Below, piece by piece: positions 1 through 64,000 of a stretch of 64,000 nucleotides of DNA (within the stretch, counting starts at the first letter, position 1; every line of letters starts with the position of its first letter). The position numbers and the translations under genes were made by a program. The notes under the pieces were generated by a model, which was not told the DNA's origin, did not search any database, and was given only the letters and a program-made list of their open reading frames with translations. Source of the stretch: Gorillibacterium timonense (GTDB lineage Bacteria; Bacillota; Bacilli; Paenibacillales; NBRC-103111); assembly GCF_001457415.1 (NCBI RefSeq), contig NZ_LN881724.1, forward strand, positions 310,001 to 374,000. The letters run 5' to 3'.

Positions 1-103
1 CAGTCCCGCCATGTAGCGGCACGGTTTGGTAATCAGCAGAGACAATACTCGTTTTGAACAGGTGGCTTAACGCAGAGATCAGTGCTTCTATTTTGATAGT
101 CAT
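1..103 (-). CDS. N-terminus of a gene leaving the window, possibly an aminoglycoside-phosphotransferase-family kinase
   Basis: The minus-strand ATG at 103 overlaps the stop of the RsgA-type gene (ATGA, 4 bp) and has GGAGG 5-10 bases upstream inside that gene, so the two are translationally coupled. The visible 34 residues begin MTIKIEALISALSHLF and end with PLHGGT before the window edge. That ending resembles the N-lobe of small-molecule phosphotransferases of the APH fold, but the fragment is too short for certainty and no catalytic motif is visible. The position of the gene in one transcript with a ribosome-acting GTPase is the main context. Confidence 0.4.
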   Translation of the reverse strand, partial: MTIKIEALISALSHLFKTSIVSADYQTVPLHGGT

Positions 104-1173
104 TTTTTCCATCCTCCGTTTTTCTTCGTTTGTTTGCTCTTCATGGCAATCGATTTGGTTCGAGCTCTCTTTTCGATAAGATAGCTCGTTTTGTTTTGGA
201 CAAACTTGTTCTCCCCCTGCTGGACAACATAATGCTCCCAACGTTCACGAGGTAACGAACCATTGGCAAGAGCAGCGAGAACGGCACAGCCCGGCTCGGC
301 TTGATGGCGGCAATCGCTAAATCTGCATTGCGCAAACCACTCCTCCACATCGGCAAAGCCTGCACGGATGCCTTCGTCTGCATCGAACAGTCCAAGCTCT
401 CGCATACCTGGCGTATCCATAACCATCGCCCCGGAGGGAAGCATGAACAGCTGGCGATGTGTTGTCGTATGCCTCCCCCTGCTGTCATCCTCTCGGATCC
501 CCTTAACCGTCATGACATCCTGTTCCATCAACGCATTGAGCAGAGACGATTTTCCGACACCAGACATGCCGAGAAAGACGACCGTCTTCCCTGGCATCAA
601 GTAAGCATCGAGTTCGCTTAACCCCAGGCCTGTGTGACTGCATACGGCGTGAACTGGCACATCTGGTGTGCTCTGTTTGACCTCGGCGAGCGGGATATTG
701 AAATCTTCTACGAGATCCACCTTGGTCAGAATGATGACCGGCTGGCCGCCGCTCTGCCGGGCCTGTGTCAGATAACGCATGATGCGGTTGATCTTGAAAT
801 CCCCATTCAGAGAGGAAACGATAAACACATAGTCGAAGTTGGTCGCGACGACCTGTTCCAAAATGGTTTTGGCATAGCCCGTGGCATGGCCTGCGTAATC
901 AGCTCGTGAAAACTTGGAGCGGCGGGGCAATACCGTGACGATAAGCGAATCCCCGCTTTCATTGAAGCGCAGCAAGACAAAATCACCGACGCACGGAAAG
1001 TCTTCTCGCGTTTCCGCACTGTGATAGAACGCGCCTTTGAGCACAGCGGTTACCTCGCCCCGCTCGGAGATGACCGTGAACCGATCTCGCTGAAGTTCGG
1101 TAACTCTCCCGGGCCATAACCCGTCAGGGATTGCTTTTATTTCTTTGTAGCCATAGGTTTTCAAATCGATCAT
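100..1173 (-). CDS. RsgA/YjeQ-family ribosome small-subunit GTPase, probable second copy
   Basis: Protein of 357 residues with the circularly permuted GTPase order typical of RsgA: an N-terminal OB-fold region, then G4 (TKVD), G1/P-loop (GMSGVGKSS), G3 (DTPGMRELG), then the zinc-binding knuckle C-x4-C-x-H-x5-C near the C-terminus and a very basic tail. RsgA acts in late 30S maturation and leaves the subunit on GTP hydrolysis. I chose the ATG at 1173 because GAGGAG lies 12 bases upstream; an in-frame GTG at 1338 would read through the leader terminator and is unlikely. It is longer than the usual 290-300 residues and lies outside the conserved prpC-prkC-rsgA-rpe cluster, so it is probably a paralogue. 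Its leader (entries at 1214-1472) suggests control by attenuation. Confidence 0.88.
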   Translation of the reverse strand: MIDLKTYGYKEIKAIPDGLWPGRVTELQRDRFTVISERGEVTAVLKGAFYHSAETREDFPCVGDFVLLRFNESGDSLIVTVLPRRSKFSRADYAGHATGYAKTILEQVVATNFDYVFIVSSLNGDFKINRIMRYLTQARQSGGQPVIILTKVDLVEDFNIPLAEVKQSTPDVPVHAVCSHTGLGLSELDAYLMPGKTVVFLGMSGVGKSSLLNALMEQDVMTVKGIREDDSRGRHTTTHRQLFMLPSGAMVMDTPGMRELGLFDADEGIRAGFADVEEWFAQCRFSDCRHQAEPGCAVLAALANGSLPRERWEHYVVQQGENKFVQNKTSYLIEKRARTKSIAMKSKQTKKNGGWKK

Positions 1174-1213
1174 GCTTTTGGTTAGCTCCTCATCCTGTTG
1201 TTTTTTTGGACGC

Positions 1214-1263
1214 AAAAATGCCGCGGACAAGCAGCCTCTAAAGAAGCTGCTGTCGCGCGGCAT
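1214..1263 (-). terminator. Intrinsic terminator in the leader of the RsgA-type gene (attenuator)
   Basis: Read on the minus strand, 1263-1246 and 1235-1218 form a long GC-rich stem (ATGCCGCG...CGCGGCAT, one small internal irregularity) around the loop at 1236-1245, followed directly by five U at 1218-1214. It sits 40 bases before the start codon, so transcription would stop before the gene unless an alternative fold forms. The segment 1309-1294 (TTGCTGTTTGCGGGAT on the minus strand) is complementary with few mismatches to the 5' arm of the terminator, giving a plausible antiterminator. A perfect 7-bp hairpin (1296-1277) lies between the two antiterminator arms. Confidence 0.75.
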
Positions 1264-1322
1264 TTGGACACAAATCGATACGACCTTCATCGTATCCCGC
1301 AAACAGCAATATTCACGAAAGG

Positions 1323-1436
1323 TTACTTTGGCTGGCACACCAAATAAAACGGGCGTTTCCCCCGCTTTTTCCGAGTATGCCTGTTATTCGGTTTTAGGAC
1401 AAAACCACCCGATAAGTCATTGCCATAATAAAACAT
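1323..1436 (-). other. Overlapping 37-codon leader frame, Lys/Arg-rich
   Basis: A second minus-strand frame starts at ATG 1436 and ends at TAA 1323. It encodes 37 residues with a basic middle (HTRKKRGKRPFY) and ends 14 bases before the proposed antiterminator arm, a better position for coupling ribosome stalling to folding than the shorter frame. Its weakness is that the Shine-Dalgarno GGGG directly touches the ATG. Either frame, or both, could be the sensing peptide. Confidence 0.35.
1394..1426 (-). CDS. Putative 10-residue leader peptide upstream of the RsgA-type gene
   Basis: Minus-strand ATG at 1426 opens a frame encoding MAMTYRVVLS followed by TAA. AAAGGGG at 1443-1437 is a good Shine-Dalgarno sequence 10 bases upstream. 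The frame ends about 85 bases before the proposed antiterminator, the arrangement of ribosome-mediated attenuators such as those before macrolide and lincosamide resistance genes. No other role is visible. See also the overlapping frame at 1323-1436. Confidence 0.45.
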   Translation of the reverse strand: MAMTYRVVLS

Positions 1437-1466
1437 CCCCTTTCGTGTTAAGGAACTTGGTAAGCT

Positions 1467-1495
1467 ATTATAGGTTACCTTACTTTAGGAAATTA
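1467..1495 (-). promoter_or_regulatory. Possible sigma-A promoter of the RsgA-type leader transcript
   Basis: On the minus strand a perfect TATAAT occurs at 1472-1467. The -35 region 16-18 bases upstream (TTAATT or TAATTT) is poor. A start near 1460 would give a leader of about 290 nt containing the leader frames, antiterminator and terminator. Confidence 0.35.
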
Positions 1496-1600
1496 ATCCA
1501 TATTCGTTTTACTATGATGGACGGATAGGAATGATTGTTTGAAACGTTTATACTTGTACGAGACTTTAAACTTATGAGCATGGACTTTAAGGAGACGCGA

Positions 1601-1996
1601 ATGGAAGCATTTGTTCATCACATCTGTATTCAAACCAATCAATACGAGGCATCTTTGGCCTTTTATCAAAAGCTGGGATTCCAATTGGTTCAAGAAACCC
1701 CGGGCTTCCATGGTAGAAGCTATAACACCTGGTTGACGTTAAACGGATTTCACATCGAGTTGCAGACCGGGAAAGACCGTTTGAACCCGGCAAGCGGCTC
1801 GGATCACGAAGGACTGGTTCACTTTTGCATCTGGGTGGAAGAGCTGGAGAAGGCCTTAAGCGTCCTTGATTTCGATGATTCTCTCTTTCTCCTGAAGAAC
1901 GGGAAGCGAATCTATACGGTCGAAAATGGCCAGCTGTGCAAACTGAAAGCGCCGGAAGGAACGATTGTCGAGCTGCGCAATCAGCGCGGGATCTAG
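1601..1996 (+). CDS. VOC/glyoxalase-superfamily protein
   Basis: Encodes 131 residues. The start MEAFVHHICIQT at 1601 is chosen because AAGGAG lies 6-7 bases upstream; the frame is open further upstream without a better site. The protein shows the two beta-alpha-beta-beta-beta modules of the vicinal-oxygen-chelate fold: first module with His near residue 6 and the FYQKLGF turn, second ending in a C-terminal VELRNQ with the expected Glu. These residues are where lyases and dioxygenases of the family bind a metal. The substrate cannot be told; members include glyoxalases, resistance proteins and epimerases. It is monocistronic, followed by a strong terminator. Confidence 0.8.
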   Translation: MEAFVHHICIQTNQYEASLAFYQKLGFQLVQETPGFHGRSYNTWLTLNGFHIELQTGKDRLNPASGSDHEGLVHFCIWVEELEKALSVLDFDDSLFLLKNGKRIYTVENGQLCKLKAPEGTIVELRNQRGI

Positions 1997-2007
1997 TTGA
2001 TTAACCA

Positions 2008-2044
2008 AACCTCCAGTCACCTGATGCGGACTGGAGGTTTTTTC
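2008..2044 (+). terminator. Rho-independent terminator after the VOC gene
   Basis: Nine-base-pair stem ACCTCCAGTC...GACTGGAGGT with a 10-base loop, followed by a run of T. Confidence 0.9.
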
Positions 2045-2225
2045 AATTTGGGGAGAAGTGGAAGGACGAGAATCGCGGTACAGCTTCCGGAATGATTCAG
2101 GTTTTTTGTGGAGAAAGTTTTAGGAATTGTTGAAGTGGTGGAAGTAAGTCAGCTCACATCTAAAAGTATATTCGGGAGCGGCAACGTATGAGGAAGTACG
2201 CGGATATATTATTCAATAATGAAGT

Positions 2226-2254
2226 ATTTACATTCACATTTGTAAATATAATAT
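2226..2254 (+). promoter_or_regulatory. Promoter and inverted repeat before the regulator-exporter cassette
   Basis: ATTTACA (2226-2232) and TGTAAAT (2241-2247) form an inverted repeat separated by 8 bases. TTTACA at 2227 and the TATAATAT stretch at 2247-2254 resemble a -35/-10 pair with a short 14-16 base spacer. The inverted repeat overlapping the promoter would suit an autorepressor operator. Functional assignment is inference. Confidence 0.4.
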
Positions 2255-2310
2255 CTGTAATTGTTGATCGATCTTTTGCTCCGTCTTATACTGATTACGA
2301 GGTGAACACA

Positions 2311-2547
2311 ATGAAAAAATCAAACCTGCAGATTACTTACAAAAAGCTTTGGATCCGTCTTGCCGAACGGGATATGAAGCGAACGGATCTCTTAACGCTT
2401 TCCGAGATCAGTCCGGCAACACTTGCAAAGCTTGGCAAGAACGAGCCTGTTAATATGATGGTGCTACTGCGCATCTGTGAAGCTTTAGCCGTTACGATCG
2501 GGGATATTGTGGATTTCATTCCGTCTGAAGGTGAGGCGGTAAAATGA
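2311..2547 (+). CDS. Small Cro/C1-type HTH regulator (HTH_26-like)
   Basis: 78 residues beginning MKKSNLQITYKKLW. GAGGTG lies 6 bases before the ATG. The middle and end (ISPATLAKLGKNEPVNMMVLLRIC... up to GDIVDF) match the pattern of compact XRE/HTH_26 regulators: helix-turn-helix, a recognition helix after 'SPATLAKL', and an LLRICEAL.V..GDI helix. It overlaps the next gene by four bases (ATGA), so it is co-translated with the response regulator. A role as local repressor or activator of the cassette is inference. Confidence 0.8.
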   Translation: MKKSNLQITYKKLWIRLAERDMKRTDLLTLSEISPATLAKLGKNEPVNMMVLLRICEALAVTIGDIVDFIPSEGEAVK

Positions 2548-3242
2548 ATTATCATATTGCGATTTGCGATGACAGTACGACAGATCAGGAGTACATTTCC
2601 GTCCTTGTTGCCGATTGGGCAAAGGCATCCGGGAACTCGGTCACAATAAAAGCATATTCGTCTGCGGAAGCTTTTCTTTTTCACTATGCAGATGATAAAA
2701 ACTTTGATATTTTGCTTCTGGATATCGAGATGGGCGGTATGGACGGCGTTCAGCTTGCAAAGGAAGTACGCAGAGACAATGAGGCCGTACAGATCGTCTT
2801 TATTACGGGCTATTCCGACTATGTTACAGAAGGATACGATGTATCGGCGCTTCATTATCTAATGAAGCCGGTTCACAAGGAAAAGCTCGTTGATGTATTA
2901 AAACGAGCAACGCAAAAAATCAAGAAGAACGGGCGAGTTCTTCATCTTGAATTATCCGGCGAAATGGTACGTATCCCTTTCTATGAGATACGCTATCTTG
3001 AAGTGCGCCAAAACTATGTGACCATTCACGCTAAGCAGGATTATACCGTGAAGAAGACACTCGGTGAATTCGAGGCGGAATTCGATGACCGTTTCTACCG
3101 TGCCGGAAGGTCGTTCCTTGTAAATCTGACCTATATTCAGCGGGTGACGAAAACAGAAGTCTACCTTTCGGACGGTACTGGAATCCCGTTGCCAAGAGGG
3201 CAATATGAGCCGCTGAATCGAGCCATCATTTCACACAACTAA
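2544..3242 (+). CDS. LytTR-family response regulator (AgrA/VirR-like)
   Basis: 232 residues. The N-terminal receiver domain (about 1-125) has the acidic pair ICDD near residue 8, the phosphoacceptor Asp in LLLDIEM and the conserved Lys in MKPVHKEKL. The C-terminal half (about 130-232) is a LytTR DNA-binding domain: VRIPFYEIRYLEV at its start and the characteristic FYRAGRSFLVNLTYIQRV segment. Such regulators bind pairs of direct repeats upstream of bacteriocin, quorum-sensing or exporter genes. It overlaps the HTH gene and precedes its probable kinase by 18 bases. Confidence 0.92.
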   Translation: MNYHIAICDDSTTDQEYISVLVADWAKASGNSVTIKAYSSAEAFLFHYADDKNFDILLLDIEMGGMDGVQLAKEVRRDNEAVQIVFITGYSDYVTEGYDVSALHYLMKPVHKEKLVDVLKRATQKIKKNGRVLHLELSGEMVRIPFYEIRYLEVRQNYVTIHAKQDYTVKKTLGEFEAEFDDRFYRAGRSFLVNLTYIQRVTKTEVYLSDGTGIPLPRGQYEPLNRAIISHN

Positions 3243-3260
3243 AGGAGCAGCGATAGATGT

Positions 3261-3956
3261 ATGTTTTCCAAACAAATGGACAAGCGGATTGCAGCCTATC
3301 AGCGGGAGCTTATTGAAACGCATTATGCCGAAGTAGATAACATGTATAAGCAGATTCGTGGCTGGCGTCATGATTACCGTAACCATATTCAAACCATGAA
3401 GGCATATGCTGCGTCCGGTGACATGGAGGCGATAAAAGCTTATCTTGATGCCCTGGATACCGACCTTTCCACGGTTGATACCGTCATAAAAACAGGTAAC
3501 GCCATGGCAGATGCTATTCTGAACAGTAAAATCTCACTTGCAAACTCCAAGCACATTCCGGTGCAGGCAGATGCGCATATTCCGCTTGCTTTGAAGACCT
3601 CCGAGCTTGATCTATGTGTCATCATTGGCAATCTATTTGACAATGCTATTGAAGCAAGTCTTGAACTTCCCGAAGAGCAGCGTATGATCCGTGTTTATAT
3701 GGATATGAAAAATACACAGCTCTATATATCCTTTACCAATTTCACGGCCTCAAAAAAGCGCACTAAAATCAATGGACGGTTTCGCACGACCAAGGGCGAG
3801 GGGCACGGCTTTGGACTTGTTCGCATGGATAACATAATTGAAAGACACGACGGATATATAAGTCGAAATAGTGAGGACGGAGCATTTACCACAGAAATTC
3901 TGTTACCTCAAGCTTGCCATTCGTCACCCCAATCTGGCGCTTCATCCCCAAAATAA
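3261..3956 (+). CDS. GHKL sensor histidine kinase lacking membrane segments
   Basis: 231 residues containing only the kinase core. The phosphoacceptor region WRHDYRNHI is near residue 37, followed by a dimerisation helix, the N-box NLFDNAIEAS and the ATP-lid GHGFGLVRMDNI. AgrC-type partners usually carry an N-terminal five- to seven-helix sensor domain, which is absent. The Shine-Dalgarno AAAGGAG at 3240-3246 also serves an out-of-frame ATG at 3257 that ends after 19 codons. Either this is a naturally soluble kinase, known in clostridial versions of this cassette, or the sensor part was lost. How it senses a signal is unclear. Confidence 0.85.
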   Translation: MFSKQMDKRIAAYQRELIETHYAEVDNMYKQIRGWRHDYRNHIQTMKAYAASGDMEAIKAYLDALDTDLSTVDTVIKTGNAMADAILNSKISLANSKHIPVQADAHIPLALKTSELDLCVIIGNLFDNAIEASLELPEEQRMIRVYMDMKNTQLYISFTNFTASKKRTKINGRFRTTKGEGHGFGLVRMDNIIERHDGYISRNSEDGAFTTEILLPQACHSSPQSGASSPK

Positions 3957-4000
3957 GAAATAGATCGTTGGGGTGATAGTATTGGGATGAGGTGATGAAG

Positions 4001-5836
4001 ATGAGAAAAACAGAAAGGCTGAAGGAGCAACCCAACTATACCTTGTGGCAAAACTCTGCCCATATGATAGGCCAGGCATGGCGTGTTCGAAAAAGTGTCT
4101 TGTACCTATGCCTGATCCTTGCCCTTCTTGCGGTAGCCACAAATCTGGCCGAATTGATTATGGCCCCTGTGATTCTACAAAAGGTTGAGGCAGTAGTGCC
4201 ATTGCCTGAATTGGTTATCACAATTGTTTTATTTGCAGCTTTATTGTTGGTACTGGCAAGCTTAAAGGCTTATGTTTTAACAAACACCCTGTTCGGACGA
4301 ATAGAAGTCCGATTAAGCATTTTAAATAAGATACACCATAAGGTTTCAACAACCTCTTTTCCTAACACGGAAGATGCCGCTGTATTAAAAAAATTGGAAA
4401 AGTCCAACATAGCCGTTAGCGATAATCATCAGGCAACTGAAGCTATATGGAATACCTTATCCGATTTGTTGAAAAATACCGTTGGTTTTGTCATTTATCT
4501 GATTTTATTATCCTCTTTGGACATCGTTCTGGTTGCTGTTATTCTGATCACAACGGTTGCTGGCTATTTTGTAAATAAGCGAATTAACGAGTGGGGATTC
4601 CGTCATCGGGAGGAAGAATCCGAATACTCCAAAAAAATGACCTACGTTTGCAAAAAAGCGGAGGAACCCCATTTGGCAAAAGATATTCGGATCTTTGGAA
4701 TGCGCCCTTGGCTTGAAGATGTTTACAGCAGTACCTTGCGTACGTATGAAGCGTTTATCACCCGAAGAGAGAGAATTTATATCTGGGCAAATGTGATGGA
4801 TATCGTGCTGTCCCTTCTCCGAAACGGAATTGCGTATTTCTTCTTAATTACCATGACAATCAACACTGGACTGCCTGCATCGAAATTTTTGCTTTATTTC
4901 ACCGCTGTGGGCGGTTTTACCACATGGATCACCGGGATTCTCTCCAGCTTTTCCACTCTGCATACACAAAGCCTCGATATTTCTACGGTTCGAGAATTTC
5001 TTGAAACACCGGAGCCATTCCTTTTTGATGAGGGTAAGCCTTTGACGAGAGGGACTAACGACACCTATGAAATTGAGCTTCGAAATGTCAGCTTTCGTCA
5101 CCCCGGTGCAGAACAGGACACCTTACATAAGCTGAATCTGATCATTCCTGCGGGTGAGAAGCTTGCCATTGTGGGCTTGAACGGTGCTGGTAAAACCACG
5201 CTTGTAAAGCTGATTTGTGGTTTTTATGATCCCACAGAGGGAGAAGTTTTGCTAAACGGAGTAAATATTAGGGAATACAACCGATTTGACTATTACCAAT
5301 TATTTTCTGCTGTATTCCAGCAGTTCTCGCTCCTGGAAGTTACACTCGCAGAAAATGTAGCCCAATCAGATGAGTGGATCGATTGGCCGCGAGTTAAGGA
5401 ATGTATTGAAAAGGCCGGTCTTACGGCGAAAGTGGAAAGTATGCGGGACCGATATCAGACGCGCATTGGACGACAGGTATATGAGGACGGGATTGAACTC
5501 TCGGGCGGTGAAACGCAGCGGCTGATGCTTGCCCGAGCCTTATATAAGGCTGCACCGATTGTGGTATTGGATGAGCCGACCGCCGCACTTGACCCCATTG
5601 CGGAGAACGATATTTATTTGAAATACAACGAAATGACCGCTGGGTGCACCTCGGTTTACATTTCCCATCGATTAGCGTCCACACGATTTTGTGACCGCAT
5701 TATCTTTATTGCGGATGGAAGCATCGCCGAAGAAGGAACTCATGAATCCCTCATGGAGCAAGGGAGTAAGTATGCAGACTTATTCCATATTCAAAGCAAG
5801 TACTACAAAGAAGGGAGTGACTTCGGTGATGAATAA
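4001..5836 (+). CDS. ABC exporter half-transporter, permease fused to ATPase (first of pair)
   Basis: 611 residues. ATG 4001 has GAGGTG six bases upstream; GTG 3992 and ATG 3995 are alternatives. The N-terminal 320 residues form a six-helix exporter domain, with first helix around 35-60. The ATPase domain has Walker A GLNGAGKTT, Q-loop VFQQFSLL, signature LSGGETQRL, Walker B IVVLDEP and H-loop ISHR, all intact. The next gene, overlapping by 8 bases, encodes a similar protein, so they probably work as a heterodimer. No peptidase C39 domain is present. Cargo may be a peptide or toxic compound; none is evident nearby. Confidence 0.92.
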   Translation: MRKTERLKEQPNYTLWQNSAHMIGQAWRVRKSVLYLCLILALLAVATNLAELIMAPVILQKVEAVVPLPELVITIVLFAALLLVLASLKAYVLTNTLFGRIEVRLSILNKIHHKVSTTSFPNTEDAAVLKKLEKSNIAVSDNHQATEAIWNTLSDLLKNTVGFVIYLILLSSLDIVLVAVILITTVAGYFVNKRINEWGFRHREEESEYSKKMTYVCKKAEEPHLAKDIRIFGMRPWLEDVYSSTLRTYEAFITRRERIYIWANVMDIVLSLLRNGIAYFFLITMTINTGLPASKFLLYFTAVGGFTTWITGILSSFSTLHTQSLDISTVREFLETPEPFLFDEGKPLTRGTNDTYEIELRNVSFRHPGAEQDTLHKLNLIIPAGEKLAIVGLNGAGKTTLVKLICGFYDPTEGEVLLNGVNIREYNRFDYYQLFSAVFQQFSLLEVTLAENVAQSDEWIDWPRVKECIEKAGLTAKVESMRDRYQTRIGRQVYEDGIELSGGETQRLMLARALYKAAPIVVLDEPTAALDPIAENDIYLKYNEMTAGCTSVYISHRLASTRFCDRIIFIADGSIAEEGTHESLMEQGSKYADLFHIQSKYYKEGSDFGDE

Positions 5837-7697
5837 AAAAACGGACAAAATAACCTTTCGTGAGGCACTTGCACGAAATTACCGGGCATATCAAATATTA
5901 AATAAGCAGTGTCCAAAGATGTTTCTTTCATCGCTGGTTTGCTCAGTCGTAGGTTCCATCACCCCCTATGTTGGAATTTATCTTTCGGCACAGGTTATCA
6001 ACGAGCTTGCCGGTAGACGAAATCCTGAAGTGCTGTGGAGACTCGTCATCATCACCGTTGTCTGCACTTCCTTATTGGCTCTTTTGAATGCGGTATTGTC
6101 CAGGTGGAAGAATTGCAGACACGCCGCTTTTTGGTATAACCAGAATAAAATCTATACAGACAAGATGCTCACTATGGATTTTTGCATATTGGATGAGCAG
6201 CATACGCACGATCTGCGTTCACATATTTCTCAGAATCAACAATGGACTGGCTGGGGAATAGGCAAGCTTGTCGGTTATTTTGAAACAACGGTAAATTCCA
6301 TGATCAGCATCGCAAGTGCAATCGCCTTAACGTTTAGCGTATTTACATTAGGTGTACCTGCTGAATCAGGGAAACTGACCCTCTTAAATCATCCCGTGTT
6401 TGCTGTAGCCATCATATCCATCCTTCTTCTTGTCACCTTTATTGCGCCTGTATGTTCCAACAAAGCGAACAGCTACTGGGTAAAATCCGCCGATGACGCA
6501 AAGATGGGGAATCGTTTTTTTAGTTTCTTCAGTTTTATGGCTCAAGATCGTCATCGCGCGCTTGACATCAGAATGTACAATCAACAGATGATTTGCGAGC
6601 ATTATTCCATGAAAGAAAAGATCTTGACACCCGGCTCAAAAATAGCAAAGTATGCTTCCGGTTCGATGGGTATTTTAAATGCTGCATCCGAAGCAATCGG
6701 AACCCTTTTGATAGGCGTTGTGTATGTCTATGTTTGCCTGAAAGCGTGGGCCGGAGCCTTTGGTATTGGCTCAGTAACACAATATATTACTTCGATTACG
6801 GCCTTATCCAACGGGGTTGCTGCGCTCATCGCAACAATCGGAGATATGCGAAACAATACCGCATTTCTGCGTACAACTTATGAGTTTCTTGACATTCCGA
6901 ACAAGATGTATCAAGGAAGCCTGACCACAGAAAAACGAGCAGACCGTAACTACGAGGTTGAATTCTGTGATGTTTCTTTTAAGTATCCGAGTGCTGATTC
7001 ATACGCATTACGCCATGTTTCCATGAAATTCAAGATTGGAGAGCGTCTGGCGGTTGTCGGTATGAACGGTTCAGGTAAAACAACATTTATCAAATTGCTA
7101 TGCCGTCTTTACGATCCGACAGAAGGGAAAATTCTGCTCAACGGCATTGACATCCGCAAATATAAGTACGACGATTATATGTCAATTCTTTCCGTGGTCT
7201 TTCAGGACTTCAAGCTGCTAGCATTTCCGCTGGGACAGAATGTCGCTTCCAATCAGAATTATAACAAGGCAAGAGTTATGGATTGCCTGAACAAAGCCGG
7301 CTTTTCGGAAAGACTGGATGAAATGGCAAACGGGCTCGACACCTACCTGTATAAGGATTTTGATGAGCAGGGTGTCGAAGTCTCCGGCGGCGAAGCACAG
7401 AAGATTGCGATTGCACGTGCCCACTATAAGGAGGCCCCATTTCTCATTCTGGATGAGCCAACAGCAGCGCTAGATCCCATTGCAGAAGCAGAAATCTATA
7501 GGAAATTCAACGAGATTGTTGGAGATAAAACCGGTATCTATATTAGCCATCGCCTGTCTTCCTGTCGTTTCTGCGATGAAATCGCTGTGTTCGATCATGG
7601 GTGTATTGTTCAGCAAGGCAGTCATGAGCAATTGGTTGCTGATGAAAGCGGAAAGTATTACGAGTTGTGGTATGCACAGGCACAATATTACAAATAA
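5829..7697 (+). CDS. ABC exporter half-transporter, permease fused to ATPase (second of pair)
   Basis: 622 residues from ATG 5829, overlapping the previous gene by 8 bases; AAGAAGGGAG lies about 11 bases upstream. Six membrane helices are followed by an ATPase domain with Walker A GMNGSGKTT, Q-loop VFQDFKLL, signature VSGGEAQKI, Walker B FLILDEP and ISHR. The catalytic Glu after Walker B is present in both partners, so the pair is not an obviously degenerate-site heterodimer. Codon and base use is AT-richer than the flanking chromosome, as in the four preceding genes, which suggests acquisition as one block. Confidence 0.92.
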   Translation: MNKKTDKITFREALARNYRAYQILNKQCPKMFLSSLVCSVVGSITPYVGIYLSAQVINELAGRRNPEVLWRLVIITVVCTSLLALLNAVLSRWKNCRHAAFWYNQNKIYTDKMLTMDFCILDEQHTHDLRSHISQNQQWTGWGIGKLVGYFETTVNSMISIASAIALTFSVFTLGVPAESGKLTLLNHPVFAVAIISILLLVTFIAPVCSNKANSYWVKSADDAKMGNRFFSFFSFMAQDRHRALDIRMYNQQMICEHYSMKEKILTPGSKIAKYASGSMGILNAASEAIGTLLIGVVYVYVCLKAWAGAFGIGSVTQYITSITALSNGVAALIATIGDMRNNTAFLRTTYEFLDIPNKMYQGSLTTEKRADRNYEVEFCDVSFKYPSADSYALRHVSMKFKIGERLAVVGMNGSGKTTFIKLLCRLYDPTEGKILLNGIDIRKYKYDDYMSILSVVFQDFKLLAFPLGQNVASNQNYNKARVMDCLNKAGFSERLDEMANGLDTYLYKDFDEQGVEVSGGEAQKIAIARAHYKEAPFLILDEPTAALDPIAEAEIYRKFNEIVGDKTGIYISHRLSSCRFCDEIAVFDHGCIVQQGSHEQLVADESGKYYELWYAQAQYYK

Positions 7698-8073
7698 GCA
7701 GTCTACTACTTGTAAGCAATCCTCCCTGAGTACCAAGGTTTGTGATGACCATAATCACTCCGAATCAGAACCTTTTTCTCCTCGCTTCGCCGCAGCTGCG
7801 GATCGAGACTTTCCTGATGTGGGCGCTGCTTTTTTATGTGGCGGCAAGTTCCGGAGAGGAGCATGCCGACAGGAGAATTTCATTTGTGGAGGCGGCTACG
7901 CTTCGTCCGGACGGCGCCCTGGAGAGCAGACGGAAACCTGCTGAAGGATGTTCGGCGCGCGATAGGGATCGCGGATAAACTCGATGTGCGGCAAGCAGGC
8001 TGCCTTGATCATACTGGAACCCGCGCCACGAATTCCTCTTTCGACGCCTTTGTCGACTCAGGTGGTGAGAAGT
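7698..8073. other. Stretch without a recognisable gene
   Basis: Short frames exist on both strands but none has a good ribosome-binding site plus a recognisable product. The base composition returns to GC-rich here, so this marks the right border of the AT-rich cassette. Part of it may be a decayed gene, since stretches on both strands read open for 40-60 codons. I cannot identify it. Confidence 0.4.
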
Positions 8074-8117
8074 TAAAAAAGAAGCTGCCCGTAGGAGATG
8101 AGATTCTCCTATGGGGC
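8074..8117 (-). terminator. Rho-independent terminator of the phosphotransferase gene
   Basis: On the minus strand TGCCCCATAGGAGA and TCTCCTACGGGCA pair around a 6-base loop (8117-8086), then GCTTC and six T (8080-8075). It lies 30-70 bases after the stop of the minus-strand gene. Confidence 0.8.
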
Positions 8118-8147
8118 AACCTCATTATCGTAAAGGAGAAAGGAGGG

Positions 8148-9155
8148 CTATAAACCGAGATCATATTCGGGGAACGGAGCCTTCTCCAAGATTCGCTTGC
8201 GCCAGACGAGACGATGTTCAGGGTTGCTCCGTTCCATCTCGTCGGAAAAGACGAAGAACATGAGCGTCCGTCGGTAACGGAGGAACAGCTCGATCCGTTC
8301 GTACCAGAAGGCATCCAGACGGTTGGCGCTCTCGTACCCGTCAAGGAACGCCCGAATCACTTGCTTCAACACATCGTTGTCCGCAGACGGATGCTCCATC
8401 CTGCCTTCGGCTGCATAGGTAAACAGGCTGTACAAGGCGATGGCAAGGTCGCAGGCGAACCAGTGCGGATTCGATACATCGAAATCAAGCACAGTCACCT
8501 GACCCTGATGTGCAATCACGTTTCCGATATGCAGGTCGTTGTGGGTGAACCCGAAACCCGTTCGTTCGACCGGCAAGGCGTCCAACTCCGTCTTCAATTG
8601 TCGCCAGCTTTCCTTCACCTCCTCGTCCTTGCACCAGGAGTGGAAGAAGCTCCACTCCGATTGCCAGCCCAAGAGACGCCCCTCCGGGTCCTCCGGCAGG
8701 CGGTCCCAGTCCGGGTAATCCTGAGCGGCGGCATGCATGCGTCCCAGCGTCTCGCCCCAGCGGGCGAACAAGGTGATGCGTTCCTCGTGTGGGAGTTCAT
8801 AAATGGGAACCCCTTCCCGCATGACGTACGAATAAGCGATATACATGCGGTCTCCTGCCATGCTCCGGGCATCCAGTTCGCCTGATGCGGTCGGGACGGG
8901 ATAGACGATGGGGATCTCCCTCTCACCTAAGAACCGTACGTATTTTAATCGTGCGGCAAGAGCGGCAGACTTGTCCTGGATTTCAGCTGCGGGCACTTCC
9001 ATCACCTTCAAAATACGGGTTTGTTCTTCATGCTTGTACGTGTACAAAATGCCGTCCGACCAATCATGGCCTCCGTTAAAGTAGGTCAGAGCCGCCGCGT
9101 CCGTCCGGTAAGCCCTTGCAAGCTCGCTAAGAGTGGCGTTAGGAACCGTTTTCAT
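8148..9155 (-). CDS. Phosphotransferase of the aminoglycoside/choline-kinase fold
   Basis: 335 residues, start MKTVPNATLSEL with GGAGGT six bases before the ATG at 9155. A kinase-like N-lobe has the Lys of RILKVMEV. The catalytic loop FTHNDLHIGNVI carries the Asp and Asn of the Brenner motif, and VLDFDVS supplies the metal-binding Asp. This combination defines the APH family, which phosphorylates aminoglycosides, choline, homoserine or other small alcohols. The sequence does not show which. It is divergent from an AraC-type regulator with a small-molecule-binding domain; the two may share control. A terminator follows. Confidence 0.85.
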   Translation of the reverse strand: MKTVPNATLSELARAYRTDAAALTYFNGGHDWSDGILYTYKHEEQTRILKVMEVPAAEIQDKSAALAARLKYVRFLGEREIPIVYPVPTASGELDARSMAGDRMYIAYSYVMREGVPIYELPHEERITLFARWGETLGRMHAAAQDYPDWDRLPEDPEGRLLGWQSEWSFFHSWCKDEEVKESWRQLKTELDALPVERTGFGFTHNDLHIGNVIAHQGQVTVLDFDVSNPHWFACDLAIALYSLFTYAAEGRMEHPSADNDVLKQVIRAFLDGYESANRLDAFWYERIELFLRYRRTLMFFVFSDEMERSNPEHRLVWRKRILEKAPFPEYDLGL

Positions 9156-9287
9156 AAAAGACCTCCGTATTGTGAATATTGTACTTATCGGGAGAATCTG
9201 GATAAGCGTATAATGGATTCTATCAGCTGCTAAGGCGAATGAAGGAACCGTTCTTGCTCTTTTTTGCAGCTCCGATTGGAGGACCCG

Positions 9288-10181
9288 ATGACCCCGCATC
9301 CGTTATCCCAAACCTTGCAACGTCTGATCGAGGACGTGGAAGCAACGCTTCGGTCCAAAACGTCACTGGATGAACTCGTCGAACAGGCCTGCGTCTCCAA
9401 ATATCATCTGCATCGAGTGTTCCGCCGCGTGACCGGATACTCCCTCATGGACTATGTTCGCTCCCGAAAGCTCGCGGCGAGCCTGGATGATCTGCTTCGC
9501 ACCGGCTTGCGGGTTGCCGATATCGCCCAAGAGTTCGGTTTCGATCACCATCAATCCTACATCCGAGCGTTTCGGAAGGAATTCGGCATGACGCCTGCTG
9601 AATTTCGCAGAGGGAGATCAACTGTAGCCATCGTGGACAAGCTGGACCCGGCGGAATGGGGCAAAGTCGGAGAAGGCGTGGTCATCAAGCCGAGCATCGT
9701 GATCAAGCCCGCCTTCCGACTGGTCGGCATCCGCTCCTGGATCGTCGAGGAGGAGAACACCCGCAGCCAGACTGCCAACATCGCGGGAGTGGATTTCTTT
9801 TATCACGAGCGGCACCGGGTTCTCCATGCGGTTAACCCGGATGTCTATATCGGATTGACGCGGCTGCCGGACGAGGGAGCAATCGGTTCGTTTTACATGC
9901 CTTCTCTCGAGGTGTCCCGGGTGGACGAAATTCCGAATGGCATGGAAGCGGATTTCGTATCCGCACAAAAGTACGCGGTGTTCAAATACATCGGCCTGCA
10001 CGGTCCGGAAAAGGTTTCCAGTGCGACCCTGCGCGACATATGGAGGTATATCTTTCAGGTCTGGATGCCGCAGATGGATCTGGGCCAGGGGGAGCGGATG
10101 AGCTTTGAGCGAATCGACGCTTCTCTTGCCGATGAGCATTACTGCGAGGTCGAGCTGTTCTATCCGCTGCAGAGGATCTGA
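9288..10181 (+). CDS. AraC-family regulator with C-terminal GyrI-like effector domain
   Basis: 297 residues from ATG 9288, with GGAGGA 4-5 bases upstream. Residues about 8-108 hold the double helix-turn-helix of AraC proteins, including VSKYHLHRVFRRVTGYS, the second helix VADIAQEFGFDHHQSYIRAFRKEFGMTPAEFR. From about 135 on the protein resembles the GyrI/Rob/BmrR small-molecule-binding fold, ending in a typical beta strand CEVELFYPLQ. Such proteins switch on efflux or detoxification genes after binding cationic or aromatic compounds. Divergent from the phosphotransferase gene with about 130 bases between starts. Confidence 0.9.
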   Translation: MTPHPLSQTLQRLIEDVEATLRSKTSLDELVEQACVSKYHLHRVFRRVTGYSLMDYVRSRKLAASLDDLLRTGLRVADIAQEFGFDHHQSYIRAFRKEFGMTPAEFRRGRSTVAIVDKLDPAEWGKVGEGVVIKPSIVIKPAFRLVGIRSWIVEEENTRSQTANIAGVDFFYHERHRVLHAVNPDVYIGLTRLPDEGAIGSFYMPSLEVSRVDEIPNGMEADFVSAQKYAVFKYIGLHGPEKVSSATLRDIWRYIFQVWMPQMDLGQGERMSFERIDASLADEHYCEVELFYPLQRI

Positions 10182-10210
10182 ATCGAAGATGACGCGGAAA
10201 ACAAGTGTCG

Positions 10211-10256
10211 GAAAACCGAACAAGGTACCGAAATCAGGAGATAATGTTCGGATTTT
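10211..10256 (+). promoter_or_regulatory. PurR box pair upstream of the purine permease
   Basis: AAAACCGAACAAG (10212-10224) and the inverted AATGTTCGGATTTT (10243-10256) match the B. subtilis PurBox pattern AWWWCCGAACWWT in convergent orientation. The two CGAAC cores are 24 bases apart. The same geometry recurs before purE. It lies immediately upstream of the -35 box, so PurR binding should block transcription when PRPP is low. Confidence 0.75.
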
Positions 10257-10260
10257 CATC

Positions 10261-10290
10261 TTGACAGTCCGATGCGCCGCCCACTACAAT
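10261..10290 (+). promoter_or_regulatory. pbuG: Sigma-A promoter of the purine permease
   Basis: TTGACA at 10261-10266, 18-base spacer, TACAAT at 10285-10290. Transcription would start near 10297, just before the aptamer. Confidence 0.8.
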
Positions 10291-10303
10291 AAGCGTGTAA
10301 ATG

Positions 10304-10378
10304 CTTTTTTCGTATAATTCCGGGGATAGGCCTGGGAGTCTCTACGAGATCACCGTAAATGATCTGGCTACGAAAAGA
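10304..10378 (+). ncRNA. Purine riboswitch aptamer, guanine type (some core deviations)
   Basis: P1 pairs TTTTCGTA (10306-10313) with TACGAAAA (10369-10376). J2/3 AGTCTCTAC, L3 ACCGTAAAT and J3/1 GCTA are present. The specificity position in J3/1 is C (10368), as in guanine/hypoxanthine aptamers rather than adenine ones. Deviations from the usual core: L2 reads GATAGG instead of GATATGG, J3/1 has G where A73 is normal, and P2 and the base of P3 each need a G-G mismatch. The expression platform is the terminator at 10543-10568. Confidence 0.85.
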
Positions 10379-10542
10379 GAAGGGCATCAGCACGGCAGGC
10401 TTGTCGATTTGGTCGGCTGCTGGACGTGTCGGTCGTTCTTCTCGGAATGACTGGATGAGGGTCGTTTGATCCGGCCGGTCTTCGCAAGGACAAGAAACCC
10501 ATCTCGGTCGTGTTTGGGCTTCTTCTCGTTGCTTTTCGCATG

Positions 10543-10568
10543 CTCAGGTCCGGAACCTGAGTTTTTTT
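10543..10568 (+). terminator. Riboswitch-controlled terminator before pbuG
   Basis: Seven-base-pair stem CTCAGGT/ACCTGAG with loop CCGGA and seven T. Directly upstream, CTTTTCG (10532-10538) is perfectly complementary to CGAAAAG (10371-10377), the 3' strand of aptamer P1. This offers an alternative partner when ligand is absent. Confidence 0.85.
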
Positions 10569-10606
10569 GTGTTTCACCACATTTTCCGAGGGGGACAAGC
10601 AGCACA

Positions 10607-11986
10607 ATGGAAAGACTTTTTAAACTGAAAGAAAGTGGCAGCAGCATCCGCACCGAGATTATGGCAGGGATCACCACGTTCATGACGATGGCGTACATCC
10701 TTGCTGTCAACCCGTCCATTCTGAGTGGAGCGGGACTGGAATGGTACGCGGTTTTCCTCGCAACTGCACTTGCTGCAGGGATCTTCACCGCATGTATGGG
10801 GCTGTTCGTTAACTTTCCGGTCGCTGTTGCACCGGGCATGGGCCTGAACGCTTACTTCGCTACAGTCGTTCTGTCGTCCAACGGCACGATCACACCCGAG
10901 ATCGGGTTGACCGCTGTCTTTATCTCCGGTTTGATCTTCATCGTACTCACCGTTACGCAAGTCCGTCAGTTGCTCATCGTGGCAATTCCGGACAGCCTGA
11001 AGAACGCGATTACGGTCGGGATCGGCTTGTTCATCACGATCATCGGTCTTAAGAACAGCGGCATCATGACGATCGGGGTTGAAGGCTTCGCCAAGGTGAA
11101 TGCCGGTCAATTCACCGACCTCGGCGGCTCCGACACGGTTATCCATATGGGCAGCCTGTCGAACCCGACGGTTCAGATCGCTCTGATCGGCCTCCTGCTG
11201 ATCACGGTCCTGATGGTTCTTCAAGTGAAGGGCGCCATCCTGTTCGGTATTCTCGGCACCACGATCATCGCGGCCCTCATGGGTCAGATCGATGGCTCCA
11301 CGCTGAACGGCGCTACCTGGGTACCGAATTTCAAGGAACTGAACTTCGCTGGTTTCGATTGGAAAGGCGTTATGGATGATGGCCTCATCACCATCATCGC
11401 CACGTTCACCTTCGTTGAATTGTTTGACACCTTCGGCACGCTCGTCGGTACGGCAACCCGCGCCGGCATCATGAAGAACCCTGAAGAAGGCAAGAAACGC
11501 GTCGGCAAGGCCATGCTGGTTGACGCCTTCGCTGTAAGCGGCGGCGCATTGCTCGGAACGAGTACCACCACTGCCTATGTAGAAAGCTCCGCAGGGATCG
11601 CCGAAGGCGGCCGCACCGGTCTGACCGCGGTTACGACCGGCGTCTGCTTCCTGCTCGCCCTGTTCCTCGCTCCTCTCGTCGCTCTCATTCCTGGCGGCGC
11701 GACGGCTGCGGCCCTGATCGTTGTCGGCGTGCTGATGATGCAAGCCGTCAAGGATATCGACTTCCAAGACCTGGTCGTCGGCATTCCGGCTTTCTTCACC
11801 GTCACGTTCATGCCGTTCACCTACAACATCGCCAACGGGATTTCCTTCGGGATCCTGTCGTATACCATCCTCGCTACCCTCGCCAATCTGCGCAAGGACG
11901 GCAAGAAGTACCAAGTGCACTGGCTCATGTGGGTTCTGGCCGTACTGATCGTTCTTCGCTACGCATTCATCGGCAGCCAAGGCTGA
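10607..11986 (+). CDS. pbuG: Guanine/hypoxanthine permease of the NCS2 (AzgA-like) family
   Basis: 459 residues beginning MERLFKLKESGSS, with GAGGGGG about 11 bases before the ATG. It is a polytopic membrane protein with at least 12 hydrophobic helices. The motif GMGLNAYFA near residue 75 and the substrate-helix segment VELFDTFGTLVGTA in the second half are typical of AzgA-like purine:H+ symporters. Guanine riboswitch and PurR-box control upstream fit import of guanine and hypoxanthine. A strong terminator follows, so it is monocistronic. The paralogue pbuO cannot be excluded as the closest B. subtilis match. Confidence 0.92.
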   Translation: MERLFKLKESGSSIRTEIMAGITTFMTMAYILAVNPSILSGAGLEWYAVFLATALAAGIFTACMGLFVNFPVAVAPGMGLNAYFATVVLSSNGTITPEIGLTAVFISGLIFIVLTVTQVRQLLIVAIPDSLKNAITVGIGLFITIIGLKNSGIMTIGVEGFAKVNAGQFTDLGGSDTVIHMGSLSNPTVQIALIGLLLITVLMVLQVKGAILFGILGTTIIAALMGQIDGSTLNGATWVPNFKELNFAGFDWKGVMDDGLITIIATFTFVELFDTFGTLVGTATRAGIMKNPEEGKKRVGKAMLVDAFAVSGGALLGTSTTTAYVESSAGIAEGGRTGLTAVTTGVCFLLALFLAPLVALIPGGATAAALIVVGVLMMQAVKDIDFQDLVVGIPAFFTVTFMPFTYNIANGISFGILSYTILATLANLRKDGKKYQVHWLMWVLAVLIVLRYAFIGSQG

Positions 11987-12031
11987 TCAAGCTCAAAGTC
12001 AGTCACCAATCGTTCTCTCGGTATAACCCTA

Positions 12032-12067
12032 AGCCCCTTCCGGCTCTCAAGCCGGAGGGGGCTTTTT
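12032..12067 (+). terminator. Rho-independent terminator after pbuG
   Basis: AGCCCC..TCCGGCT paired with AGCCGGA.GGGGCT around a 4-base loop, followed by TTTTT. Confidence 0.9.
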
Positions 12068-12123
12068 GCGATGGGACGTTTGTCCGGGTATACTACTAGA
12101 ATGACGAAGGATGGTGGAGTATT

Positions 12124-14154
12124 GTGGAAACCTTTTTGCTGGTGCTCGTCCTGTTAATCTTGATTGCGCTTTCTCATCTGATTGAGCGGTTTCTTCCGTT
12201 TCTCCCGGTTCCGCTCATTCAGATCGGGCTCGGCGTCTTGCTGGCACTTCTCCCTCTGAATATTCATGTGGAATTGGAGCCCGAATTGTTCTTTGTGCTG
12301 TTCATCGCACCGTTATTATTCAACGACGGGAGAAGGACCCCGCGCCAGGAGCTGTGGCAATTGCGCGCGCCGATTCTTCTGCTCGCCTTGGGGCTCGTCT
12401 TCATTACGGTTGTTGCCGGAGGGTACGCGATCCACGCGCTCATTCCCTCGATTCCTCTTGCCGCGGCATTTGCCCTCGCCGCCATTCTATCTCCGACCGA
12501 TGCGGTGGCGGTCGGCTCCATGTCGGGCCGGGTTCATCTCCCGAAACGCATTCACCGCATATTAGAAGGCGAAGCGCTTATGAACGACGCTTCCGGACTC
12601 GTCGCCTTCAAGTTCGCAGTGGCGGCTGCGGTAACCGGAACCTTTTCCTTGCCGAAGGCGGCGCTCAGCTTCGTTCTGATCGCGGTGGGAGGCCTTCTCG
12701 TAGGCGCCGTTGTGGCTTTCCTGATCATTCGTCTCGGCGCATGGGTTCGCCGTCTAGGGATGGAAGACGTGACCATTCACGTGCTGCTGCAGTTGGTCGC
12801 TCCCTTTGTGATCTATTTGGTGGCCGAGGAGATCGGCGTGTCCGGCATTCTCGCTGTCGTCGCTGCCGGGGTTGTCTATGCGGTTAAGAAGGACCGCGCC
12901 ACTTCCCCCGATTACAAGCTGCAGCTTGTCTCGGCGAGCACCTGGTCGGTTTTGCTGTTCATCCTGAACGGCCTTGTGTTCCTGCTGCTCGGGCTGATGG
13001 TGCCTGACGTGATGGAGGTCATCTACCGGAATGAAGCGATCAGCAACTGGCAGGTGGTAGGCTATGTGCTGATCATTACGGCGATGCTCATGGGTATCCG
13101 GTTTCTCTGGATTTTGCTGTATACGTCCTTCAGCAAGAAAAGCTCGGAGGAGGTCTCGCTTAAGGCGATCGCCCTCACCTCCATCTCCGGGGTACGGGGA
13201 GCGGTTACGCTGGCCGGTGCCTTTTCCATTCCGCTAGTTACCGGAACCGGGGCTCCTTTCCCGGAACGCGATCTGATCCTCGCCTTGGCAGCGGGGGTCA
13301 TCTTAGTCTCGCTCCTTCTTGCAAGCATCCTGCTGCCCATGCTCGCGGACAAGGTACCGGAGGCCGCCGATGCCAAACTGGATCGAGACGAGGAAAAACG
13401 GCTCATGGAGATCGGCCTGAAACGGCTGCGCTCGTTAGCCCGACAAGAGTCGCCGGAGGGTACCTTAGCTTTGGCCGAGATTCAAGATAAATTAGTGCGG
13501 ATGCGCCCTGAGGACTGGGCCAAGGGCTCGATGACGGGCAAGTTCATCAAGCAGGTGATCCATTTCCGCCGGGTGGGACTGCAGGCAGAACGCAAAGTGC
13601 TGGAGCGGTTGATGGAGCAAGGTCAATTGGATCCAGCCATATCGGATAAACTCATGGAACGCTTGGATCAACTGGAAGCCATACTTACAAAAAGCTTCGA
13701 CGCCCAGATGATGCACTCGGTTGCGGAAATGGGCCGCCTGGTGTCCGGATGGTTCGTGGATCCGTCGGCCCAAGGCCGGTATCCGAACACAGGACTGGCG
13801 CTGTCCGAAGTCGAGGAGTCGAATCCTGTGGATTGGGACGCCTTGAACAAAGGGCGTATGGCCATGATCGATGCGGCTATCGCTGCGATTCAATCCGCAA
13901 AAACCGAGGATTCGGAGAAGATGGCGAATCAAGTCATCGCTCGATATGAACACATGCGGTTCCGTCTGGAGCAGGGCACGGAGACGCTGAAGAAGAGCTT
14001 TGCGTGCGAGGAGCCGTTCGAGCTTGAACGCAGGGTCATCCAGGAACAGCGTGACGCCGTCCAACGGATGTACGAAGACGGAACCATCAACCGCAAGATC
14101 GCCGGTAAGCTGCGTAAGTTGGTCGATGAGTTAGAGGCCTCCATCTGGGAATAG
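12124..14154 (+). CDS. Na+/H+ antiporter, CPA1 family (NhaK/NhaP-like)
   Basis: 676 residues from GTG 12124, with GGTGGAG a few bases upstream. About 12 membrane helices occupy residues 1-410. The ion-binding motifs of CPA1 exchangers are present: LSPTDAVAVGSM in helix 5 and GEALMNDASGLVAF in helix 6. A long charged, helical cytosolic tail (about 430-676) is typical of the NhaP/NhaK branch and usually regulatory. It exports Na+ (or K+/Li+) in exchange for protons, helping pH and salt tolerance. The next gene starts 64 bases after the stop. Confidence 0.92.
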   Translation: METFLLVLVLLILIALSHLIERFLPFLPVPLIQIGLGVLLALLPLNIHVELEPELFFVLFIAPLLFNDGRRTPRQELWQLRAPILLLALGLVFITVVAGGYAIHALIPSIPLAAAFALAAILSPTDAVAVGSMSGRVHLPKRIHRILEGEALMNDASGLVAFKFAVAAAVTGTFSLPKAALSFVLIAVGGLLVGAVVAFLIIRLGAWVRRLGMEDVTIHVLLQLVAPFVIYLVAEEIGVSGILAVVAAGVVYAVKKDRATSPDYKLQLVSASTWSVLLFILNGLVFLLLGLMVPDVMEVIYRNEAISNWQVVGYVLIITAMLMGIRFLWILLYTSFSKKSSEEVSLKAIALTSISGVRGAVTLAGAFSIPLVTGTGAPFPERDLILALAAGVILVSLLLASILLPMLADKVPEAADAKLDRDEEKRLMEIGLKRLRSLARQESPEGTLALAEIQDKLVRMRPEDWAKGSMTGKFIKQVIHFRRVGLQAERKVLERLMEQGQLDPAISDKLMERLDQLEAILTKSFDAQMMHSVAEMGRLVSGWFVDPSAQGRYPNTGLALSEVEESNPVDWDALNKGRMAMIDAAIAAIQSAKTEDSEKMANQVIARYEHMRFRLEQGTETLKKSFACEEPFELERRVIQEQRDAVQRMYEDGTINRKIAGKLRKLVDELEASIWE

Positions 14155-14218
14155 GACGGCTGGCGCGATGAATCAATTTCCTCCCGCGGGACAAAATGTG
14201 TGGGACGGGGGGGATTCG

Positions 14219-16333
14219 ATGATTCGCAGAGCGCTTTACTGGAAAAGGGCAGGGATATTCGCGTTGACCGCCATTCTGACGGGAGTGGGGATCCGACAGG
14301 CTTTCCAAACCAATCCGTCTAGTGTCTACAGCAGGGGGTTGACGAGCCGGTATATCCCCGCGATGTTTCGGCAGGAGGCGCAGAGTACGGAATCAACCGG
14401 GTTGTCCGAAGACGGAACGAAGGCGTTCTCAGGGCGGATCTCCCTGCTTGGGACGGAGCATAGCGGTCCCGGAGAATCCATCCGGTTGAGTCTTCATGTC
14501 TATTCCACGACTCCGAACGTTCGTATGGACCGGATGGAGACGGAAATCTGGTTCGACCGCAGACGATTCGCTTTCGATCATGCCACAGGGCTCTCCGAGC
14601 CTGTGCGCTCCGAGCCCGGGCGGGTGAGAGTAGCGGTGAAGACGGACCATTCTTTTCCTGAACCGGGCCAAGGGGAATACCGCAAATCGCGTGTGGCCGA
14701 GCTCTATTTTCGCCCGGTTTCGAAAGAGGGGGGAATCGGGAGCTTTGTGCTGGAAGGGACCCGATTCCTTTATCAAGGAGCTGCGATTCCCATCTCCCGG
14801 CTCGGAACGGACCATGCCCAGGTTCGCATTCACCCCCGGCAGGAGGAAGATCGAAATGGGGATGGACTGGTGTCGATCGGAGACTTGGCGATCGGAGCAG
14901 ACGGAACGGAGCAAGAAGCGCAAATGGTCGGAAAGCTTGGAATCTATCCGTACAAAAGGGTTGTCGTCATCGGGATCGACGGAGCGGGGAACGCCATTTC
15001 CCCAGATGCTCCCTACTACCGGATGCTCACGTCCCGACCCGTTCGGATGGCCGATCATTTCCGACTGCCTCATCTCCGTGCCATTCTGAAGCGGGGGGCC
15101 GTCAGTTACACGGCAAGTTCTACGGAACCTACCTCCTCTTCGCCTAACTGGGGCGCAATGCTTACCGGGGTCGATTACAAGAAGCATGGCATCTCCAACA
15201 GCTTAAGCGGAGAAACCTATTACAGCGGCGCTTATCCGACCGTCTTCTCCCGGCTGAGGGAGATGGCGCCAGAGAGACGACTCGCCTTCTTCGCCCATTG
15301 GAGCCATCTGCTGGACGGCCACATCGAGCCCGCAGCGGGAGTGGCCAAATTTGCCGGAGATGACGGTCAGCTCGTGAAGGACTTTGTGCGGTATGTGGAT
15401 TCGGGGCAGGCTGTTGACACGTCCCTGCTGTTTCTCGTTCTCGACGAGGTGGACAATGCCGGTCACAATCGGGGCTGGTTCACCCGCAGCTATTACCGCG
15501 CATTGGAAAAAGCGGACCACAAGGTCGGTGAAATCTACGAAGCGCTTCGGAGAAACGGCCTGCTTGACGATACACTGGTGCTGGTAGTGGCGGATCACGG
15601 CGGCGGAACGGCGGCGGTTGGTCGAGCTGCCTACCGAAGTCGCTCGCACAGTCATGGGGGTCGGCTCGCCAAGACGGTGTTTTTTGGAGCTTCGGGACGG
15701 ACGGTTTCGTCCTCCTACGATGATCACGAACGGCTGCTCAGCGGAGGGCACACCCGAGATGTGGCGGCGACCATCCTGAATGCATTGGGCGATGAACGAG
15801 GAATTGGCGATTCCACGCCGCTCCCGGGCATGTTCCTTCCGAAGGAGGAGGGACAAACTGGTGAAGTCCGTATTCCAAGCTCTTACGCGGAGCCACAGGC
15901 CGATCACTCCGCCGGTACGATATGGCTGAGCAAGCATGACCAAGGAACCCACGGTTCACCGGAATATGAGCTTTCTCTATCCGATACCGGTTCCCGCTCG
16001 AAGGCGGCCATCGTCCGATTGGCCTTCGAACCGGGTAAGGGGTGGAAAGGGCAAGAGGCCCCGTCGCTTCATGCCATTCCTCTCGTACCGGGCATTCGGG
16101 CTTATCTGGCGCCGGAAGCGAAGTGGGGCGCGGAGAGCCGACTGGTGATCATCGCCTCCGGTCTGCTTCCGATGAAGACGCCTCTCGTCCGGCTGGTCGG
16201 GTCACCGAACGCTCCTGCAGGCAGCGGCTTTCCAGCCCTTCGGCCTTTGCAGGCGGCGATCGCGGACTTCAACGGCTGCGAGACGCTGCCAGCAGTCAAG
16301 CTTGTGGAGACGGGAACCGAAGCCGTAAGATGA
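14219..16333 (+). CDS. Secreted alkaline-phosphatase-superfamily phosphodiesterase with cohesin- and dockerin-like parts
   Basis: 704 residues from ATG 14219 (G-rich site 5 bases upstream; ATG 14168 is an alternative). N-terminal basic residues plus a hydrophobic stretch form a signal peptide or anchor. Residues about 65-190 look like a cohesin-type beta domain; about 211-223 (DRNGDGLVSIGDL) is a dockerin-like calcium loop. The catalytic domain begins at VVVIGIDGAGN (about 247). Metal and nucleophile positions fit the superfamily: TSSSPNWGAML (about 305-315), DEVDNAGH (about 408), VVADHGGG (about 457) and HSHGGR. It should hydrolyse phosphate mono- or diesters outside the membrane. The substrate is unknown. 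No downstream gene is overlapping. Confidence 0.8.
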   Translation: MIRRALYWKRAGIFALTAILTGVGIRQAFQTNPSSVYSRGLTSRYIPAMFRQEAQSTESTGLSEDGTKAFSGRISLLGTEHSGPGESIRLSLHVYSTTPNVRMDRMETEIWFDRRRFAFDHATGLSEPVRSEPGRVRVAVKTDHSFPEPGQGEYRKSRVAELYFRPVSKEGGIGSFVLEGTRFLYQGAAIPISRLGTDHAQVRIHPRQEEDRNGDGLVSIGDLAIGADGTEQEAQMVGKLGIYPYKRVVVIGIDGAGNAISPDAPYYRMLTSRPVRMADHFRLPHLRAILKRGAVSYTASSTEPTSSSPNWGAMLTGVDYKKHGISNSLSGETYYSGAYPTVFSRLREMAPERRLAFFAHWSHLLDGHIEPAAGVAKFAGDDGQLVKDFVRYVDSGQAVDTSLLFLVLDEVDNAGHNRGWFTRSYYRALEKADHKVGEIYEALRRNGLLDDTLVLVVADHGGGTAAVGRAAYRSRSHSHGGRLAKTVFFGASGRTVSSSYDDHERLLSGGHTRDVAATILNALGDERGIGDSTPLPGMFLPKEEGQTGEVRIPSSYAEPQADHSAGTIWLSKHDQGTHGSPEYELSLSDTGSRSKAAIVRLAFEPGKGWKGQEAPSLHAIPLVPGIRAYLAPEAKWGAESRLVIIASGLLPMKTPLVRLVGSPNAPAGSGFPALRPLQAAIADFNGCETLPAVKLVETGTEAVR

Positions 16334-16375
16334 AGCTCCGGAAGGTTGTACGCAGCAATGGAAAGGATAGATGCA

Positions 16376-16443
16376 AGCCGCCTTGGAGCAGGAGTATCCT
16401 GCAGCGAGGCGGCTATTCGCGCAGAAGCCCGCAGTTTTTTCCG
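16376..16443 (+). terminator. Hairpins after the phosphodiesterase gene, possible terminator
   Basis: AGCCGCCT (16376-16383) pairs with AGGCGGCT (16407-16414), and within it GCAGGA pairs with TCCTGC. It is followed by a short CGCAGAAGCCCGCAG segment and TTTTTT at 16438-16443. The main stem is strong, but the T run is not adjacent to it. Confidence 0.5.
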
Positions 16444-16577
16444 ATTTATGGTAGCATGGGAATGGAGAGATGGTAATACTCCCCGAACAAACGAAGGGTA
16501 TGATGGACGGGTATCAGGAAGATTCCGTTATTTGGCAATCGGGCATTCTATTCAAGCTGCAGGAGGGTTTGGTTAAG

Positions 16578-17315
16578 ATGGAACAGCACACGAAGATCTT
16601 TGCACACCGGGGAGCAGCCGGTAACGCTCCCGAAAACACGATGGCAGCCTTTCGTCTCGCCGTAGAGCAAGGAGCGGACGGAATTGAGCTCGACATTCAA
16701 ATGTCGAAGGACGGGGAACTCATCGTCATCCATGACGAGACGCTCGATCGGACGACGGACGGAACAGGGCTGGTTGTGGCTCGGACGGCGGCGGAGCTGC
16801 GCGAGTTGAACGCGGCCAAGCAGATGCCCGAGTATCCCGTTGAACGTCTGCCTTTTCTCCGTGAAGTATTGGAGTTCCTGCAGCCGACCGCTCTCGAGCT
16901 CAACATTGAACTGAAGAATGGAATCATCCTGTATGAAGGGATGGAGGAAAAGGTCATCGCTCTCGTTCGGGAATACGGCATGGAGAGCCGTGTGATCTTC
17001 TCGTCCTTCAATCATTACAGCCTCGTGAAACTGGCGGATCTTGCCCCGGACATCGAGCGCGGCATTCTTTATACCGCCGGTTTGTATGAACCGTGGAACT
17101 ATGCTCGTCTAATGGGAGCGTCAGCGCTCCATCCGTATTTTTACAGCGTCTACCCGGAGATCGTTCAAGGCGCCCATGCGGCTGGAGTGAAGGTCCGCCC
17201 CTACACGGTGGATGAAGAAGCGGTGATGAAGCGAATGCTCGCCTGCGGAGTGGACGGAATCATCACGAATTATCCGGCTCGTTTGAAGCGTGTGATGGAG
17301 GAAGGGAGCCGATGA
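16578..17315 (+). CDS. ugpQ: Glycerophosphodiester phosphodiesterase
   Basis: 245 residues starting MEQHTKIFAHRG; CAGGAGGG lies about 11 bases before the ATG. The GDPD signature is complete: AHRGAAGNAPENT, then ELDIQMSKDGELIVIHDE with the metal-binding Glu and Asp and the second His, followed by DRTTDG, and ELNIELK. It lacks a signal peptide, so it acts in the cytosol on glycerophosphodiesters, releasing sn-glycerol 3-phosphate and an alcohol. It overlaps the following MFS gene by four bases (ATGA). The pairing suggests that the permease imports or exports a related compound. Confidence 0.92.
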   Translation: MEQHTKIFAHRGAAGNAPENTMAAFRLAVEQGADGIELDIQMSKDGELIVIHDETLDRTTDGTGLVVARTAAELRELNAAKQMPEYPVERLPFLREVLEFLQPTALELNIELKNGIILYEGMEEKVIALVREYGMESRVIFSSFNHYSLVKLADLAPDIERGILYTAGLYEPWNYARLMGASALHPYFYSVYPEIVQGAHAAGVKVRPYTVDEEAVMKRMLACGVDGIITNYPARLKRVMEEGSR

Positions 17316-18658
17316 AGCCCTTCTCCTACCCCCGCATAGCCGTCGTCGGACTCGGCTTCTTTTCCATCTCGGTCGTTTGGCAGCTGTACAACTCCTTCAT
17401 GCCGCTCATGTTGGGCGATTTCATCGAATCGAAGGCCATTCGCGGCTCGATTATGGGAATCGACAACCTGGCGAATATCTTCCTCATTCCTTTGATCGCC
17501 GCTTGGAGCGACCGGCTGCAGACGCGCTTCGGGCAGCGCCTTCCGTTTCTCATGATCGGGATGCCCATCGCCGCGCTTTTCCTCTTCGTTATGCCGCACT
17601 ATACGAATCTCGCTACCCTCATCGCTATCGACATCGGCTTCCTGCTCGCCATGACCCTGTTCCGCGCTCCGACGATCTCCCTCATGCCCGATCTGACACC
17701 GCCCGACAAGCGCAGCCAAGCCAACGGCATCATTAACCTCATGGGCGGAATCGGTTCTCTCTTCACGCTTTTCGTGCTTGCCAAGCTGTATGACGACAAT
17801 AAACCGCTGCCCTTTCTTGTAGGCGGTGCAGTTCTGATCCTATGCGCGGTCATTCTGGTGCTGTCCCTGAAGTCTCTGTTCTCGGGAGGAAAAGTGGAAG
17901 AACCTTCCACAACGCAGGAGCTGGAGCTTCAACCGTCGGAGCTTCAAGCGCCGACTCAAATGCAAGGGGAGCATCAGCAACCGGATTCGCAGCATTCGCC
18001 GCAAGCTGGCGTTGACTCCTCCGATGAAGCTCCCAGTCCGCGGGGAATTCTCGCGGGACTGCGTCATGTGCTCGTGGATCGGGACCGATCTGCGTTGATG
18101 ATCCTGCTCGCGATCTTCTTCTGGTTCGTCGGCTACAGCGGTGTGGAAGCTCAATTTACGACGTATGGGGTGGAGACGCTCGGCCTCACTGCAAGCGCAT
18201 CTACGCTCACGATCGGTTTTTTCAGCCTGGCGTTCATCCTGTTTGCCGTACCGAGCGGCTTTCTCGCCAAGAAATTCGGCCGTGTAACCCTCATCACAAC
18301 GGGCATCTGCGGCTTGTCCCTGCTCTTCTTGCTGCTTTTTCTGATCCGTGACCTCACGGCCATCCGTGGAATCCTGATGGCAGGAGGACTCTTCTGGGCG
18401 CTCGTGAACATTCACTCCTATCCCCTTGTGGTCAGCTTCGCCGGACCTGGGAGGATCGGCCTGTACACCGGGCTTTACTATTTCTTCTCATCCGTTGCTC
18501 AAACGGTAGGCCCGGCCTTTCTCGGAACGTTTATGGATATTCTCGGCGGCAGATGGATGTTCGTGGGTTCTGCAGCATGCTTGCTGCTTTCGCTGGTCTT
18601 TCTGATTCTGGCGCGTCAGGCGGCGGTCCGAGCTGGATCCGTCCAAGCAGCGGCTTGA
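17312..18658 (+). CDS. MFS transporter, SLC45-like
   Basis: 448 residues, 12 predicted membrane helices in two groups of six. An acidic, Gln-rich cytosolic loop of about 50 residues (roughly 190-245) separates the halves. SDRLQTRFGQRLPF between helices 2 and 3 matches the MFS loop motif (D-R-x-x-x-R-x-G-R/Q-R-P) of the SLC45 and GPH-like sugar transporters. The start overlaps the GDPD stop, so the two are an operon. Substrate is not visible; a sugar or glycerophospho-compound is plausible from context only. Confidence 0.85.
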   Translation: MKPFSYPRIAVVGLGFFSISVVWQLYNSFMPLMLGDFIESKAIRGSIMGIDNLANIFLIPLIAAWSDRLQTRFGQRLPFLMIGMPIAALFLFVMPHYTNLATLIAIDIGFLLAMTLFRAPTISLMPDLTPPDKRSQANGIINLMGGIGSLFTLFVLAKLYDDNKPLPFLVGGAVLILCAVILVLSLKSLFSGGKVEEPSTTQELELQPSELQAPTQMQGEHQQPDSQHSPQAGVDSSDEAPSPRGILAGLRHVLVDRDRSALMILLAIFFWFVGYSGVEAQFTTYGVETLGLTASASTLTIGFFSLAFILFAVPSGFLAKKFGRVTLITTGICGLSLLFLLLFLIRDLTAIRGILMAGGLFWALVNIHSYPLVVSFAGPGRIGLYTGLYYFFSSVAQTVGPAFLGTFMDILGGRWMFVGSAACLLLSLVFLILARQAAVRAGSVQAAA

Positions 18659-18755
18659 TCGCAGCAGGAGGTAACCTGTCTTCCATCTACCGATTTGCCT
18701 ATCGGCATAGCGGTCTGCTTAACCCGAAACTTCATCAAAAAGTCAACATTAGCCG

Positions 18756-18784
18756 TCCACAGCTTTTTCCTCACCCGATATAAT
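18756..18784 (+). promoter_or_regulatory. Probable sigma-A promoter of the flavoprotein pair
   Basis: TATAAT at 18779-18784 with TCCACA (4 of 6 matches to TTGACA) 17 bases upstream. The start codon is 35 bases downstream. Confidence 0.5.
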
Positions 18785-18818
18785 GAAGTCATGCTAGAAA
18801 GGGTTAGGAGACCGAGCT

Positions 18819-19643
18819 ATGTACTGCATCCTACAAAAAGATCGATTAAATGACACCGTAGAACGCATGGTGGTCCATGCACCGTTTGTTGCGAGAAAAT
18901 GCGAGCCCGGCCAGTTCGTCATGGTTCGGGTCCATGAAGGCGGAGAACGCATTCCGCTGACGATTGCCGATTACGACCGTGAGCGGGAAACCGTCACGAT
19001 CATCTATCAGGTTGTAGGCTTCACCACGCGCCAATTGTCACTCTTGCAGGCGGATGATTCCCTCTCCGATTTCGCCGGCCCGCTCGGGCGTCCGGCGGAT
19101 CTCGAGCCGAAGCGGCGGGTGCTTGGCATCGGTGGCGGGGTCGGAGCGGCGCCGCTGTATCCGCAGATTCGCAAGCTGAAGGAGCTTGGCGCGAATGTCG
19201 ACGTTGTGCTCGGAGGCCGCAGCAGCGAATTTGTCATTCTGGAGCAAGACTTCCGCGCGTTTGCCGATGAGGTGCATATCGCGACGAATGACGGCAGTTT
19301 AGGAACGAAAGGGTTTGTCACGGATGTTCTGAACAAGCTTCTTGCCGAAGGCAAAGAGTATGACGAAGTCATTTGCATCGGGCCGTTGCCGATGATGAAA
19401 GCGGTTGTGGGCATCACGAAGGAGCGGGGCATTCCGACCGGGGTATCGCTCAATCCGATCATGATCGACGGAACCGGCATGTGCGGCGGCTGTCGCGTTA
19501 CCGTAGGCGGAGAAACGATGTTCGCCTGCGTGGACGGACCTGATTTTGACGGCTGGAAGGTGGATTTCGATGAATGCATCCGCCGCCAGGGCATGTATAA
19601 GGATATGGAAGAGCATCTATGCTTGATCGAGCAGGAGGGTTGA
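18819..19643 (+). CDS. FAD/NAD-binding oxidoreductase with [2Fe-2S], NfnA/SudB-like
   Basis: 274 residues, with TAGGAGA eight bases before the ATG. The layout is that of the ferredoxin-NADP reductase branch shared by dihydroorotate dehydrogenase electron-transfer subunits and NfnA. The FAD-binding barrel (about 1-95) has RIPLTIADYD. The NAD-binding domain begins GIGGGVGAAPLYP (about 106). A C-terminal cysteine cluster CGGCRVTVGGETMFAC binds [2Fe-2S]. It is followed four bases later by a glutamate-synthase-beta-like partner. Together they resemble NfnAB (ferredoxin/NAD(P) transhydrogenase) or SudAB. Bifurcation is known for NfnAB, not shown here. Confidence 0.85.
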   Translation: MYCILQKDRLNDTVERMVVHAPFVARKCEPGQFVMVRVHEGGERIPLTIADYDRERETVTIIYQVVGFTTRQLSLLQADDSLSDFAGPLGRPADLEPKRRVLGIGGGVGAAPLYPQIRKLKELGANVDVVLGGRSSEFVILEQDFRAFADEVHIATNDGSLGTKGFVTDVLNKLLAEGKEYDEVICIGPLPMMKAVVGITKERGIPTGVSLNPIMIDGTGMCGGCRVTVGGETMFACVDGPDFDGWKVDFDECIRRQGMYKDMEEHLCLIEQEG

Positions 19644-19647
19644 CCGT

Positions 19648-21036
19648 ATGGCAAACATGACGAAAGAGAAGGTGCGGATGCCGGAGCAGCCTCCTGTTGT
19701 GAGAGCTCGCAATTTTGAAGAGGTTGCCCTCGGGTACAGCCCGAGGCTAGCGATGGAGGAAGCTGAACGCTGCCTGCAATGCCGGCATAAGCCGTGCGTG
19801 AACGGCTGTCCCGTCAGCGTTCCGATTCCCGAGTTCATTAAGTCCGTCGCGGCCGGAGATTTCGAAGCGGCGTATCGAACGATCGTGACGGAGAACAGCC
19901 TGCCCGCCATTTGCGGCCGCGTTTGTCCGCAGGAGAACCAATGCGAGGGCGAATGCGTGCGCGGCAAAAAAGGCGAGCCGGTCGCCATCGGGCGACTGGA
20001 GCGCTTCGCGGCGGATTACGCCCTCCGTTCCGGAGTCGCGGGAGGCGCGAAGCCGATCTCGAACGGCCACAAGGTCGCGGTGGTCGGCGGCGGGCCTGCG
20101 GGCCTCAGCTGCGCGGGGGACCTGGGCAAGCTGGGCTACGAGGTGACGATCTTCGAAGCCCTCCATGCGCTTGGCGGAGTGCTTACTTACGGCATTCCTG
20201 AGTTCCGTCTGCCCAAATCGCTCGTGGAAGAAGAGATCGAGAAGATCGCTGAGCTTGGCGTGACCATCCATAAGAACGTGGTGGTGGGTCGCTCGATTAC
20301 GGTCGATGAGCTGTTTGCGGACGGCTTCGAGGCGGTATTCGTGGGCAGCGGAGCCGGGCTTCCTCGGTTCATGGGAATCGACGGCGAGAATCTGAACGGC
20401 GTCTATTCTGCCAATGAGTTCCTGACCCGCGTCAACCTGATGCGCGCCTACGACTATCCGCGCAACCCGACGCCCGTCAAGACGGGCAAGCGAGTTGCGG
20501 TGGTCGGCGGCGGCAACGTGGCGATGGACGCGGCCCGGACTGCGCTCCGGCTCGGAGCCGAGGAAGTGAGCATCGTCTACCGGCGTGGGATGGAGGAGCT
20601 TCCGGCGCGTGTGGAAGAGATTCACCACGCCCAGGAGGAGGGAATCCAGTTTCGGCTGCTTGCCAATCCGAAACGGATTCTGGGAGACGGCGTGTGGGTG
20701 ACGGGCATGGAATGCGTGGAGATGGAGCTGGGCGAACCGGATGCTTCCGGCCGCCGAAGCCCCCGCGAGAAGGCGGGCAGCGAGTTCGTGCTTGAGCTCG
20801 ATACCGTCATTATCGCCATCGGGCAGAGCCCGAACCCGCTCATTCGCCAGACGACACCCGGCCTCGATATTCAGCGTTGGGGCGGCATCATCGTTGAGGA
20901 AGAGACCATGGAGACAAGCAAAGCCGGCGTCTATGCCGGAGGAGACGCCGTCACCGGCGCCGCGACCGTCATTCTCGCCATGGGCGCGGGGAAGAAAGCT
21001 GCCAAAGCGATTCACGAGTCGCTGAGCAAAGATTGA
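19648..21036 (+). CDS. NAD(P)-dependent glutamate-synthase-small-subunit-like flavoprotein (NfnB/SudA-like)
   Basis: 462 residues. The N-terminal iron-sulphur domain (about 40-110) has CLQCRHKPCVNGCPV and CGRVCPQENQCEGECV, ligands for two [4Fe-4S] clusters. Two Rossmann folds follow: FAD binding at VAVVGGGPAGLSCAG (about 147) and NADPH binding at RVAVVGGGNVAMDAART (about 285). There is no glutaminase or large GltB subunit nearby, so the usual database name 'glutamate synthase' is misleading. With the preceding gene it forms a soluble transhydrogenase-type complex. A terminator follows after about 70 bases. Confidence 0.88.
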   Translation: MANMTKEKVRMPEQPPVVRARNFEEVALGYSPRLAMEEAERCLQCRHKPCVNGCPVSVPIPEFIKSVAAGDFEAAYRTIVTENSLPAICGRVCPQENQCEGECVRGKKGEPVAIGRLERFAADYALRSGVAGGAKPISNGHKVAVVGGGPAGLSCAGDLGKLGYEVTIFEALHALGGVLTYGIPEFRLPKSLVEEEIEKIAELGVTIHKNVVVGRSITVDELFADGFEAVFVGSGAGLPRFMGIDGENLNGVYSANEFLTRVNLMRAYDYPRNPTPVKTGKRVAVVGGGNVAMDAARTALRLGAEEVSIVYRRGMEELPARVEEIHHAQEEGIQFRLLANPKRILGDGVWVTGMECVEMELGEPDASGRRSPREKAGSEFVLELDTVIIAIGQSPNPLIRQTTPGLDIQRWGGIIVEEETMETSKAGVYAGGDAVTGAATVILAMGAGKKAAKAIHESLSKD

Positions 21037-21104
21037 GCTTTGAGGCATAGCTATATGCCCTAAGCTGTTCCCAGTCAAGCTTGACAGGGTATATGAAAGA
21101 GATG

Positions 21105-21146
21105 CAGCCTTGGTTCGAAATTTCATCGAACCAAGGCTGTTTTGTT
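21105..21146 (+). terminator. Rho-independent terminator after the flavoprotein pair
   Basis: Perfect 14-bp stem CAGCCTTGGTTCGA/TCGAACCAAGGCTG around a 7-base loop, followed by TTTTG. Confidence 0.9.
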
Positions 21147-21463
21147 TGGTTGACAGCCATCACGCACTGTCTCACTTCGCGTGGGGAACCTCACGGGGTG
21201 CCGAATGCCCTACTACCATCGTTCGAAATCTCATACGGGAGGTTCGTACACTTCGGAGTCGGAGGTCTATTTTTAGGAAAGAAGATTAATCGAATCGAAA
21301 GTTTGCTTGGGGTAAGGATCTTTAAGGAGAGAATTCCACGAGTCTCCAAGGGAAATTTATGGTCGGAAGTGTACATATGGAAATTACGTTATATAACATG
21401 ACATCAAAATAGATAAACTTTTATATGAAAGCGATTTATCTATCATTATTCTAAAATTGGTGA
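21147..21463. other. Intergenic stretch before the GntR promoter
   Basis: No gene with a credible start and product was seen. Composition becomes AT-rich towards the promoter. The short open frames across it have no ribosome-binding site. Confidence 0.4.
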
Positions 21464-21492
21464 TTGACGTAAGAAATAGACGTTACTATAAT
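21464..21492 (+). promoter_or_regulatory. Sigma-A promoter of the sugar-locus regulator
   Basis: TTGACG at 21464-21469, 17-base spacer, TATAAT at 21487-21492. Confidence 0.85.
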
Positions 21493-21503
21493 TAACACAT
21501 CAA

Positions 21504-21534
21504 CTGGTATAGACAACTATCCATCTAGTCCAAA
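21504..21534 (+). promoter_or_regulatory. Operator-like site (dre type) for the GntR/HutC regulator
   Basis: CTGGTATAGACAAC (21504-21517), just downstream of the -10 box, resembles the dre operators bound by the NagR/YvoA and DasR branch (core TGGTCTAGACCA and variants such as TGGTATAGACAA). A weaker similar half, ATCTAGTCC, follows. The position suggests autorepression. Confidence 0.6.
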
Positions 21535-21556
21535 ACCTGGAGAGGGGTGAGGGTGC

Positions 21557-22303
21557 ATGAATAAAAGCTATAGAGCGGTGGATAAAACGAGCATTGTTCC
21601 GCTCTATCATCAGGTCAAAGAATACCTGAAAAATCAGATTGGTTCGAATGTCTACAAAGTGGACGAGATGATTCCTTCCGAACGGGAACTATCGGAGCAA
21701 TTCGAAATCAATCGACTGACGGTTCGTCAGGCCATTAATGAACTGGTTCAGGAAGGGCTGCTTTACCGTCAACGCGGAGTGGGGACCTTTGTTGCTATGC
21801 CGAAGATCGAGCAGCCGCTGACGAAGCTGACCAATTTCAGCTCAGATATGCATAGCCGCGGTCTTGCACCGGGAGCGCAGGTGGTGAGCATGGAGGTGAT
21901 TCCAGCCAGCAAGCCGATCAGCATGCAGCTGCAAATCCCCGAAGGCGAGCAGGTGATCGAGCTGGTGCGGGTGCGAACGGCGAACGGGGAACCGCTAGCC
22001 TTGGAAAGATCTTATCTAGTCTACGAGCTGGCTCATGGCCTCTATGAAATGAACATGGAGAACGCCTCTCTCTACCAAATGCTCGAAGACATTTGCGGGT
22101 TGAAGCTGGTAAAGGCTTTGCAGACGATTGAAGTCTCTACGGCTCGACAGGATGAAGCAGGCATACTGGACATCGGGCAGCATGATCCGGTGATGCTGAT
22201 CGAGCGCACGACATTTACGGAAGGGTCCAACCGTCCCGTTGAATATGTCAGGTCCCTGTATCGCGGAGACCGTTATAAGTTCTCTATTGAGATGAAAGTC
22301 TAA
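21557..22303 (+). CDS. GntR-family transcriptional regulator, HutC/NagR subfamily
   Basis: 248 residues. An N-terminal winged helix (about 12-80) has IPSERELSEQFEINRLTVRQAINELVQEGLLYRQRGVGTF-type spacing; only parts are quoted here (PSERELSEQF, TVRQAINEL, GVGTFV). The C-terminal UTRA domain (about 95-245) binds small molecules, usually phosphorylated sugars. GAGAGGGGTGAGGGTGC precedes the ATG. It heads a sugar uptake and catabolism locus and probably represses it until its sugar-phosphate ligand appears. The dre-like operator supports the NagR-type assignment. Confidence 0.9.
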   Translation: MNKSYRAVDKTSIVPLYHQVKEYLKNQIGSNVYKVDEMIPSERELSEQFEINRLTVRQAINELVQEGLLYRQRGVGTFVAMPKIEQPLTKLTNFSSDMHSRGLAPGAQVVSMEVIPASKPISMQLQIPEGEQVIELVRVRTANGEPLALERSYLVYELAHGLYEMNMENASLYQMLEDICGLKLVKALQTIEVSTARQDEAGILDIGQHDPVMLIERTTFTEGSNRPVEYVRSLYRGDRYKFSIEMKV

Positions 22304-22323
22304 ACGCATCGAGGGAGGCTTGC

Positions 22324-23274
22324 ATGATGACCGATCATTTGAAATTGTCGTTTGAAATCTGGCCGAACATGCCCTGGGGCAGATTGGAGATTGCCGGTCC
22401 CGCTTGGAATTCTTGGGGAGACAAACCTCTCGACTGGTGCATTCGCAAAATTGCTTCTTACGGCTACGAAGGATTTGACGTCATCTATCCCAAGATTCAG
22501 GAAATCCGGCCTCATGATTATGATGCCGAAGTCAAAAAGATCCGCAAGGCGATGGATGAGACAGGCTTAGCCTTCTCCTCCATCGGCTGCCATACCACGT
22601 TCGTTACTCCCCGATATTTCGACCGCGAGAACGGTATTGCCAAATTTAAGAGAGCGATTGATGCGGCATCCGATATGGGAGCCGGAACAGTGGTGACGTT
22701 GATTGGAGATGGCTATTACGATCCGCCTCTCTATAATTTGATGACCCGCAAGGAAGCGTGGAGGCAGGTTGTTACGGCAACCCAAGAGGTGGCGGATTAC
22801 GCGGCCGCCAGAAACATTGACGTCAGCATTGAGCTGATCCAAGGAACCCTGATCAACAATATTGAAGATATGCTGAAGCTCTTTGAGCTGGTAGATCGCA
22901 GCAATGTGTATGCCTGTGTAGACGTAGGGACATTCTATACGACAGTTAAGCCAAAAATGCCCATCAAGGAAGCGATCCGGAAGCTCGGAGACCGGATTCG
23001 GGTCACCCATGTGAAAGACGAGGTTGGCTTTCCGAATATTATGCAATCGCAGCATGTTTGGCTGGGTGCGGGGTTCGTAGACTTCCGCGAAATGGCAGAA
23101 GCGCTCAAGGAAGTCGGCTATAAGCACTTTAACTCCGTGGAGTGGGAAGGATTTCAAACCGGAGGCTTGTACGGAGTGGGCGATCCTTCAGGTGTCAGCA
23201 TGACGGATTTCGACCGGGTTGCCGAAGAGTCCAAAGAATACCTTGAGGAATACGGGTGGGGCAAGCTCGTTTGA
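22324..23274 (+). CDS. Sugar phosphate isomerase/epimerase (xylose-isomerase-like TIM barrel)
   Basis: 316 residues, with GGGAGGC seven bases upstream. It belongs to the AP-endonuclease-2/IolE/IolI TIM-barrel superfamily. Expected metal-site residues can be placed at the barrel ends: Glu in SIELIQGT (about 180), Asp in YACVDVGTF (about 205), His in RVTHVKDEVG (about 238) and Glu in NSVEWEGF (about 278). Such enzymes isomerise or epimerise sugars, inosose or hydroxy-acids. Being immediately after the regulator and before a sugar ABC importer suggests it acts on the imported sugar or its oxidised form. Confidence 0.85.
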   Translation: MMTDHLKLSFEIWPNMPWGRLEIAGPAWNSWGDKPLDWCIRKIASYGYEGFDVIYPKIQEIRPHDYDAEVKKIRKAMDETGLAFSSIGCHTTFVTPRYFDRENGIAKFKRAIDAASDMGAGTVVTLIGDGYYDPPLYNLMTRKEAWRQVVTATQEVADYAAARNIDVSIELIQGTLINNIEDMLKLFELVDRSNVYACVDVGTFYTTVKPKMPIKEAIRKLGDRIRVTHVKDEVGFPNIMQSQHVWLGAGFVDFREMAEALKEVGYKHFNSVEWEGFQTGGLYGVGDPSGVSMTDFDRVAEESKEYLEEYGWGKLV

Positions 23275-23629
23275 TCGGACCGCTTCCGGACCTGTCCATC
23301 CGAATGATTCGAATCCGGAGCACAGCACGATTAAATTCGTAGAGACGTTGTCTAGCGCGAACCGCACTTTGCAGAAGGTCTGGCATCCGAGTGTTGATTC
23401 TGGAGAGAGGATAATAGCTTTTGGACAAATTATTATACTGTACCCAGGTATTGTATATTTCTCGTGGCTGAATGATCCCGTTACCGCGGTTGCGGATTTG
23501 GATCGTTGCATGGCGCCGATACCGTTTAAGCTAGAGATTTTAAGCTTTTGTCACCGTAGTCGAAACGGTCCATGACACCAAAGGCATGACCGCAGCGATA
23601 AATTTACTGAAACGGGAGTGGAGTAGAAG
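23275..23629. other. Intergenic stretch before the solute-binding protein gene
   Basis: 355 bases without a credible gene. An AT-rich part around 23410-23460 probably holds a promoter, but no -35/-10 pair with good spacing stands out. GTAGAGACGTTGTCTAGC near 23338-23355 is loosely dre-like and might be a second operator of the GntR regulator. Confidence 0.35.
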
Positions 23630-24973
23630 ATGAAGAAGAGATCAAGAGGTTGGGTTGTCTTGGCTGGAATGCTTGCTGCGATGCAAATCGTGCTGGCGGC
23701 TTGTTCATCCGGCGGAACCAAGACAGGCAGTGCAGAGAACAGCAGCGCTCCCGCAAGCGGCAAAGTGACGGAGCTTACCCTCTGGCACATGGAGGAGCCG
23801 CCTAACCGGGTGGCTCGTTTCAAGGAAATTGTCGATGCCTTCAACGCTGCGAATCCGGACATCAAGATTACGCCGCAGGTGCAGAGCTGGGATGACGCGT
23901 ATTCGAAATTCCCGGCCGCCATACAGGCTGGCAACGGTCCCGATCTTCTTTTCACGATTCCTGACTACACAACGCTGATCAAGGAACTAGGCGTGGTTCA
24001 GCCTGTCGACGACATTATCAATTCGATCAATGCCACTCATAAATTTCAGGCCACTTCCTTGACTCCTTATCAGTATGAAGACCATACCTGGGCGGTTCCG
24101 GTATACGGCATGGTCCAGGCTCTGTGGTACCGCAAGGATCTGTTCTCCGCCGCCGGTCTTCAGCCGCCCTCCACTTGGGACGAGCTAAAGACGGACGCTG
24201 AGAAGCTCACCAACGGGAATACCTACGGGATTGCCTTACCGGCGTCCAAATCGATGGCAACCGACCAAGTGCTGTACAGCTTTCTCGTTACAGGCGGCGC
24301 TAAGTCAATTATCAACGGCAGCAATCAAGTGACCTTCGACAATGAGAAAACCGTGAAGGCTTATCAAATGTACAGCGATCTGCTCAAATTCTCTCCGCCG
24401 GACAGCAACACCTACACGTGGGGAGAACCGCAAGCGCAGTTTAACGCGGGCAAAGCCGCTATGGCCATTGAAAAAGGGCAGTACCTTTCTACGTTCGAAT
24501 CCGAATCCGGTCGTCCGGCCAGCGATTTGGGAGTTGTCCCGATGCCGGTTGCCGACGGCGGCGAGGCAGGCAGCATTTATTACTCCAACGGCATTATGGT
24601 GCTGACGAAGGATGAAGCGAAAAAAGAAGCGATCAAGAAATTCTTCGAATTCCTCTTTGAACCGGAAACCTACGGGAAGTTTGTCAATGCCGAACCGGGA
24701 CTGTTCCTGCCGGTAACGGAGGATGGAAGCAAGGCGGATAGCTTCTGGAATGATCCGGTGATCAGCAAATACAAATCCCAGGTTCAAGTCTTGATCGATG
24801 CCGCAGGCAAAGGCGCTCTGTTCGGATTCACGGACGGCGTAGCCAGCAAAATCGGAAAGGTAGCCGGACCGAACTATATCGCCCAAACGCTGGAGCAAAT
24901 GACAAGCAAGGGGATGTCGGCAGCGGATGCCGTCAAATGGGGACAAGCCCAGATTGAAGAAGCGGTAAAATAA
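23630..24973 (+). CDS. Sugar ABC transporter solute-binding lipoprotein (family 1)
   Basis: 447 residues. Lys/Arg N-terminus, hydrophobic stretch and lipobox VLAAC (Cys about 24), so it is anchored outside the membrane. The Ser/Gly/Ala linker after the Cys and the first strand ELTLWHMEEP are typical of family-1 sugar binders. QSWDDAYSKFPAAIQAGNGPD- and ALWYRKDLF-type segments are present. The two permeases follow, but no ATPase gene is in the locus, as is usual when a shared MsmX-type ATPase is used. The ligand is an unknown mono- or oligosaccharide. Confidence 0.92.
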   Translation: MKKRSRGWVVLAGMLAAMQIVLAACSSGGTKTGSAENSSAPASGKVTELTLWHMEEPPNRVARFKEIVDAFNAANPDIKITPQVQSWDDAYSKFPAAIQAGNGPDLLFTIPDYTTLIKELGVVQPVDDIINSINATHKFQATSLTPYQYEDHTWAVPVYGMVQALWYRKDLFSAAGLQPPSTWDELKTDAEKLTNGNTYGIALPASKSMATDQVLYSFLVTGGAKSIINGSNQVTFDNEKTVKAYQMYSDLLKFSPPDSNTYTWGEPQAQFNAGKAAMAIEKGQYLSTFESESGRPASDLGVVPMPVADGGEAGSIYYSNGIMVLTKDEAKKEAIKKFFEFLFEPETYGKFVNAEPGLFLPVTEDGSKADSFWNDPVISKYKSQVQVLIDAAGKGALFGFTDGVASKIGKVAGPNYIAQTLEQMTSKGMSAADAVKWGQAQIEEAVK

Positions 24974-25006
24974 CAAACACGCTATAGAACAAGCGGTTCA
25001 CTTTCG

Positions 25007-25034
25007 GGCGGGAACGGCGTTCCCGCCTCTTTTA
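25007..25034 (+). terminator. Weak hairpin terminator between binding protein and permease
   Basis: GGCGGGAA/TTCCCGCC stem with loop CGGCG followed by TCTTTT. Partial termination or mRNA 3'-end protection here would give more binding protein than permease, a common design in sugar importers. Confidence 0.6.
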
Positions 25035-25076
25035 TCCAATCATCGAGTGCAAGCGGGCATTTGGAGGAGTGAGAAC

Positions 25077-25967
25077 ATGGAGGTCCTGGGCAAAAATAAA
25101 GGGTTTGGCAGATTGCTGCCCTACCTGCTCGTCGCACCCATTGTCATCTGGATTGTGGTCACGATCTTTTTTCCTTTGGTCAGTGTGATCAAAGAAAGCT
25201 TTTACAATACAGGATTTGTCGGCACCAAAGGCACGTATGTCGGGTTTGACAATTACAAGAATACATTGACCTCCCCTTCGTACTGGAATGCCTGGAAGAA
25301 AAGTCTGATTTGGGTGCTGGGCAACAGTATCGCTCAGACGCTGCTCGCTTTTGCCGTCGCCTTGCTGTTGAACAAGCCCTCTCGTTTTTCCAACTGGGCG
25401 AGAACCTGGATGATCATCCCTTGGGTCATTCCAACCATCGTCGTGGGTATCTTCTGGCAGTGGATCTTCAACGGCTCTTACGGGATTTTCAATCATGCGC
25501 TGCTTTCACTGAATCTGATCGACAAGCCGATCAATCTGATCGGAGACTCCACCTGGTCGCTTCCCGTCACGATCTTCATCAATACCTGGCACTGGTTCCC
25601 CTTCATGGCGGTGATCGTGCTGGCGGGACTGTCGACGATTTCACACGAAATCTATGAGGCCGCCGACGTGGATGGTGCAAACAAATGGCAGCAGTTCTGG
25701 AAAATCACGTTTCCTTCGCTCGGGCCTATTACGTTTGCGCTTGGCATCGTCGGCACACTATGGTCGTTTAACATATTCGATACGATCTATATTCTGACCA
25801 GCGGCGGACCGGCTGGAGCTACGACGACCGTTCCGGTGTACATTTATCAGCAGGCGTTCGAGTCGTTTCAGATCGGAAAAGCCTCGGCAACCTCTATCGT
25901 CACCGCATTCTTCCTGATCCTCTTCGTCATAGGGTTCATCAAGTTCGGAACTCCGAAGGAACATTGA
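25077..25967 (+). CDS. Sugar ABC transporter permease, MalF type
   Basis: 296 residues from ATG 25077, GGAGGAG seven bases upstream. Six membrane helices; the EAA loop, which docks to the ATPase, is EIYEAADVDGANKWQQFWKI-like (about 200-220). It forms the translocation pore with the next gene product and receives sugar from the binding lipoprotein upstream. Confidence 0.9.
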   Translation: MEVLGKNKGFGRLLPYLLVAPIVIWIVVTIFFPLVSVIKESFYNTGFVGTKGTYVGFDNYKNTLTSPSYWNAWKKSLIWVLGNSIAQTLLAFAVALLLNKPSRFSNWARTWMIIPWVIPTIVVGIFWQWIFNGSYGIFNHALLSLNLIDKPINLIGDSTWSLPVTIFINTWHWFPFMAVIVLAGLSTISHEIYEAADVDGANKWQQFWKITFPSLGPITFALGIVGTLWSFNIFDTIYILTSGGPAGATTTVPVYIYQQAFESFQIGKASATSIVTAFFLILFVIGFIKFGTPKEH

Positions 25968-26009
25968 ACGATACGCTCGGATATTCCATTTGGAAAGCAG
26001 GTGAACGAC

Positions 26010-26813
26010 GTGAAAGCCATCCGATCCTTTTTCGGGATTCTGATTGCATTTCTGATTGTGTTTCCGTTTTACTGGGTGATTGCTTCTTCTCTCAAGCCCG
26101 CAGACCAGATTCTGAAGCCGGACCTGTTTCCAAGGGCGCTCACCTTACAGCATTATCGGGAATTGCTGGAGCAAACCTCCTATCTAACGAATTTATCCAA
26201 CAGCATCCTGGTCGCTTTGGGAACCATGCTCTGTTCTGGCCTGATCGTGATTCCCGCCGGGTATGCCCTGTACCGGATGAAATTCCCCGGAAGGCTCCTG
26301 GTATCTCGGCTTATTCTAGCGACGTATATTTTTCCGGGCACACTGCTCCTGGTGCCAGTCTATCAAATGATGTCGTCGATCCATCTGGTGAACTCCCTGT
26401 GGGGATTGATCGTGATCAATGTGACGTTTGCGGCTCCGTTTTCTGTATGGCTGATGCAGGGCTTCTTCGACTCCGTTCCGATTGCGCTTGATGAAGCGGC
26501 CGCCATCGACGGAGCGGGACGAATGAGAACGCTGCTGCAGATCATTCTTCCGCTGATCGGCCCCGGTATCGCCACGATCTCGATCTATGCGTTCATCACG
26601 TCCTGGACGGAGTTCGCTTTCTCTTCCGTTCTGATCTCAAGCGAGTCGCTGCGTACGCTGCCGATCGGGCTGAATGCCATCATGGGGCAGTATACGGTGC
26701 GTTGGGGCTGGACCACTGCCGGTGCTGTCTTGACCTTGCTTCCAGTTGTTGTTTTCTTCGCCTTTGTCGGTCGGTTCTTCGTGAGAGGTTTGACGGCGGG
26801 GGCAGTGAAATAG
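26010..26813 (+). CDS. Sugar ABC transporter permease, MalG type
   Basis: 267 residues from GTG 26010, with AGGTGA seven bases upstream; GTG 26001 is an alternative. Six membrane helices, and the EAA loop reads DEAAAIDGAGRMRTLLQIILPL (about 155-175 region, quoted in part as EAAAIDGAGRMR). It is separated from the first permease by about 40 bases. It completes the importer. Confidence 0.9.
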   Translation: MKAIRSFFGILIAFLIVFPFYWVIASSLKPADQILKPDLFPRALTLQHYRELLEQTSYLTNLSNSILVALGTMLCSGLIVIPAGYALYRMKFPGRLLVSRLILATYIFPGTLLLVPVYQMMSSIHLVNSLWGLIVINVTFAAPFSVWLMQGFFDSVPIALDEAAAIDGAGRMRTLLQIILPLIGPGIATISIYAFITSWTEFAFSSVLISSESLRTLPIGLNAIMGQYTVRWGWTTAGAVLTLLPVVVFFAFVGRFFVRGLTAGAVK

Positions 26814-26838
26814 CAACGGGGCTGATGAGGAAGAAAAC

Positions 26839-26949
26839 GTGCATGATGGAAAAGGAGCAGTGGGGAGCTGGATGTTTCGGGTGGATGGCAAGCCCATGCA
26901 TCCAGAGAAGACCGGATACAACAACGGGGAGGGCATCATCCATGACTAG
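26839..26949 (+). CDS. Possible 36-residue ORF coupled to the SIS-domain gene
   Basis: GTG 26839 has GAGGAAG about 8 bases upstream and opens a frame of 36 codons whose stop (TAG 26947-26949) overlaps the start of the SIS gene (ATGACTAG). Internal ATG 26872, with GGGGAG 5 bases before it, is another start giving 25 residues. The peptide contains WMFRVDGKPMHPEKTGYNN. No family is recognised. It may be a coupling ORF or chance. Confidence 0.3.
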   Translation: MHDGKGAVGSWMFRVDGKPMHPEKTGYNNGEGIIHD

Positions 26950-27679
26950 ACTTGCAGATGACTTTGTCCAGCGCATTAAGCAGCAGATACAGGTCATAGA
27001 GGAAGAAGAGAAGACGTCGATCGATACAGCGGCGGATTGGGTGGCCGATACCATCGCCTCAGGCGGACTGGTTCATTTGTTCGGCTGCGGCCACTCGCAT
27101 TTGCTGGTGGAGGATTTTTTCTATCGAGCCGGTGGAATGGTACCGATTAACGCGATCTTCGAGACGAGCCTCATGCTTCATGAAGGCGCGGTAAAAAGCT
27201 CAAAGATTGAGCGCATGCAGGGGTACGCCGAACATATTCTCGCTAATTATTCGGTGACGGCTGGCGAGGTCATGATCGTGATCTCCAATTCGGGCATCAA
27301 CAGCCTGCCGATTGAGATGGCGCAAGCGGCGAAGGCGAAGGGGCTGAAGGTGATCGCCTTATGTTCCTCTTCTTATTTCGAAGACCCTTCGCGCCATCCT
27401 TCCGGACAACAGCTTCATGATTTGGCTGATCTTGTGATCAACAATCATTTGCCGCACGGGGACGCATTGGTTCAAATACCCGGTACTTCGATGAAAATGG
27501 CATCGGGCTCCACCATCATCGGCAGCATCATTCTGAATATGGTCATGACCGGCGCGGCACAGAAGCTGGTGGAGCTTGGGATAAAGCCGCCAGTCTATGT
27601 CAGCGGTAATATTCCGGGTGGAGCGGAGCAGAATGAAGAATATATCAAGCAGTATCGGCAGAGGATCAAGCATCTGTAA
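26942..27679 (+). CDS. SIS-domain sugar isomerase-like protein (UPF0309)
   Basis: 245 residues from ATG 26942, GGGGAGGG eight bases upstream. It has a sugar-isomerase (SIS) fold: GLVHLFGCGHSHLLVEDF near residue 40 with the His/Ser-rich phosphosugar loop, and VMIVISNSGINSLPIEMA (about 108) as the second binding strand. SIS proteins isomerise phosphosugars or bind them as regulators. The small single-domain form matches UPF0309 proteins, which sit in sugar and amino-sugar loci. With the kinase downstream it probably handles the imported sugar. Confidence 0.88.
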   Translation: MTRLADDFVQRIKQQIQVIEEEEKTSIDTAADWVADTIASGGLVHLFGCGHSHLLVEDFFYRAGGMVPINAIFETSLMLHEGAVKSSKIERMQGYAEHILANYSVTAGEVMIVISNSGINSLPIEMAQAAKAKGLKVIALCSSSYFEDPSRHPSGQQLHDLADLVINNHLPHGDALVQIPGTSMKMASGSTIIGSIILNMVMTGAAQKLVELGIKPPVYVSGNIPGGAEQNEEYIKQYRQRIKHL

Positions 27680-27720
27680 ACCCGGGTTAACGATATGAAA
27701 GATGAAGGAGGTGCTGAAGG

Positions 27721-29238
27721 ATGGAATCGCTGCTGATGGGGGTCGACATCGGATCGACGGCGGTTAAAGTCGTTGCGATGACGGCGAAGGGGGAGATTCG
27801 CTCTTCCGCATCGGCTTTATCGGTTACGCATTCACCGCGCTCAGGTTGGGTGGAGCAGGAGCCAGAGGAATGGGGAAAGGCGTCGGCGATGGCGGTAAGA
27901 GACTGTATGGAGCGGCTGGGTGGAGCGAGGATTGCCGCTCTGTCCTTCTCGGGGCATATGAGTGCGCCGGTGTTGCTTGACGATGCGGACGTTCCCTTGA
28001 TGCCGAGCGTTCTGATCGCAGATACTCGGTCGCACGAGCAGAGCGCTTTTCTGCGCGATGTCTATCGGCAGCGATTCGTGGAGATGACCGGCAACGAGCC
28101 GGTCGATGCCTTCGCCGTGGCCAAGCTGCTCTGGATCAAAAAGTGGCATCCCGATCTGCTGGCGCGGACGGCGAAAATCATGTTTCCCAAGGATTATGTC
28201 CGCTTTCTCTTTACGGGGGACATCGGGACCGATCGCACCGATGCGGGCAATAGCTTGCTGTATAACCCGGTGATGGGAGAGTGGGATCGAACCCTCATCA
28301 GCGAGTTGGGCCTCAATCCGGATTGGTTTCCCCACATCTACGATTCGGATGTGGTTGTCGGATTGGTTTGCGCGGAGGCGGCGCGCCTAACCGGTATTCC
28401 GGAGGGGACGCCGGTCGTCGCCGGCGCGGCGGATATGGCCTGCAGCCAGCTTGGAACAGGGGCGGTGCAGGAGGGAACGCTTGCGGTTACGCTCAGCACT
28501 TCGGCCCAGGTCGTGATGCCGGTAGCTGGACTGCCGACAGCAGGTCCGAGCTCCTGTATGACCGGCAGCGTGACCTTTCATCCTTCTGCTATTACGGGTT
28601 TGATGTATGGCATGGGGAGCGTGTTTACCGGCGGCCTTGGCGTAGACTGGTGCTATCGGATGCTCACTGGCAAGCTGACCATGCAGGATGACGATTATGC
28701 CCGGCTCGATGAATGGACTCGCCAGATGAAACCATTTCCTCCGGGCAGCCAGGGACTTCTGTTTCTTCCGTTTCTGATGGGCAGCGGCACTCCTTATTTT
28801 GATCCAAACGACCGCGCTTCCTGGCTGGGGTTATCGACGGGGCAAAGCCCGGCTCTGCTGATGCATTCGGTTCTGGAAGGGGTGGCTTACAACGTGCGGG
28901 AGAACATGGAGCAATTCGAGCTTGGCGGATACCAAGTTCGGAGGGTTCATCTCGGCGGCGGCGGCAGCCGCAATCCGGTCTGGTGCCGCATGATCGCCGA
29001 TGTGCTCGGTAAGGAGATCTCCATCCTGAACAACCGGGATGCTTCTGCGGTAGGGGCGGCGATACTCGCTGGAGTCGGCTGTGGATGTTTCTCTTCTGCT
29101 GAGACCGCCGCTATTTCTCTCGTTGGAGTCTCCTCACCCATTCCTTACTCGGAGGAGCGGCACGAGGCTTACAACCGGCTGTATACCCGATACCGGAAGT
29201 TATATCGCGCTCTCAACGAGTTTTACCGGAACGAATGA
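27721..29238 (+). CDS. FGGY-family carbohydrate kinase, xylulokinase-like
   Basis: 505 residues, AAGGAGG nine bases before the ATG. The first ATPase lobe begins MGVDIGSTAVKVVAM; the substrate loop has SFSGHMSAPVLLD and the catalytic Asp is likely in TDRTDAGNSLLY region (about 165-172). The second lobe carries LHLGGGGSRNPVWCRMIADVLG-type adenosine binding (GGGGSRNPVW) and DASAVGAAILAGVG. It phosphorylates a ketose or polyol with ATP. The FGGY branch is clear; the sugar is not. It is the last gene of the locus. Confidence 0.88.
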   Translation: MESLLMGVDIGSTAVKVVAMTAKGEIRSSASALSVTHSPRSGWVEQEPEEWGKASAMAVRDCMERLGGARIAALSFSGHMSAPVLLDDADVPLMPSVLIADTRSHEQSAFLRDVYRQRFVEMTGNEPVDAFAVAKLLWIKKWHPDLLARTAKIMFPKDYVRFLFTGDIGTDRTDAGNSLLYNPVMGEWDRTLISELGLNPDWFPHIYDSDVVVGLVCAEAARLTGIPEGTPVVAGAADMACSQLGTGAVQEGTLAVTLSTSAQVVMPVAGLPTAGPSSCMTGSVTFHPSAITGLMYGMGSVFTGGLGVDWCYRMLTGKLTMQDDDYARLDEWTRQMKPFPPGSQGLLFLPFLMGSGTPYFDPNDRASWLGLSTGQSPALLMHSVLEGVAYNVRENMEQFELGGYQVRRVHLGGGGSRNPVWCRMIADVLGKEISILNNRDASAVGAAILAGVGCGCFSSAETAAISLVGVSSPIPYSEERHEAYNRLYTRYRKLYRALNEFYRNE

Positions 29239-29290
29239 CTAAACCGACAAGACTAAACCGACAAGACTAAACCGACAAGACTAAACCGAT
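29238..29290 (+). repeat. Tandem repeat, 14-bp unit, 3.7 copies
   Basis: Perfect copies of ACTAAACCGACAAG start at the last base of the kinase stop codon and run to 29290. Copy number of such short repeats often varies between strains. Confidence 0.95.
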
Positions 29291-29297
29291 CGGGTTC

Positions 29298-29328
29298 AAA
29301 GCCGTTGGCGCAATGCTGCGGCTTTTTT
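29298..29328 (+). terminator. Terminator of the sugar locus
   Basis: AAAGCCG/CGGCTTT stem with a 14-base partly paired loop, leading into a run of T at 29323-29328. Confidence 0.65.
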
Positions 29329-29577
29329 GGCATTCTTCGATTCATGGAATCGATTTTAAGCCGTCTTGGGAGCGGGCTGTTTAAATTGAGTTTACATGGA
29401 CCCGGTACACTGAATGCGTTGCTGTGTTTCTTGGCGTTTAAAATCAGCATTGGCCTAACAGAACAGAAACCTCAGCCACGACGCCAGGCTCTTCTCAGAA
29501 GGCACGAATCGTGTACCAAATACAGAGAAAATCGCGAGATGCCCGGCTTTCCGCGAGACTAAGGAGTGAACCGAACC
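29329..29577. other. Leader region of the ABC exporter gene
   Basis: About 250 bases before the exporter gene. A plus-strand frame from ATG 29344 to 29562 is open but has no ribosome-binding site and an unconvincing product. No clear promoter pair or terminator-antiterminator was found. Confidence 0.35.
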
Positions 29578-31590
29578 ATGGAAAGAAATGAAATTCCCAA
29601 TCCCGGAGAAGCTGGCCGAGATAAAACCCGCGTCCGCCGCTTTATACGCTTTTTGCTCGACTCCGATCCTCCGAAGGGATGGCTTACGGCAGCCGTTCTG
29701 CTCAGTTTGATCAACACGCTGGTCGGTCTGACAATCCCGCTGTTCACGAAGAACCTCGTCAACGGCTTCTCGTTGAGCTCGCTCGGCCGAGGGCAGATTG
29801 TCGGAATCGTCCTCGCTTTTCTCGCTCAAGCCGTATCGGGAGCGGTTTCGGTCTACCTGCTCCATTACAGCGGTAACCGCATCGTCTCTTCGATTCGCGA
29901 GCGGCTCTGGGCGAAGCTTCTCCGGCTCCCTGTCGGGTATTACGACAGCAAACAGACGGGGGACACCGTCAGCCGCTTGACCAACGACACCGCGATCATC
30001 AAAGGACTGATCACCGAGCAGATTACGGGTTTTTTCACCGGCATCCTCTCCATCGTAGGCTCGCTCGCCATTCTCTTCTATATGAACTGGCAGATGACGC
30101 TGCTCATGCTGGTGGTTTTCCCGCTTGCGGCTGTCATTCTGGTACCGCTCGGCTATAAAATGTACGGCATCTCCAAATCGACTCAAGAGGAAACGGCGGG
30201 GCTGACCTCGGTCGTCAACCGGGTGGTAACGGAGATTCGTCTCGTCAAGGCATCGGGGGCCGAGCAGGCGGAATATGGGGAAGGCACGGATCGCATCAAA
30301 CGACTGTTTCGCCTCGGGTTGAAGGAAGCCCGCATCTCGGCGGTGATCTCTCCACTGATTTCGTTTCTAATGGTCGTGCTGCTCGTCGCGTTGATCGGCT
30401 TTGGCGGCGTTCAAGTGTCTTCCGGGAGGATGACGGCAGGCTCGCTCGTCGCGTTCATCATGTATTTGTTCCAGATCATCCTGCCCATCACGCAAATATC
30501 CCAATTTTTCACCCAGTTCCAAAAAGCCGTCGGAGCGACGGACAGCATCAATGCGATTATGGAGGAAGTCGAAGAAGCGGCGGACGGGATCGCGCTTACC
30601 GAAGAGAAGAGCCTCCCGGAACAACCGGAGAGAGCGGTTCAGTCGAAAAGAGAACTCCCGGTAACTGCTCCTTCGATGGAATCAAGCCATCATCAAGAAC
30701 AAGAATTCGCAAACGGGCAAGCAAGCACGCTTAGCCTGGAGCACATCACCTTCGAGTACAAACCGGAAGAGCCGATCCTTCAGGATATAACGATTCAAGC
30801 CGAGTCCGGAAAAGTAACGGCGATCGTCGGCCCGAGCGGCGGCGGCAAAACCACGCTCTTCTCTCTGCTCGAACGCTTCTATTCCCCGAGCTTGGGACGG
30901 ATCCGCTATGGAGAGACAGACATTGCCGATATTGCGCTCTCCACTTGGCGGAAGCAGATCGGCTATGTCTCGCAGGAAAGCCCGCTCCTGGCCGGAACCA
31001 TTCGAGACAACCTCTGCTACGGCCTGGATCGCGAGGTTTCGGACGAGGAGATGGAACAGGCGGCAGCGATGGCTTATGCGGACGGATTCATCGCCGAGCT
31101 GCCGGAAGGGTACGCGACTCAGGTCGGCGAGCGCGGCATCAAGCTGTCCGGCGGCCAGCGCCAGCGGATCGCCATCGCCCGGGCGCTCTTGCGCAATCCG
31201 CGCATTCTGCTGCTGGATGAAGCGACCTCGAGCCTGGACAGCCATTCGGAGACGGTGGTCCAGCTGGCGCTGACCAACCTGATGAAAGGGCGGACGACCC
31301 TCGTGATCGCCCATCGGCTGTCTACCGTGATCGATGCCGATTCCATCATCTTCATCGAAAAGGGCCGCGTGACAGGAACCGGGACTCACGAGGAGTTGTA
31401 TGTCAGCCATGCACTGTACCGCGAGTTTGCCGACAGCCAATTGCGGATGGAGCCACAGACGGCTACACTGGAACAAACGGATGAGGACCGGCAGTTTGAG
31501 GAAGTGTTCAAGCTGGTGATGGCCGATGCCAGGGAGCTTATGCTCCTGGAGATGGAGCTGATCGAACCGACCGGCGAAGGTAAAGCATAG
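29578..31590 (+). CDS. ABC exporter, permease-ATPase fusion (BmrA/MdlB-like)
   Basis: 670 residues from ATG 29578, AAGGAG 11 bases upstream. Six membrane helices (about 35-320) and an ATPase domain (about 395-625) with Walker A GPSGGGKTT, Q-loop VSQESPLL, signature LSGGQRQRI, Walker B ILLLDEATSSLD and AHRLST. A poorly conserved, charged linker of about 60 residues lies between domains, and an acidic helical tail of 35 residues extends the C-terminus. It resembles homodimeric multidrug exporters. A two-component system starts 43 bases downstream and may sense the exported compound or the resulting stress. Confidence 0.9.
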   Translation: MERNEIPNPGEAGRDKTRVRRFIRFLLDSDPPKGWLTAAVLLSLINTLVGLTIPLFTKNLVNGFSLSSLGRGQIVGIVLAFLAQAVSGAVSVYLLHYSGNRIVSSIRERLWAKLLRLPVGYYDSKQTGDTVSRLTNDTAIIKGLITEQITGFFTGILSIVGSLAILFYMNWQMTLLMLVVFPLAAVILVPLGYKMYGISKSTQEETAGLTSVVNRVVTEIRLVKASGAEQAEYGEGTDRIKRLFRLGLKEARISAVISPLISFLMVVLLVALIGFGGVQVSSGRMTAGSLVAFIMYLFQIILPITQISQFFTQFQKAVGATDSINAIMEEVEEAADGIALTEEKSLPEQPERAVQSKRELPVTAPSMESSHHQEQEFANGQASTLSLEHITFEYKPEEPILQDITIQAESGKVTAIVGPSGGGKTTLFSLLERFYSPSLGRIRYGETDIADIALSTWRKQIGYVSQESPLLAGTIRDNLCYGLDREVSDEEMEQAAAMAYADGFIAELPEGYATQVGERGIKLSGGQRQRIAIARALLRNPRILLLDEATSSLDSHSETVVQLALTNLMKGRTTLVIAHRLSTVIDADSIIFIEKGRVTGTGTHEELYVSHALYREFADSQLRMEPQTATLEQTDEDRQFEEVFKLVMADARELMLLEMELIEPTGEGKA

Positions 31591-31633
31591 GCGGAACTGC
31601 CGCATCCTGAAGAGGCGAGAGGAGGAGAAGCGA

Positions 31634-32314
31634 ATGGCAAGTGTGCTCGTCGCGGATGATGATCCGCATATCCGGGAGCTCGTGCGTCTGTTCCTGGAAA
31701 AGGAAGGGTTCAAGGTATACGAAGCCGTAGACGGTCAAGCCGCATTGGAGCTGATGCAAGACAACCCAGTCGACCTGGCTGTCCTCGATATCATGATGCC
31801 GCGAGTGGATGGGTGGACGGTATGCAGACGGCTGCGCAGCGACTATGACATTCCTATCCTGCTCCTCACGGCCAAGGGGCAGACGGCTGACAAGGTGCGC
31901 GGCTTCGAGCTGGGTGCGGATGATTATCTGGCGAAGCCCTTCGACCCGCTGGAGCTGGCTGCCCGCGTCAAGGCGCTCTTCAAGCGCTACCGGATCGCGG
32001 CTTCCAGCCAAGTGAGCGCAGCGGAGCTGCTGCTGGACCGCCAGGCGTATCGTCTTCTCGTGCGGCAAACTCCCGTGCAGCTTCCTCCGAAGGAATTCGA
32101 GCTGCTCTTTCTTTTGGCGAGCCATCTCGGCCGTACGCTCACCCGCGAGCAGTTGATCGAGACGGTCTGGGGATATGATTTTGACGGAAATGAACGAACG
32201 CTGGACGTTCATATAAACCGGCTTCGGGAGAGGCTGATCGACTGGAGTGTGACTCTGCGGATCACCACGGTCCGCGGCCTAGGGTACAGGCTGGAGGAAG
32301 CCGTCTATGAGTAA
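31634..32314 (+). CDS. OmpR/PhoB-family response regulator
   Basis: 226 residues, GAGGAG upstream. Receiver domain (1-120) with acidic pair VADDDPH, phosphoacceptor Asp in LAVLDIMMP, Thr in LLLTAKG and Lys in LAKPFDPLEL. The winged-helix output domain (about 130-225) ends in TTVRGLGYRLE, typical of the family. Its stop overlaps the kinase start by 8 bases. Confidence 0.94.
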   Translation: MASVLVADDDPHIRELVRLFLEKEGFKVYEAVDGQAALELMQDNPVDLAVLDIMMPRVDGWTVCRRLRSDYDIPILLLTAKGQTADKVRGFELGADDYLAKPFDPLELAARVKALFKRYRIAASSQVSAAELLLDRQAYRLLVRQTPVQLPPKEFELLFLLASHLGRTLTREQLIETVWGYDFDGNERTLDVHINRLRERLIDWSVTLRITTVRGLGYRLEEAVYE

Positions 32315-33383
32315 GCAGTCGTCCCGGCTTGTTGCAGCGGCCAGGGCATCCGGCACCGTGCTTTTCTTGATTACGATGTCCGCTCTATTCTTCACAATCG
32401 GCTTCTTCGTGCTCCGCTGGACGGGATACGGACCCTTGGAGGACAGAGGAAGCTTTCTCCCCTACCTCGGCGCTGATTTGATCGGGATGTTTCTCTTCAT
32501 GCTCTGCGCCTTCCTCGTTCATCTCTTTGTCGGTCCCAATAAACGAGAGGTGTGGAAAGAAGTCAACGAAGCGCTTCGACGCGTCGCCCGCGGCGATTTC
32601 AATGTGATTTTGCCGGAACGGGGAGATGAGGACGGTCGGCTCCGGGAGTTCCGCGAGAGCATTAACGAGATGGTTCAGGAGCTGAAGCAGGTGGAGGGGA
32701 TGCGGCAGGAGTTCATCTCCACGGTTTCGCATGAGATCCAGTCTCCGCTTACCTCCATCCGCGGGTTTGCGGTTGCGCTTCAGGATGACCGACTTAGCCC
32801 AGCCGAACGGCGGCATTACTTGAGCATCATTGAAGCGGAGAGCATTCGCCTATCCAGACTCGGTGACAATCTGCTGCGGCTGACGACGCTGGAGGGAGAC
32901 GGTCCCGTTCTCAACATTCACGCCTACCGGCTTGATAGTCAGATCCGCAAGGCGGTTCTGACCCTTGAACCGCAGTGGCTCGACAAAGGGCAGGAGATGG
33001 ACGTCGAGCTTGCCCCGTTAACGGTATCGGGCGACGAGCAATTCCTGGACCAGGTCTGGATCAACCTGCTGCACAACGCGATAAAATTTACTCCCTCTGG
33101 GGGAACTATCCGCGTGATCGTAGAGGAGAGAACGGTAGGGATGGATAGGAAGGCTGTCGTGAAGATCGCCGATTCCGGCCCGGGTATTCCTCAAGCCGAC
33201 CAGCTTCGGATATTCGAGCGTTTTTACCGCGGTGATAAATCCCGGAACCGCACGACGGAAGGCAACGGTCTCGGGTTGTCGATCGTCAAGAAGATTGTCG
33301 ATCTTCATGGCGGTACGATTGCTGTGAAGAGCCGCCCGGGTGAAGGCGCGGAATTTGAAGTGGCTTTGCCTCGAACAGAATAA
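32307..33383 (+). CDS. Membrane sensor histidine kinase
   Basis: 358 residues. Two membrane helices near residues 15-38 and 48-70 enclose only a short external loop, so it is an intramembrane-sensing-type kinase. A HAMP-like linker precedes the H-box VSHEIQSPLTSIRGF (His about 142). N-box NLLHNAIKF, G1 DSGPGIP, F-box and G2 GNGLGLSIVKKI are complete. Such kinases next to ABC exporters often respond to cell-envelope stress or antibiotics. It overlaps its regulator gene. Confidence 0.93.
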   Translation: MSKQSSRLVAAARASGTVLFLITMSALFFTIGFFVLRWTGYGPLEDRGSFLPYLGADLIGMFLFMLCAFLVHLFVGPNKREVWKEVNEALRRVARGDFNVILPERGDEDGRLREFRESINEMVQELKQVEGMRQEFISTVSHEIQSPLTSIRGFAVALQDDRLSPAERRHYLSIIEAESIRLSRLGDNLLRLTTLEGDGPVLNIHAYRLDSQIRKAVLTLEPQWLDKGQEMDVELAPLTVSGDEQFLDQVWINLLHNAIKFTPSGGTIRVIVEERTVGMDRKAVVKIADSGPGIPQADQLRIFERFYRGDKSRNRTTEGNGLGLSIVKKIVDLHGGTIAVKSRPGEGAEFEVALPRTE

Positions 33384-33431
33384 AACGGGAACTCTTCCGG
33401 CCAGCGCTCAGCATCGGAGGAGTTCCCGTTT
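33383..33431 (+). terminator. Hairpin after the two-component genes
   Basis: AAACGGGAACTC.TCCG pairs with CGGA.GAGTTCCCGTTT around a 14-base loop. It is symmetrical and sits between convergent genes, so it may work for both strands. The T run is only three bases. Confidence 0.65.
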
Positions 33432-33460
33432 GTCGTTTATCGATCTCGTAGAAGGCGTGG

Positions 33461-33561
33461 CATAGACGAGGGGTAACCGGTTGTCTATGCGAAGAGTGTT
33501 CCAATTCGTCAGTTAGCGATTTTCAGCTTAGCACAGACGAGGCGATACCGGTTGTCGGCGG
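33461..33561. repeat. Two imperfect 30-bp direct repeats
   Basis: 33461-33490 and 33532-33560 share CA.AGACGAGG and ACCGGTTGTC with matching spacing. The first copy is also framed by CATAGAC/GTCTATG. No known element was recognised. Confidence 0.6.
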
Positions 33562-33568
33562 CAAAGCG

Positions 33569-34528
33569 CTACGCGTTCACCACGTGAACCGGAGTCCCTT
33601 GGAGATAAGCGCCGACGTTATTTGTCGTAATCTGCATGAGCCGAATTCGTGCTTCCTTCGTGGCCCAGGCGATGTGAGGCGTAATGACGCAGTTGCGGGC
33701 GTTCAACAGAGGGTTGTCCGCTTGAGGCGGCTCTGTGGAGAGAACGTCAACACCGGCTCCAAGCAAGTGTCCGCGATTAAGCGCGTCGGCCAGATCGGCC
33801 TCGTTTACGACAGGGCCGCGTGCAGTATTGATGAGGATGGCTCCGGGCTTCATCCGGGCAAGGCTGTCCCGGTTGACGAGATCCTTCGTCTCGGGTGTGA
33901 GTGGGCAATGCAGGGAGACGATATCCGCCTGTTCGAACAGCTCATTCAGGGAAACGAAGGAAACTCCTTCCGTCTCCGGATAGCTTCGGCGTCCGCTTGT
34001 GGAAGCCAGCACTCGCATACCGAAGGCGCGAGCGATCTCGGAGACTTTACGCCCCGTGCTGCCAAAGCCGACGAGCCCGATGGTTTTGCCCGCAAGCTCC
34101 ATAAGCGGCGCCTTCGTAAAGCTAAAGTCGGTGCTGCCGACCCATTCTCCGTTATGTACCGCTTCATCATGCAGACCGACTCGGCTTGCAACTTCGAGCA
34201 GTAGGGCGAATACGAGCTGAGCCACGGAGTCGGTGCTGTAAGCAGGCACGTTGGTGACGGAGATGTCGAGCCGCTTGGCAGCTTCGGTGTCGACGATGTT
34301 GAAGCCGGTAGCCAGCACTCCGATGTATCTCAGTCCAGGTAACTGCTCCAGAACGGAGGCAGGGAACGCGGTCTTATTCGTCAGCAGAATCTCCGCACCG
34401 AGCGCTCGCTCAATGACTTGATCGGCAGGGGTGCGGTCATATACGGTTACCTCTCCATAGCGAGACAGCCCGTCCCAGCTTAAATCGCCCGGGTTCAGGG
34501 CGTAGCCGTCCAATACGACAATCTTCAT
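33569..34528 (-). CDS. D-2-hydroxyacid dehydrogenase (glycerate/hydroxypyruvate reductase-like)
   Basis: 319 residues, GGAGGAGAG before the ATG. NAD-binding Rossmann motif GLVGFGSTGRKV (about 150). Catalytic residues fit the family: Arg in INTARGPVVNE (about 230), Glu in LSTEPP (about 260) and His in VITPHIAWATKEAR (about 283). It reduces a 2-keto acid or oxidises a D-2-hydroxy acid; the branch resembles glycerate dehydrogenases. It is monocistronic on the minus strand, divergent from the pur operon. Confidence 0.9.
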   Translation of the reverse strand: MKIVVLDGYALNPGDLSWDGLSRYGEVTVYDRTPADQVIERALGAEILLTNKTAFPASVLEQLPGLRYIGVLATGFNIVDTEAAKRLDISVTNVPAYSTDSVAQLVFALLLEVASRVGLHDEAVHNGEWVGSTDFSFTKAPLMELAGKTIGLVGFGSTGRKVSEIARAFGMRVLASTSGRRSYPETEGVSFVSLNELFEQADIVSLHCPLTPETKDLVNRDSLARMKPGAILINTARGPVVNEADLADALNRGHLLGAGVDVLSTEPPQADNPLLNARNCVITPHIAWATKEARIRLMQITTNNVGAYLQGTPVHVVNA

Positions 34529-34635
34529 GTTGATCTCTCCTCCGGACTTCGTTGGTTTCTTTCATTATACCCCTGAATGACCCATTCCGGACAGGCTGAA
34601 CACAACAAGAAGGTTTTTTGCTTGGAAAAGTAACG

Positions 34636-34680
34636 AAAATACGAACTTTACGAATGTTTAAACTTATAATGTTCGTCTTT
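34636..34680 (+). promoter_or_regulatory. PurR box pair upstream of purE
   Basis: AAAATACGAACTTT (34636-34649) and inverted TAATGTTCGTCTTT (34667-34680) fit the PurBox pattern, with CGAAC cores 24 bases apart and 17 bases between the 14-bp boxes. It ends two bases before the -35 box. In B. subtilis the same layout represses the pur operon and PRPP relieves it. Confidence 0.8.
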
Positions 34681-34682
34681 CG

Positions 34683-34712
34683 TTGACATCTCCTGCTTGC
34701 GGCTGGTAAGAT
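34683..34712 (+). promoter_or_regulatory. Sigma-A promoter of the pur operon
   Basis: TTGACA at 34683-34688, 18-base spacer, TAAGAT at 34707-34712. It would give a leader of roughly 325 nt before purE. Confidence 0.75.
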
Positions 34713-34824
34713 AGAAAAGCGAAATATGCAAAAAGATGTTCACCGGCGGAATTCCGGCTCCACGGCTTTGGCTGATGGCAGCGGTCCGCTGACAATGATA
34801 TGCCTATGAATGATGATATTACGA

Positions 34825-34897
34825 TTCTCGTATAATATCGGGGATATGGCCCGAAAGTCTCTACCCAAAGACCGTAAATTTTTGGACTACGAGGAAG
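34825..34897 (+). ncRNA. Guanine riboswitch of the pur operon
   Basis: P1 TTCTCGTA/TACGAGGA, P2 TCGGG/CCCGA closed by the canonical L2 GATATGG, J2/3 AGTCTCTAC, P3 CCAAA/TTTGG around ACCGTAAAT, and J3/1 ACTA. C at 34887 is the specificity base for guanine/hypoxanthine. The core is canonical. Confidence 0.95.
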
Positions 34898-34980
34898 ATC
34901 GCCGCTTTGGCTTTTTGGCATGGAATTCAGACCGTATCGTTATGGACTGGCTCCGGCGCAAGGCCAGGCGCTCTTTCTCG

Positions 34981-35019
34981 TCCGGCTGAGGGCTTATGTG
35001 ACCCAGGCTGGACTTTTTT
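34981..35019 (+). terminator. Riboswitch-controlled terminator before purE
   Basis: TCCGGCTGAGGG pairs with CCCAGGCTGGA (two G-U pairs and a small internal loop), loop CTTATGTGA, then CTTTTTT. Immediately upstream, CTTTCTCGT (34973-34981) can pair for nine positions with ACGAGGAAG (34889-34897), the 3' strand of P1, giving the alternative structure. Confidence 0.8.
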
Positions 35020-35045
35020 GTTTGCAGAAAGGGGATTAGGCACTT

Positions 35046-35549
35046 ATGCCGGCACGTGTCGGAGTGATCATGGGCAGCGAGTCCGATTGGGCGACGATGA
35101 AGGAAGCCTGTCGAATTCTGGAGGAGCTTCAAGTCCCATATGAAAAGAAAGTCGTATCAGCGCACCGTACGCCGGACTTGATGTTCCAGTATGCAGAGAC
35201 GGCGGAGGAGCGTGGACTTGCCGTCATCATCGCGGGAGCGGGCGGAGCGGCGCATCTGCCGGGAATGGTGGCAGCCAAAACCGTTCTTCCGGTCATCGGA
35301 GTACCGGTGAAGACGTCCACCCTGAACGGGCTGGACTCCCTGTTGTCTATCGTCCAGATGCCGGGAGGCATTCCCGTGGCTACGGTAGCTATCGGAACGG
35401 CGGGAGCCGTCAACGCGGGCTTGCTCGCCGCGCAGATTCTCGGAACGATCGACCCCGAGCTCAGACAGCGCGTGAGCGAACGCCGCGAGCGGATCAAGGC
35501 GACGGTGTTGGAGTCGAGCGACAAGCTCGGATTGGAGGGCGACCAGTGA
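35046..35549 (+). CDS. purE: N5-carboxyaminoimidazole ribonucleotide mutase
   Basis: 167 residues. The class I PurE signature is present: [16 protein letters not shown] at the start binds the ribonucleotide phosphate, [13 protein letters not shown] contains the catalytic His, and [15 protein letters not shown] lines the active site. It converts N5-CAIR, made by PurK, into CAIR. First gene of the operon, behind the riboswitch terminator. It overlaps purK by four bases, so the two are coupled. Confidence 0.96.
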
Positions 35550-36889
35550 TGCCGAACGAAACGGGGGCGGGTCGGATGCCGCTCGAAGGCGAGGCAGAGC
35601 GCACCGGTGGGGCTGCGGGTGCAACCGAGCCGTCCGTAGGAGCCGCAGCTGAGCAGCCGAAGGCGGCAACATCTGGCGATGCTGCCGCGAAAGCCGTCGC
35701 CGCTCAGCAGCCCGCTGCGGCAAGCTCCGATAAATCGCCCCTTGCTCCGCGGATACTTCCCGGCAGCACCATCGGGGTTTTGGGCGGCGGACAGCTCGGG
35801 AGAATGCTGGCGATCGCGGGCCGCGCGATGGGGTATCGCTTCGTGACGCTGGAGCCGTCCGCGGATTCCCCGATGGGGCAGACGGCGGACCGCCAAATCA
35901 CGGCCGCATACGACGACGCCGAGGCTGCGAGGGAACTCGCCCGCGTCAGTCATGTCATCACTTACGAGTTTGAGAATGTAGACGCGGGCATCGCGGAGAT
36001 GCTTGCGAAGGAGTCGTACGTGCCCCAAGGGCATGCGCTCCTGCATACGACCCAGCATCGGCTGCGCGAGAAGCGGGCCATTGAAGCGGCGGGAGTGCCG
36101 GTAGCCCCCTATGCAGAGGTGCAGAGTGAAGCGGACGTCCTTGAGGCGATCCGCCGGTTTGGCCTGCCCGTCGTGTTGAAGACGGCTACCGGCGGCTATG
36201 ATGGCAAAGGACAGCGGGTCATCCGCAGCGAGGCAGAGGCGGGAGCCGCATTCCACGAGCTGGAGGCTGCGGGAACGGAGCTGGTTCTGGAGAAGTTCAT
36301 TCGCTTCGAGCGGGAGCTGTCCGTGATTGCCGCACGCAGCACCCGCGGGGAAGTGAAGGCTTTCCCGCCTGCCGAAAACATCCACAAGGACAACATCCTG
36401 CACGTGTCCATCGCTCCGGCGCGGATTCCGGCAGCCATCAGCCGCAGAGCGGAAGAGCTGGCCATCAGGCTGGCGGATGGCTTGCAGGCGGTCGGTCTTC
36501 TGGCTGTGGAGATGTTCCTCACGCCGGAGGGCGAGCTCTTCGTGAACGAGCTCGCCCCGCGCCCGCACAATTCCGGGCATCATACCATTGAAGCCTGCCG
36601 TACCTCGCAGTTCGAGCAGCATGTCCGCGCCATCTGCGGCCTTCCGCTGGGAAGCACCGAGCTGATCACACCTGCGGTGATGGTCAATCTGCTCGGGGAG
36701 CATGTCGAGCCGGCTTTAGCTTGGCTGAACGAGCAGGACCGGGAAGAGGACGGCCTCGCCGTCAAGCTTCATCTCTATGGCAAGGCCGAAGCCAAACCGA
36801 AACGCAAGATGGGACACATCACATTGCTTGGCGAAGATACGGAACGTGCCCTTGCGTGGGTCGAGCGCTCCGGTATTTGGGCCAGGTAG
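35546..36889 (+). CDS. purK: N5-carboxyaminoimidazole ribonucleotide synthase, with Ala-rich N-terminal extension
   Basis: 447 residues, about 65-70 more than usual. The catalytic part starts near residue 70 with [18 protein letters not shown]. It is an ATP-grasp enzyme: ATP-binding [11 protein letters not shown] (about 212) and metal site [24 protein letters not shown] (about 318-340, quoted in part) are present. It carboxylates AIR with ATP and bicarbonate. The extension (residues 1-65) is Ala/Glu/Ser-rich and likely disordered. The GTG at 35546 has GGAGG eight bases upstream; the only later candidates lie inside the conserved fold, so the extension is probably translated. Confidence 0.95.
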
Positions 36890-36910
36890 CAGGTTCGGTC
36901 GAAGAGAAAT

Positions 36911-37106
36911 TCAATAAATGTTGCATTTTATGCATCAATTAGCGAGAAATTTGCTCTGAGGTTCGAAAATGTTGCATTTTATGCATCAATTAGCGAGAAA
37001 TTTGCTCTGAAATCCGAAAATGATGCATTTTGTGCAACATTTAGGGGGAGATGAACCTACAAGTCCGAAAATGTTGCATGTTGAGCAATATTTCTGAGGG
37101 GATCAG
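36911..37106 (+). repeat. AT-rich direct repeat array between purK and purB
   Basis: Two identical 44-bp cores (36916-36959 and 36967-37010), period 51, followed by two degenerate copies from about 37018 and 37067. Each has the interrupted palindrome TGTTGCATTTT-TGCATCA or TGATGCATTTTGTGCAACA. The rest of the purK-purB gap (to 37230) holds no gene. Similar small intergenic repeats occur in Paenibacillus genomes, to my recollection. Confidence 0.9.
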
Positions 37107-37230
37107 CCTCCCGATCCTGACATGTTAAGTACCTGTCGCATCCACGATCAAGTTTGAAAGACAGCGGATTGCCAATAACCTGGTTTGATCAGCACTCTTT
37201 TCATCAACTAAACAAGGGGAGTCCAACCGA

Positions 37231-38526
37231 ATGATTGAACGCTACACAAGACCCGCGATGGGCGCAGTTTGGACGGAAGAAAACAAATTCAAGGCTTGGC
37301 TCGAAGTGGAGCTGCTCGCCTGCGAGGCGTGGTCGGAGCTTGGAGTCATTCCGAAAGAGGATGTTCAAGCGCTTCGCGAGAACGCTCGCTTCGACATCGA
37401 CCGCATCTATGAGATCGAGCAGGAGACGAAGCACGATGTGATCGCGTTTACCCGCGCGGTATCGGAGAAGGTGGGCCCGGAACGGAAATGGGTGCATTAC
37501 GGACTCACTTCCACGGACGTTGTGGATACGGCGCTCGGGTATCTATTGAAGCAAGCCAACGACATTCTCGACCAAGACCTGCAGGTGTTCATCGGCATCC
37601 TCCGGGAGCAAGCGATCAAATACAAGAACACTCCAATGATGGGACGCACCCACGGCGTTCACGCCGAGCCGACGACGTTCGGGCTGAAGCTGGCGCTCTG
37701 GCATCAAGAGATGAAGCGCAACCTGGAGCGGTTTCGCCATGCGGCGGACGGCGTGCAATTCGGCAAAATGTCCGGTGCCGTCGGCACCTACGCCAACATC
37801 GATCCTTCCATTGAACAGTATGTCTGCCGAAAGCTCGGCACGACTCCGGCGCCAATCTCGACCCAGACGCTCCAGCGCGACCGTCATGCTGACTACTTGA
37901 GCACGCTTGCCCTCATCGCCACCTCCTTGGACAAGTTCGCAACCGAAATCCGCGGCCTGCAAAAGAGCGAGTTCCGCGAGGTGGAGGAACCGTTCTCCAA
38001 AGGGCAAAAAGGCTCCTCCGCCATGCCCCACAAACGCAATCCGATCGGCTGCGAAAGCATCTCCGGTCTTGCCCGCGTCATCCGCGGCCATATGCTGTCC
38101 GCCTATGAGAATGTGACGCTATGGCATGAGCGCGACATTTCCCATTCCTCTGTGGAACGGATCATTTTGCCGGATTCGACCATCCTGCTCGATTACATGC
38201 TCTCCCGCCTCGGAACGATCATCAAGAACCTGAATGTCTACCCGGACAACATGAAGCGCAACATGGACCGGACCTTCGGGCTGCCCTTCTCCGGTCGGGT
38301 GCTGACCAAGCTGATCGACAAGGGGCTGAGCCGCGAGCAAGCCTACGATACCGTTCAACCCCGTGCTATGCGGGCGTGGGAGGAGCAGCGTTCGTTCCGT
38401 CAGATTCTGGAGGAATCGCCGGAGATTACGGCGCATCTGACGCCGGAGGAGCTCGCAGATTGCTTCGATCCTTCCTGGCATCTGAAGCATGTAGATACGA
38501 TCTTCACGCGGCTCGGGTTGGATTAA
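37231..38526 (+). CDS. purB: Adenylosuccinate lyase
   Basis: 431 residues, AAGGGGAG nine bases upstream. Fumarase/aspartase superfamily: mainly helical, with [14 protein letters not shown] (about 90), [14 protein letters not shown] with the general-acid His (about 140) and the signature [12 protein letters not shown] with the flexible-loop catalytic Ser (about 262). It splits SAICAR and adenylosuccinate with release of fumarate, so serves both IMP and AMP synthesis. Confidence 0.96.
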
Positions 38527-38708
38527 AGGCGATTTGCCCGGGACACCTCGTCCAGAAAGTCGCTTTGCCTGAATAGCAATCATGTACAGGATTCATACCC
38601 GCGCTTCTGTCGCTTCCTATCGGAGCAAACGAAGTGGAGACGGATCGCATCCACTAACGCGATGCGAATCTCCCGCCGAGGCCGGGGTTTAGGAGGAGAG
38701 AGCATATC

Positions 38709-39611
38709 ATGTCAACTGCCAGCCCGCTGTACACCGCCGAAGGGCTCGTCAAAGCCCCGCTCGTTCACAAGGGCAAGGTCCGCGAGCTGTATGACCTCGG
38801 GGAGCATTACCTGATTGTCGTCACGGATCGGATCTCCGCTTTCGATTACGTACTCAGTCCGGGAGTTCCGGACAAAGGGCGTGTCCTGAATGAGCTGTCG
38901 GCCTTCTGGTTCGATCAGACGACCGTGTTCCAAAATAACCATGTGGTGCATACCGATGTCGACCGGCTGTCCGACATCATCACGGAGCCGGAGCTGCTTC
39001 GCGGCCGGATCATGGTCGCGAAGAAAGCCGAGCGCATCGACATCGAATGCGTCGTGCGCGGCTACCTCACTGGCGGCGGCTGGCGGCAATACCGCGACAC
39101 GGGTATGGTCAACGGGCATGAGCTCGCCGCAGGCAAGCGCAAGAACGCCCGCCTGGACAATCCGCTCTTCACCCCCGCCGCCAAGAACGACATCGGCCAC
39201 GACGAGGATATCACCATCGACCGGCTCACCGAGCTGGTCGGGGCGGAGCTCGCGGCCGAGCTGGAAGAGAAGAGCGTGCGCCTCTATCAATACGCGCACG
39301 ACTACTGCGCCGGCCGAGGCATCATCCTCGCCGACACGAAATTCGAGTTCGGCATCTTGAACGGAGAAGTCATCCTGATCGACGAGCTGCTCACGCCGGA
39401 TTCATCCCGCTTCTGGGACGAGAGCAAGTACGCGCTCGACATCGAGATCGACAGCATGGACAAGGAGCCGGTTCGCACGTATCTCGCGGAGAGCGGCTGG
39501 GACAAGAACAGCGAGCCAGACCCGCTGCCAGATGATGTAGTGGAAGGAACTGCGGCTCGCTACCAGGATATCCTTCGACGCTTGACGGCTCCATCCGCGG
39601 AAGTTCGTTAA
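38709..39611 (+). CDS. purC: Phosphoribosylaminoimidazole-succinocarboxamide synthase
   Basis: 300 residues, AGGAGGAGAG before the ATG. SAICAR synthetase signature: KGKVRELYDLG (ATP loop, about 22), VTDRISAFDYV, VECVVRGYLTGGGW-like substrate loop (quoted as VVRGYLTGGGW) and LADTKFEFG (about 204). It joins aspartate to CAIR. Longer than the B. subtilis enzyme (about 240) and closer in length to the 290-300-residue form. Separated from purB by about 180 bases without a gene. Confidence 0.95.
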   Translation: MSTASPLYTAEGLVKAPLVHKGKVRELYDLGEHYLIVVTDRISAFDYVLSPGVPDKGRVLNELSAFWFDQTTVFQNNHVVHTDVDRLSDIITEPELLRGRIMVAKKAERIDIECVVRGYLTGGGWRQYRDTGMVNGHELAAGKRKNARLDNPLFTPAAKNDIGHDEDITIDRLTELVGAELAAELEEKSVRLYQYAHDYCAGRGIILADTKFEFGILNGEVILIDELLTPDSSRFWDESKYALDIEIDSMDKEPVRTYLAESGWDKNSEPDPLPDDVVEGTAARYQDILRRLTAPSAEVR

Positions 39612-39804
39612 CCGCATGCCTTTAATACCTTCAATGCCCCGTTCCGTTATCCCCTCATAGCTGTGGGGATGTGGAATCAAGCCATCTTCGAAGTGGGGAA
39701 GGCGGAATCAAGCCAACCTTCATCAGGTCCAAGCAGATGATCATCATCCCGCATTTTTATCTTTTTCAACCGATAGGGTTCACATGATAAGGAGGCCAAC
39801 CGTT

Positions 39805-40044
39805 ATGAAAGCGACCGTCTATGTGACGATCAAAGAAAGCGTCCTCGACCCGCAGGGCAATGCCGTTCAGGGAGCCTTGCATTCCATGGGCTTCGACGAA
39901 GTCGGCAAGGTACGCATCGGCAAGTACATGGAGCTGGAGCTCGATACCGATAATCGCGCCGAAGCGGAAGAACGCCTGCGCGCCATGTGCGAGAAGCTGC
40001 TCGCGAACACCGTTGTTGAAGATTTCCGTTACGAAATTGCCTGA
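39805..40044 (+). CDS. purS: Phosphoribosylformylglycinamidine synthase subunit
   Basis: 79 residues from ATG 39805, AAGGAGG nine bases upstream (an in-frame ATG at 39784 overlaps this site). The sequence [19 protein letters not shown] and [16 protein letters not shown] is typical of PurS, a small homodimer that links PurQ and PurL and helps channel ammonia in the FGAM synthetase complex. Confidence 0.95.
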
Positions 40045-40094
40045 GTTACTTTTCACGGATTTGTGAGATCACGCTTCAAGAGAGGGGTAGGAAC

Positions 40095-40764
40095 ATGCAT
40101 TTCGGAGTTCTCGTCTTCCCGGGGTCCAATTGTGACATCGACTGCTACAAGGCAGTGGAAGACACGATTCAACAGACGGTGGAGTACGTCTGGCACACCG
40201 AGACAGACTTGTCGCGCTTTGATGCGGTCCTCGTTCCCGGGGGCTTTTCGTATGGGGATTATCTTCGCTGCGGGGCGATCGCCCGTTTTGCTCCGGTGAT
40301 GGGGGCTTTGCAGGAATTCGCCGCGAGGGGCGGCTATGTCCTCGGCATCTGCAACGGCTTCCAGATTCTCACGGAGGCGGGGCTTTTGCCGGGAGCTCTG
40401 CTCCGGAACCAATCGCTTAAATTCCGCTGTCATTCCACCCTGCTGCGGGTTGAAAATACACAGACCGCCTTCACCAGCCTGTACGAACCGGGCGAGGAGA
40501 TCGATATTCCGATCGCGCACGGCGAAGGCAACTATTACTGCGATGAAGAAACGTTGGCCGAGCTCAGACGCGAAAACCGTATCGTCTTCCGCTATGCCGG
40601 GGAGAATCCGAACGGGTCTATCGACGGGATCGCCGGTATCATCAATCGGGCAGGCAATGTCCTCGGCATGATGCCTCACCCGGAGCGAGCCGTTCATCTG
40701 CGTCTCGGATCGGACGACGGCAGCCGGATGTTCGCCGCGATTTTGAATGCATGGAGGGAAACAC

Positions 40765-40787
<23 letters not shown>
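40095..40787 (+). CDS. purQ: Phosphoribosylformylglycinamidine synthase, glutaminase subunit
   Basis: 230 residues. Class I glutamine amidotransferase: nucleophile Cys in [15 protein letters not shown] (about 86), oxyanion loop [13 protein letters not shown] (about 48) and catalytic His/Glu in MMPHPERAV (about 195). It releases ammonia from glutamine for PurL. It overlaps purL by 23 bases. Confidence 0.96.
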
Positions 40788-42992
<2,205 letters not shown>

Positions 42993-43011
<19 letters not shown>

Positions 43012-44531
43012 CGGGGCAGCGGATTGCGGCGGCGGAACAGAAGCTTGCGACGCTTGCGCTTGCGGAACAGGAGCGTGACGATTCGCATTTTTGGACCGGT
43101 GAGTACTACAACGAAGGCATGGATGGCTCGTTCGACAAGCTGAAGGAAGAATGCGGCGTGTTCGGCGTGTTCGGTCACGAGGAGGCGGCGGCGCTGTCCT
43201 TCTACGGCCTGCATGCGCTGCAGCACCGGGGCGAGGAAAGCGCGGGAATCTGCACCACCGTAGACGGGAGCGATTTCTTCATCCACAAAGGAATGGGACT
43301 CGTCAAGGAAGTGTTCGATAACGACCGCATCGCTTCCTTGAAGGGATCGACCGCCATCGGGCATGTTCGTTACTCGACTTCGGGCGCAAGCCTGATCGCG
43401 AACGCCCAGCCCCTTCATTTCCAATTCCGGCACGGTCACATCGCGATCGCAACGAACGGTAACATCGTCAATGCCGAAGAGATTCGCGAGGAGCTGGAGG
43501 AAGCCGGTTCGATCTTCCAGACGACGAGCGACACCGAGGTCCTTGTGCACCTCATCGCCCGTGCACGGGGAATTCCGATGGAGGACGCCGTCAAGCCGGC
43601 TCTGCAAAAGGTGAGCGGAGGCTACGCCTTCCTCATCATGGTCAACGACAAGCTGGTGGTGGCGCGCGATCCGCACGGGCTGCGCCCCCTCGCGATGGGG
43701 ACGATCGACGGAGCCTATGTGTTTGCTTCCGAGACCTGCGCTTTCGAGACCATCGGGGCGGAATACCTCCGCGACATCGAGCCGGGCGAAATGCTCGTGT
43801 TCGATAAGGATGGAGGCATGCAGACGGATCGTATCGCTCCGATTGAACGGCGCGCGATCTGCGCGATGGAATACATCTATTTTTCCCGTCCGGACAGTGA
43901 TCTCGACGGCATCAACCTGCATGCCGCTCGCAAGCGCATGGGGGTTCAGCTTGCCAAGGAGTCGTTCGTCGATGCCGATGTCGTTACCGGCGTGCCGGAC
44001 TCGAGCATCTCGGCGGCGATCGGCTTCGCCGAGCAGACGGGCATCCCGTACGAGCTCGGGATGATCAAAAACCGCTATACCGGCCGAACCTTCATCCAGC
44101 CGAGCCAGGAGCTCCGCGAACGCGGTGTGAAGATGAAGCTGAGCGCAGTACGCAAGGTGGTGGAAGGCAAACGCGTCGTCATGATCGACGATTCCATCGT
44201 TCGCGGCACGACCAGTCTCCGTATTGTCAAGATGCTGCGTGACGCCGGAGCGAAGGAAGTGCATGTGCGCATCAGCTCGCCGCCTTATGCGAACCCGTGC
44301 TTCTACGGCATCGACACGCCGAGCCGGGGCGACTTGATCGCGTCCAGCCATACGGTTGAGGAGATCCGTCGCGCCATCGACGCGGACTCGCTGCATTTTC
44401 TCTCCAAAGACGGGCTGCTCTCCGCCATCGGCCGCGTGCCGGGTGAATACAACCGCGGCATGTGTACCGGCTGCTTCGACAACGACTATCCGACGCGGGT
44501 TCCTGCTGACGCCGACAGCTGCGGCTGCTGA
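42993..44531 (+). CDS. purF: Amidophosphoribosyltransferase, with long propeptide
   Basis: 512 residues from ATG 42993 (AAGGA nine bases upstream; overlaps purL by 19 bases). The N-terminal nucleophile Cys, exposed by propeptide cleavage, is in [11 protein letters not shown] near residue 54. B. subtilis PurF has an 11-residue propeptide, so this one is unusually long; a partly conserved WTGEYYNEG segment lies within it. PRPP site [14 protein letters not shown] (about 392). [4Fe-4S] ligands include [13 protein letters not shown]. It commits PRPP to purine synthesis. Confidence 0.95.
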
Positions 44532-44561
44532 AAATGCACTGATTATCGGTATCTTGGAGAT

Positions 44562-44583
44562 CGCGCGAAATGCATTTCGCGCG
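44562..44583. repeat. Perfect 22-bp palindrome between purF and purM
   Basis: The half site CGCGCGAAATG is followed by its exact inverse complement without a loop. In RNA it could form a stem only with a tight loop; as DNA it is a fully symmetrical site. No T run follows. Confidence 0.8.
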
Positions 44584-44661
44584 AATGAATCGCGAGCAAA
44601 TAAGGGTACGTTTTTCTAAGTCTTTTTCCAAGTCATGCAACTAATCGAAGGAGTGAAACCC

Positions 44662-45750
44662 GTGTCTGACGCATACAAAAAAGCGGGAGTCGATATCGCC
44701 GCAGGCAATGCCGCAGTGGAACGCATGAAAAAGCACGTGAAGCGCTCGCTGCGCCCCGAAGTGCTCGCCGGTCTCGGCGGCTTCGGAGCTTTGTTCGGGC
44801 TGAACAAGGACAAGTACGAGGAGCCCGTGCTCGTGTCCGGGACGGACGGAGTCGGAACAAAGCTGATGCTGGCATTCGCCATGGACAAGCATGACACCAT
44901 CGGCATCGACGCCGTCGCCATGTGCGTGAACGACATTGTCGTGCAGGGCGCGGAGCCGCTGTTTTTCCTCGATTATCTCGCCTGCGGCAAGGTCGTGCCG
45001 GAGAAGATCGAGGCCATCGTCGCTGGCATCGCCGAAGGCTGTGTGCGCTCCGGCTGTTCGCTGATCGGCGGCGAGACGGCGGAGATGCCCGGCATGTACG
45101 GCTCGGACGACTATGATATCGCCGGATTCGCCGTCGGCATCGTCGACCGCAAGAAGATCGTCGACGGCTCTGCCATCAAGCCGGGCGACGTTCTGATCGG
45201 CCTCGCTTCGAGCGGCGTGCACAGCAACGGCTTTTCGCTCGTGCGGCGGCTTTTGCTGGAGGAAGCGGGGCTTGCCCTCGACCAGCCGCTCTCCGCAGTC
45301 GCAGGGCTGGAGGAACTGGCCGCCTCCGCGAAGGAAGCCGGCCAGCCCGAGCGCACCCTCGGCGACGCGCTCCTGGAGCCGACTCGCCTCTACGTGAAGC
45401 CGATCCTCTCGATCCTTGAGCAGGTTGCCATCAAGGGCATGGCCCATATCACCGGGGGCGGCTTCACGGAAAACATCCCGCGCATGCTGCCGGAAGGAGT
45501 CGGCGTGGAGATCGAATTCGGCAGTTGGCCGATCCATCCTCTGTTTGCGCTGATGCAGGCCAAGGGAAGCCTCTCCTATGACGACTTATTCCGCACCTTC
45601 AACATGGGGATCGGCATGGTGTTGGCCGTTGCTCCTGAAGATGCGGACCTCGTGGAACGCCTCGCTCGTGAGAACGGCGAGCAGCCGTTCCGCATCGGCC
45701 AAGCCGTCTCCGGGGAACAAGTGGTCACCTACAAGGGAGTCACCCTATGA
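44662..45750 (+). CDS. purM: Phosphoribosylformylglycinamidine cyclo-ligase
   Basis: 362 residues from GTG 44662, GAAGGAG about eight bases upstream; ATG 44635 is an in-frame alternative without a better site. AIRS signature: [14 protein letters not shown] (about 62), [16 protein letters not shown]-like dimer strand (quoted as [13 protein letters not shown]), [12 protein letters not shown] (about 135) and [16 protein letters not shown] (about 265). It closes the imidazole ring to AIR. It overlaps purN by four bases. Confidence 0.95.
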
Positions 45751-46394
45751 CCCGGGATTCGTATCGCATTGCCGTCTTCGCATCCGGAAGCGGCAGCAAC
45801 TTTCAAGCGCTCGCCGATGCAATCCGCGAAGGGTGGATTCCGGGAGCAGAGCTCGTCCTGCTCGTCACCGACAAGCCGCAGGCGGCTGTGGTCGGACGTG
45901 CGGAGCGAGCGAATGTGCCTGTGTTCGCATTTCGCCCGCGGGACTATGCCTCGCGCGAAGCCTACGAGGCCGAGATCGTCGCCCGGCTGAACGAGCTTCG
46001 CGTCGATCTCGTCGTGCTCGCCGGGTATATGCGGCTCGTCACTCAGACGCTGCTTACCCCTTTTGCCGGACGGATCATCAATCTTCATCCGGCGCTTCTG
46101 CCTGCTTTTCCCGGAGTGGATGGCGTTCGCCAAGCCCTTGAATACGGCGTGAAGGTGACGGGGGTCACCGTTCACTTCGTTGACGACGGGCTCGATACCG
46201 GGCCGGTTCTTCTCCAGCGAGCGGTCGTGGTCGCTGAAGACGATACGGAGGAGACGCTCGCCGCTCGCATTCATGCGGTCGAGCATGAGCTGTATCCGGA
46301 GGCCGTGCGCCTTCTGAGCGAGGGTCGGGTAAGAATGGAGGGCCGCAGGGTCAGCCTGCTGTCTCCGTCAGAGCCGGAATTTCCGCAGGAGTAA
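45747..46394 (+). CDS. purN: Phosphoribosylglycinamide formyltransferase
   Basis: 215 residues. [13 protein letters not shown] (phosphate site, about 10), VLAGYMRLV (about 90), catalytic Asn/His in [14 protein letters not shown] (about 111) and [15 protein letters not shown] with the catalytic Asp (about 148). It formylates GAR with 10-formyl-THF. In PurN the segment after LLP is usually a SFPG; here it is AFPG, a minor change. Start overlaps purM (ATGA). Confidence 0.95.
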
Positions 46395-46431
46395 CGATTA
46401 TCCAATAACGATCATCTAGGAGGTTGCGAGT

Positions 46432-47976
46432 GTGGCTATCAAACGCGCGCTGATCAGCGTGTCCGACAAAACCGGGATCATTCCCTTTGCGCAAGAGCTC
46501 GCCGGACTTGGAGTCGAGATCATTTCCACCGGGGGCACCTATCAGCTGCTGAAAGACAACGGCATTCCCGTTACCGGCATTTCCGACGTCACCGGCTTCC
46601 CGGAGATTATGGACGGCCGCGTCAAAACGCTGCATCCCGCCGTTCACGGAGGATTGCTTGCCGTTCGTTCGAGCGAGAAGCACCGGGCGCAGATGGAAGA
46701 GAACGGAATCCGCTACATCGACCTGGTCGCCGTCAACCTGTACCCGTTCGCGGCGACCATCGCGAAGCCGGATGCGACGTATGAGGACGCCGTCGAGAAC
46801 ATCGACATCGGCGGCCCTACGATGCTCCGCTCCGCAGCCAAGAACCATGCGGATGTGACCGTCCTTGTGGACGCCGCCGACTATCCGCAGGTGCTGGAGG
46901 AGATTCACGCCGCTGGCGACACGGAGCTGGCAACGCGCAAGCGCCTCGCCGCCAAGGTGTTCCGTCATACCGCTCACTATGACTCGCTGATCGCGGATTA
47001 CTTGACCCGCAAGACGTCGGGAGAAGCCTTCCCGGAAACCTTCACCGTCACGTACGAGAAGGCGCAGGAGCTCCGTTACGGGGAGAACCCGCATCAACAG
47101 GCTGCCTTTTACCGCAAGTCGTTGGGAAGCGCAGGCACGATTGCTGCAGCCGAGCAACTGCACGGCAAGGAGCTGTCATACAACAACATCAACGACGCTA
47201 ACGCTGCTGTGCAAGTGCTTGCTGAATTCACCGAGCCCGCCGCTGTCGGCGTCAAGCATATGAACCCCTGCGGCGTCGGCATCGGCAGCGATATCGACGA
47301 AGCCTACTGCAAAGCCTATGATGCCGATCCGATCTCCATCTTCGGCGGAATTATCGCGGTTAACCGCACGGTCGAGAAGGTGACGGCGGAGCGGATGCAC
47401 AGCTTTTTCCTCGAGATCGTCATCGCGCCGGATTATACGGACGAGGCTCTCGCCATCCTGAAAGCCAAGAAGAACATTCGCCTTCTCAAGCTGGATGTAG
47501 CTCAGGCCGCGGCCGAATCGGAGCTGGCCATCACCTCGATTCAAGGCGGAGCTCTCGTCCAGGAGACGGACAAGCACCGCATTGCAGCGGAGGATTTGAA
47601 GGTAGTCACCGACCGCAAGCCTACCGAAGAAGAGCTGAAGCAGCTGCTTTTTGCCTGGAAGGTCGTGAAGCATGTGAAGTCCAACGCCATCGTGCTGGCT
47701 AACGGAGATATGACCGTAGGTGTCGGGGCGGGGCAAATGAACCGCATCGGTTCGGCCAAGATCGCCGTCGAACAGGCCGGAGAGAAAACGGTCGGCTCGG
47801 TCATGGCATCGGATGCCTACTTCCCCATGAGCGATACGCTGGAGCTCGCGGCGAAGATGGGAATCACAGCCGTTATTCATCCGGGAGGGTCGATTCGGGA
47901 TGCGGATTCGATCCAGGTCGCGAACGAGCATGGCATTGCCATGGTGACCACTGGCATCCGTCACTTCAAGCATTAA
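46432..47976 (+). CDS. purH: Bifunctional AICAR formyltransferase/IMP cyclohydrolase
   Basis: 514 residues from GTG 46432, AGGAGG eight bases upstream. N-terminal MGS-like cyclohydrolase (about 1-190) with [21 protein letters not shown] and [14 protein letters not shown]. The transformylase part (about 200-514) has [26 protein letters not shown] with catalytic His, and [10 protein letters not shown]. It performs the last two steps to IMP. Confidence 0.96.
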
Positions 47977-48069
47977 TCTTACCCGCTACACAGGATCGGA
48001 TATTTCAAACATGGAGCCTGCTTGCTTTCCTTCCCAGCGAAGGCGGCAAGCGGTGACTGGAGGTTACCC

Positions 48070-49356
48070 ATGAAGGTGTTGGTCGTCGGCCGCGGAGGCC
48101 GGGAGCATGCGATCGTTTGGGCGATTGCGCAAAATCCACGCGTAGATAAGCTTTACTGCGCCCCGGGCAATGGAGGAATCGCCGCTTTGGCGGAGTGCGT
48201 CCCTGTGACGGAGTTGGATTTTGCCGGGATTGCGGCTTTTGCCAAGGAGAAGCAGATCGATTTTGTCGTGATCGGTCCGGACGATCCGCTTGCCGCGGGC
48301 ATCGTCGATTATCTGGAGGCGGAGGGCCTGAAGGTATTCGGGCCGCGCAAGAATGCCGCCGAAATCGAAGGCAGCAAAGCCTTCATGAAAGAACTGCTCC
48401 GCAAATACAACATACCGACCGCCGCTTATGAGACCTTCGATTCTTATGACTTGGCGCTCGCGTACCTGCGTACCCGGCCTCTGCCGATCGTGATCAAGGC
48501 GGACGGGCTCGCCGCGGGTAAAGGCGTCATTGTGGCCTACACGAGGGAAGAAGCGGAGCAAGCGCTGGCTGGCATCATGGTGGACAAGACGTTTGGTGCT
48601 TCTGGTGAGAAGGTCGTCATCGAAGAATTCCTCGAAGGCCAGGAGATGTCGCTACTCGCGTTTGTTGACGGGAGCACGGTGAAACCGATGGAGCCCTCCC
48701 AGGATCACAAGCCTGTATTCGATCACGACAAAGGACCGAACACCGGCGGCATGGGCACTTATTCACCGCTGCCTCATGTCCACTCCTCCATCGTGGAGGA
48801 AGCGATCCGCACCATCGTCCAGCCGACCGCCGACGCATTGGTTGCCGAAGGGCGACCCTTCCGCGGCATCCTCTTCGCCGGGTTGATGCTGACCGCCGAG
48901 GGGCCGAAAACGATCGAATTCAACGCTCGCTTCGGCGACCCGGAGACGCAGGTCATCCTGCCCCGGCTGGAATCGGATCTGCTTGAGATCCTGTTGGCGA
49001 TTACCGAGGGCCGCTTGGAAGAAGCCGATATTCGCTGGAGCGATTCGGCGGCCGTCTGCGTGATCCTCGCCTCCGAGGGCTACCCCGGAAACTACCCGAA
49101 GGGCTTGCCGATTGAAGGCATCGAGGATGCAGAATGGGACGCGCTCGTCTTCCACGCGGGAACGGCTCTGACTCCGGATGGAGAAGGAATCGTAACCGCA
49201 GGAGGCCGTGTTCTCGGCGTCGTCGGACGGGGAGCGGACATTGAGGAAGCGAGAGACCGCGCCTATGCCGCTGCGGGACGCATTCGCTTCCAGGGTGTTC
49301 ACTATCGCAGCGACATCGCTGCGAAAGCTCTTACGAAGAGTGGGCGAGTGGAGTAG
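48070..49356 (+). CDS. purD: Phosphoribosylamine-glycine ligase
   Basis: 428 residues from ATG 48070, GGAGG six bases upstream. ATP-grasp enzyme: VLVVGRGGREHAI at the N-terminus, IKADGLAAGKGVIVA (ATP, about 145), and metal ligands in IEFNARFGDPETQVILPRL (about 285-300, quoted in part as EFNARFGDPETQ). It makes GAR. Last gene of the operon, followed by a terminator. Confidence 0.96.
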   Translation: MKVLVVGRGGREHAIVWAIAQNPRVDKLYCAPGNGGIAALAECVPVTELDFAGIAAFAKEKQIDFVVIGPDDPLAAGIVDYLEAEGLKVFGPRKNAAEIEGSKAFMKELLRKYNIPTAAYETFDSYDLALAYLRTRPLPIVIKADGLAAGKGVIVAYTREEAEQALAGIMVDKTFGASGEKVVIEEFLEGQEMSLLAFVDGSTVKPMEPSQDHKPVFDHDKGPNTGGMGTYSPLPHVHSSIVEEAIRTIVQPTADALVAEGRPFRGILFAGLMLTAEGPKTIEFNARFGDPETQVILPRLESDLLEILLAITEGRLEEADIRWSDSAAVCVILASEGYPGNYPKGLPIEGIEDAEWDALVFHAGTALTPDGEGIVTAGGRVLGVVGRGADIEEARDRAYAAAGRIRFQGVHYRSDIAAKALTKSGRVE

Positions 49357-49430
49357 AGGAAGCGAACTGCTTCGTACGCTTTTCAGGCCACCCCATAGTT
49401 TCGAGAACCTTGCTCATGCGAGCGAATAGG

Positions 49431-49464
49431 GGAAGCGGGCGCGTCCTGCTTCCTTTTTCTTTTT
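49431..49464 (+). terminator. Terminator of the pur operon
   Basis: GGAAGC.GGG...CCT.GCTTCC stem followed by TTTTTCTTTTT. Confidence 0.85.
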
Positions 49465-49603
49465 CCTGGAAAATGGGGAACATGATCGCATCTCCCGATT
49501 AAGTGAAACCGGGTCGTGCTTTTGCCGTAGAGGAATGTTATACTAACTCTAAAGTTGCACGAGCCTTGTATTTCCAAATCAAGCGGAAAAGGTGGGAATT
49601 TGA

Positions 49604-50263
49604 TTGGATTTCGAACAACAGCAAACAATCGGCCTGGAGAGGGACTATAATTCTTCCTTCCACAAGCTCCTTAAGATGTTTACCCTCACGATTCTGGTGT
49701 CCTTCGTCGGCACGCTGGCAGGGATGTTCATTCCTCCGGCTATGTTCCTTCCGCTCGTCGTCGTGGAATTCGTGATGATCATCTCCGCCTTTTTCATTCG
49801 GCGCAGCAAGAAAGCCATCGGGTATCCTTTCGTGTTCTCCTTCGCGTTTATCAGCGGCATTACGCTGTACCCGACGGTCGCGTATTATTCCAATCAGGGC
49901 GGTTTCTCGCTCGTCAACACGGCGTTCCTGATCACGGCAGCTATGTTTGCTGGACTGACGGCATACGCCTACTATTCCAAACGGGACTTCAGCTTCCTCG
50001 GCGGCTTTCTGGTCATGGGCCTCATCACCCTGATCGGCTTCAGCGTCATCGGCCTCTTCACGGGCGGCTTCGGCGGCACCTTGGGCCTTGGGATCGCTAT
50101 CGGCGGTACGCTGATTTTCTCCGGCTACATCCTGTATGACATCTCGCATTACAAGCACGGATTGGAGAACGAAATGATTCCCTTCGCCGTGCTGAACCTG
50201 TACCTTGACTTCATCAACCTGTTTCTCTATGTGCTCCGTCTGCTCGGTCTCTCCCGAGATTAA
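49604..50263 (+). CDS. Bax inhibitor-1/YccA-family membrane protein
   Basis: 219 residues from TTG 49604 (AAGGTGGG upstream; the start is the least certain part). Seven membrane helices. Family hallmarks are GYPFVFSFAFISGI in the middle and the C-terminal YDISHYKHG... AVLNLYLDFINLFLYVLRLLG. Bacterial BI-1 proteins such as B. subtilis YetJ act as pH-sensitive calcium leak channels; function here is by family only. Confidence 0.85.
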   Translation: MDFEQQQTIGLERDYNSSFHKLLKMFTLTILVSFVGTLAGMFIPPAMFLPLVVVEFVMIISAFFIRRSKKAIGYPFVFSFAFISGITLYPTVAYYSNQGGFSLVNTAFLITAAMFAGLTAYAYYSKRDFSFLGGFLVMGLITLIGFSVIGLFTGGFGGTLGLGIAIGGTLIFSGYILYDISHYKHGLENEMIPFAVLNLYLDFINLFLYVLRLLGLSRD

Positions 50264-50309
50264 GCCTAACGGCGCCACCACAAAATCGGATTCGAAATGG
50301 TTCTTTACC

Positions 50310-50340
50310 GACCGTCCGGTCTCCGGGCGGTCTTTCGTCT
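50310..50340 (+). terminator. Terminator after the Bax-inhibitor-like gene
   Basis: GACCG.CCGG/CCGG.CGGTC stem with a 3-base loop, then TTTCGTCTTT. Confidence 0.75.
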
Positions 50341-50373
50341 TTCAACACGCCTGATCAAAGGAGATCACTGCTC

Positions 50374-51174
50374 ATGAAACCCAGTACCACCTGGAAAAAG
50401 CGGCTTATCGCCGCCCTGCTTCTCTCGCTCTCGCTGGTCGTCCTGCTCTCCGGCTGCCGCAAGGAGTCGGCTCCTTCTACAAGCGGCGAACCAACTGCCT
50501 CTTCCGCCGTTTCTGGCACGGATGGAGCGAGCTCACCGTCCCCGGATGCGCAAAGCCCTTCGCCCGAAGCGCATGAAGTGGACACGGATCCCACCAGCGT
50601 GACGGTACTTGTCAACAAGCAGTACGCTCTGCCGGACAACTATAACCCGGAGGATCTCGTCTACCCGGATGTTCCTTTCCTCTTTAAGGAGAAGATTGAA
50701 AAGCGGATGATGCGCAAGGAAGCTGCCGCCGCTCTGGAGAAGCTGTTCGCCGCCGCCAAGGAGGATGGAATCTACCTCGCGGGAGTGTCGGCTTACCGTT
50801 CGCATGCCACCCAGACGGCTCTGTTCAATCGGTATGTCGCGAAGGATGGTGAGGAAAAAGCCAAAACCTACAGCGCGGTGCCGGGCCACAGCGAGCATGA
50901 GACGGGACTCGCGATCGATGTCTCGGGCAGCGATGGGAAGTTTGCGGCTGAACCTTCCTTTGCCGGTACGCCAGAGGCAGAATGGCTGGCAGCCCATGCC
51001 GCGGACTATGGGTACATCATCCGCTATCCTGAGGGCAAGGATGCCATCACGGGCTACACGTATGAGCCTTGGCACATCCGCTATGTCGGAGAAGCCATTG
51101 CCAAGGATATCGCGTCTAAGGGCAGTACGCTGGAAGAGTACTACGGTGCAGTTCCGGCATCCTCTCAGCAGTAA
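50374..51174 (+). CDS. VanY-type D-alanyl-D-alanine carboxypeptidase lipoprotein
   Basis: 266 residues, AAAGGAG about 11 bases upstream. Lipobox LLSGC (Cys about 28), then a Ser/Pro linker to about 70. Peptidase M15B motifs are complete: SAYRSHATQ (about 140), PGHSEHETGLAIDV with zinc ligands His and Asp (about 168-182) and EPWHIRYVG with the last zinc His and catalytic Glu (about 230). It trims D-Ala from peptidoglycan stem peptides at the outer face of the membrane. No vancomycin-resistance genes are nearby, so a housekeeping wall role is likely. Confidence 0.92.
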   Translation: MKPSTTWKKRLIAALLLSLSLVVLLSGCRKESAPSTSGEPTASSAVSGTDGASSPSPDAQSPSPEAHEVDTDPTSVTVLVNKQYALPDNYNPEDLVYPDVPFLFKEKIEKRMMRKEAAAALEKLFAAAKEDGIYLAGVSAYRSHATQTALFNRYVAKDGEEKAKTYSAVPGHSEHETGLAIDVSGSDGKFAAEPSFAGTPEAEWLAAHAADYGYIIRYPEGKDAITGYTYEPWHIRYVGEAIAKDIASKGSTLEEYYGAVPASSQQ

Positions 51175-51344
51175 GCAGCTCAAAGCCTCTTGATAGGAGC
51201 GGTGCCTGCTCCACGATGCAGCCTCCGCTTATCGATTCAGTATTGTCACGTGAATAACCAGAAGACATTCGCCGTACGGTTCCCTTTTTTCTGTCTTTCA
51301 GAATCAGAGGGTTTTGGAGCTAGCCTTCTCTCGTTCTTCCTTAA

Positions 51345-51368
51345 GCAGCCGCGTAAGCGGCTGTTTTT
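51345..51368 (+). terminator. Terminator after the carboxypeptidase gene
   Basis: CAGCCGC/GCGGCTG stem with a GTAA loop and TTTTT. The rest of the 299-base gap holds no gene. Confidence 0.85.
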
Positions 51369-51473
51369 GCATAAACATCTCGACTGATTGTGCAACCAAA
51401 AGTTTCCAAAGATCGTCATTACCTACAAGAGAGGTAATTAGCGAGGCGATCCGTGGAAAAGGACGGTTGAACG

Positions 51474-53438
51474 ATGCGAAAAGGCAAACGAACAAGGAAG
51501 CTTCATTCCCTGCTGCTCGGGATTGGATTGGCGGCACTTCTGCTCGGCACTCTGGGTGGCTGTGAATGGCCGGGGGGCGCGGCAGGGGAGAGCGAATGGC
51601 TAACCCCCGCCGAATCCGACCAACCCCATAGCGGGATTCCCACATCTGGCACACCGACCCACACAGGCTCACTACAGACGGAAGGTGCGCAGCCCGCTGG
51701 AGCGAATACATCAGCAAGTCCGGCACCTTCGGATGGTAATTCCACCCCACCAGCAACCGCAGACAAATCTGCCCTGAGCCTCAGGGACGCAGTAACGGAG
51801 TTCTACATGGGTCAACTGGACGATAGCGGTTCCCAGGAATTGATCAGCTATGCGGAAGGCGACCTGCCCTCGGCTGCTCGAACCTATTCCCTTCAGAAGG
51901 ATCAGGCTTACGGCTTTATCACCTTCAAGTCGATTCCGGAGGAAGATCGCAATCGGCTTGTCGCATCCCTAAAGGCAGAAGGAGCAACCCTCTCGGTCAA
52001 AGTGGAAAATCCCGAATTGAGTATGCTTCGATACGAATGGAGGCTTACGGACGCGAGCTTTCCGGTGAAGCTGATGTTTGCCGATCTTCCCCCGATCACA
52101 CTTGTCAAAAGCGAGCCTTTGGAGATGAAGGCGGACGGTCTCGCGCTGCTGCGCAGCCGATTCATTCTGTCTGTGATTCCGCTCGCGGAGGGTCAGACGG
52201 AGGCGGTGGTCACCTTTTCCGAGCCGATTCGAACGGAAGAGGTGAAGCTGGAAGGTCCTGCGGACTGGCTGGATCGGCAGCGGCTGAAGATCACGACAGA
52301 CCCGACGGAGACGAAGACGACAGTAAACCTGAGATACGTCTATAGTGAATCCGGTAAAGCGTTGAGCGGAATGGAATACCAGGAAATCGATGTCTTGCGG
52401 GCGGCGGTATCCAAATGGTATGAGGAAGGCTCCGGCCCGGTGATCTCGTGGAGTGCGCTGGACGGGTATTATGACTATATTTCCCCATCTCCGGACGGCT
52501 CCTCTTATGTTGGCCTTCTGAAGTTTTATGATCCGGATGGCGATGCCCACTATACCGGCTACAGCTTGGTTCTGGAGCAAAAAGGCCGTGCTCCGCGCGT
52601 CCTGAAAGACCTCCTCTTTCTCGATCTGATGGATTATTCTCCGGTAGCCTGGATCGATAACAGCCATTTTTTCCTCACCTACAACGATGCTGTTGAACGG
52701 CTGGATACCGGGATATCATCGGGTGGCGAACCGCGGTCCCAGGTCGTGTTTTCCAAGCCAACGGACGGATGGATCAGCGGCTCCGCTTATGACCGGGCAA
52801 AGGATCGGCTCTATGTCACGGAGACCCGCTACGATTCGAAGACCTATGGGGAGTATCTCTATCCGGTCGATATGCAAGTATTCTCCGAGAGAGGGACGAA
52901 GCAGATCGCGGATAAGAAGGAATATCTCGTCACGTATGACCTGCACAAATATCATCCGATGACCGCTCTTCCTCTGTTCCGAAGGAATGCCACCTATTGG
53001 CGCGGGACGGTGAAGGGAAATGCGGTGACTTGGCTGGAGCAGTCGGGCGGGAGCCGAAGTGAAGTTCCGTTGAGCCGGTGGATCACCGGTGACGAGCAGG
53101 GCGTATACTTGGAAAAGATTGAAGTGAGCGAGTTGGGCAATACGGGGACGGGTGTTTATCAGTATTGGGAGCCAAACGGGAAAGGGAGCAAGCAAACGGA
53201 TGCGAATGGGAGCCCCCTTGGAAAAATTCGAAACTTGCCTGCGCCGCCAACTGGGTATTATCCTCGGCCCTTCGGGAGCAAGCTGATTGCACGCACCTGG
53301 ACGGAAGGCAAGCCGCCCTATGTGCTCTTCGACAAAGCATCCTGGAAGTGGGTCCCGCTCCCGGAAAGCATGAAGAACAGCTTCGTTCCGGTCCAATACG
53401 AGACCAGGTACTACCGGGCTCCGGTGCGGACATCTTGA
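51474..53438 (+). CDS. Large lipoprotein of unknown function
   Basis: 654 residues. Basic N-terminus and lipobox TLGGC (Cys about 30) place it on the outer membrane face. A Thr/Pro/Ser-rich linker runs to about residue 100. Residues about 100-300 may be a beta-rich domain (an Ig-like SbsA-type strand VVTFSEPIRTEEV appears near 245). The rest (about 310-650) has repeated short Trp/Tyr-Asp motifs (ISPSPDGSSYVGLL, VAWIDNSHFFLTYND, GSAYDRAKDRLYVTETRYD) of a beta-propeller-like type. No catalytic motif or family was recognised. The ribosome-binding site is weak, so the exact start is uncertain. Confidence 0.8.
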   Translation: MRKGKRTRKLHSLLLGIGLAALLLGTLGGCEWPGGAAGESEWLTPAESDQPHSGIPTSGTPTHTGSLQTEGAQPAGANTSASPAPSDGNSTPPATADKSALSLRDAVTEFYMGQLDDSGSQELISYAEGDLPSAARTYSLQKDQAYGFITFKSIPEEDRNRLVASLKAEGATLSVKVENPELSMLRYEWRLTDASFPVKLMFADLPPITLVKSEPLEMKADGLALLRSRFILSVIPLAEGQTEAVVTFSEPIRTEEVKLEGPADWLDRQRLKITTDPTETKTTVNLRYVYSESGKALSGMEYQEIDVLRAAVSKWYEEGSGPVISWSALDGYYDYISPSPDGSSYVGLLKFYDPDGDAHYTGYSLVLEQKGRAPRVLKDLLFLDLMDYSPVAWIDNSHFFLTYNDAVERLDTGISSGGEPRSQVVFSKPTDGWISGSAYDRAKDRLYVTETRYDSKTYGEYLYPVDMQVFSERGTKQIADKKEYLVTYDLHKYHPMTALPLFRRNATYWRGTVKGNAVTWLEQSGGSRSEVPLSRWITGDEQGVYLEKIEVSELGNTGTGVYQYWEPNGKGSKQTDANGSPLGKIRNLPAPPTGYYPRPFGSKLIARTWTEGKPPYVLFDKASWKWVPLPESMKNSFVPVQYETRYYRAPVRTS

Positions 53439-53466
53439 TTCGATAGCGGCTATGCAGCAAAGCAGG

Positions 53467-53620
53467 AATTCTGTAGAGTAAACTGTGCGAACTCTGTCGG
53501 CAGCAAAAACACTCCGTTAAGTAAACTGCACGCCCCTGTCGGCTTTTCCACAAGCATTCCATTACCAAACACACGCTGCTTCCGACCTAGCCACAACCAT
53601 TCCGTTAAGCAAACCGCGCG
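53467..53620 (+). repeat. Four degenerate tandem repeats of about 44 bp
   Basis: Units begin near 53467, 53511, 53556 and 53599 with ATTCCGTTAAGTAAAC-like starts followed by a (C)TGTCGGC-like middle (CCGAC in unit 3) and CACAA(G/C). The last unit runs into the terminator hairpin. Similarity is clear by eye but far from perfect. Confidence 0.7.
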
Positions 53621-53650
53621 TATCCTGAAGGCTTCGGGTACGCGCGGTTT
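53611..53650. terminator. Bidirectional hairpin between convergent genes
   Basis: Perfect 12-bp stem AAACCGCGCGTA/TACGCGCGGTTT around a 16-base loop that itself can pair partly. It serves the lipoprotein gene on plus and the Gly-rich gene on minus. T runs are short. Confidence 0.75.
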
Positions 53651-53657
53651 CGTTCCG

Positions 53658-54446
53658 TTATCGTTTGGTTTTGCGTTTGGTCCCGCTCCGCTTTCTTCCG
53701 CCGGTGCGACTGCCTCCACCCGTCCGCTTGCGTACGGTGCCGCCTTTGCGGCGCTTCTTCCTCCTGCGCTTCACCGGCGCTAGGCCGTCTCCGTCGCTGT
53801 CTTTGACGGAAGCCTTCCCGCCGAGGCTGGAGAACAGCTTGAACATCGGCGCAATCTGCTGCATGGTTCCGGCGATCTTCTGCATCTTGGTTATGGTACC
53901 GATGATTCCGTCGATGCCGCCCATCTGCTGGATGAAGCCACCGATTCCGCCTGCCGATAGTCCGCCGGCACCCGCTCCACCTGCGCCAGCGGCGGCACCG
54001 CCGCTTCCACCGCCGAACAGGTTGGCGAGGAAGCCACCGCCACCTCCTCCGGCAGCAGGTGCAGCGGCAGGCGCGCCGCCGAAGCCAAAGCCTCCCCCGC
54101 CCGGCAGCGCAGGCGGCCCGCTTACGCCGAATCCTCCGCCCGGTAGGGCAGGCAGCCCGCTAGCGCCGAAGCCGGCGCCGGAAGCGGGAGCACCGCCTGC
54201 ACCGATACCAGGGGCCATCGACGGAAAGCCTAAGCCGCCCATGCCTCCGCCGGGGAAGCCACCGACAGGGAAGCCGCCGCCTGCGGCAGGGCCTTGCCAG
54301 AAGCCGGTCGTTGCGGGGACATTGACTCCAGCTCTGACCGGACCGGCCGTAGGTGCTGTGGGGTAAGAGGACGGAACAGGCCGGGAGCCCGCAGCGCGCA
54401 CTCCCGGGTGTTGCCGGGAATAACCCGGATGTTGTATAGTCATCAT
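53658..54446 (-). CDS. Gly/Ala-rich protein with YqfQ/VrrA-like segment and basic tail
   Basis: 262 residues. Residues 1-60 are Pro/Gly/Tyr-rich (QHPGYSRQHPGV). Residues 60-160 are a Gly/Pro/Ala low-complexity stretch with repeated GLPALPGGGFG and GPPALPGGGG blocks. About 165-205 is one amphipathic segment (GGFIQQMGGIDGIIGTITKM... IAPMFKLFSSL), reminiscent of the C-terminal part of YqfQ/VrrA-type coat-associated proteins. The tail (about 220-262) is strongly basic (KRRRKKRRKGG, RKRSGTKRKTKR). This suggests a spore or surface structural protein that binds an acidic partner; that is inference. The opposite strand is also open but is a shadow. Confidence 0.7.
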   Translation of the reverse strand: MMTIQHPGYSRQHPGVRAAGSRPVPSSYPTAPTAGPVRAGVNVPATTGFWQGPAAGGGFPVGGFPGGGMGGLGFPSMAPGIGAGGAPASGAGFGASGLPALPGGGFGVSGPPALPGGGGFGFGGAPAAAPAAGGGGGGFLANLFGGGSGGAAAGAGGAGAGGLSAGGIGGFIQQMGGIDGIIGTITKMQKIAGTMQQIAPMFKLFSSLGGKASVKDSDGDGLAPVKRRRKKRRKGGTVRKRTGGGSRTGGRKRSGTKRKTKR

Positions 54447-54658
54447 GAAGTCACAACCCTTTTCCTTTTATGGGTGTTTTGTATATAATCTATGAGGTAG
54501 GCATTTGTTTCGTATGGACGAATGCCCCGTTTTATCCGCTTTTGTGGAGTTTAACGCAGTAACGCTTAAAAATTTTACAGGCCAAAACAAGAACAAGCAG
54601 GAATTTTCCTTTTTACTATCGAATGTTAACGTTATCGCACGATGAAGGAGACCGCACT

Positions 54659-54949
54659 ATGCAGCTCAAAAAACTCAACGACAAATCCATTGATCAGCTA
54701 TTCGAGGCCGTTCTTACCCTAAAAGACATAGAAGAATGCTACACGTTCTTCGATGATCTATGCACGGTCAATGAAATTCAATCCCTCGCCCAGCGTCTGG
54801 AAGTCGCCCGGATGCTCCGCAAGGGCAATACCTATAATCAGATCGAAGCCGAAACCGGCGCCAGCACTGCAACCATCTCCCGAGTGAAACGCTGCCTGAA
54901 CTATGGCAACGACGGGTACAAAATGGCCCTGGAACGGCTCGACCGCTAA
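54659..54949 (+). CDS. yerC: YerC/TrpR-like DNA-binding protein
   Basis: 96 residues from ATG 54659, AAGGAGA eight bases upstream. All-helical TrpR-superfamily fold: LFEAVLTLKDIEECYTFFDDLC at the start, then QSLAQRLEVARMLRKGNTYNQI and the HTH ETGASTATISRVKRCLNYG (only parts quoted). YerC/YecD proteins are widely conserved in Firmicutes. Their target is unknown. Confidence 0.93.
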   Translation: MQLKKLNDKSIDQLFEAVLTLKDIEECYTFFDDLCTVNEIQSLAQRLEVARMLRKGNTYNQIEAETGASTATISRVKRCLNYGNDGYKMALERLDR

Positions 54950-54960
54950 GCGGAGACGTT

Positions 54961-55827
54961 ATGCAAACCTTCGGTGTACTCATTATCAGCCACGGGTCCA
55001 GCGATCCCGAGTGGGTCCGGCTCGTCGATGTTGCAGCAGCCGGGGTTCCTTTTCCCAAAGGAACGCCGGTTTCTTGCTGTTTTCTTGAACAGGTGGAAGG
55101 CCGCTTGATTCCGAATGGCATTCGCGAGCTGGAGGATGCGGGAGTGACGGACATTCTGGTCATTCCGCTGTTTCTCTCGTCGGGCAGCAGCCATGTGGAA
55201 GAGATCGCGGAGTCGCTCGGGGCGAGCTTTCTCCCCCCTTACTTGGAGGAGGATGAGGAGGAACCAGCGCCTGTTTCATCCCGGCTTCGCTCAGACAAAC
55301 AAAAGCTTCCGCCGATTCCCCACCGGGCGCGTATTCATTTTGGCAAACCGATGGAAGACGAAGCTACCGTTGCCCAAATCATCTATGCTAAAATAGAGGA
55401 GCAAAAGACAGACCCCGAGAACGAGGCACTGCTTCTCGTCAGTCACGGCAGCTCGGTGCCCCGACTGGAACGCCGCTATCGCCGAACCATCCGGCTGCTC
55501 GCCGCCAAGGTGCAGGCCATGGCCGGTTACGGGGAAGCGAAGACGGCTCTCCTCCTGCCGGATCAGAACGAGGTGCGCAGCAAGCTGGATCGCCTCTTCT
55601 CCAAGAATCCGAGCCGGACGGTCCGCGTAGTTCCGGTTTTTTTGAGCGAAGGGGTCTTCACCCGGACGGTGATTCCCGCACGGCTCTCCGAGAGCTACGG
55701 CCTATACGCTTATGCTCAATGCGCGTTGCTGCCGAACCCGCTGATCTCGACCTGGCTGTTCGAGCAGTATACGGAGCTTTTGGAGCAAGCAAGGGCTGCG
55801 GACTCGCGGCAAAGAATGGAATCATAA
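54961..55827 (+). CDS. CbiX/SirB-like sirohydrochlorin chelatase family protein
   Basis: 288 residues, CGGAGA just upstream of the ATG and only 11 bases after yerC. Two related halves each hold the CbiX signature: VLIISHGSSDPEW (residue 5 on) and ALLLVSHGSSVPRLERRYR (about 157 on), with the metal-inserting His after the strand in each. A second His site would be expected about 60-70 residues later; LSSGSSHVEEI (about 72) fits. No other sirohaem or cobalamin genes are in the window, so the role may differ from tetrapyrrole synthesis. Confidence 0.85.
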   Translation: MQTFGVLIISHGSSDPEWVRLVDVAAAGVPFPKGTPVSCCFLEQVEGRLIPNGIRELEDAGVTDILVIPLFLSSGSSHVEEIAESLGASFLPPYLEEDEEEPAPVSSRLRSDKQKLPPIPHRARIHFGKPMEDEATVAQIIYAKIEEQKTDPENEALLLVSHGSSVPRLERRYRRTIRLLAAKVQAMAGYGEAKTALLLPDQNEVRSKLDRLFSKNPSRTVRVVPVFLSEGVFTRTVIPARLSESYGLYAYAQCALLPNPLISTWLFEQYTELLEQARAADSRQRMES

Positions 55828-55918
55828 GAAGCAACCCCACAAGCATTGAAGCATCTGCGCCAGCATAGAACAACCATACTAACATAGAGAAGCTGCATGA
55901 ACATTGAAGCAAACACAA

Positions 55919-56104
55919 GGGTTGAGGCATGCTCCAGACGGATGGGCTGCATAGGAGCCGCAGTGAGGGTTGAAGCATGCTCCTGACGAATGGGCAGCAT
56001 TGAAGCAACTACAAGGGTTGAAGCATGCTCCCTACGGATGGTCCGCATTGTAGCAACCATAATGGGTGGCGCGAGCTCGCAACGGATGGATCGCATGGGC
56101 TTGA
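55919..56104. repeat. 48-bp tandem repeat (minisatellite), about 4 copies
   Basis: Copies start GGGTTGA at 55919, 55967 and 56015, and a degenerate copy at 56064; period 48, 48, 49. The core is GGGTTGAAGCATGCTCC.GACG.ATGGGC. Further decayed units extend left to about 55840. The minus strand reads open through the array as 16-residue repeats (PIRxEHASTL), but no ribosome-binding site or plausible product was found. No other gene lies in 55828-56207. Confidence 0.9.
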
Positions 56105-56207
56105 CCACCGTCTGTTGCGCTGTATATGACATGGATTTTTACGATCAGTGTAAACGCGATCAATCAAGCGGGCGAAAACGGGACAAACTGGGTATAGGGT
56201 GGTTGGA

Positions 56208-57170
56208 ATGGGAAAACGGGCAAGGTTAATTTACAATCCCACGTCAGGCAGGGAGGAGATGAGGCGCAGGCTGCCGGACATTCTTCACCGGCTGGAGCAG
56301 GGCGGGCTGGAGACCTCCACCCACGCTACGAAGGGGGAGGGTGATGCGGTGCTGGCGGCTCAAGAAGCGGTTCGCCGCGGATTCGATGTCGTAATCGCCG
56401 CCGGTGGCGACGGAACGTTGAACGAAGTCATCAACGGGCTTGCAGAGCAGCCGCACCGTCCTCAGCTCGGAATCCTGCCGCTTGGGACGACCAACGATTT
56501 TGCCAGAGCGATGGGTATTCCCCGCAACTACGAAGCCGCATGCGACCTCATCCTCCGGAAGAATACGATTCCGATCGATATCGGGAAGGTGAACCAGAAG
56601 TATTTTATCAACATTGCGGGCGGCGGTTCGCTCACGGAGCTCACCTACGAGGTTCCGAGCCGACTGAAGACCCTGCTCGGGCAGCTTGCGTATTATGTGA
56701 AGGGGCTGGAAAAGCTCCCCTCGCTGAAGCCGATCAAGGTTAATCTCGAGACTGATGACGGAGTGCTGCAGGAAGAGATCATGCTGTTCCTCGCGGCCAA
56801 CAGCAACTCGGTAGGCGGCTTCGAGAAGCTGGCCCCCGATGCAAGCCTGAACGACGGCAAGCTCGACCTGATCCTGCTGCGCAAATGCAACCTGGCGGAG
56901 TTCATCCGCATCGTCACCGCCGCCATGCGCGGCGATCACATGAACGACCCGAACATCCGGTACATTCGGACGTCCAAGATTAACGTCACATCCTCCGATT
57001 ACGTCCAACTCAACCTGGACGGCGAATACGGGGGCACGCTGCCATGCGAGATATCGGTACTGCCATCCCATCTGGAGATCTTCGCGGATGAATCCGGCCA
57101 GTTCACCTACAAAACGGGCAGCCGTCATCATGCCATCCCACCCCGTCTGCTGGAGGAGCTGGAGGAGTAG
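56208..57170 (+). CDS. dgkB: Diacylglycerol kinase, DgkB type
   Basis: 320 residues from ATG 56208 (AGGGTGG upstream). Soluble lipid kinase fold: RARLIYNPTSGRE at the start, the catalytic/nucleotide loop VVIAAGGDGTLNEVINGLAE (about 60-80) and LGILPLGTTNDFARAMGI (about 88-105). The structural Asp/Glu network near LAPDASLNDGKLDLILL (about 210) is present. It phosphorylates diacylglycerol so that phosphatidic acid re-enters phospholipid synthesis, recycling DAG made by lipoteichoic-acid synthesis. Synteny with the rRNA methyltransferase downstream matches B. subtilis dgkB-rlmCD. Confidence 0.93.
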   Translation: MGKRARLIYNPTSGREEMRRRLPDILHRLEQGGLETSTHATKGEGDAVLAAQEAVRRGFDVVIAAGGDGTLNEVINGLAEQPHRPQLGILPLGTTNDFARAMGIPRNYEAACDLILRKNTIPIDIGKVNQKYFINIAGGGSLTELTYEVPSRLKTLLGQLAYYVKGLEKLPSLKPIKVNLETDDGVLQEEIMLFLAANSNSVGGFEKLAPDASLNDGKLDLILLRKCNLAEFIRIVTAAMRGDHMNDPNIRYIRTSKINVTSSDYVQLNLDGEYGGTLPCEISVLPSHLEIFADESGQFTYKTGSRHHAIPPRLLEELEE

Positions 57171-57367
57171 GGCAGAAGCGGATGTTCATCGGATGCGATT
57201 GGATTTAGATTATGGAAATCGATCTGATTCAATATAGTATTATCGCTATCTGAAATTCTTTGAAGGTATCTGCGCAGTTCGGTATCTCCTAATTCTTATG
57301 GAATGATCGGGTATTCGTCCTAAGGACGTCTCTTATTTGATAAGTAATCGGAATTCGATAAATGATC

Positions 57368-57402
57368 CGGGGGCGGTTGGCCGCTCCCGTTTTCTCTTTT
57401 TA
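57368..57402 (+). terminator. Terminator before the rRNA methyltransferase gene
   Basis: Nine-base-pair stem CGGGGGCGG/CCGCTCCCG with TTGG loop, then TTTTCTCTTTTT. It lies 20-50 bases before the next start codon, so it either ends dgkB transcripts or acts as an attenuator. Confidence 0.8.
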
Positions 57403-57421
57403 ACGAGGAGTGTGGAACGGC

Positions 57422-58927
57422 ATGAGCAAAAAATCAAGGCCCACCAAAGGGAAGGATTCCGCGAGGAAACATAGAGAGCAACCCTCATCCGTACGAGATG
57501 AGCGGGAATATCCGGTTGCGAAGAATGAAGAGTATGAAGCGGAGATCATCGGCTTGACGCATGATGGCGAAGGTGTGGGGCGGGTCAATGGGTTCACTCT
57601 CTTTGTGGCAGGCGCGCTGCCGGGTGAACGGGCTAGGGTAAAGGTCTTGAAGGTGAAAAAGCAATATGGCTACGCCAAATTGCTGAACGTGCTGGAAGCG
57701 AGCCCCGACCGGATTGCAGCGCCTTGCCCGATCTTCGACCAATGCGGCGGCTGCCAGCTTCAGCATCTCAGCTATGAAGCACAGCTGCGCCATAAGCGGC
57801 AGATCGTCGTGGATGCGCTGGAGAGAATCGGCAAGCTCCCGGTGGCGGGAGTGGGAGCGGATGATACGTCCGCTGCTGGCGCCATCCCCGTTCATCCGGT
57901 GATCGGCATGCCGAATCCGTGGAACTATCGCAACAAAGCTCAGGTTCCATTGGGGGAAGTGGAAGGCGGCCTGGTCGGCGGCTTCTACGCCCAAGGCAGC
58001 CACAGGATCATTGACATGGATGCCTGCATGATCCAGCATGAGGCGAACGACGATGTCATTAGCAAGGTCAAGGAGATCGCCAGCAGTCTGGGGATCAGCG
58101 CGTACAAGGAGGAAACCGGGGAAGGACTGCTTCGCCATGTGGTGGCGAAGATCGGGTTCCGTACAGGTGAGATCATGGTTGTCCTGGTCGTGAACGGAGA
58201 CAAGCTTCCTCAGCAGGAAGCCTTTGTCGATTCGATTCGTGAGGCCATTCCCGGCGTGAAGAGCATTTGCATGAACCGCAACACCCGTCAGACTAACGTT
58301 ATCTTTGGCGATCGGACGGATGTGCTCTGGGGCAGTGAGACGATCTACGACTATATCGGCGACATCAAGTTCGCGATATCGGCTCGATCGTTCTATCAGG
58401 TCAACCCCGTGCAGACGGAGGTGCTCTATCGCACCGCCCTCGATTATGCCGCGCTGACCGGCGGCGAGACCGTCATCGATGCCTACTGCGGCATCGGGAC
58501 GATCTCACTCTTCCTCGCACAGCATGCGGGCCGCGTCTACGGCGTCGAGATCGTCGCCGAAGCCATCGCCGACGCCCGCCGCAACGCGGCGCTAAACGGC
58601 CTTGCTAACGTCGACTTCGCCGTCGGCAAGGCCGAAGAGATCATCCCGACGTGGCGTGCCGACGGCATCACGCCGGACGTCATCGTCGTCGACCCACCCC
58701 GCAAGGGCTGCGAGCCGGAGCTGCTCGACACGATGCTCGCCATGCGGCCGGAGCGCATCGTGTACGTGTCCTGCAATCCCGCGACCTTGGCACGGGATTT
58801 GCGAGTGCTAGTGGATGGGGGCTACAGAGTAGAAGAAGTCACGCCAGTAGATATGTTTCCACATACGGTACATGTGGAGTCGGTCACTCAGCTAGTTAAA
58901 AATGAAACAGGTCGCGGAAATGCTTGA
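57422..58927 (+). CDS. rlmD: 23S rRNA (uracil-C5)-methyltransferase
   Basis: 501 residues from ATG 57422, GAGGAGTG ten bases upstream. A basic start is followed by a TRAM RNA-binding domain (about 35-95: [20 protein letters not shown]). Iron-sulphur ligands [15 protein letters not shown] (about 104-118). SAM-binding [14 protein letters not shown] (about 355) and the catalytic region [13 protein letters not shown] (about 425) with [13 protein letters not shown] and its nucleophile Cys (about 448). It methylates uracil in 23S rRNA (U1939 and, in Bacillus RlmCD, U747). Its 3' end borders the phage-like element. Confidence 0.95.
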
Positions 58928-59063
58928 TGTGTAAGGTGTTTTTCGGAGTATCACAGGGTTGGCGAAGTGTGTAATACAGGGCCTATTCGGGCCTGTTGAT
59001 GTGAATTTGATGTGAAAATCCCAAATAATGAGCCGCAAATAAAGAATATTCGACATAAAGGAA

Positions 59064-59096
59064 GACGCCCGGAGTTATTCAGCCGAGCGTCTTTTA
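59064..59096. terminator. Terminator between rlmD and the integrase
   Basis: GACGCCCGG/CCGAGCGTC stem (one mismatch) with a 10-base loop and TTTT on the plus strand. It overlaps the last codons of the integrase gene, so it was probably placed there with the element. Confidence 0.75.
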
Positions 59097-60316
59097 TCGT
59101 TCCGTTCTTTCTTCGGAGCAAACAGGGATTCAAATTTGTCCGCCGCTGCCTGGTCTGCAGAGCGGAGAGCATGGCCGTAGATGTTCATGGTCGTGGTGAT
59201 GTTGCCGTGGCCAAGCCGTTCGGAGATGATCTTAGCATGAACGCCCTGGTTGATGAGTAGCGTTGCGGAGGTATGACGCAGATCGTGGAAGCGGATGTAC
59301 CGGAAGCCGTTCTTCTGGATGAAGTGCCGGAACCAGAGATAAGGTCGCTCTTGATGGAAGGGAGTGCCGTCAGGGTGAGAGAAGACGAAGTTCCATTCGC
59401 GTCCTTCTCGATCCCGCCCATTCCAACCGGCTCCAATGGTATCACGCTCTTTTACTCGGTAAGCATAGTACTCGCGGAGCTCCTCCAGCACGGAAGCGGG
59501 CAAGGCAACCTTCCGCCGGGAATTCTTGGTCTTGGGTTCTTTGACGATGATCTCGCCCTTGAGAGCTTGTACAAGTGACTGGCAGACGTCGATTGTTCCG
59601 GCTTTCCAGTCCACATGCTTCCATTCCAGCCCAAGCAGTTCGCCTCGGCGCAGGCCCGTTGTAAGCGCCAACGTGATCATCATCCGCCAGTGGTAGAGCT
59701 CCCGCTGCAGGGCTGTGAGGAGCTGCCGAACCTCTTGCTCGTCATAGGGCAGGATATCCTTGCTGGTCACCTTGGGCTTCTGGACGGATCCCGCAGGATT
59801 CGTCTTGATGACGCGCCACTCGACCGCCCGGGAGAAGATATTCTTGAGGATGCGGTGATTCATCTGGATTGTCCCCGAAGCCAGCCCGCCGCTCTTCCGA
59901 TCACCGCGGCCGCCGTCCTGCCCAAGCTTCTCCAGGAAGTCCACGATGTGTAGCGGCTTGATGTCCTCCAGTTTCATGTGGCCGAAGGTGGGCAAGATCC
60001 GTTTCTTCAGATGAGACTCATAGGCGATCCGCGTTTTATGCTCCAGTTGCTTCACAGAGTATTTGCTTCGCCATTCCTCCACGAAGGCTGCGAATGTCAT
60101 CTTCTGCGGCGCAATGAACTCTCCGGCCAGCACTTCCTCCCGAAACTTGGCATATTCCATGTCCAGGTGATCCTGCAGCCGCTTCTTCGTCTTGAGTAGC
60201 GCCTCGTCAGTTATGGTGATCGTCTTTGTTCGCCGACCGTATTTGCCGTTCGCCTGAACGCCGGTGTAAACAGTGAAGAACCAGCTATTCGGACTGCGTT
60301 GCTGGATATTTGCCAT
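59075..60316 (-). CDS. int: Tyrosine-type phage integrase
   Basis: 413 residues, AGAGGGTG six bases before the ATG. N-terminal arm-binding AP2-like domain (about 1-60) and SAM-like core-binding domain (about 70-170) precede the catalytic domain. Catalytic residues: Arg in TTGLRRGELLGL (about 225), His-x-x-Arg in FHDLRHTSATLL (about 345), His in RLGHGNITTTMN (about 370) and Tyr in NIYGHAL (about 381). It integrates and, with an excisionase, excises the element. Confidence 0.95.
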   Translation of the reverse strand: MANIQQRSPNSWFFTVYTGVQANGKYGRRTKTITITDEALLKTKKRLQDHLDMEYAKFREEVLAGEFIAPQKMTFAAFVEEWRSKYSVKQLEHKTRIAYESHLKKRILPTFGHMKLEDIKPLHIVDFLEKLGQDGGRGDRKSGGLASGTIQMNHRILKNIFSRAVEWRVIKTNPAGSVQKPKVTSKDILPYDEQEVRQLLTALQRELYHWRMMITLALTTGLRRGELLGLEWKHVDWKAGTIDVCQSLVQALKGEIIVKEPKTKNSRRKVALPASVLEELREYYAYRVKERDTIGAGWNGRDREGREWNFVFSHPDGTPFHQERPYLWFRHFIQKNGFRYIRFHDLRHTSATLLINQGVHAKIISERLGHGNITTTMNIYGHALRSADQAAADKFESLFAPKKERNDKRRSAE

Positions 60317-60332
60317 TTTATCACCCTCTCGA

Positions 60333-60593
60333 TTAGTGTTCCTTTAACCATCTTTCCAAGAATTCGCGGGCTTCTCGGGCGGGAAAGTACCACTTCCCCC
60401 CGATCTTATGTTTTTGAAAATCAGGGTGAAAGAAAAATGTGCTTTGAATAGTGCCCCAACTCATGCAGGTCAGTTTCGATAATTGCTTAGAATCCCAAAA
60501 TACATAGTCTGAGTCTAGCTGCTTTAATATGTCGGAGATTTTCTCTTTAACAAACTCATTTACTTGATGTTGGTCTATATGAATTTCAATCAT
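60333..60593 (-). CDS. DUF771-like small phage protein, possible excisionase
   Basis: 86 residues, co-directional with and 16 bases upstream of the integrase gene; it overlaps the repressor stop (ATGA). It has an N-terminal acidic helix and a C-terminal helix-turn-helix-like part: DSKQLSKLTCMSWGTIQ, then FFHPDFQKHKIGGKWYFPAREAREFLERWL (quoted in part). This resembles DUF771 proteins of Gram-positive phages. Location makes a directionality-factor role attractive, but unproven. Confidence 0.6.
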   Translation of the reverse strand: MIEIHIDQHQVNEFVKEKISDILKQLDSDYVFWDSKQLSKLTCMSWGTIQSTFFFHPDFQKHKIGGKWYFPAREAREFLERWLKEH

Positions 60594-61117
60594 TTGTCGG
60601 TTTCCTTATCATGATCAGGAAATAGAGCAGTAAGGACATTCAGTGCTATCTGGCGTTCCTCATAAGAAAGCTCATGACTGGAGAAATAAACCTTTTCCCT
60701 TCGTTGTAGAAGAAATTGCAAGTCGAAAAAACGTCTGGCGAGTTCATCTGGAGTTAATGCAATTGTTACCTTTGCTCCGTTTTTGTCGGTTATTTGTTCG
60801 TGTGCAAGCTCTTCAAACACATTTTTTACTACAGGGCTGTTACTTCGATTGGGACGGCCAAAGAATGCATCTACATCTTCTTGGGTTGTATTGCTCCAAT
60901 ATCCGGCCTTGACCATTAAATCGGAATACATGACGCCTAGCGCCGGAGCGAGTTTTTTTAGAATATCGGGGGAAGGGATTATTTCGTTTCCAGAACGTGG
61001 ATCTTTGCCCTTCTCGATGCTGCTTAAATAAGTATTGCTAACACCTGAAAGGCGTTCAATTTCCCGCAGACTACGTTTTCCTCTAATTTCTCGGATATAT
61101 TGACCAATATCGGTAAT
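60590..61117 (-). CDS. cI-like phage repressor, apparent ATT start codon
   Basis: 175 residues if read from ATT at 61117-61115. AGGGGG (61131-61126) lies exactly eight bases upstream of this codon. In this frame the protein starts TDIGQYIREIRGKRSLREIE, after which SGVSNTYLSSIEKGKDPRSG completes a typical XRE HTH, normally preceded by a Met at this very position. The only in-frame ATG (60931) falls after the DNA-binding domain and has no Shine-Dalgarno, so an ATG-only reading would lose it. There is no in-frame ATG, GTG or TTG near the beginning. The C-terminal half (about 90-175) is unrecognised. Divergent from the Cro-like gene. Confidence 0.75.
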   Translation of the reverse strand: MTDIGQYIREIRGKRSLREIERLSGVSNTYLSSIEKGKDPRSGNEIIPSPDILKKLAPALGVMYSDLMVKAGYWSNTTQEDVDAFFGRPNRSNSPVVKNVFEELAHEQITDKNGAKVTIALTPDELARRFFDLQFLLQRREKVYFSSHELSYEERQIALNVLTALFPDHDKETDK

Positions 61118-61153
61118 GATAATTACCCCCTATGAATTAATTGGCAATCATGG

Positions 61154-61182
61154 TTGACATTTATGATAACATGCTATATTAT
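61154..61182 (+). promoter_or_regulatory. Promoter of the Cro-like gene in the lysogeny switch
   Basis: TTGACA at 61154-61159, 17-base spacer, TATTAT at 61177-61182 (TATATT overlaps at 61175). Operators are likely here and in the 30 bases to the left. Confidence 0.65.
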
Positions 61183-61204
61183 GATTAGCAAGGAGGTGCT
61201 ACTC

Positions 61205-61414
61205 GTGGTTAGCAACAATTTAAGATTGGTAAGAAAAGAAATCGGCATGTCCATATCAGAGCTTGCTCGTCGAGCGAATTCAAGTAGACAAACCATTACC
61301 AACATTGAATTGCGTGGTCAGGTTCCAAATGGATTATTAATGATCGCCATCTGCGATGTATTGAAAAAACAGCCCAAGGAAATTTTTTTTGATTCTAATG
61401 CAAACCATGGTTAG
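61205..61414 (+). CDS. Cro-like HTH regulator
   Basis: 69 residues from GTG 61205, AAGGAGG eight bases upstream. Compact XRE HTH: NNLRLVRKEIGMSISELARRANSSRQTITNIE (parts: LRLVRKEIGMSISELARRA) with a C-terminal dimerisation-like helix PNGLLMIAICDVLKKQPKEIFF. Divergent from the repressor, so it likely plays the Cro role. Its first codons and its stop both lie in copies of TGGTTAGCAAC. Confidence 0.85.
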   Translation: MVSNNLRLVRKEIGMSISELARRANSSRQTITNIELRGQVPNGLLMIAICDVLKKQPKEIFFDSNANHG

Positions 61415-61491
61415 CAACTAGATATGATGACTTAGTTTGAAACCATCACACCGTGGTCACTAGTGGCAACAAGCAAAAGGAGGAAAGAGCA

Positions 61492-61815
61492 ATGACCGAT
61501 TTGGAGTATACGGCCGCCCAGCGGCGGCATGAGCTGGCAGTCAAGTTTTTCCCTGCAGGACTGATGCCGGATCAAATCAAACTGCTGGATGAAGTAGAGC
61601 AGCTTCTGATCCGCGCCTATCAAGCCGGCGAGAGTCAAGCTGTTGAAGTGCAGACCTGGAGCAATCAATCCGCATTTGGCTATGCGATTCTGGCTGCTGA
61701 GCGGACCGGACAAGCCCCGGCACAGATTCAGCAATTGGTGAAAGCCCTGCATACTATCTTTGATCGCGTTTCGCTGGAAGAGGCTGCAGCGCACTATCGG
61801 CGGTCACCTTATTAA
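61492..61815 (+). CDS. Small early phage protein, unknown function
   Basis: 107 residues from ATG 61492, AAAGGAGG upstream. Soluble, helical, acidic/amphipathic. No motif was recognised. First gene of the apparent early operon after the Cro-like gene. Confidence 0.75.
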   Translation: MTDLEYTAAQRRHELAVKFFPAGLMPDQIKLLDEVEQLLIRAYQAGESQAVEVQTWSNQSAFGYAILAAERTGQAPAQIQQLVKALHTIFDRVSLEEAAAHYRRSPY

Positions 61816-61884
61816 GTATCAACTGAATCCAGATTTGGATTGTGCCCAGATGTGGGCATGCAGAAAAAAAAGGGGGGCGGCGAC

Positions 61885-62076
61885 ATGAAAGAAAAGCAGC
61901 CGAATCAAGTCGATTGGCTCACTATCGAAGAATTGTCCGAGGCAAAGCTTCGGCTGGTGAAAGTTGTGAGTGGAATGTCGCTTGATCCTGAGTATACGAC
62001 TCAGGAAGCGGTGGCGGGGATTCTGGAAGCAATATTCTTCATCGACCAAACCGTTTCAGCAAACTTGAAAATGTGA
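61885..62076 (+). CDS. Small early phage protein, unknown function
   Basis: 63 residues from ATG 61885 with a G-rich site (GGGGGGCGG) just upstream; GTG 61840 is an in-frame alternative. Contains LTIEELSEAKLRLVKVV and a hydrophobic AGILEAIFFIDQTV helix. No family recognised. Confidence 0.65.
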   Translation: MKEKQPNQVDWLTIEELSEAKLRLVKVVSGMSLDPEYTTQEAVAGILEAIFFIDQTVSANLKM

Positions 62077-62094
62077 GAGGGGAAGTGGATTAGT

Positions 62095-62376
62095 ATGACA
62101 CCTATCGAGCAATCCGTTATTAGCAATGCGGGGAAAGTGCTCCCGTTCAGAGGGCAGGGAGTGGTGCCCGGCCAAGAAGCTGGCGAAGCATCTGCACCTC
62201 GGCGGCTGATTGATGTAAAGCAAGCTGCGGAGATGATCGGTTGCGACCGCTCTACGGTCTATCAGATGGTCAGGGAGAAGCAGATCCCCGCAACGAAGAT
62301 CCGCAGCCGGATTTTCTTTCACCCGGACAAGCTGGACGCTTGGCTCCGGGCCGGCGGCACTGCTGGCACAATTTAA
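62095..62376 (+). CDS. Excisionase-type HTH protein
   Basis: 93 residues, GAGGGGAAG upstream. An unstructured first third is followed by a MerR/excisionase-like winged HTH (about 38-88): RRLIDVKQAAEMIGCDRSTVYQMV and PATKIRSRIFFHPDKLDAWL, the HTH_17 pattern. It could be the excision factor or an early regulator. Confidence 0.8.
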   Translation: MTPIEQSVISNAGKVLPFRGQGVVPGQEAGEASAPRRLIDVKQAAEMIGCDRSTVYQMVREKQIPATKIRSRIFFHPDKLDAWLRAGGTAGTI

Positions 62377-62397
62377 ACGATAAGGAGAGTGAACGGC

Positions 62398-62490
62398 TTG
62401 GTCACAACCGGTAGGGAATGGTTCTCGCTCAGTTTGGCTCAGCGCTTACATAGGCTCTCGACAGTCTGCAGGAAAGGAAAAAGGTCTTAA
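62398..62490 (+). CDS. Possible 30-residue ORF with TTG start
   Basis: AAGGAGAGTG lies seven bases upstream of TTG 62398, which opens 30 codons (MVTTGREWFSLSLAQRLHRL...). Its stop codon lies inside the first arm of the following hairpin. Basic and amphipathic. It may be a leader peptide. Low confidence. Confidence 0.3.
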   Translation: MVTTGREWFSLSLAQRLHRLSTVCRKGKRS

Positions 62491-62512
62491 TCGGCACCAC
62501 CCGATCAAGACC
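62483..62512 (+). promoter_or_regulatory. Stable hairpin before the next phage gene
   Basis: GGTCTTAATCGG and CCGATCAAGACC pair with one mismatch around CACCAC. No T run follows, so it is not a classical terminator. It could be a regulatory leader or processing signal. Confidence 0.6.
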
Positions 62513-62569
62513 CGCTTACGTAATTTCGTTACGGCAATCATACCATCCATCTTAGAGAGGAGCAATACC

Positions 62570-63208
62570 ATGACTACGAATCATTTCGAATACCCCGCCC
62601 AGTCGATCGCTTTTATGTTTATCCCGTTCGTGATGAACGGTAAGGCTGGTAAGGTGTTTTCAAAGGTAATGGAGGATGCACGTTCTGCCGTTGGGAAATA
62701 CGATGACCTCACTGAAGCCGAGCGAGAGCATGTAATGAATGTCACGGTGGGTAGGTTGATGCAGGGTCTTTCCATCGCATACAAAACCACTTTCACTTGC
62801 TGTGGGGCTCATGTTGAAGCTCGTGGTATCCACAACAAGAATACCGGTATTTATAGTCTGTTGGTAAGGTGCAATAACTGCGGAAATTATGTTCGACTGA
62901 GTGAAACGGGCTCTATGGAAAAATGTGAACGGCATGAAATGAGAATGAAGGAAGTTACCCTTAGATCGGCTAGACAATTGGCAGGGCTGAGTGAGTCAGA
63001 AGCAGCGAAGGCTCTTAGAGTGACGATCAAGCAACTTAGAAAATGGGAACGACATCCCGATAAAATGAGGTATTCAACGGCGCTTCGATTCCGGAAGCTT
63101 TATGGGAGACCTTTTGCAGGCATACGCTTCTGCTGGTTGCATAAGGAGAAGCGAGGAACTGGGTTTTCCCCACTTGTGGGGAAAGACGGCATTGCCGTAA
63201 CCGCATAG
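62570..63208 (+). CDS. Early phage protein with Cys-rich ribbon and C-terminal HTH
   Basis: 212 residues, GAGAGGAG upstream. N-terminal helical part; cysteines at CCGAHVE (about 76) and CNNCGNYV (about 99), plus CERH (about 122), could bind zinc. From about 130 the sequence SARQLAGLSESEAAKALRVT and IKQLRKWERHPDKM is an XRE-like HTH. Likely a phage transcription regulator. No specific family name. Confidence 0.7.
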   Translation: MTTNHFEYPAQSIAFMFIPFVMNGKAGKVFSKVMEDARSAVGKYDDLTEAEREHVMNVTVGRLMQGLSIAYKTTFTCCGAHVEARGIHNKNTGIYSLLVRCNNCGNYVRLSETGSMEKCERHEMRMKEVTLRSARQLAGLSESEAAKALRVTIKQLRKWERHPDKMRYSTALRFRKLYGRPFAGIRFCWLHKEKRGTGFSPLVGKDGIAVTA

Positions 63209-63223
63209 GAAGAATGAAGGCGG

Positions 63224-64000
63224 GTGAGGAGGGTGGCGAGCTCTCGGCATAGAGGCGGTTTCATTGGCATTGCCAACCAGGTTTGGGACGAGGTTCTCCG
63301 TCGGGACTTTAGTAAGCGGCAAAAGGATATTCTTATGTTCCTTTGGCGCCTTTCATACGGCTGCAATCAAGAAGTGGCAATCGTGCCCTTGCTCAAGGAT
63401 TTTTCATTTTGTGGCGTAGGTAAGACGAATATCACCAGTGAGCTCGCTTACTTAGAGCAGTGCAAGGTTATCCAATGGGATCGAGAGAATAATCAATTTC
63501 GATTCGAAAGCAACTTTGAAATATGGGAACTAATTCAGGTAAGGAAATGGGATGATGACCGGTTTAGTGAATTAATTCATCTGAACTTGAAGAACTCCAA
63601 ACAGACGCCGGCTAAAGTTATTGAATTGATAACCGATCACCACAACCCTGAGTTATCAAAACAAGAACCAAAGCAGGAAGGCGAAGTTATTAAAACAATA
63701 ACCGAAACCGAAAAACGGTTATTAAAACAAGAACCGATGGTTATTGAAACAAGAACCGAGACAACCGGTTTCCCCAGTCAGGACGCGGCTTCCGAGCCTC
63801 TTAAAGACATATTAAAGACAGTAAAGATTAAAGACATAAATATATGCTCATCTGCATTCGCAGAATTCTGGAATATCTACCCCCGAAAAATAGGCAAACA
63901 AGATGCTCTCAAAACCTTTCAAAAGCGAGTCAAAGAGGGAGAAGATCCGCAGGCGATCATCCAGTGTGCCAAGCACTATCGAGAAGAGTGTGAAAGACTC
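63224..64000 (+). CDS. Phage replication initiator (O-like/replisome organiser), runs off the window
   Basis: Open to the window edge, 259 codons seen. Start GTG 63224 (AAGG upstream) or GTG 63233 (GAGGAGG almost adjacent); the frame reads ASSRHRGGFIGIANQVWDEVL and IGIANQVW is like the start of phage O proteins. Residues about 15-90 form a winged-helix DNA-binding domain (KRQKDILMFLWRLSYGC). The middle (about 130-190) is encoded by the origin repeats. The part after residue 205, FAEFWNIYPRKIGKQDALKTF, is a known O/DnaD-like module. It should bind the iterons and load the helicase. The C-terminus is missing. Confidence 0.8.
   Translation, partial: MRRVASSRHRGGFIGIANQVWDEVLRRDFSKRQKDILMFLWRLSYGCNQEVAIVPLLKDFSFCGVGKTNITSELAYLEQCKVIQWDRENNQFRFESNFEIWELIQVRKWDDDRFSELIHLNLKNSKQTPAKVIELITDHHNPELSKQEPKQEGEVIKTITETEKRLLKQEPMVIETRTETTGFPSQDAASEPLKDILKTVKIKDINICSSAFAEFWNIYPRKIGKQDALKTFQKRVKEGEDPQAIIQCAKHYREECERL
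63616..63758 (+). repeat. Replication-origin iterons, five 20-bp copies inside the initiator gene
   Basis: Copies start at 63616, 63651, 63685, 63717 and 63739. Consensus GTTATTRAAACAAGAACCGA, with up to five differences in the first copy. They are directly repeated with gaps of 15, 14, 12 and 2 bases. Placement within the initiator gene is as in lambda ori. Confidence 0.85.
63799..63846 (+). other. AT-rich stretch beside the iterons, candidate DNA-unwinding element
   Basis: Repeated TTAAAGACA-like words (four) and TAAATATATG follow the iterons by about 40 bases. It is the most AT-rich part of the gene and matches the AT-rich region next to iterons in lambda-type origins. Confidence 0.6.

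Follow-up and report, generated by a model that had tools for sequence, protein, structure and literature searches.

A candidate prophage repressor of Gorillibacterium timonense with a probable AUU start codon

Where does translation of a phage-type repressor begin when its reading frame offers no ATG, GTG or TTG ahead of the DNA-binding domain? The question is raised by a minus-strand gene in a 64,000-nucleotide stretch of the Gorillibacterium timonense genome (hereafter, the window). On that strand the frame leaves a TAG at 61132-61130, passes through GGG GTA ATT ATC and reaches an ATT at 61117-61115, followed by ACC GAT ATT GGT. The features concerned are the following.

60590..61117, minus strand: repressor-like coding sequence of the XRE/HTH_3 type, 175 aa, with proposed start ATT 61117 and stop TGA 60592-60590
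61115..61117, minus strand: proposed AUU start codon, in the column common to the homologues' ATG/GTG/TTG and to the ATT of L003 and the ATC of L064
61126..61131, minus strand: Shine-Dalgarno (SD) sequence AGGGGG, 8 nt from the ATT (gap 61125-61118)
61130..61132, minus strand: in-frame TAG overlapping the SD, which excludes a more-upstream start in the repressor frame

The list of open reading frames gives ATG 60931 as the earliest ATG, GTG or TTG in the repressor frame; with the ATT as codon 1 it is codon 63, and a start there would yield 113 aa. The repressor matches Pfam HTH_3 (PF01381) with 29.6 bits against a cut-off of 23, over residues 8-62 counted from the ATT (residues 12-66 on the translation begun at GGG 61129). 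This match lies entirely 5' of ATG 60931, and a protein begun there would thus be without the whole DNA-binding match. In an ungapped SD/anti-SD calculation, the window's SD (AGGGGGU) has an energy of -9.4 kcal/mol and an aligned spacing of 8 to the ATT. Two other isoleucine codons lie between the TAG and ATT 61117, namely ATC 61120 (SD spacing 5) and ATT 61123 (spacing 2). A first-pass annotation, made from the letters, had proposed ATT 61117 as the start, with AGGGGG exactly eight bases upstream and no canonical codon in frame nearby. Both coordinates and gap were borne out, as was the lack of a nearby ATG, GTG or TTG, the first such codon lying past the HTH. Its expectation that gene callers would miss the DNA-binding half agrees with the mechanical open reading frame, which begins at ATG 60931. 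Three other ideas about this start were rejected: a CTG at codon 17 falls within the HTH, a leader hairpin masking the start finds no counterpart in the window's unremarkable leader fold (z 0.37), and coupling to a small out-of-frame leader ORF was, by eye, inconsistent among relatives.

By its sequence, the gene is classed as an XRE/Cro-CI-type HTH protein and a candidate repressor of a prophage-derived element, and it probably maintains the dormancy of a bacterial virus. Pfam reported HTH families only, with no C-terminal S24 peptidase of the kind found in LexA-like cleavable CI. The repressor's surroundings in the window include:

58859..58884, plus strand: att-like repeat of 26 bp, inside the 3' end of ORF 57410-58927, which by eye looks like an RNA methyltransferase gene
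59075..60316, minus strand: tyrosine integrase (PF00589, 103.4 bits; phrog_1)
60333..60593, minus strand: small phrog_9848 protein of unknown function with weak HTH matches, next after the repressor

The att-like repeats, at 368859 and 382269 of contig C7, are identical at 25/26 positions and 13.4 kb apart, the second falling outside the window. Among ten further proteins of the element, a PHROGs scan recognised, with others, an excisionase, helicase loaders of the DnaD and DnaC types, a minor head C-terminus and a transcriptional regulator; three proteins matched nothing, and one HTH protein matched small terminases weakly. The att-like repeats, the integrase and the replication genes are traits of a temperate prophage. 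The minor-head C-terminal and weak small-terminase matches were the only signs of packaging, capsid or tail genes among the 14 element proteins scanned (4 + 10), a set that left out several of the element's small ORFs. The element is most likely a shortened prophage and probably a defective one, and given the near-lack of structural modules, the repressor may be under relaxed selection. The repressor's stop and the start of the phrog_9848 gene overlap as ATGA (60590-60593), and through translational coupling a weak repressor start could also depress the downstream product. Just past the right att-like repeat (window genome G000, C7:382708-385232) lies a CBASS-like pair of a SAVED-type effector and an oligonucleotide cyclase, and two large ORFs at 390233-394850 of G000 look McrBC-like by eye alone.

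To judge the ATT by comparison, we turned to the start sites of its relatives in 93 distinct fetched loci, the window included; L170 and L171 were found later and stand outside the 93. The loci were chosen for their resemblance to the window, the grouping emerged post hoc, and the counts below carry no formal probability. Start codons were read in the fetched loci, which in one search were the best 30 of a longer list of places, while database matches comprising 3, 10, 1 and 11 records, all below 60% identity, lie outside the start reading. Overall, 87 of the 93 loci had an SD-supported ATG, GTG or TTG start. The SD spacings of these 87 were 4 (2 loci), 5 (1), 6 (15), 7 (18), 8 (36), 9 (8) and 11 (7), with a mode of 8 and 54/87 at 7 or 8. 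The window's ATT stands in the commonest start column, used by 42 of the 87; the remaining 45 start at columns -3 (19), 2 (10), -2 (6), 0 (6), -1 (2), -6 (1) and -7 (1). The ATT column is therefore the usual, though not invariant, start place in near relatives, and the occurrence of the ATT at SD spacing 8 appears to be more than chance would give. The first-pass annotation's choice of start is favoured by this column and by the isoleucine codons of two relatives described below.

Several relatives illustrate the column. In L062 (G411) it holds an ATG immediately behind an in-frame TGA, and in the later-found L170 (G946) a TTG, five codons downstream of an in-frame TAG; L171 has an ATG start. 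L041, from a Bacillus MAG whose intergenic DNA is common with the window, reads TTG GTG here, the GTG at the column and the TTG one codon earlier. Nine of the ten viral loci fetched with the divergent gene start at the ATT column, with ATG (8) or TTG (L168); in the tenth, L169, no such repressor was found. In a sister group (L032-L034, L059-L061, L063, L065), whose HTH shares 69-72% identity with that of L003, the start lies one codon further on, at an ATG or TTG and mostly behind a stronger SD. In the more distant, chromosomal paralogue group MGQPIPDFGKFLE, an isoleucine at the ATT column is internal and the start lies four codons upstream. An isoleucine at this column is thus tolerated for reasons of the protein as well, and the in-frame TAG prevents the window from using the paralogues' upstream start.

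Six loci had no SD-supported canonical start: the window (L001), L003, L064, L017, L006 and L144. In L006 and L144, canonical codons are present but lack an SD. L017 (G067), a chromosomal paralogue whose sisters use TTG, GTG or ATG, has a CTG at column -3 behind a strong SD at spacing 8, possibly another non-canonical start. The window (L001 and its copy L096) is the sole tabulated locus without any ATG, GTG or TTG candidate.

The other two loci carry isoleucine codons at the column. L003, from Paenibacillus validus, has the highest HTH identity to the window (63%) in a family search of 104 genomes and an order search of 392 genomes. Its start region reads AGGGGAGTGGAG ATC ATT TCA AAT ATA GGA, with ATC ATT positioned as in the window, and L043 (Paenibacillus validus NBRC 15382) has the same start region. 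L064 (G461), which like L062 came from a search of 394 genomes of another family, has GGAGG, 8 nt and then ATC, preceded by an AAA codon. The aligned SD spacing is 7 for the ATT of L003 and 8 for the ATC of L064; the ATC of L003 stands at 4. Each locus has a single canonical in-frame codon, a GTG three (L003) or five (L064) codons upstream, which overlaps the SD by one base and lacks an SD belonging to itself. Among the five loci with aligned intergenic DNA, the column thus holds ATT or ATC in three, GTG in L041 and ATG in L062. This suggests that the class of isoleucine codons recurs among relatives, with the exact codon not fixed, and the recurrence at one column turns one odd codon into a pattern.

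A tree of the HTH (98 rows, 84 columns) groups the window, L064, L041 and L062 together (support 92/90) and puts L003 with the L032 type (support 87/83). Start labels on this poorly resolved tree require two changes as drawn, one of them forced by the starred branches, and the isoleucine starts of the window, L003 and L064 may still have a single origin. Over codons 2-75, all ten pairs of the window, L003, L041, L062 and L064 differ at 37-55 of 74 third positions and at 13-20 of 74 second positions. Third positions being the most variable, the repressor has been maintained by selection at the level of the protein.

How such relatives come to light depended on the query. Searched against the genome contigs and viral contigs, the single window protein gave no confirmed relative, and neither did the single L041 protein; alignments A1 and A2 as queries did yield confirmed relatives. 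Two further family searches at E 1e-23 had matches in 0/41 and 3/151 genomes and gave L170 and L171. The leader pattern TATCATNNNTGTCAACCATG, allowing one mismatch or none, occurred in 22/392 order genomes (exactly in G000 alone; 4 for the reversed control) and in 22 viral stretches. It was dropped as a finder of relatives: the window (L096) aside, none of the matched loci was among the repressor relatives. The window's start site, with any codon, had no match in viral contigs, no phage record resembled the window region, and the neighbouring gene 61492-61812 had no relative in phages or viral contigs.

Upstream of the repressor, we predicted a promoter, operator-like sites and a divergent gene.

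61186..61191, minus strand: predicted -35-like TTGCTA of the repressor promoter, with a 17-bp spacer
61163..61168, minus strand: predicted -10-like TATCAT, extended by TGT and ending 45 nt before the ATT
61142..61159, no strand: operator-like palindrome inside the repressor leader, differing from TGNNAACCATGGTTNNCA at 1 position, at the same relative place in L041, L062 and L064
61197..61214, no strand: operator-like palindrome where the Cro-like gene starts, differing from TGNNAACCATGGTTNNCA at 3 positions
61399..61416, no strand: operator-like palindrome where the Cro-like gene ends, matching TGNNAACCATGGTTNNCA in full
61205..61414, plus strand: Cro-like HTH gene, divergent from the repressor, with its start placed by eye at a GTG that follows AAGGAGG by 8 nt

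A sigma-A-like match, TTGnnn and TGnTATCAT separated by 17 bp (18 in L003), occurs in the window, L003, L041, L062 and L064 and ends 37-52 nt ahead of the start codon; one extra, weaker promoter-like match is present nearer the start in each of the window and L064. Sites resembling the palindrome consensus TGNNAACCATGGTTNNCA, made in this analysis, are spaced 55 and 202 bp apart in the window; L041, L062 and L064 keep this arrangement, with spacings of 55 and 202-205 bp, and L003 has one weak match. In 6 kb, four palindromes with at most 4 mismatches were found against 2.07 expected from shuffled DNA. As this is only about twice the expectation, it is the conserved spacing rather than the number of sites that speaks for operators. 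The Cro-like gene apparently starts with GTG in the window, versus ATG in L003, L041 and L064; with the repressor's ATT, this would place a weaker start on both sides of the window's switch.

Taken together, these comparisons lead us to favour a genuine weak AUU start at 61117 for the XRE/Cro-CI-type repressor of this 13.4-kb, apparently defective prophage, a reading to which we assign a probability of roughly 70%. The ATT is probably a built-in low-output setting rather than a sequencing slip. A misread ATG, one base away from ATT, is hardly credible: L003 and L064 show the same codon class at the column in other assemblies, and the window's own assembly (5.26 Mb in 7 contigs) is 99.97% complete. 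No near-identical copy in which to re-read the codon was found, by a search that may omit very near records. Decay offers an unlikely but weightier account, in which a former ATG, GTG or TTG at the column was lost in a defective prophage, leaving no functional repressor. The element would suit this, with 13.4 kb between att-like repeats and one minor-head fragment among 14 scanned proteins, and relatives do carry those codons at the ATT column. Yet the frame is otherwise intact, the SD, the predicted promoter and the operator-like sites all persist, two other loci would have needed the same kind of loss, each to an isoleucine codon, and ATT is two changes away from the GTG of L041.

The remaining doubts concern which codon is used. 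Initiation at the adjacent ATC 61120, or at both isoleucine codons, would be non-canonical either way; the ATC ATT pair does recur in L003, but the ATC's SD spacings of 5 in the window and 4 in L003 fall short of the modal 8 (54/87 at 7 or 8), and L062 has TGA and L064 AAA as the codon before the common column, which makes this version very unlikely. For L003 and L064 we also considered that translation truly starts at the upstream GTG, the isoleucine being internal as in the MGQPIPDFGKFLE paralogues and the likeness to the window coincidental, an idea compatible with the other readings. The distant chromosomal paralogues, with isoleucine at the column and a start four codons upstream, provide the precedent. 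Their upstream start, however, has a strong SD, mostly at 7-8 nt (CTG in L017), whereas the GTG of L003 and L064 has no SD of its own. Nor does either predicted 5' end fit a leaderless GTG, since the promoter match puts it upstream of the GTG and the weaker L064 match puts it after. For these two loci the GTG start is thus improbable, and the window's TAG closes that route to the window.

Isoleucine starts appear to be in use already in the same bacteria. The infC gene, which encodes IF3, appears to start with ATT in five of the seven genomes checked and with ATC in the other two, its start being placed by the conserved N-terminus and the SD; the codon is ATC in the window's own genome and ATT in those of L003 and L064. 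The first-pass annotation had treated AUU starts as a rarity known from infC in enterobacteria; the codon class holds, but not the restriction to enterobacteria, as 7/7 genomes here appear to use ATT or ATC. A second IF3 paralogue with an ATG start accompanies the ATT- or ATC-started infC in five of the seven genomes (G000, G086, G332, G411 and G461); that of G000 lies at C7:1389755-1389949 (L068; TIGR00168, 83 bits). In other bacteria, infC starts with ATT in E. coli and ATC in Streptomyces, with IF3 autoregulation (PMC5472188), and with AUA in S. aureus (PMC13009471). The repressor resembles infC in its near-cognate isoleucine codon behind an SD, in the very same genome, but infC encodes a self-regulating housekeeping translation factor, not a phage regulator.

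Other known genes resemble the window's in part. In S. aureus, ccpN (AUA) and cvfC1 (AUU) are Firmicute genes with a conserved non-canonical start, and CcpN is an HTH repressor whose role was shown in B. subtilis; AUU and AUA reporters reached about 10% of the AUG level in poor medium, and ccpN up to 30% in rich medium (PMC13009471). Both genes, however, are chromosomal with a strong extended SD, compared with the moderate SDs of L003 and L064, and their starts are backed by ribosome profiling, the window's by sequence comparison. Streptomyces sigR is similar in being a regulator kept low by an IF3-discriminated start, here a GTC repressed by IF3, which balances a two-protein switch (PMC5472188); it differs in its codon, in encoding a sigma factor with an anti-sigma partner, and in being unrelated to phages. 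Firmicute-type viral contigs (L160-L168) share the divergent HTH pair, and an N-terminus such as MSDIGKLL aligns with the window's ITDIGQYI, but their starts are ATG (8 loci) or TTG (L168). The window's gene probably belongs to a known kind, that of genes attenuated by a near-cognate start. Within the open-licence literature, titles and abstract openings gave no description of a phage repressor started with AUU or AUC.

Under our favoured reading of an AUU start, the predicted TTGCTA/TATCAT promoter would produce a leader of about 40 nt carrying an operator-like site, and the SD would dock ribosomes. AUU pairs imperfectly with the initiator tRNA, and IF3 discriminates against it; together, these would restrict the repressor to a small fraction of its AUG-level yield. 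By analogy with the genes above, low repressor output from the AUU is likely, and sensitivity of this start to IF3 would follow, as a hypothesis, from known biology. The operator-like site in its own leader and the weak start would then keep the repressor close to the switching threshold in its balance with the divergent Cro-like protein. Initiation at the ATT, its low yield, its dependence on IF3 and its effect on lysogeny are thus what we infer from this locus.

A broader proposal is that this prophage family places its lysogeny repressor under the infC-type AUU/AUC start control of its host, with output rising when IF3 is scarce relative to ribosomes. The lysogeny decision would then read the state of translation initiation, and codon changes at one column (ATG, GTG, TTG, AUU, AUC) would tune the switch in evolution; we regard this as unlikely. 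If the AUU start is real, annotation limited to ATG, GTG and TTG loses the DNA-binding half of such repressors, and prophage immunity genes can be misread as truncated. It would also provide a translational set-point for a phage lysogeny switch, possibly with an input from IF3.
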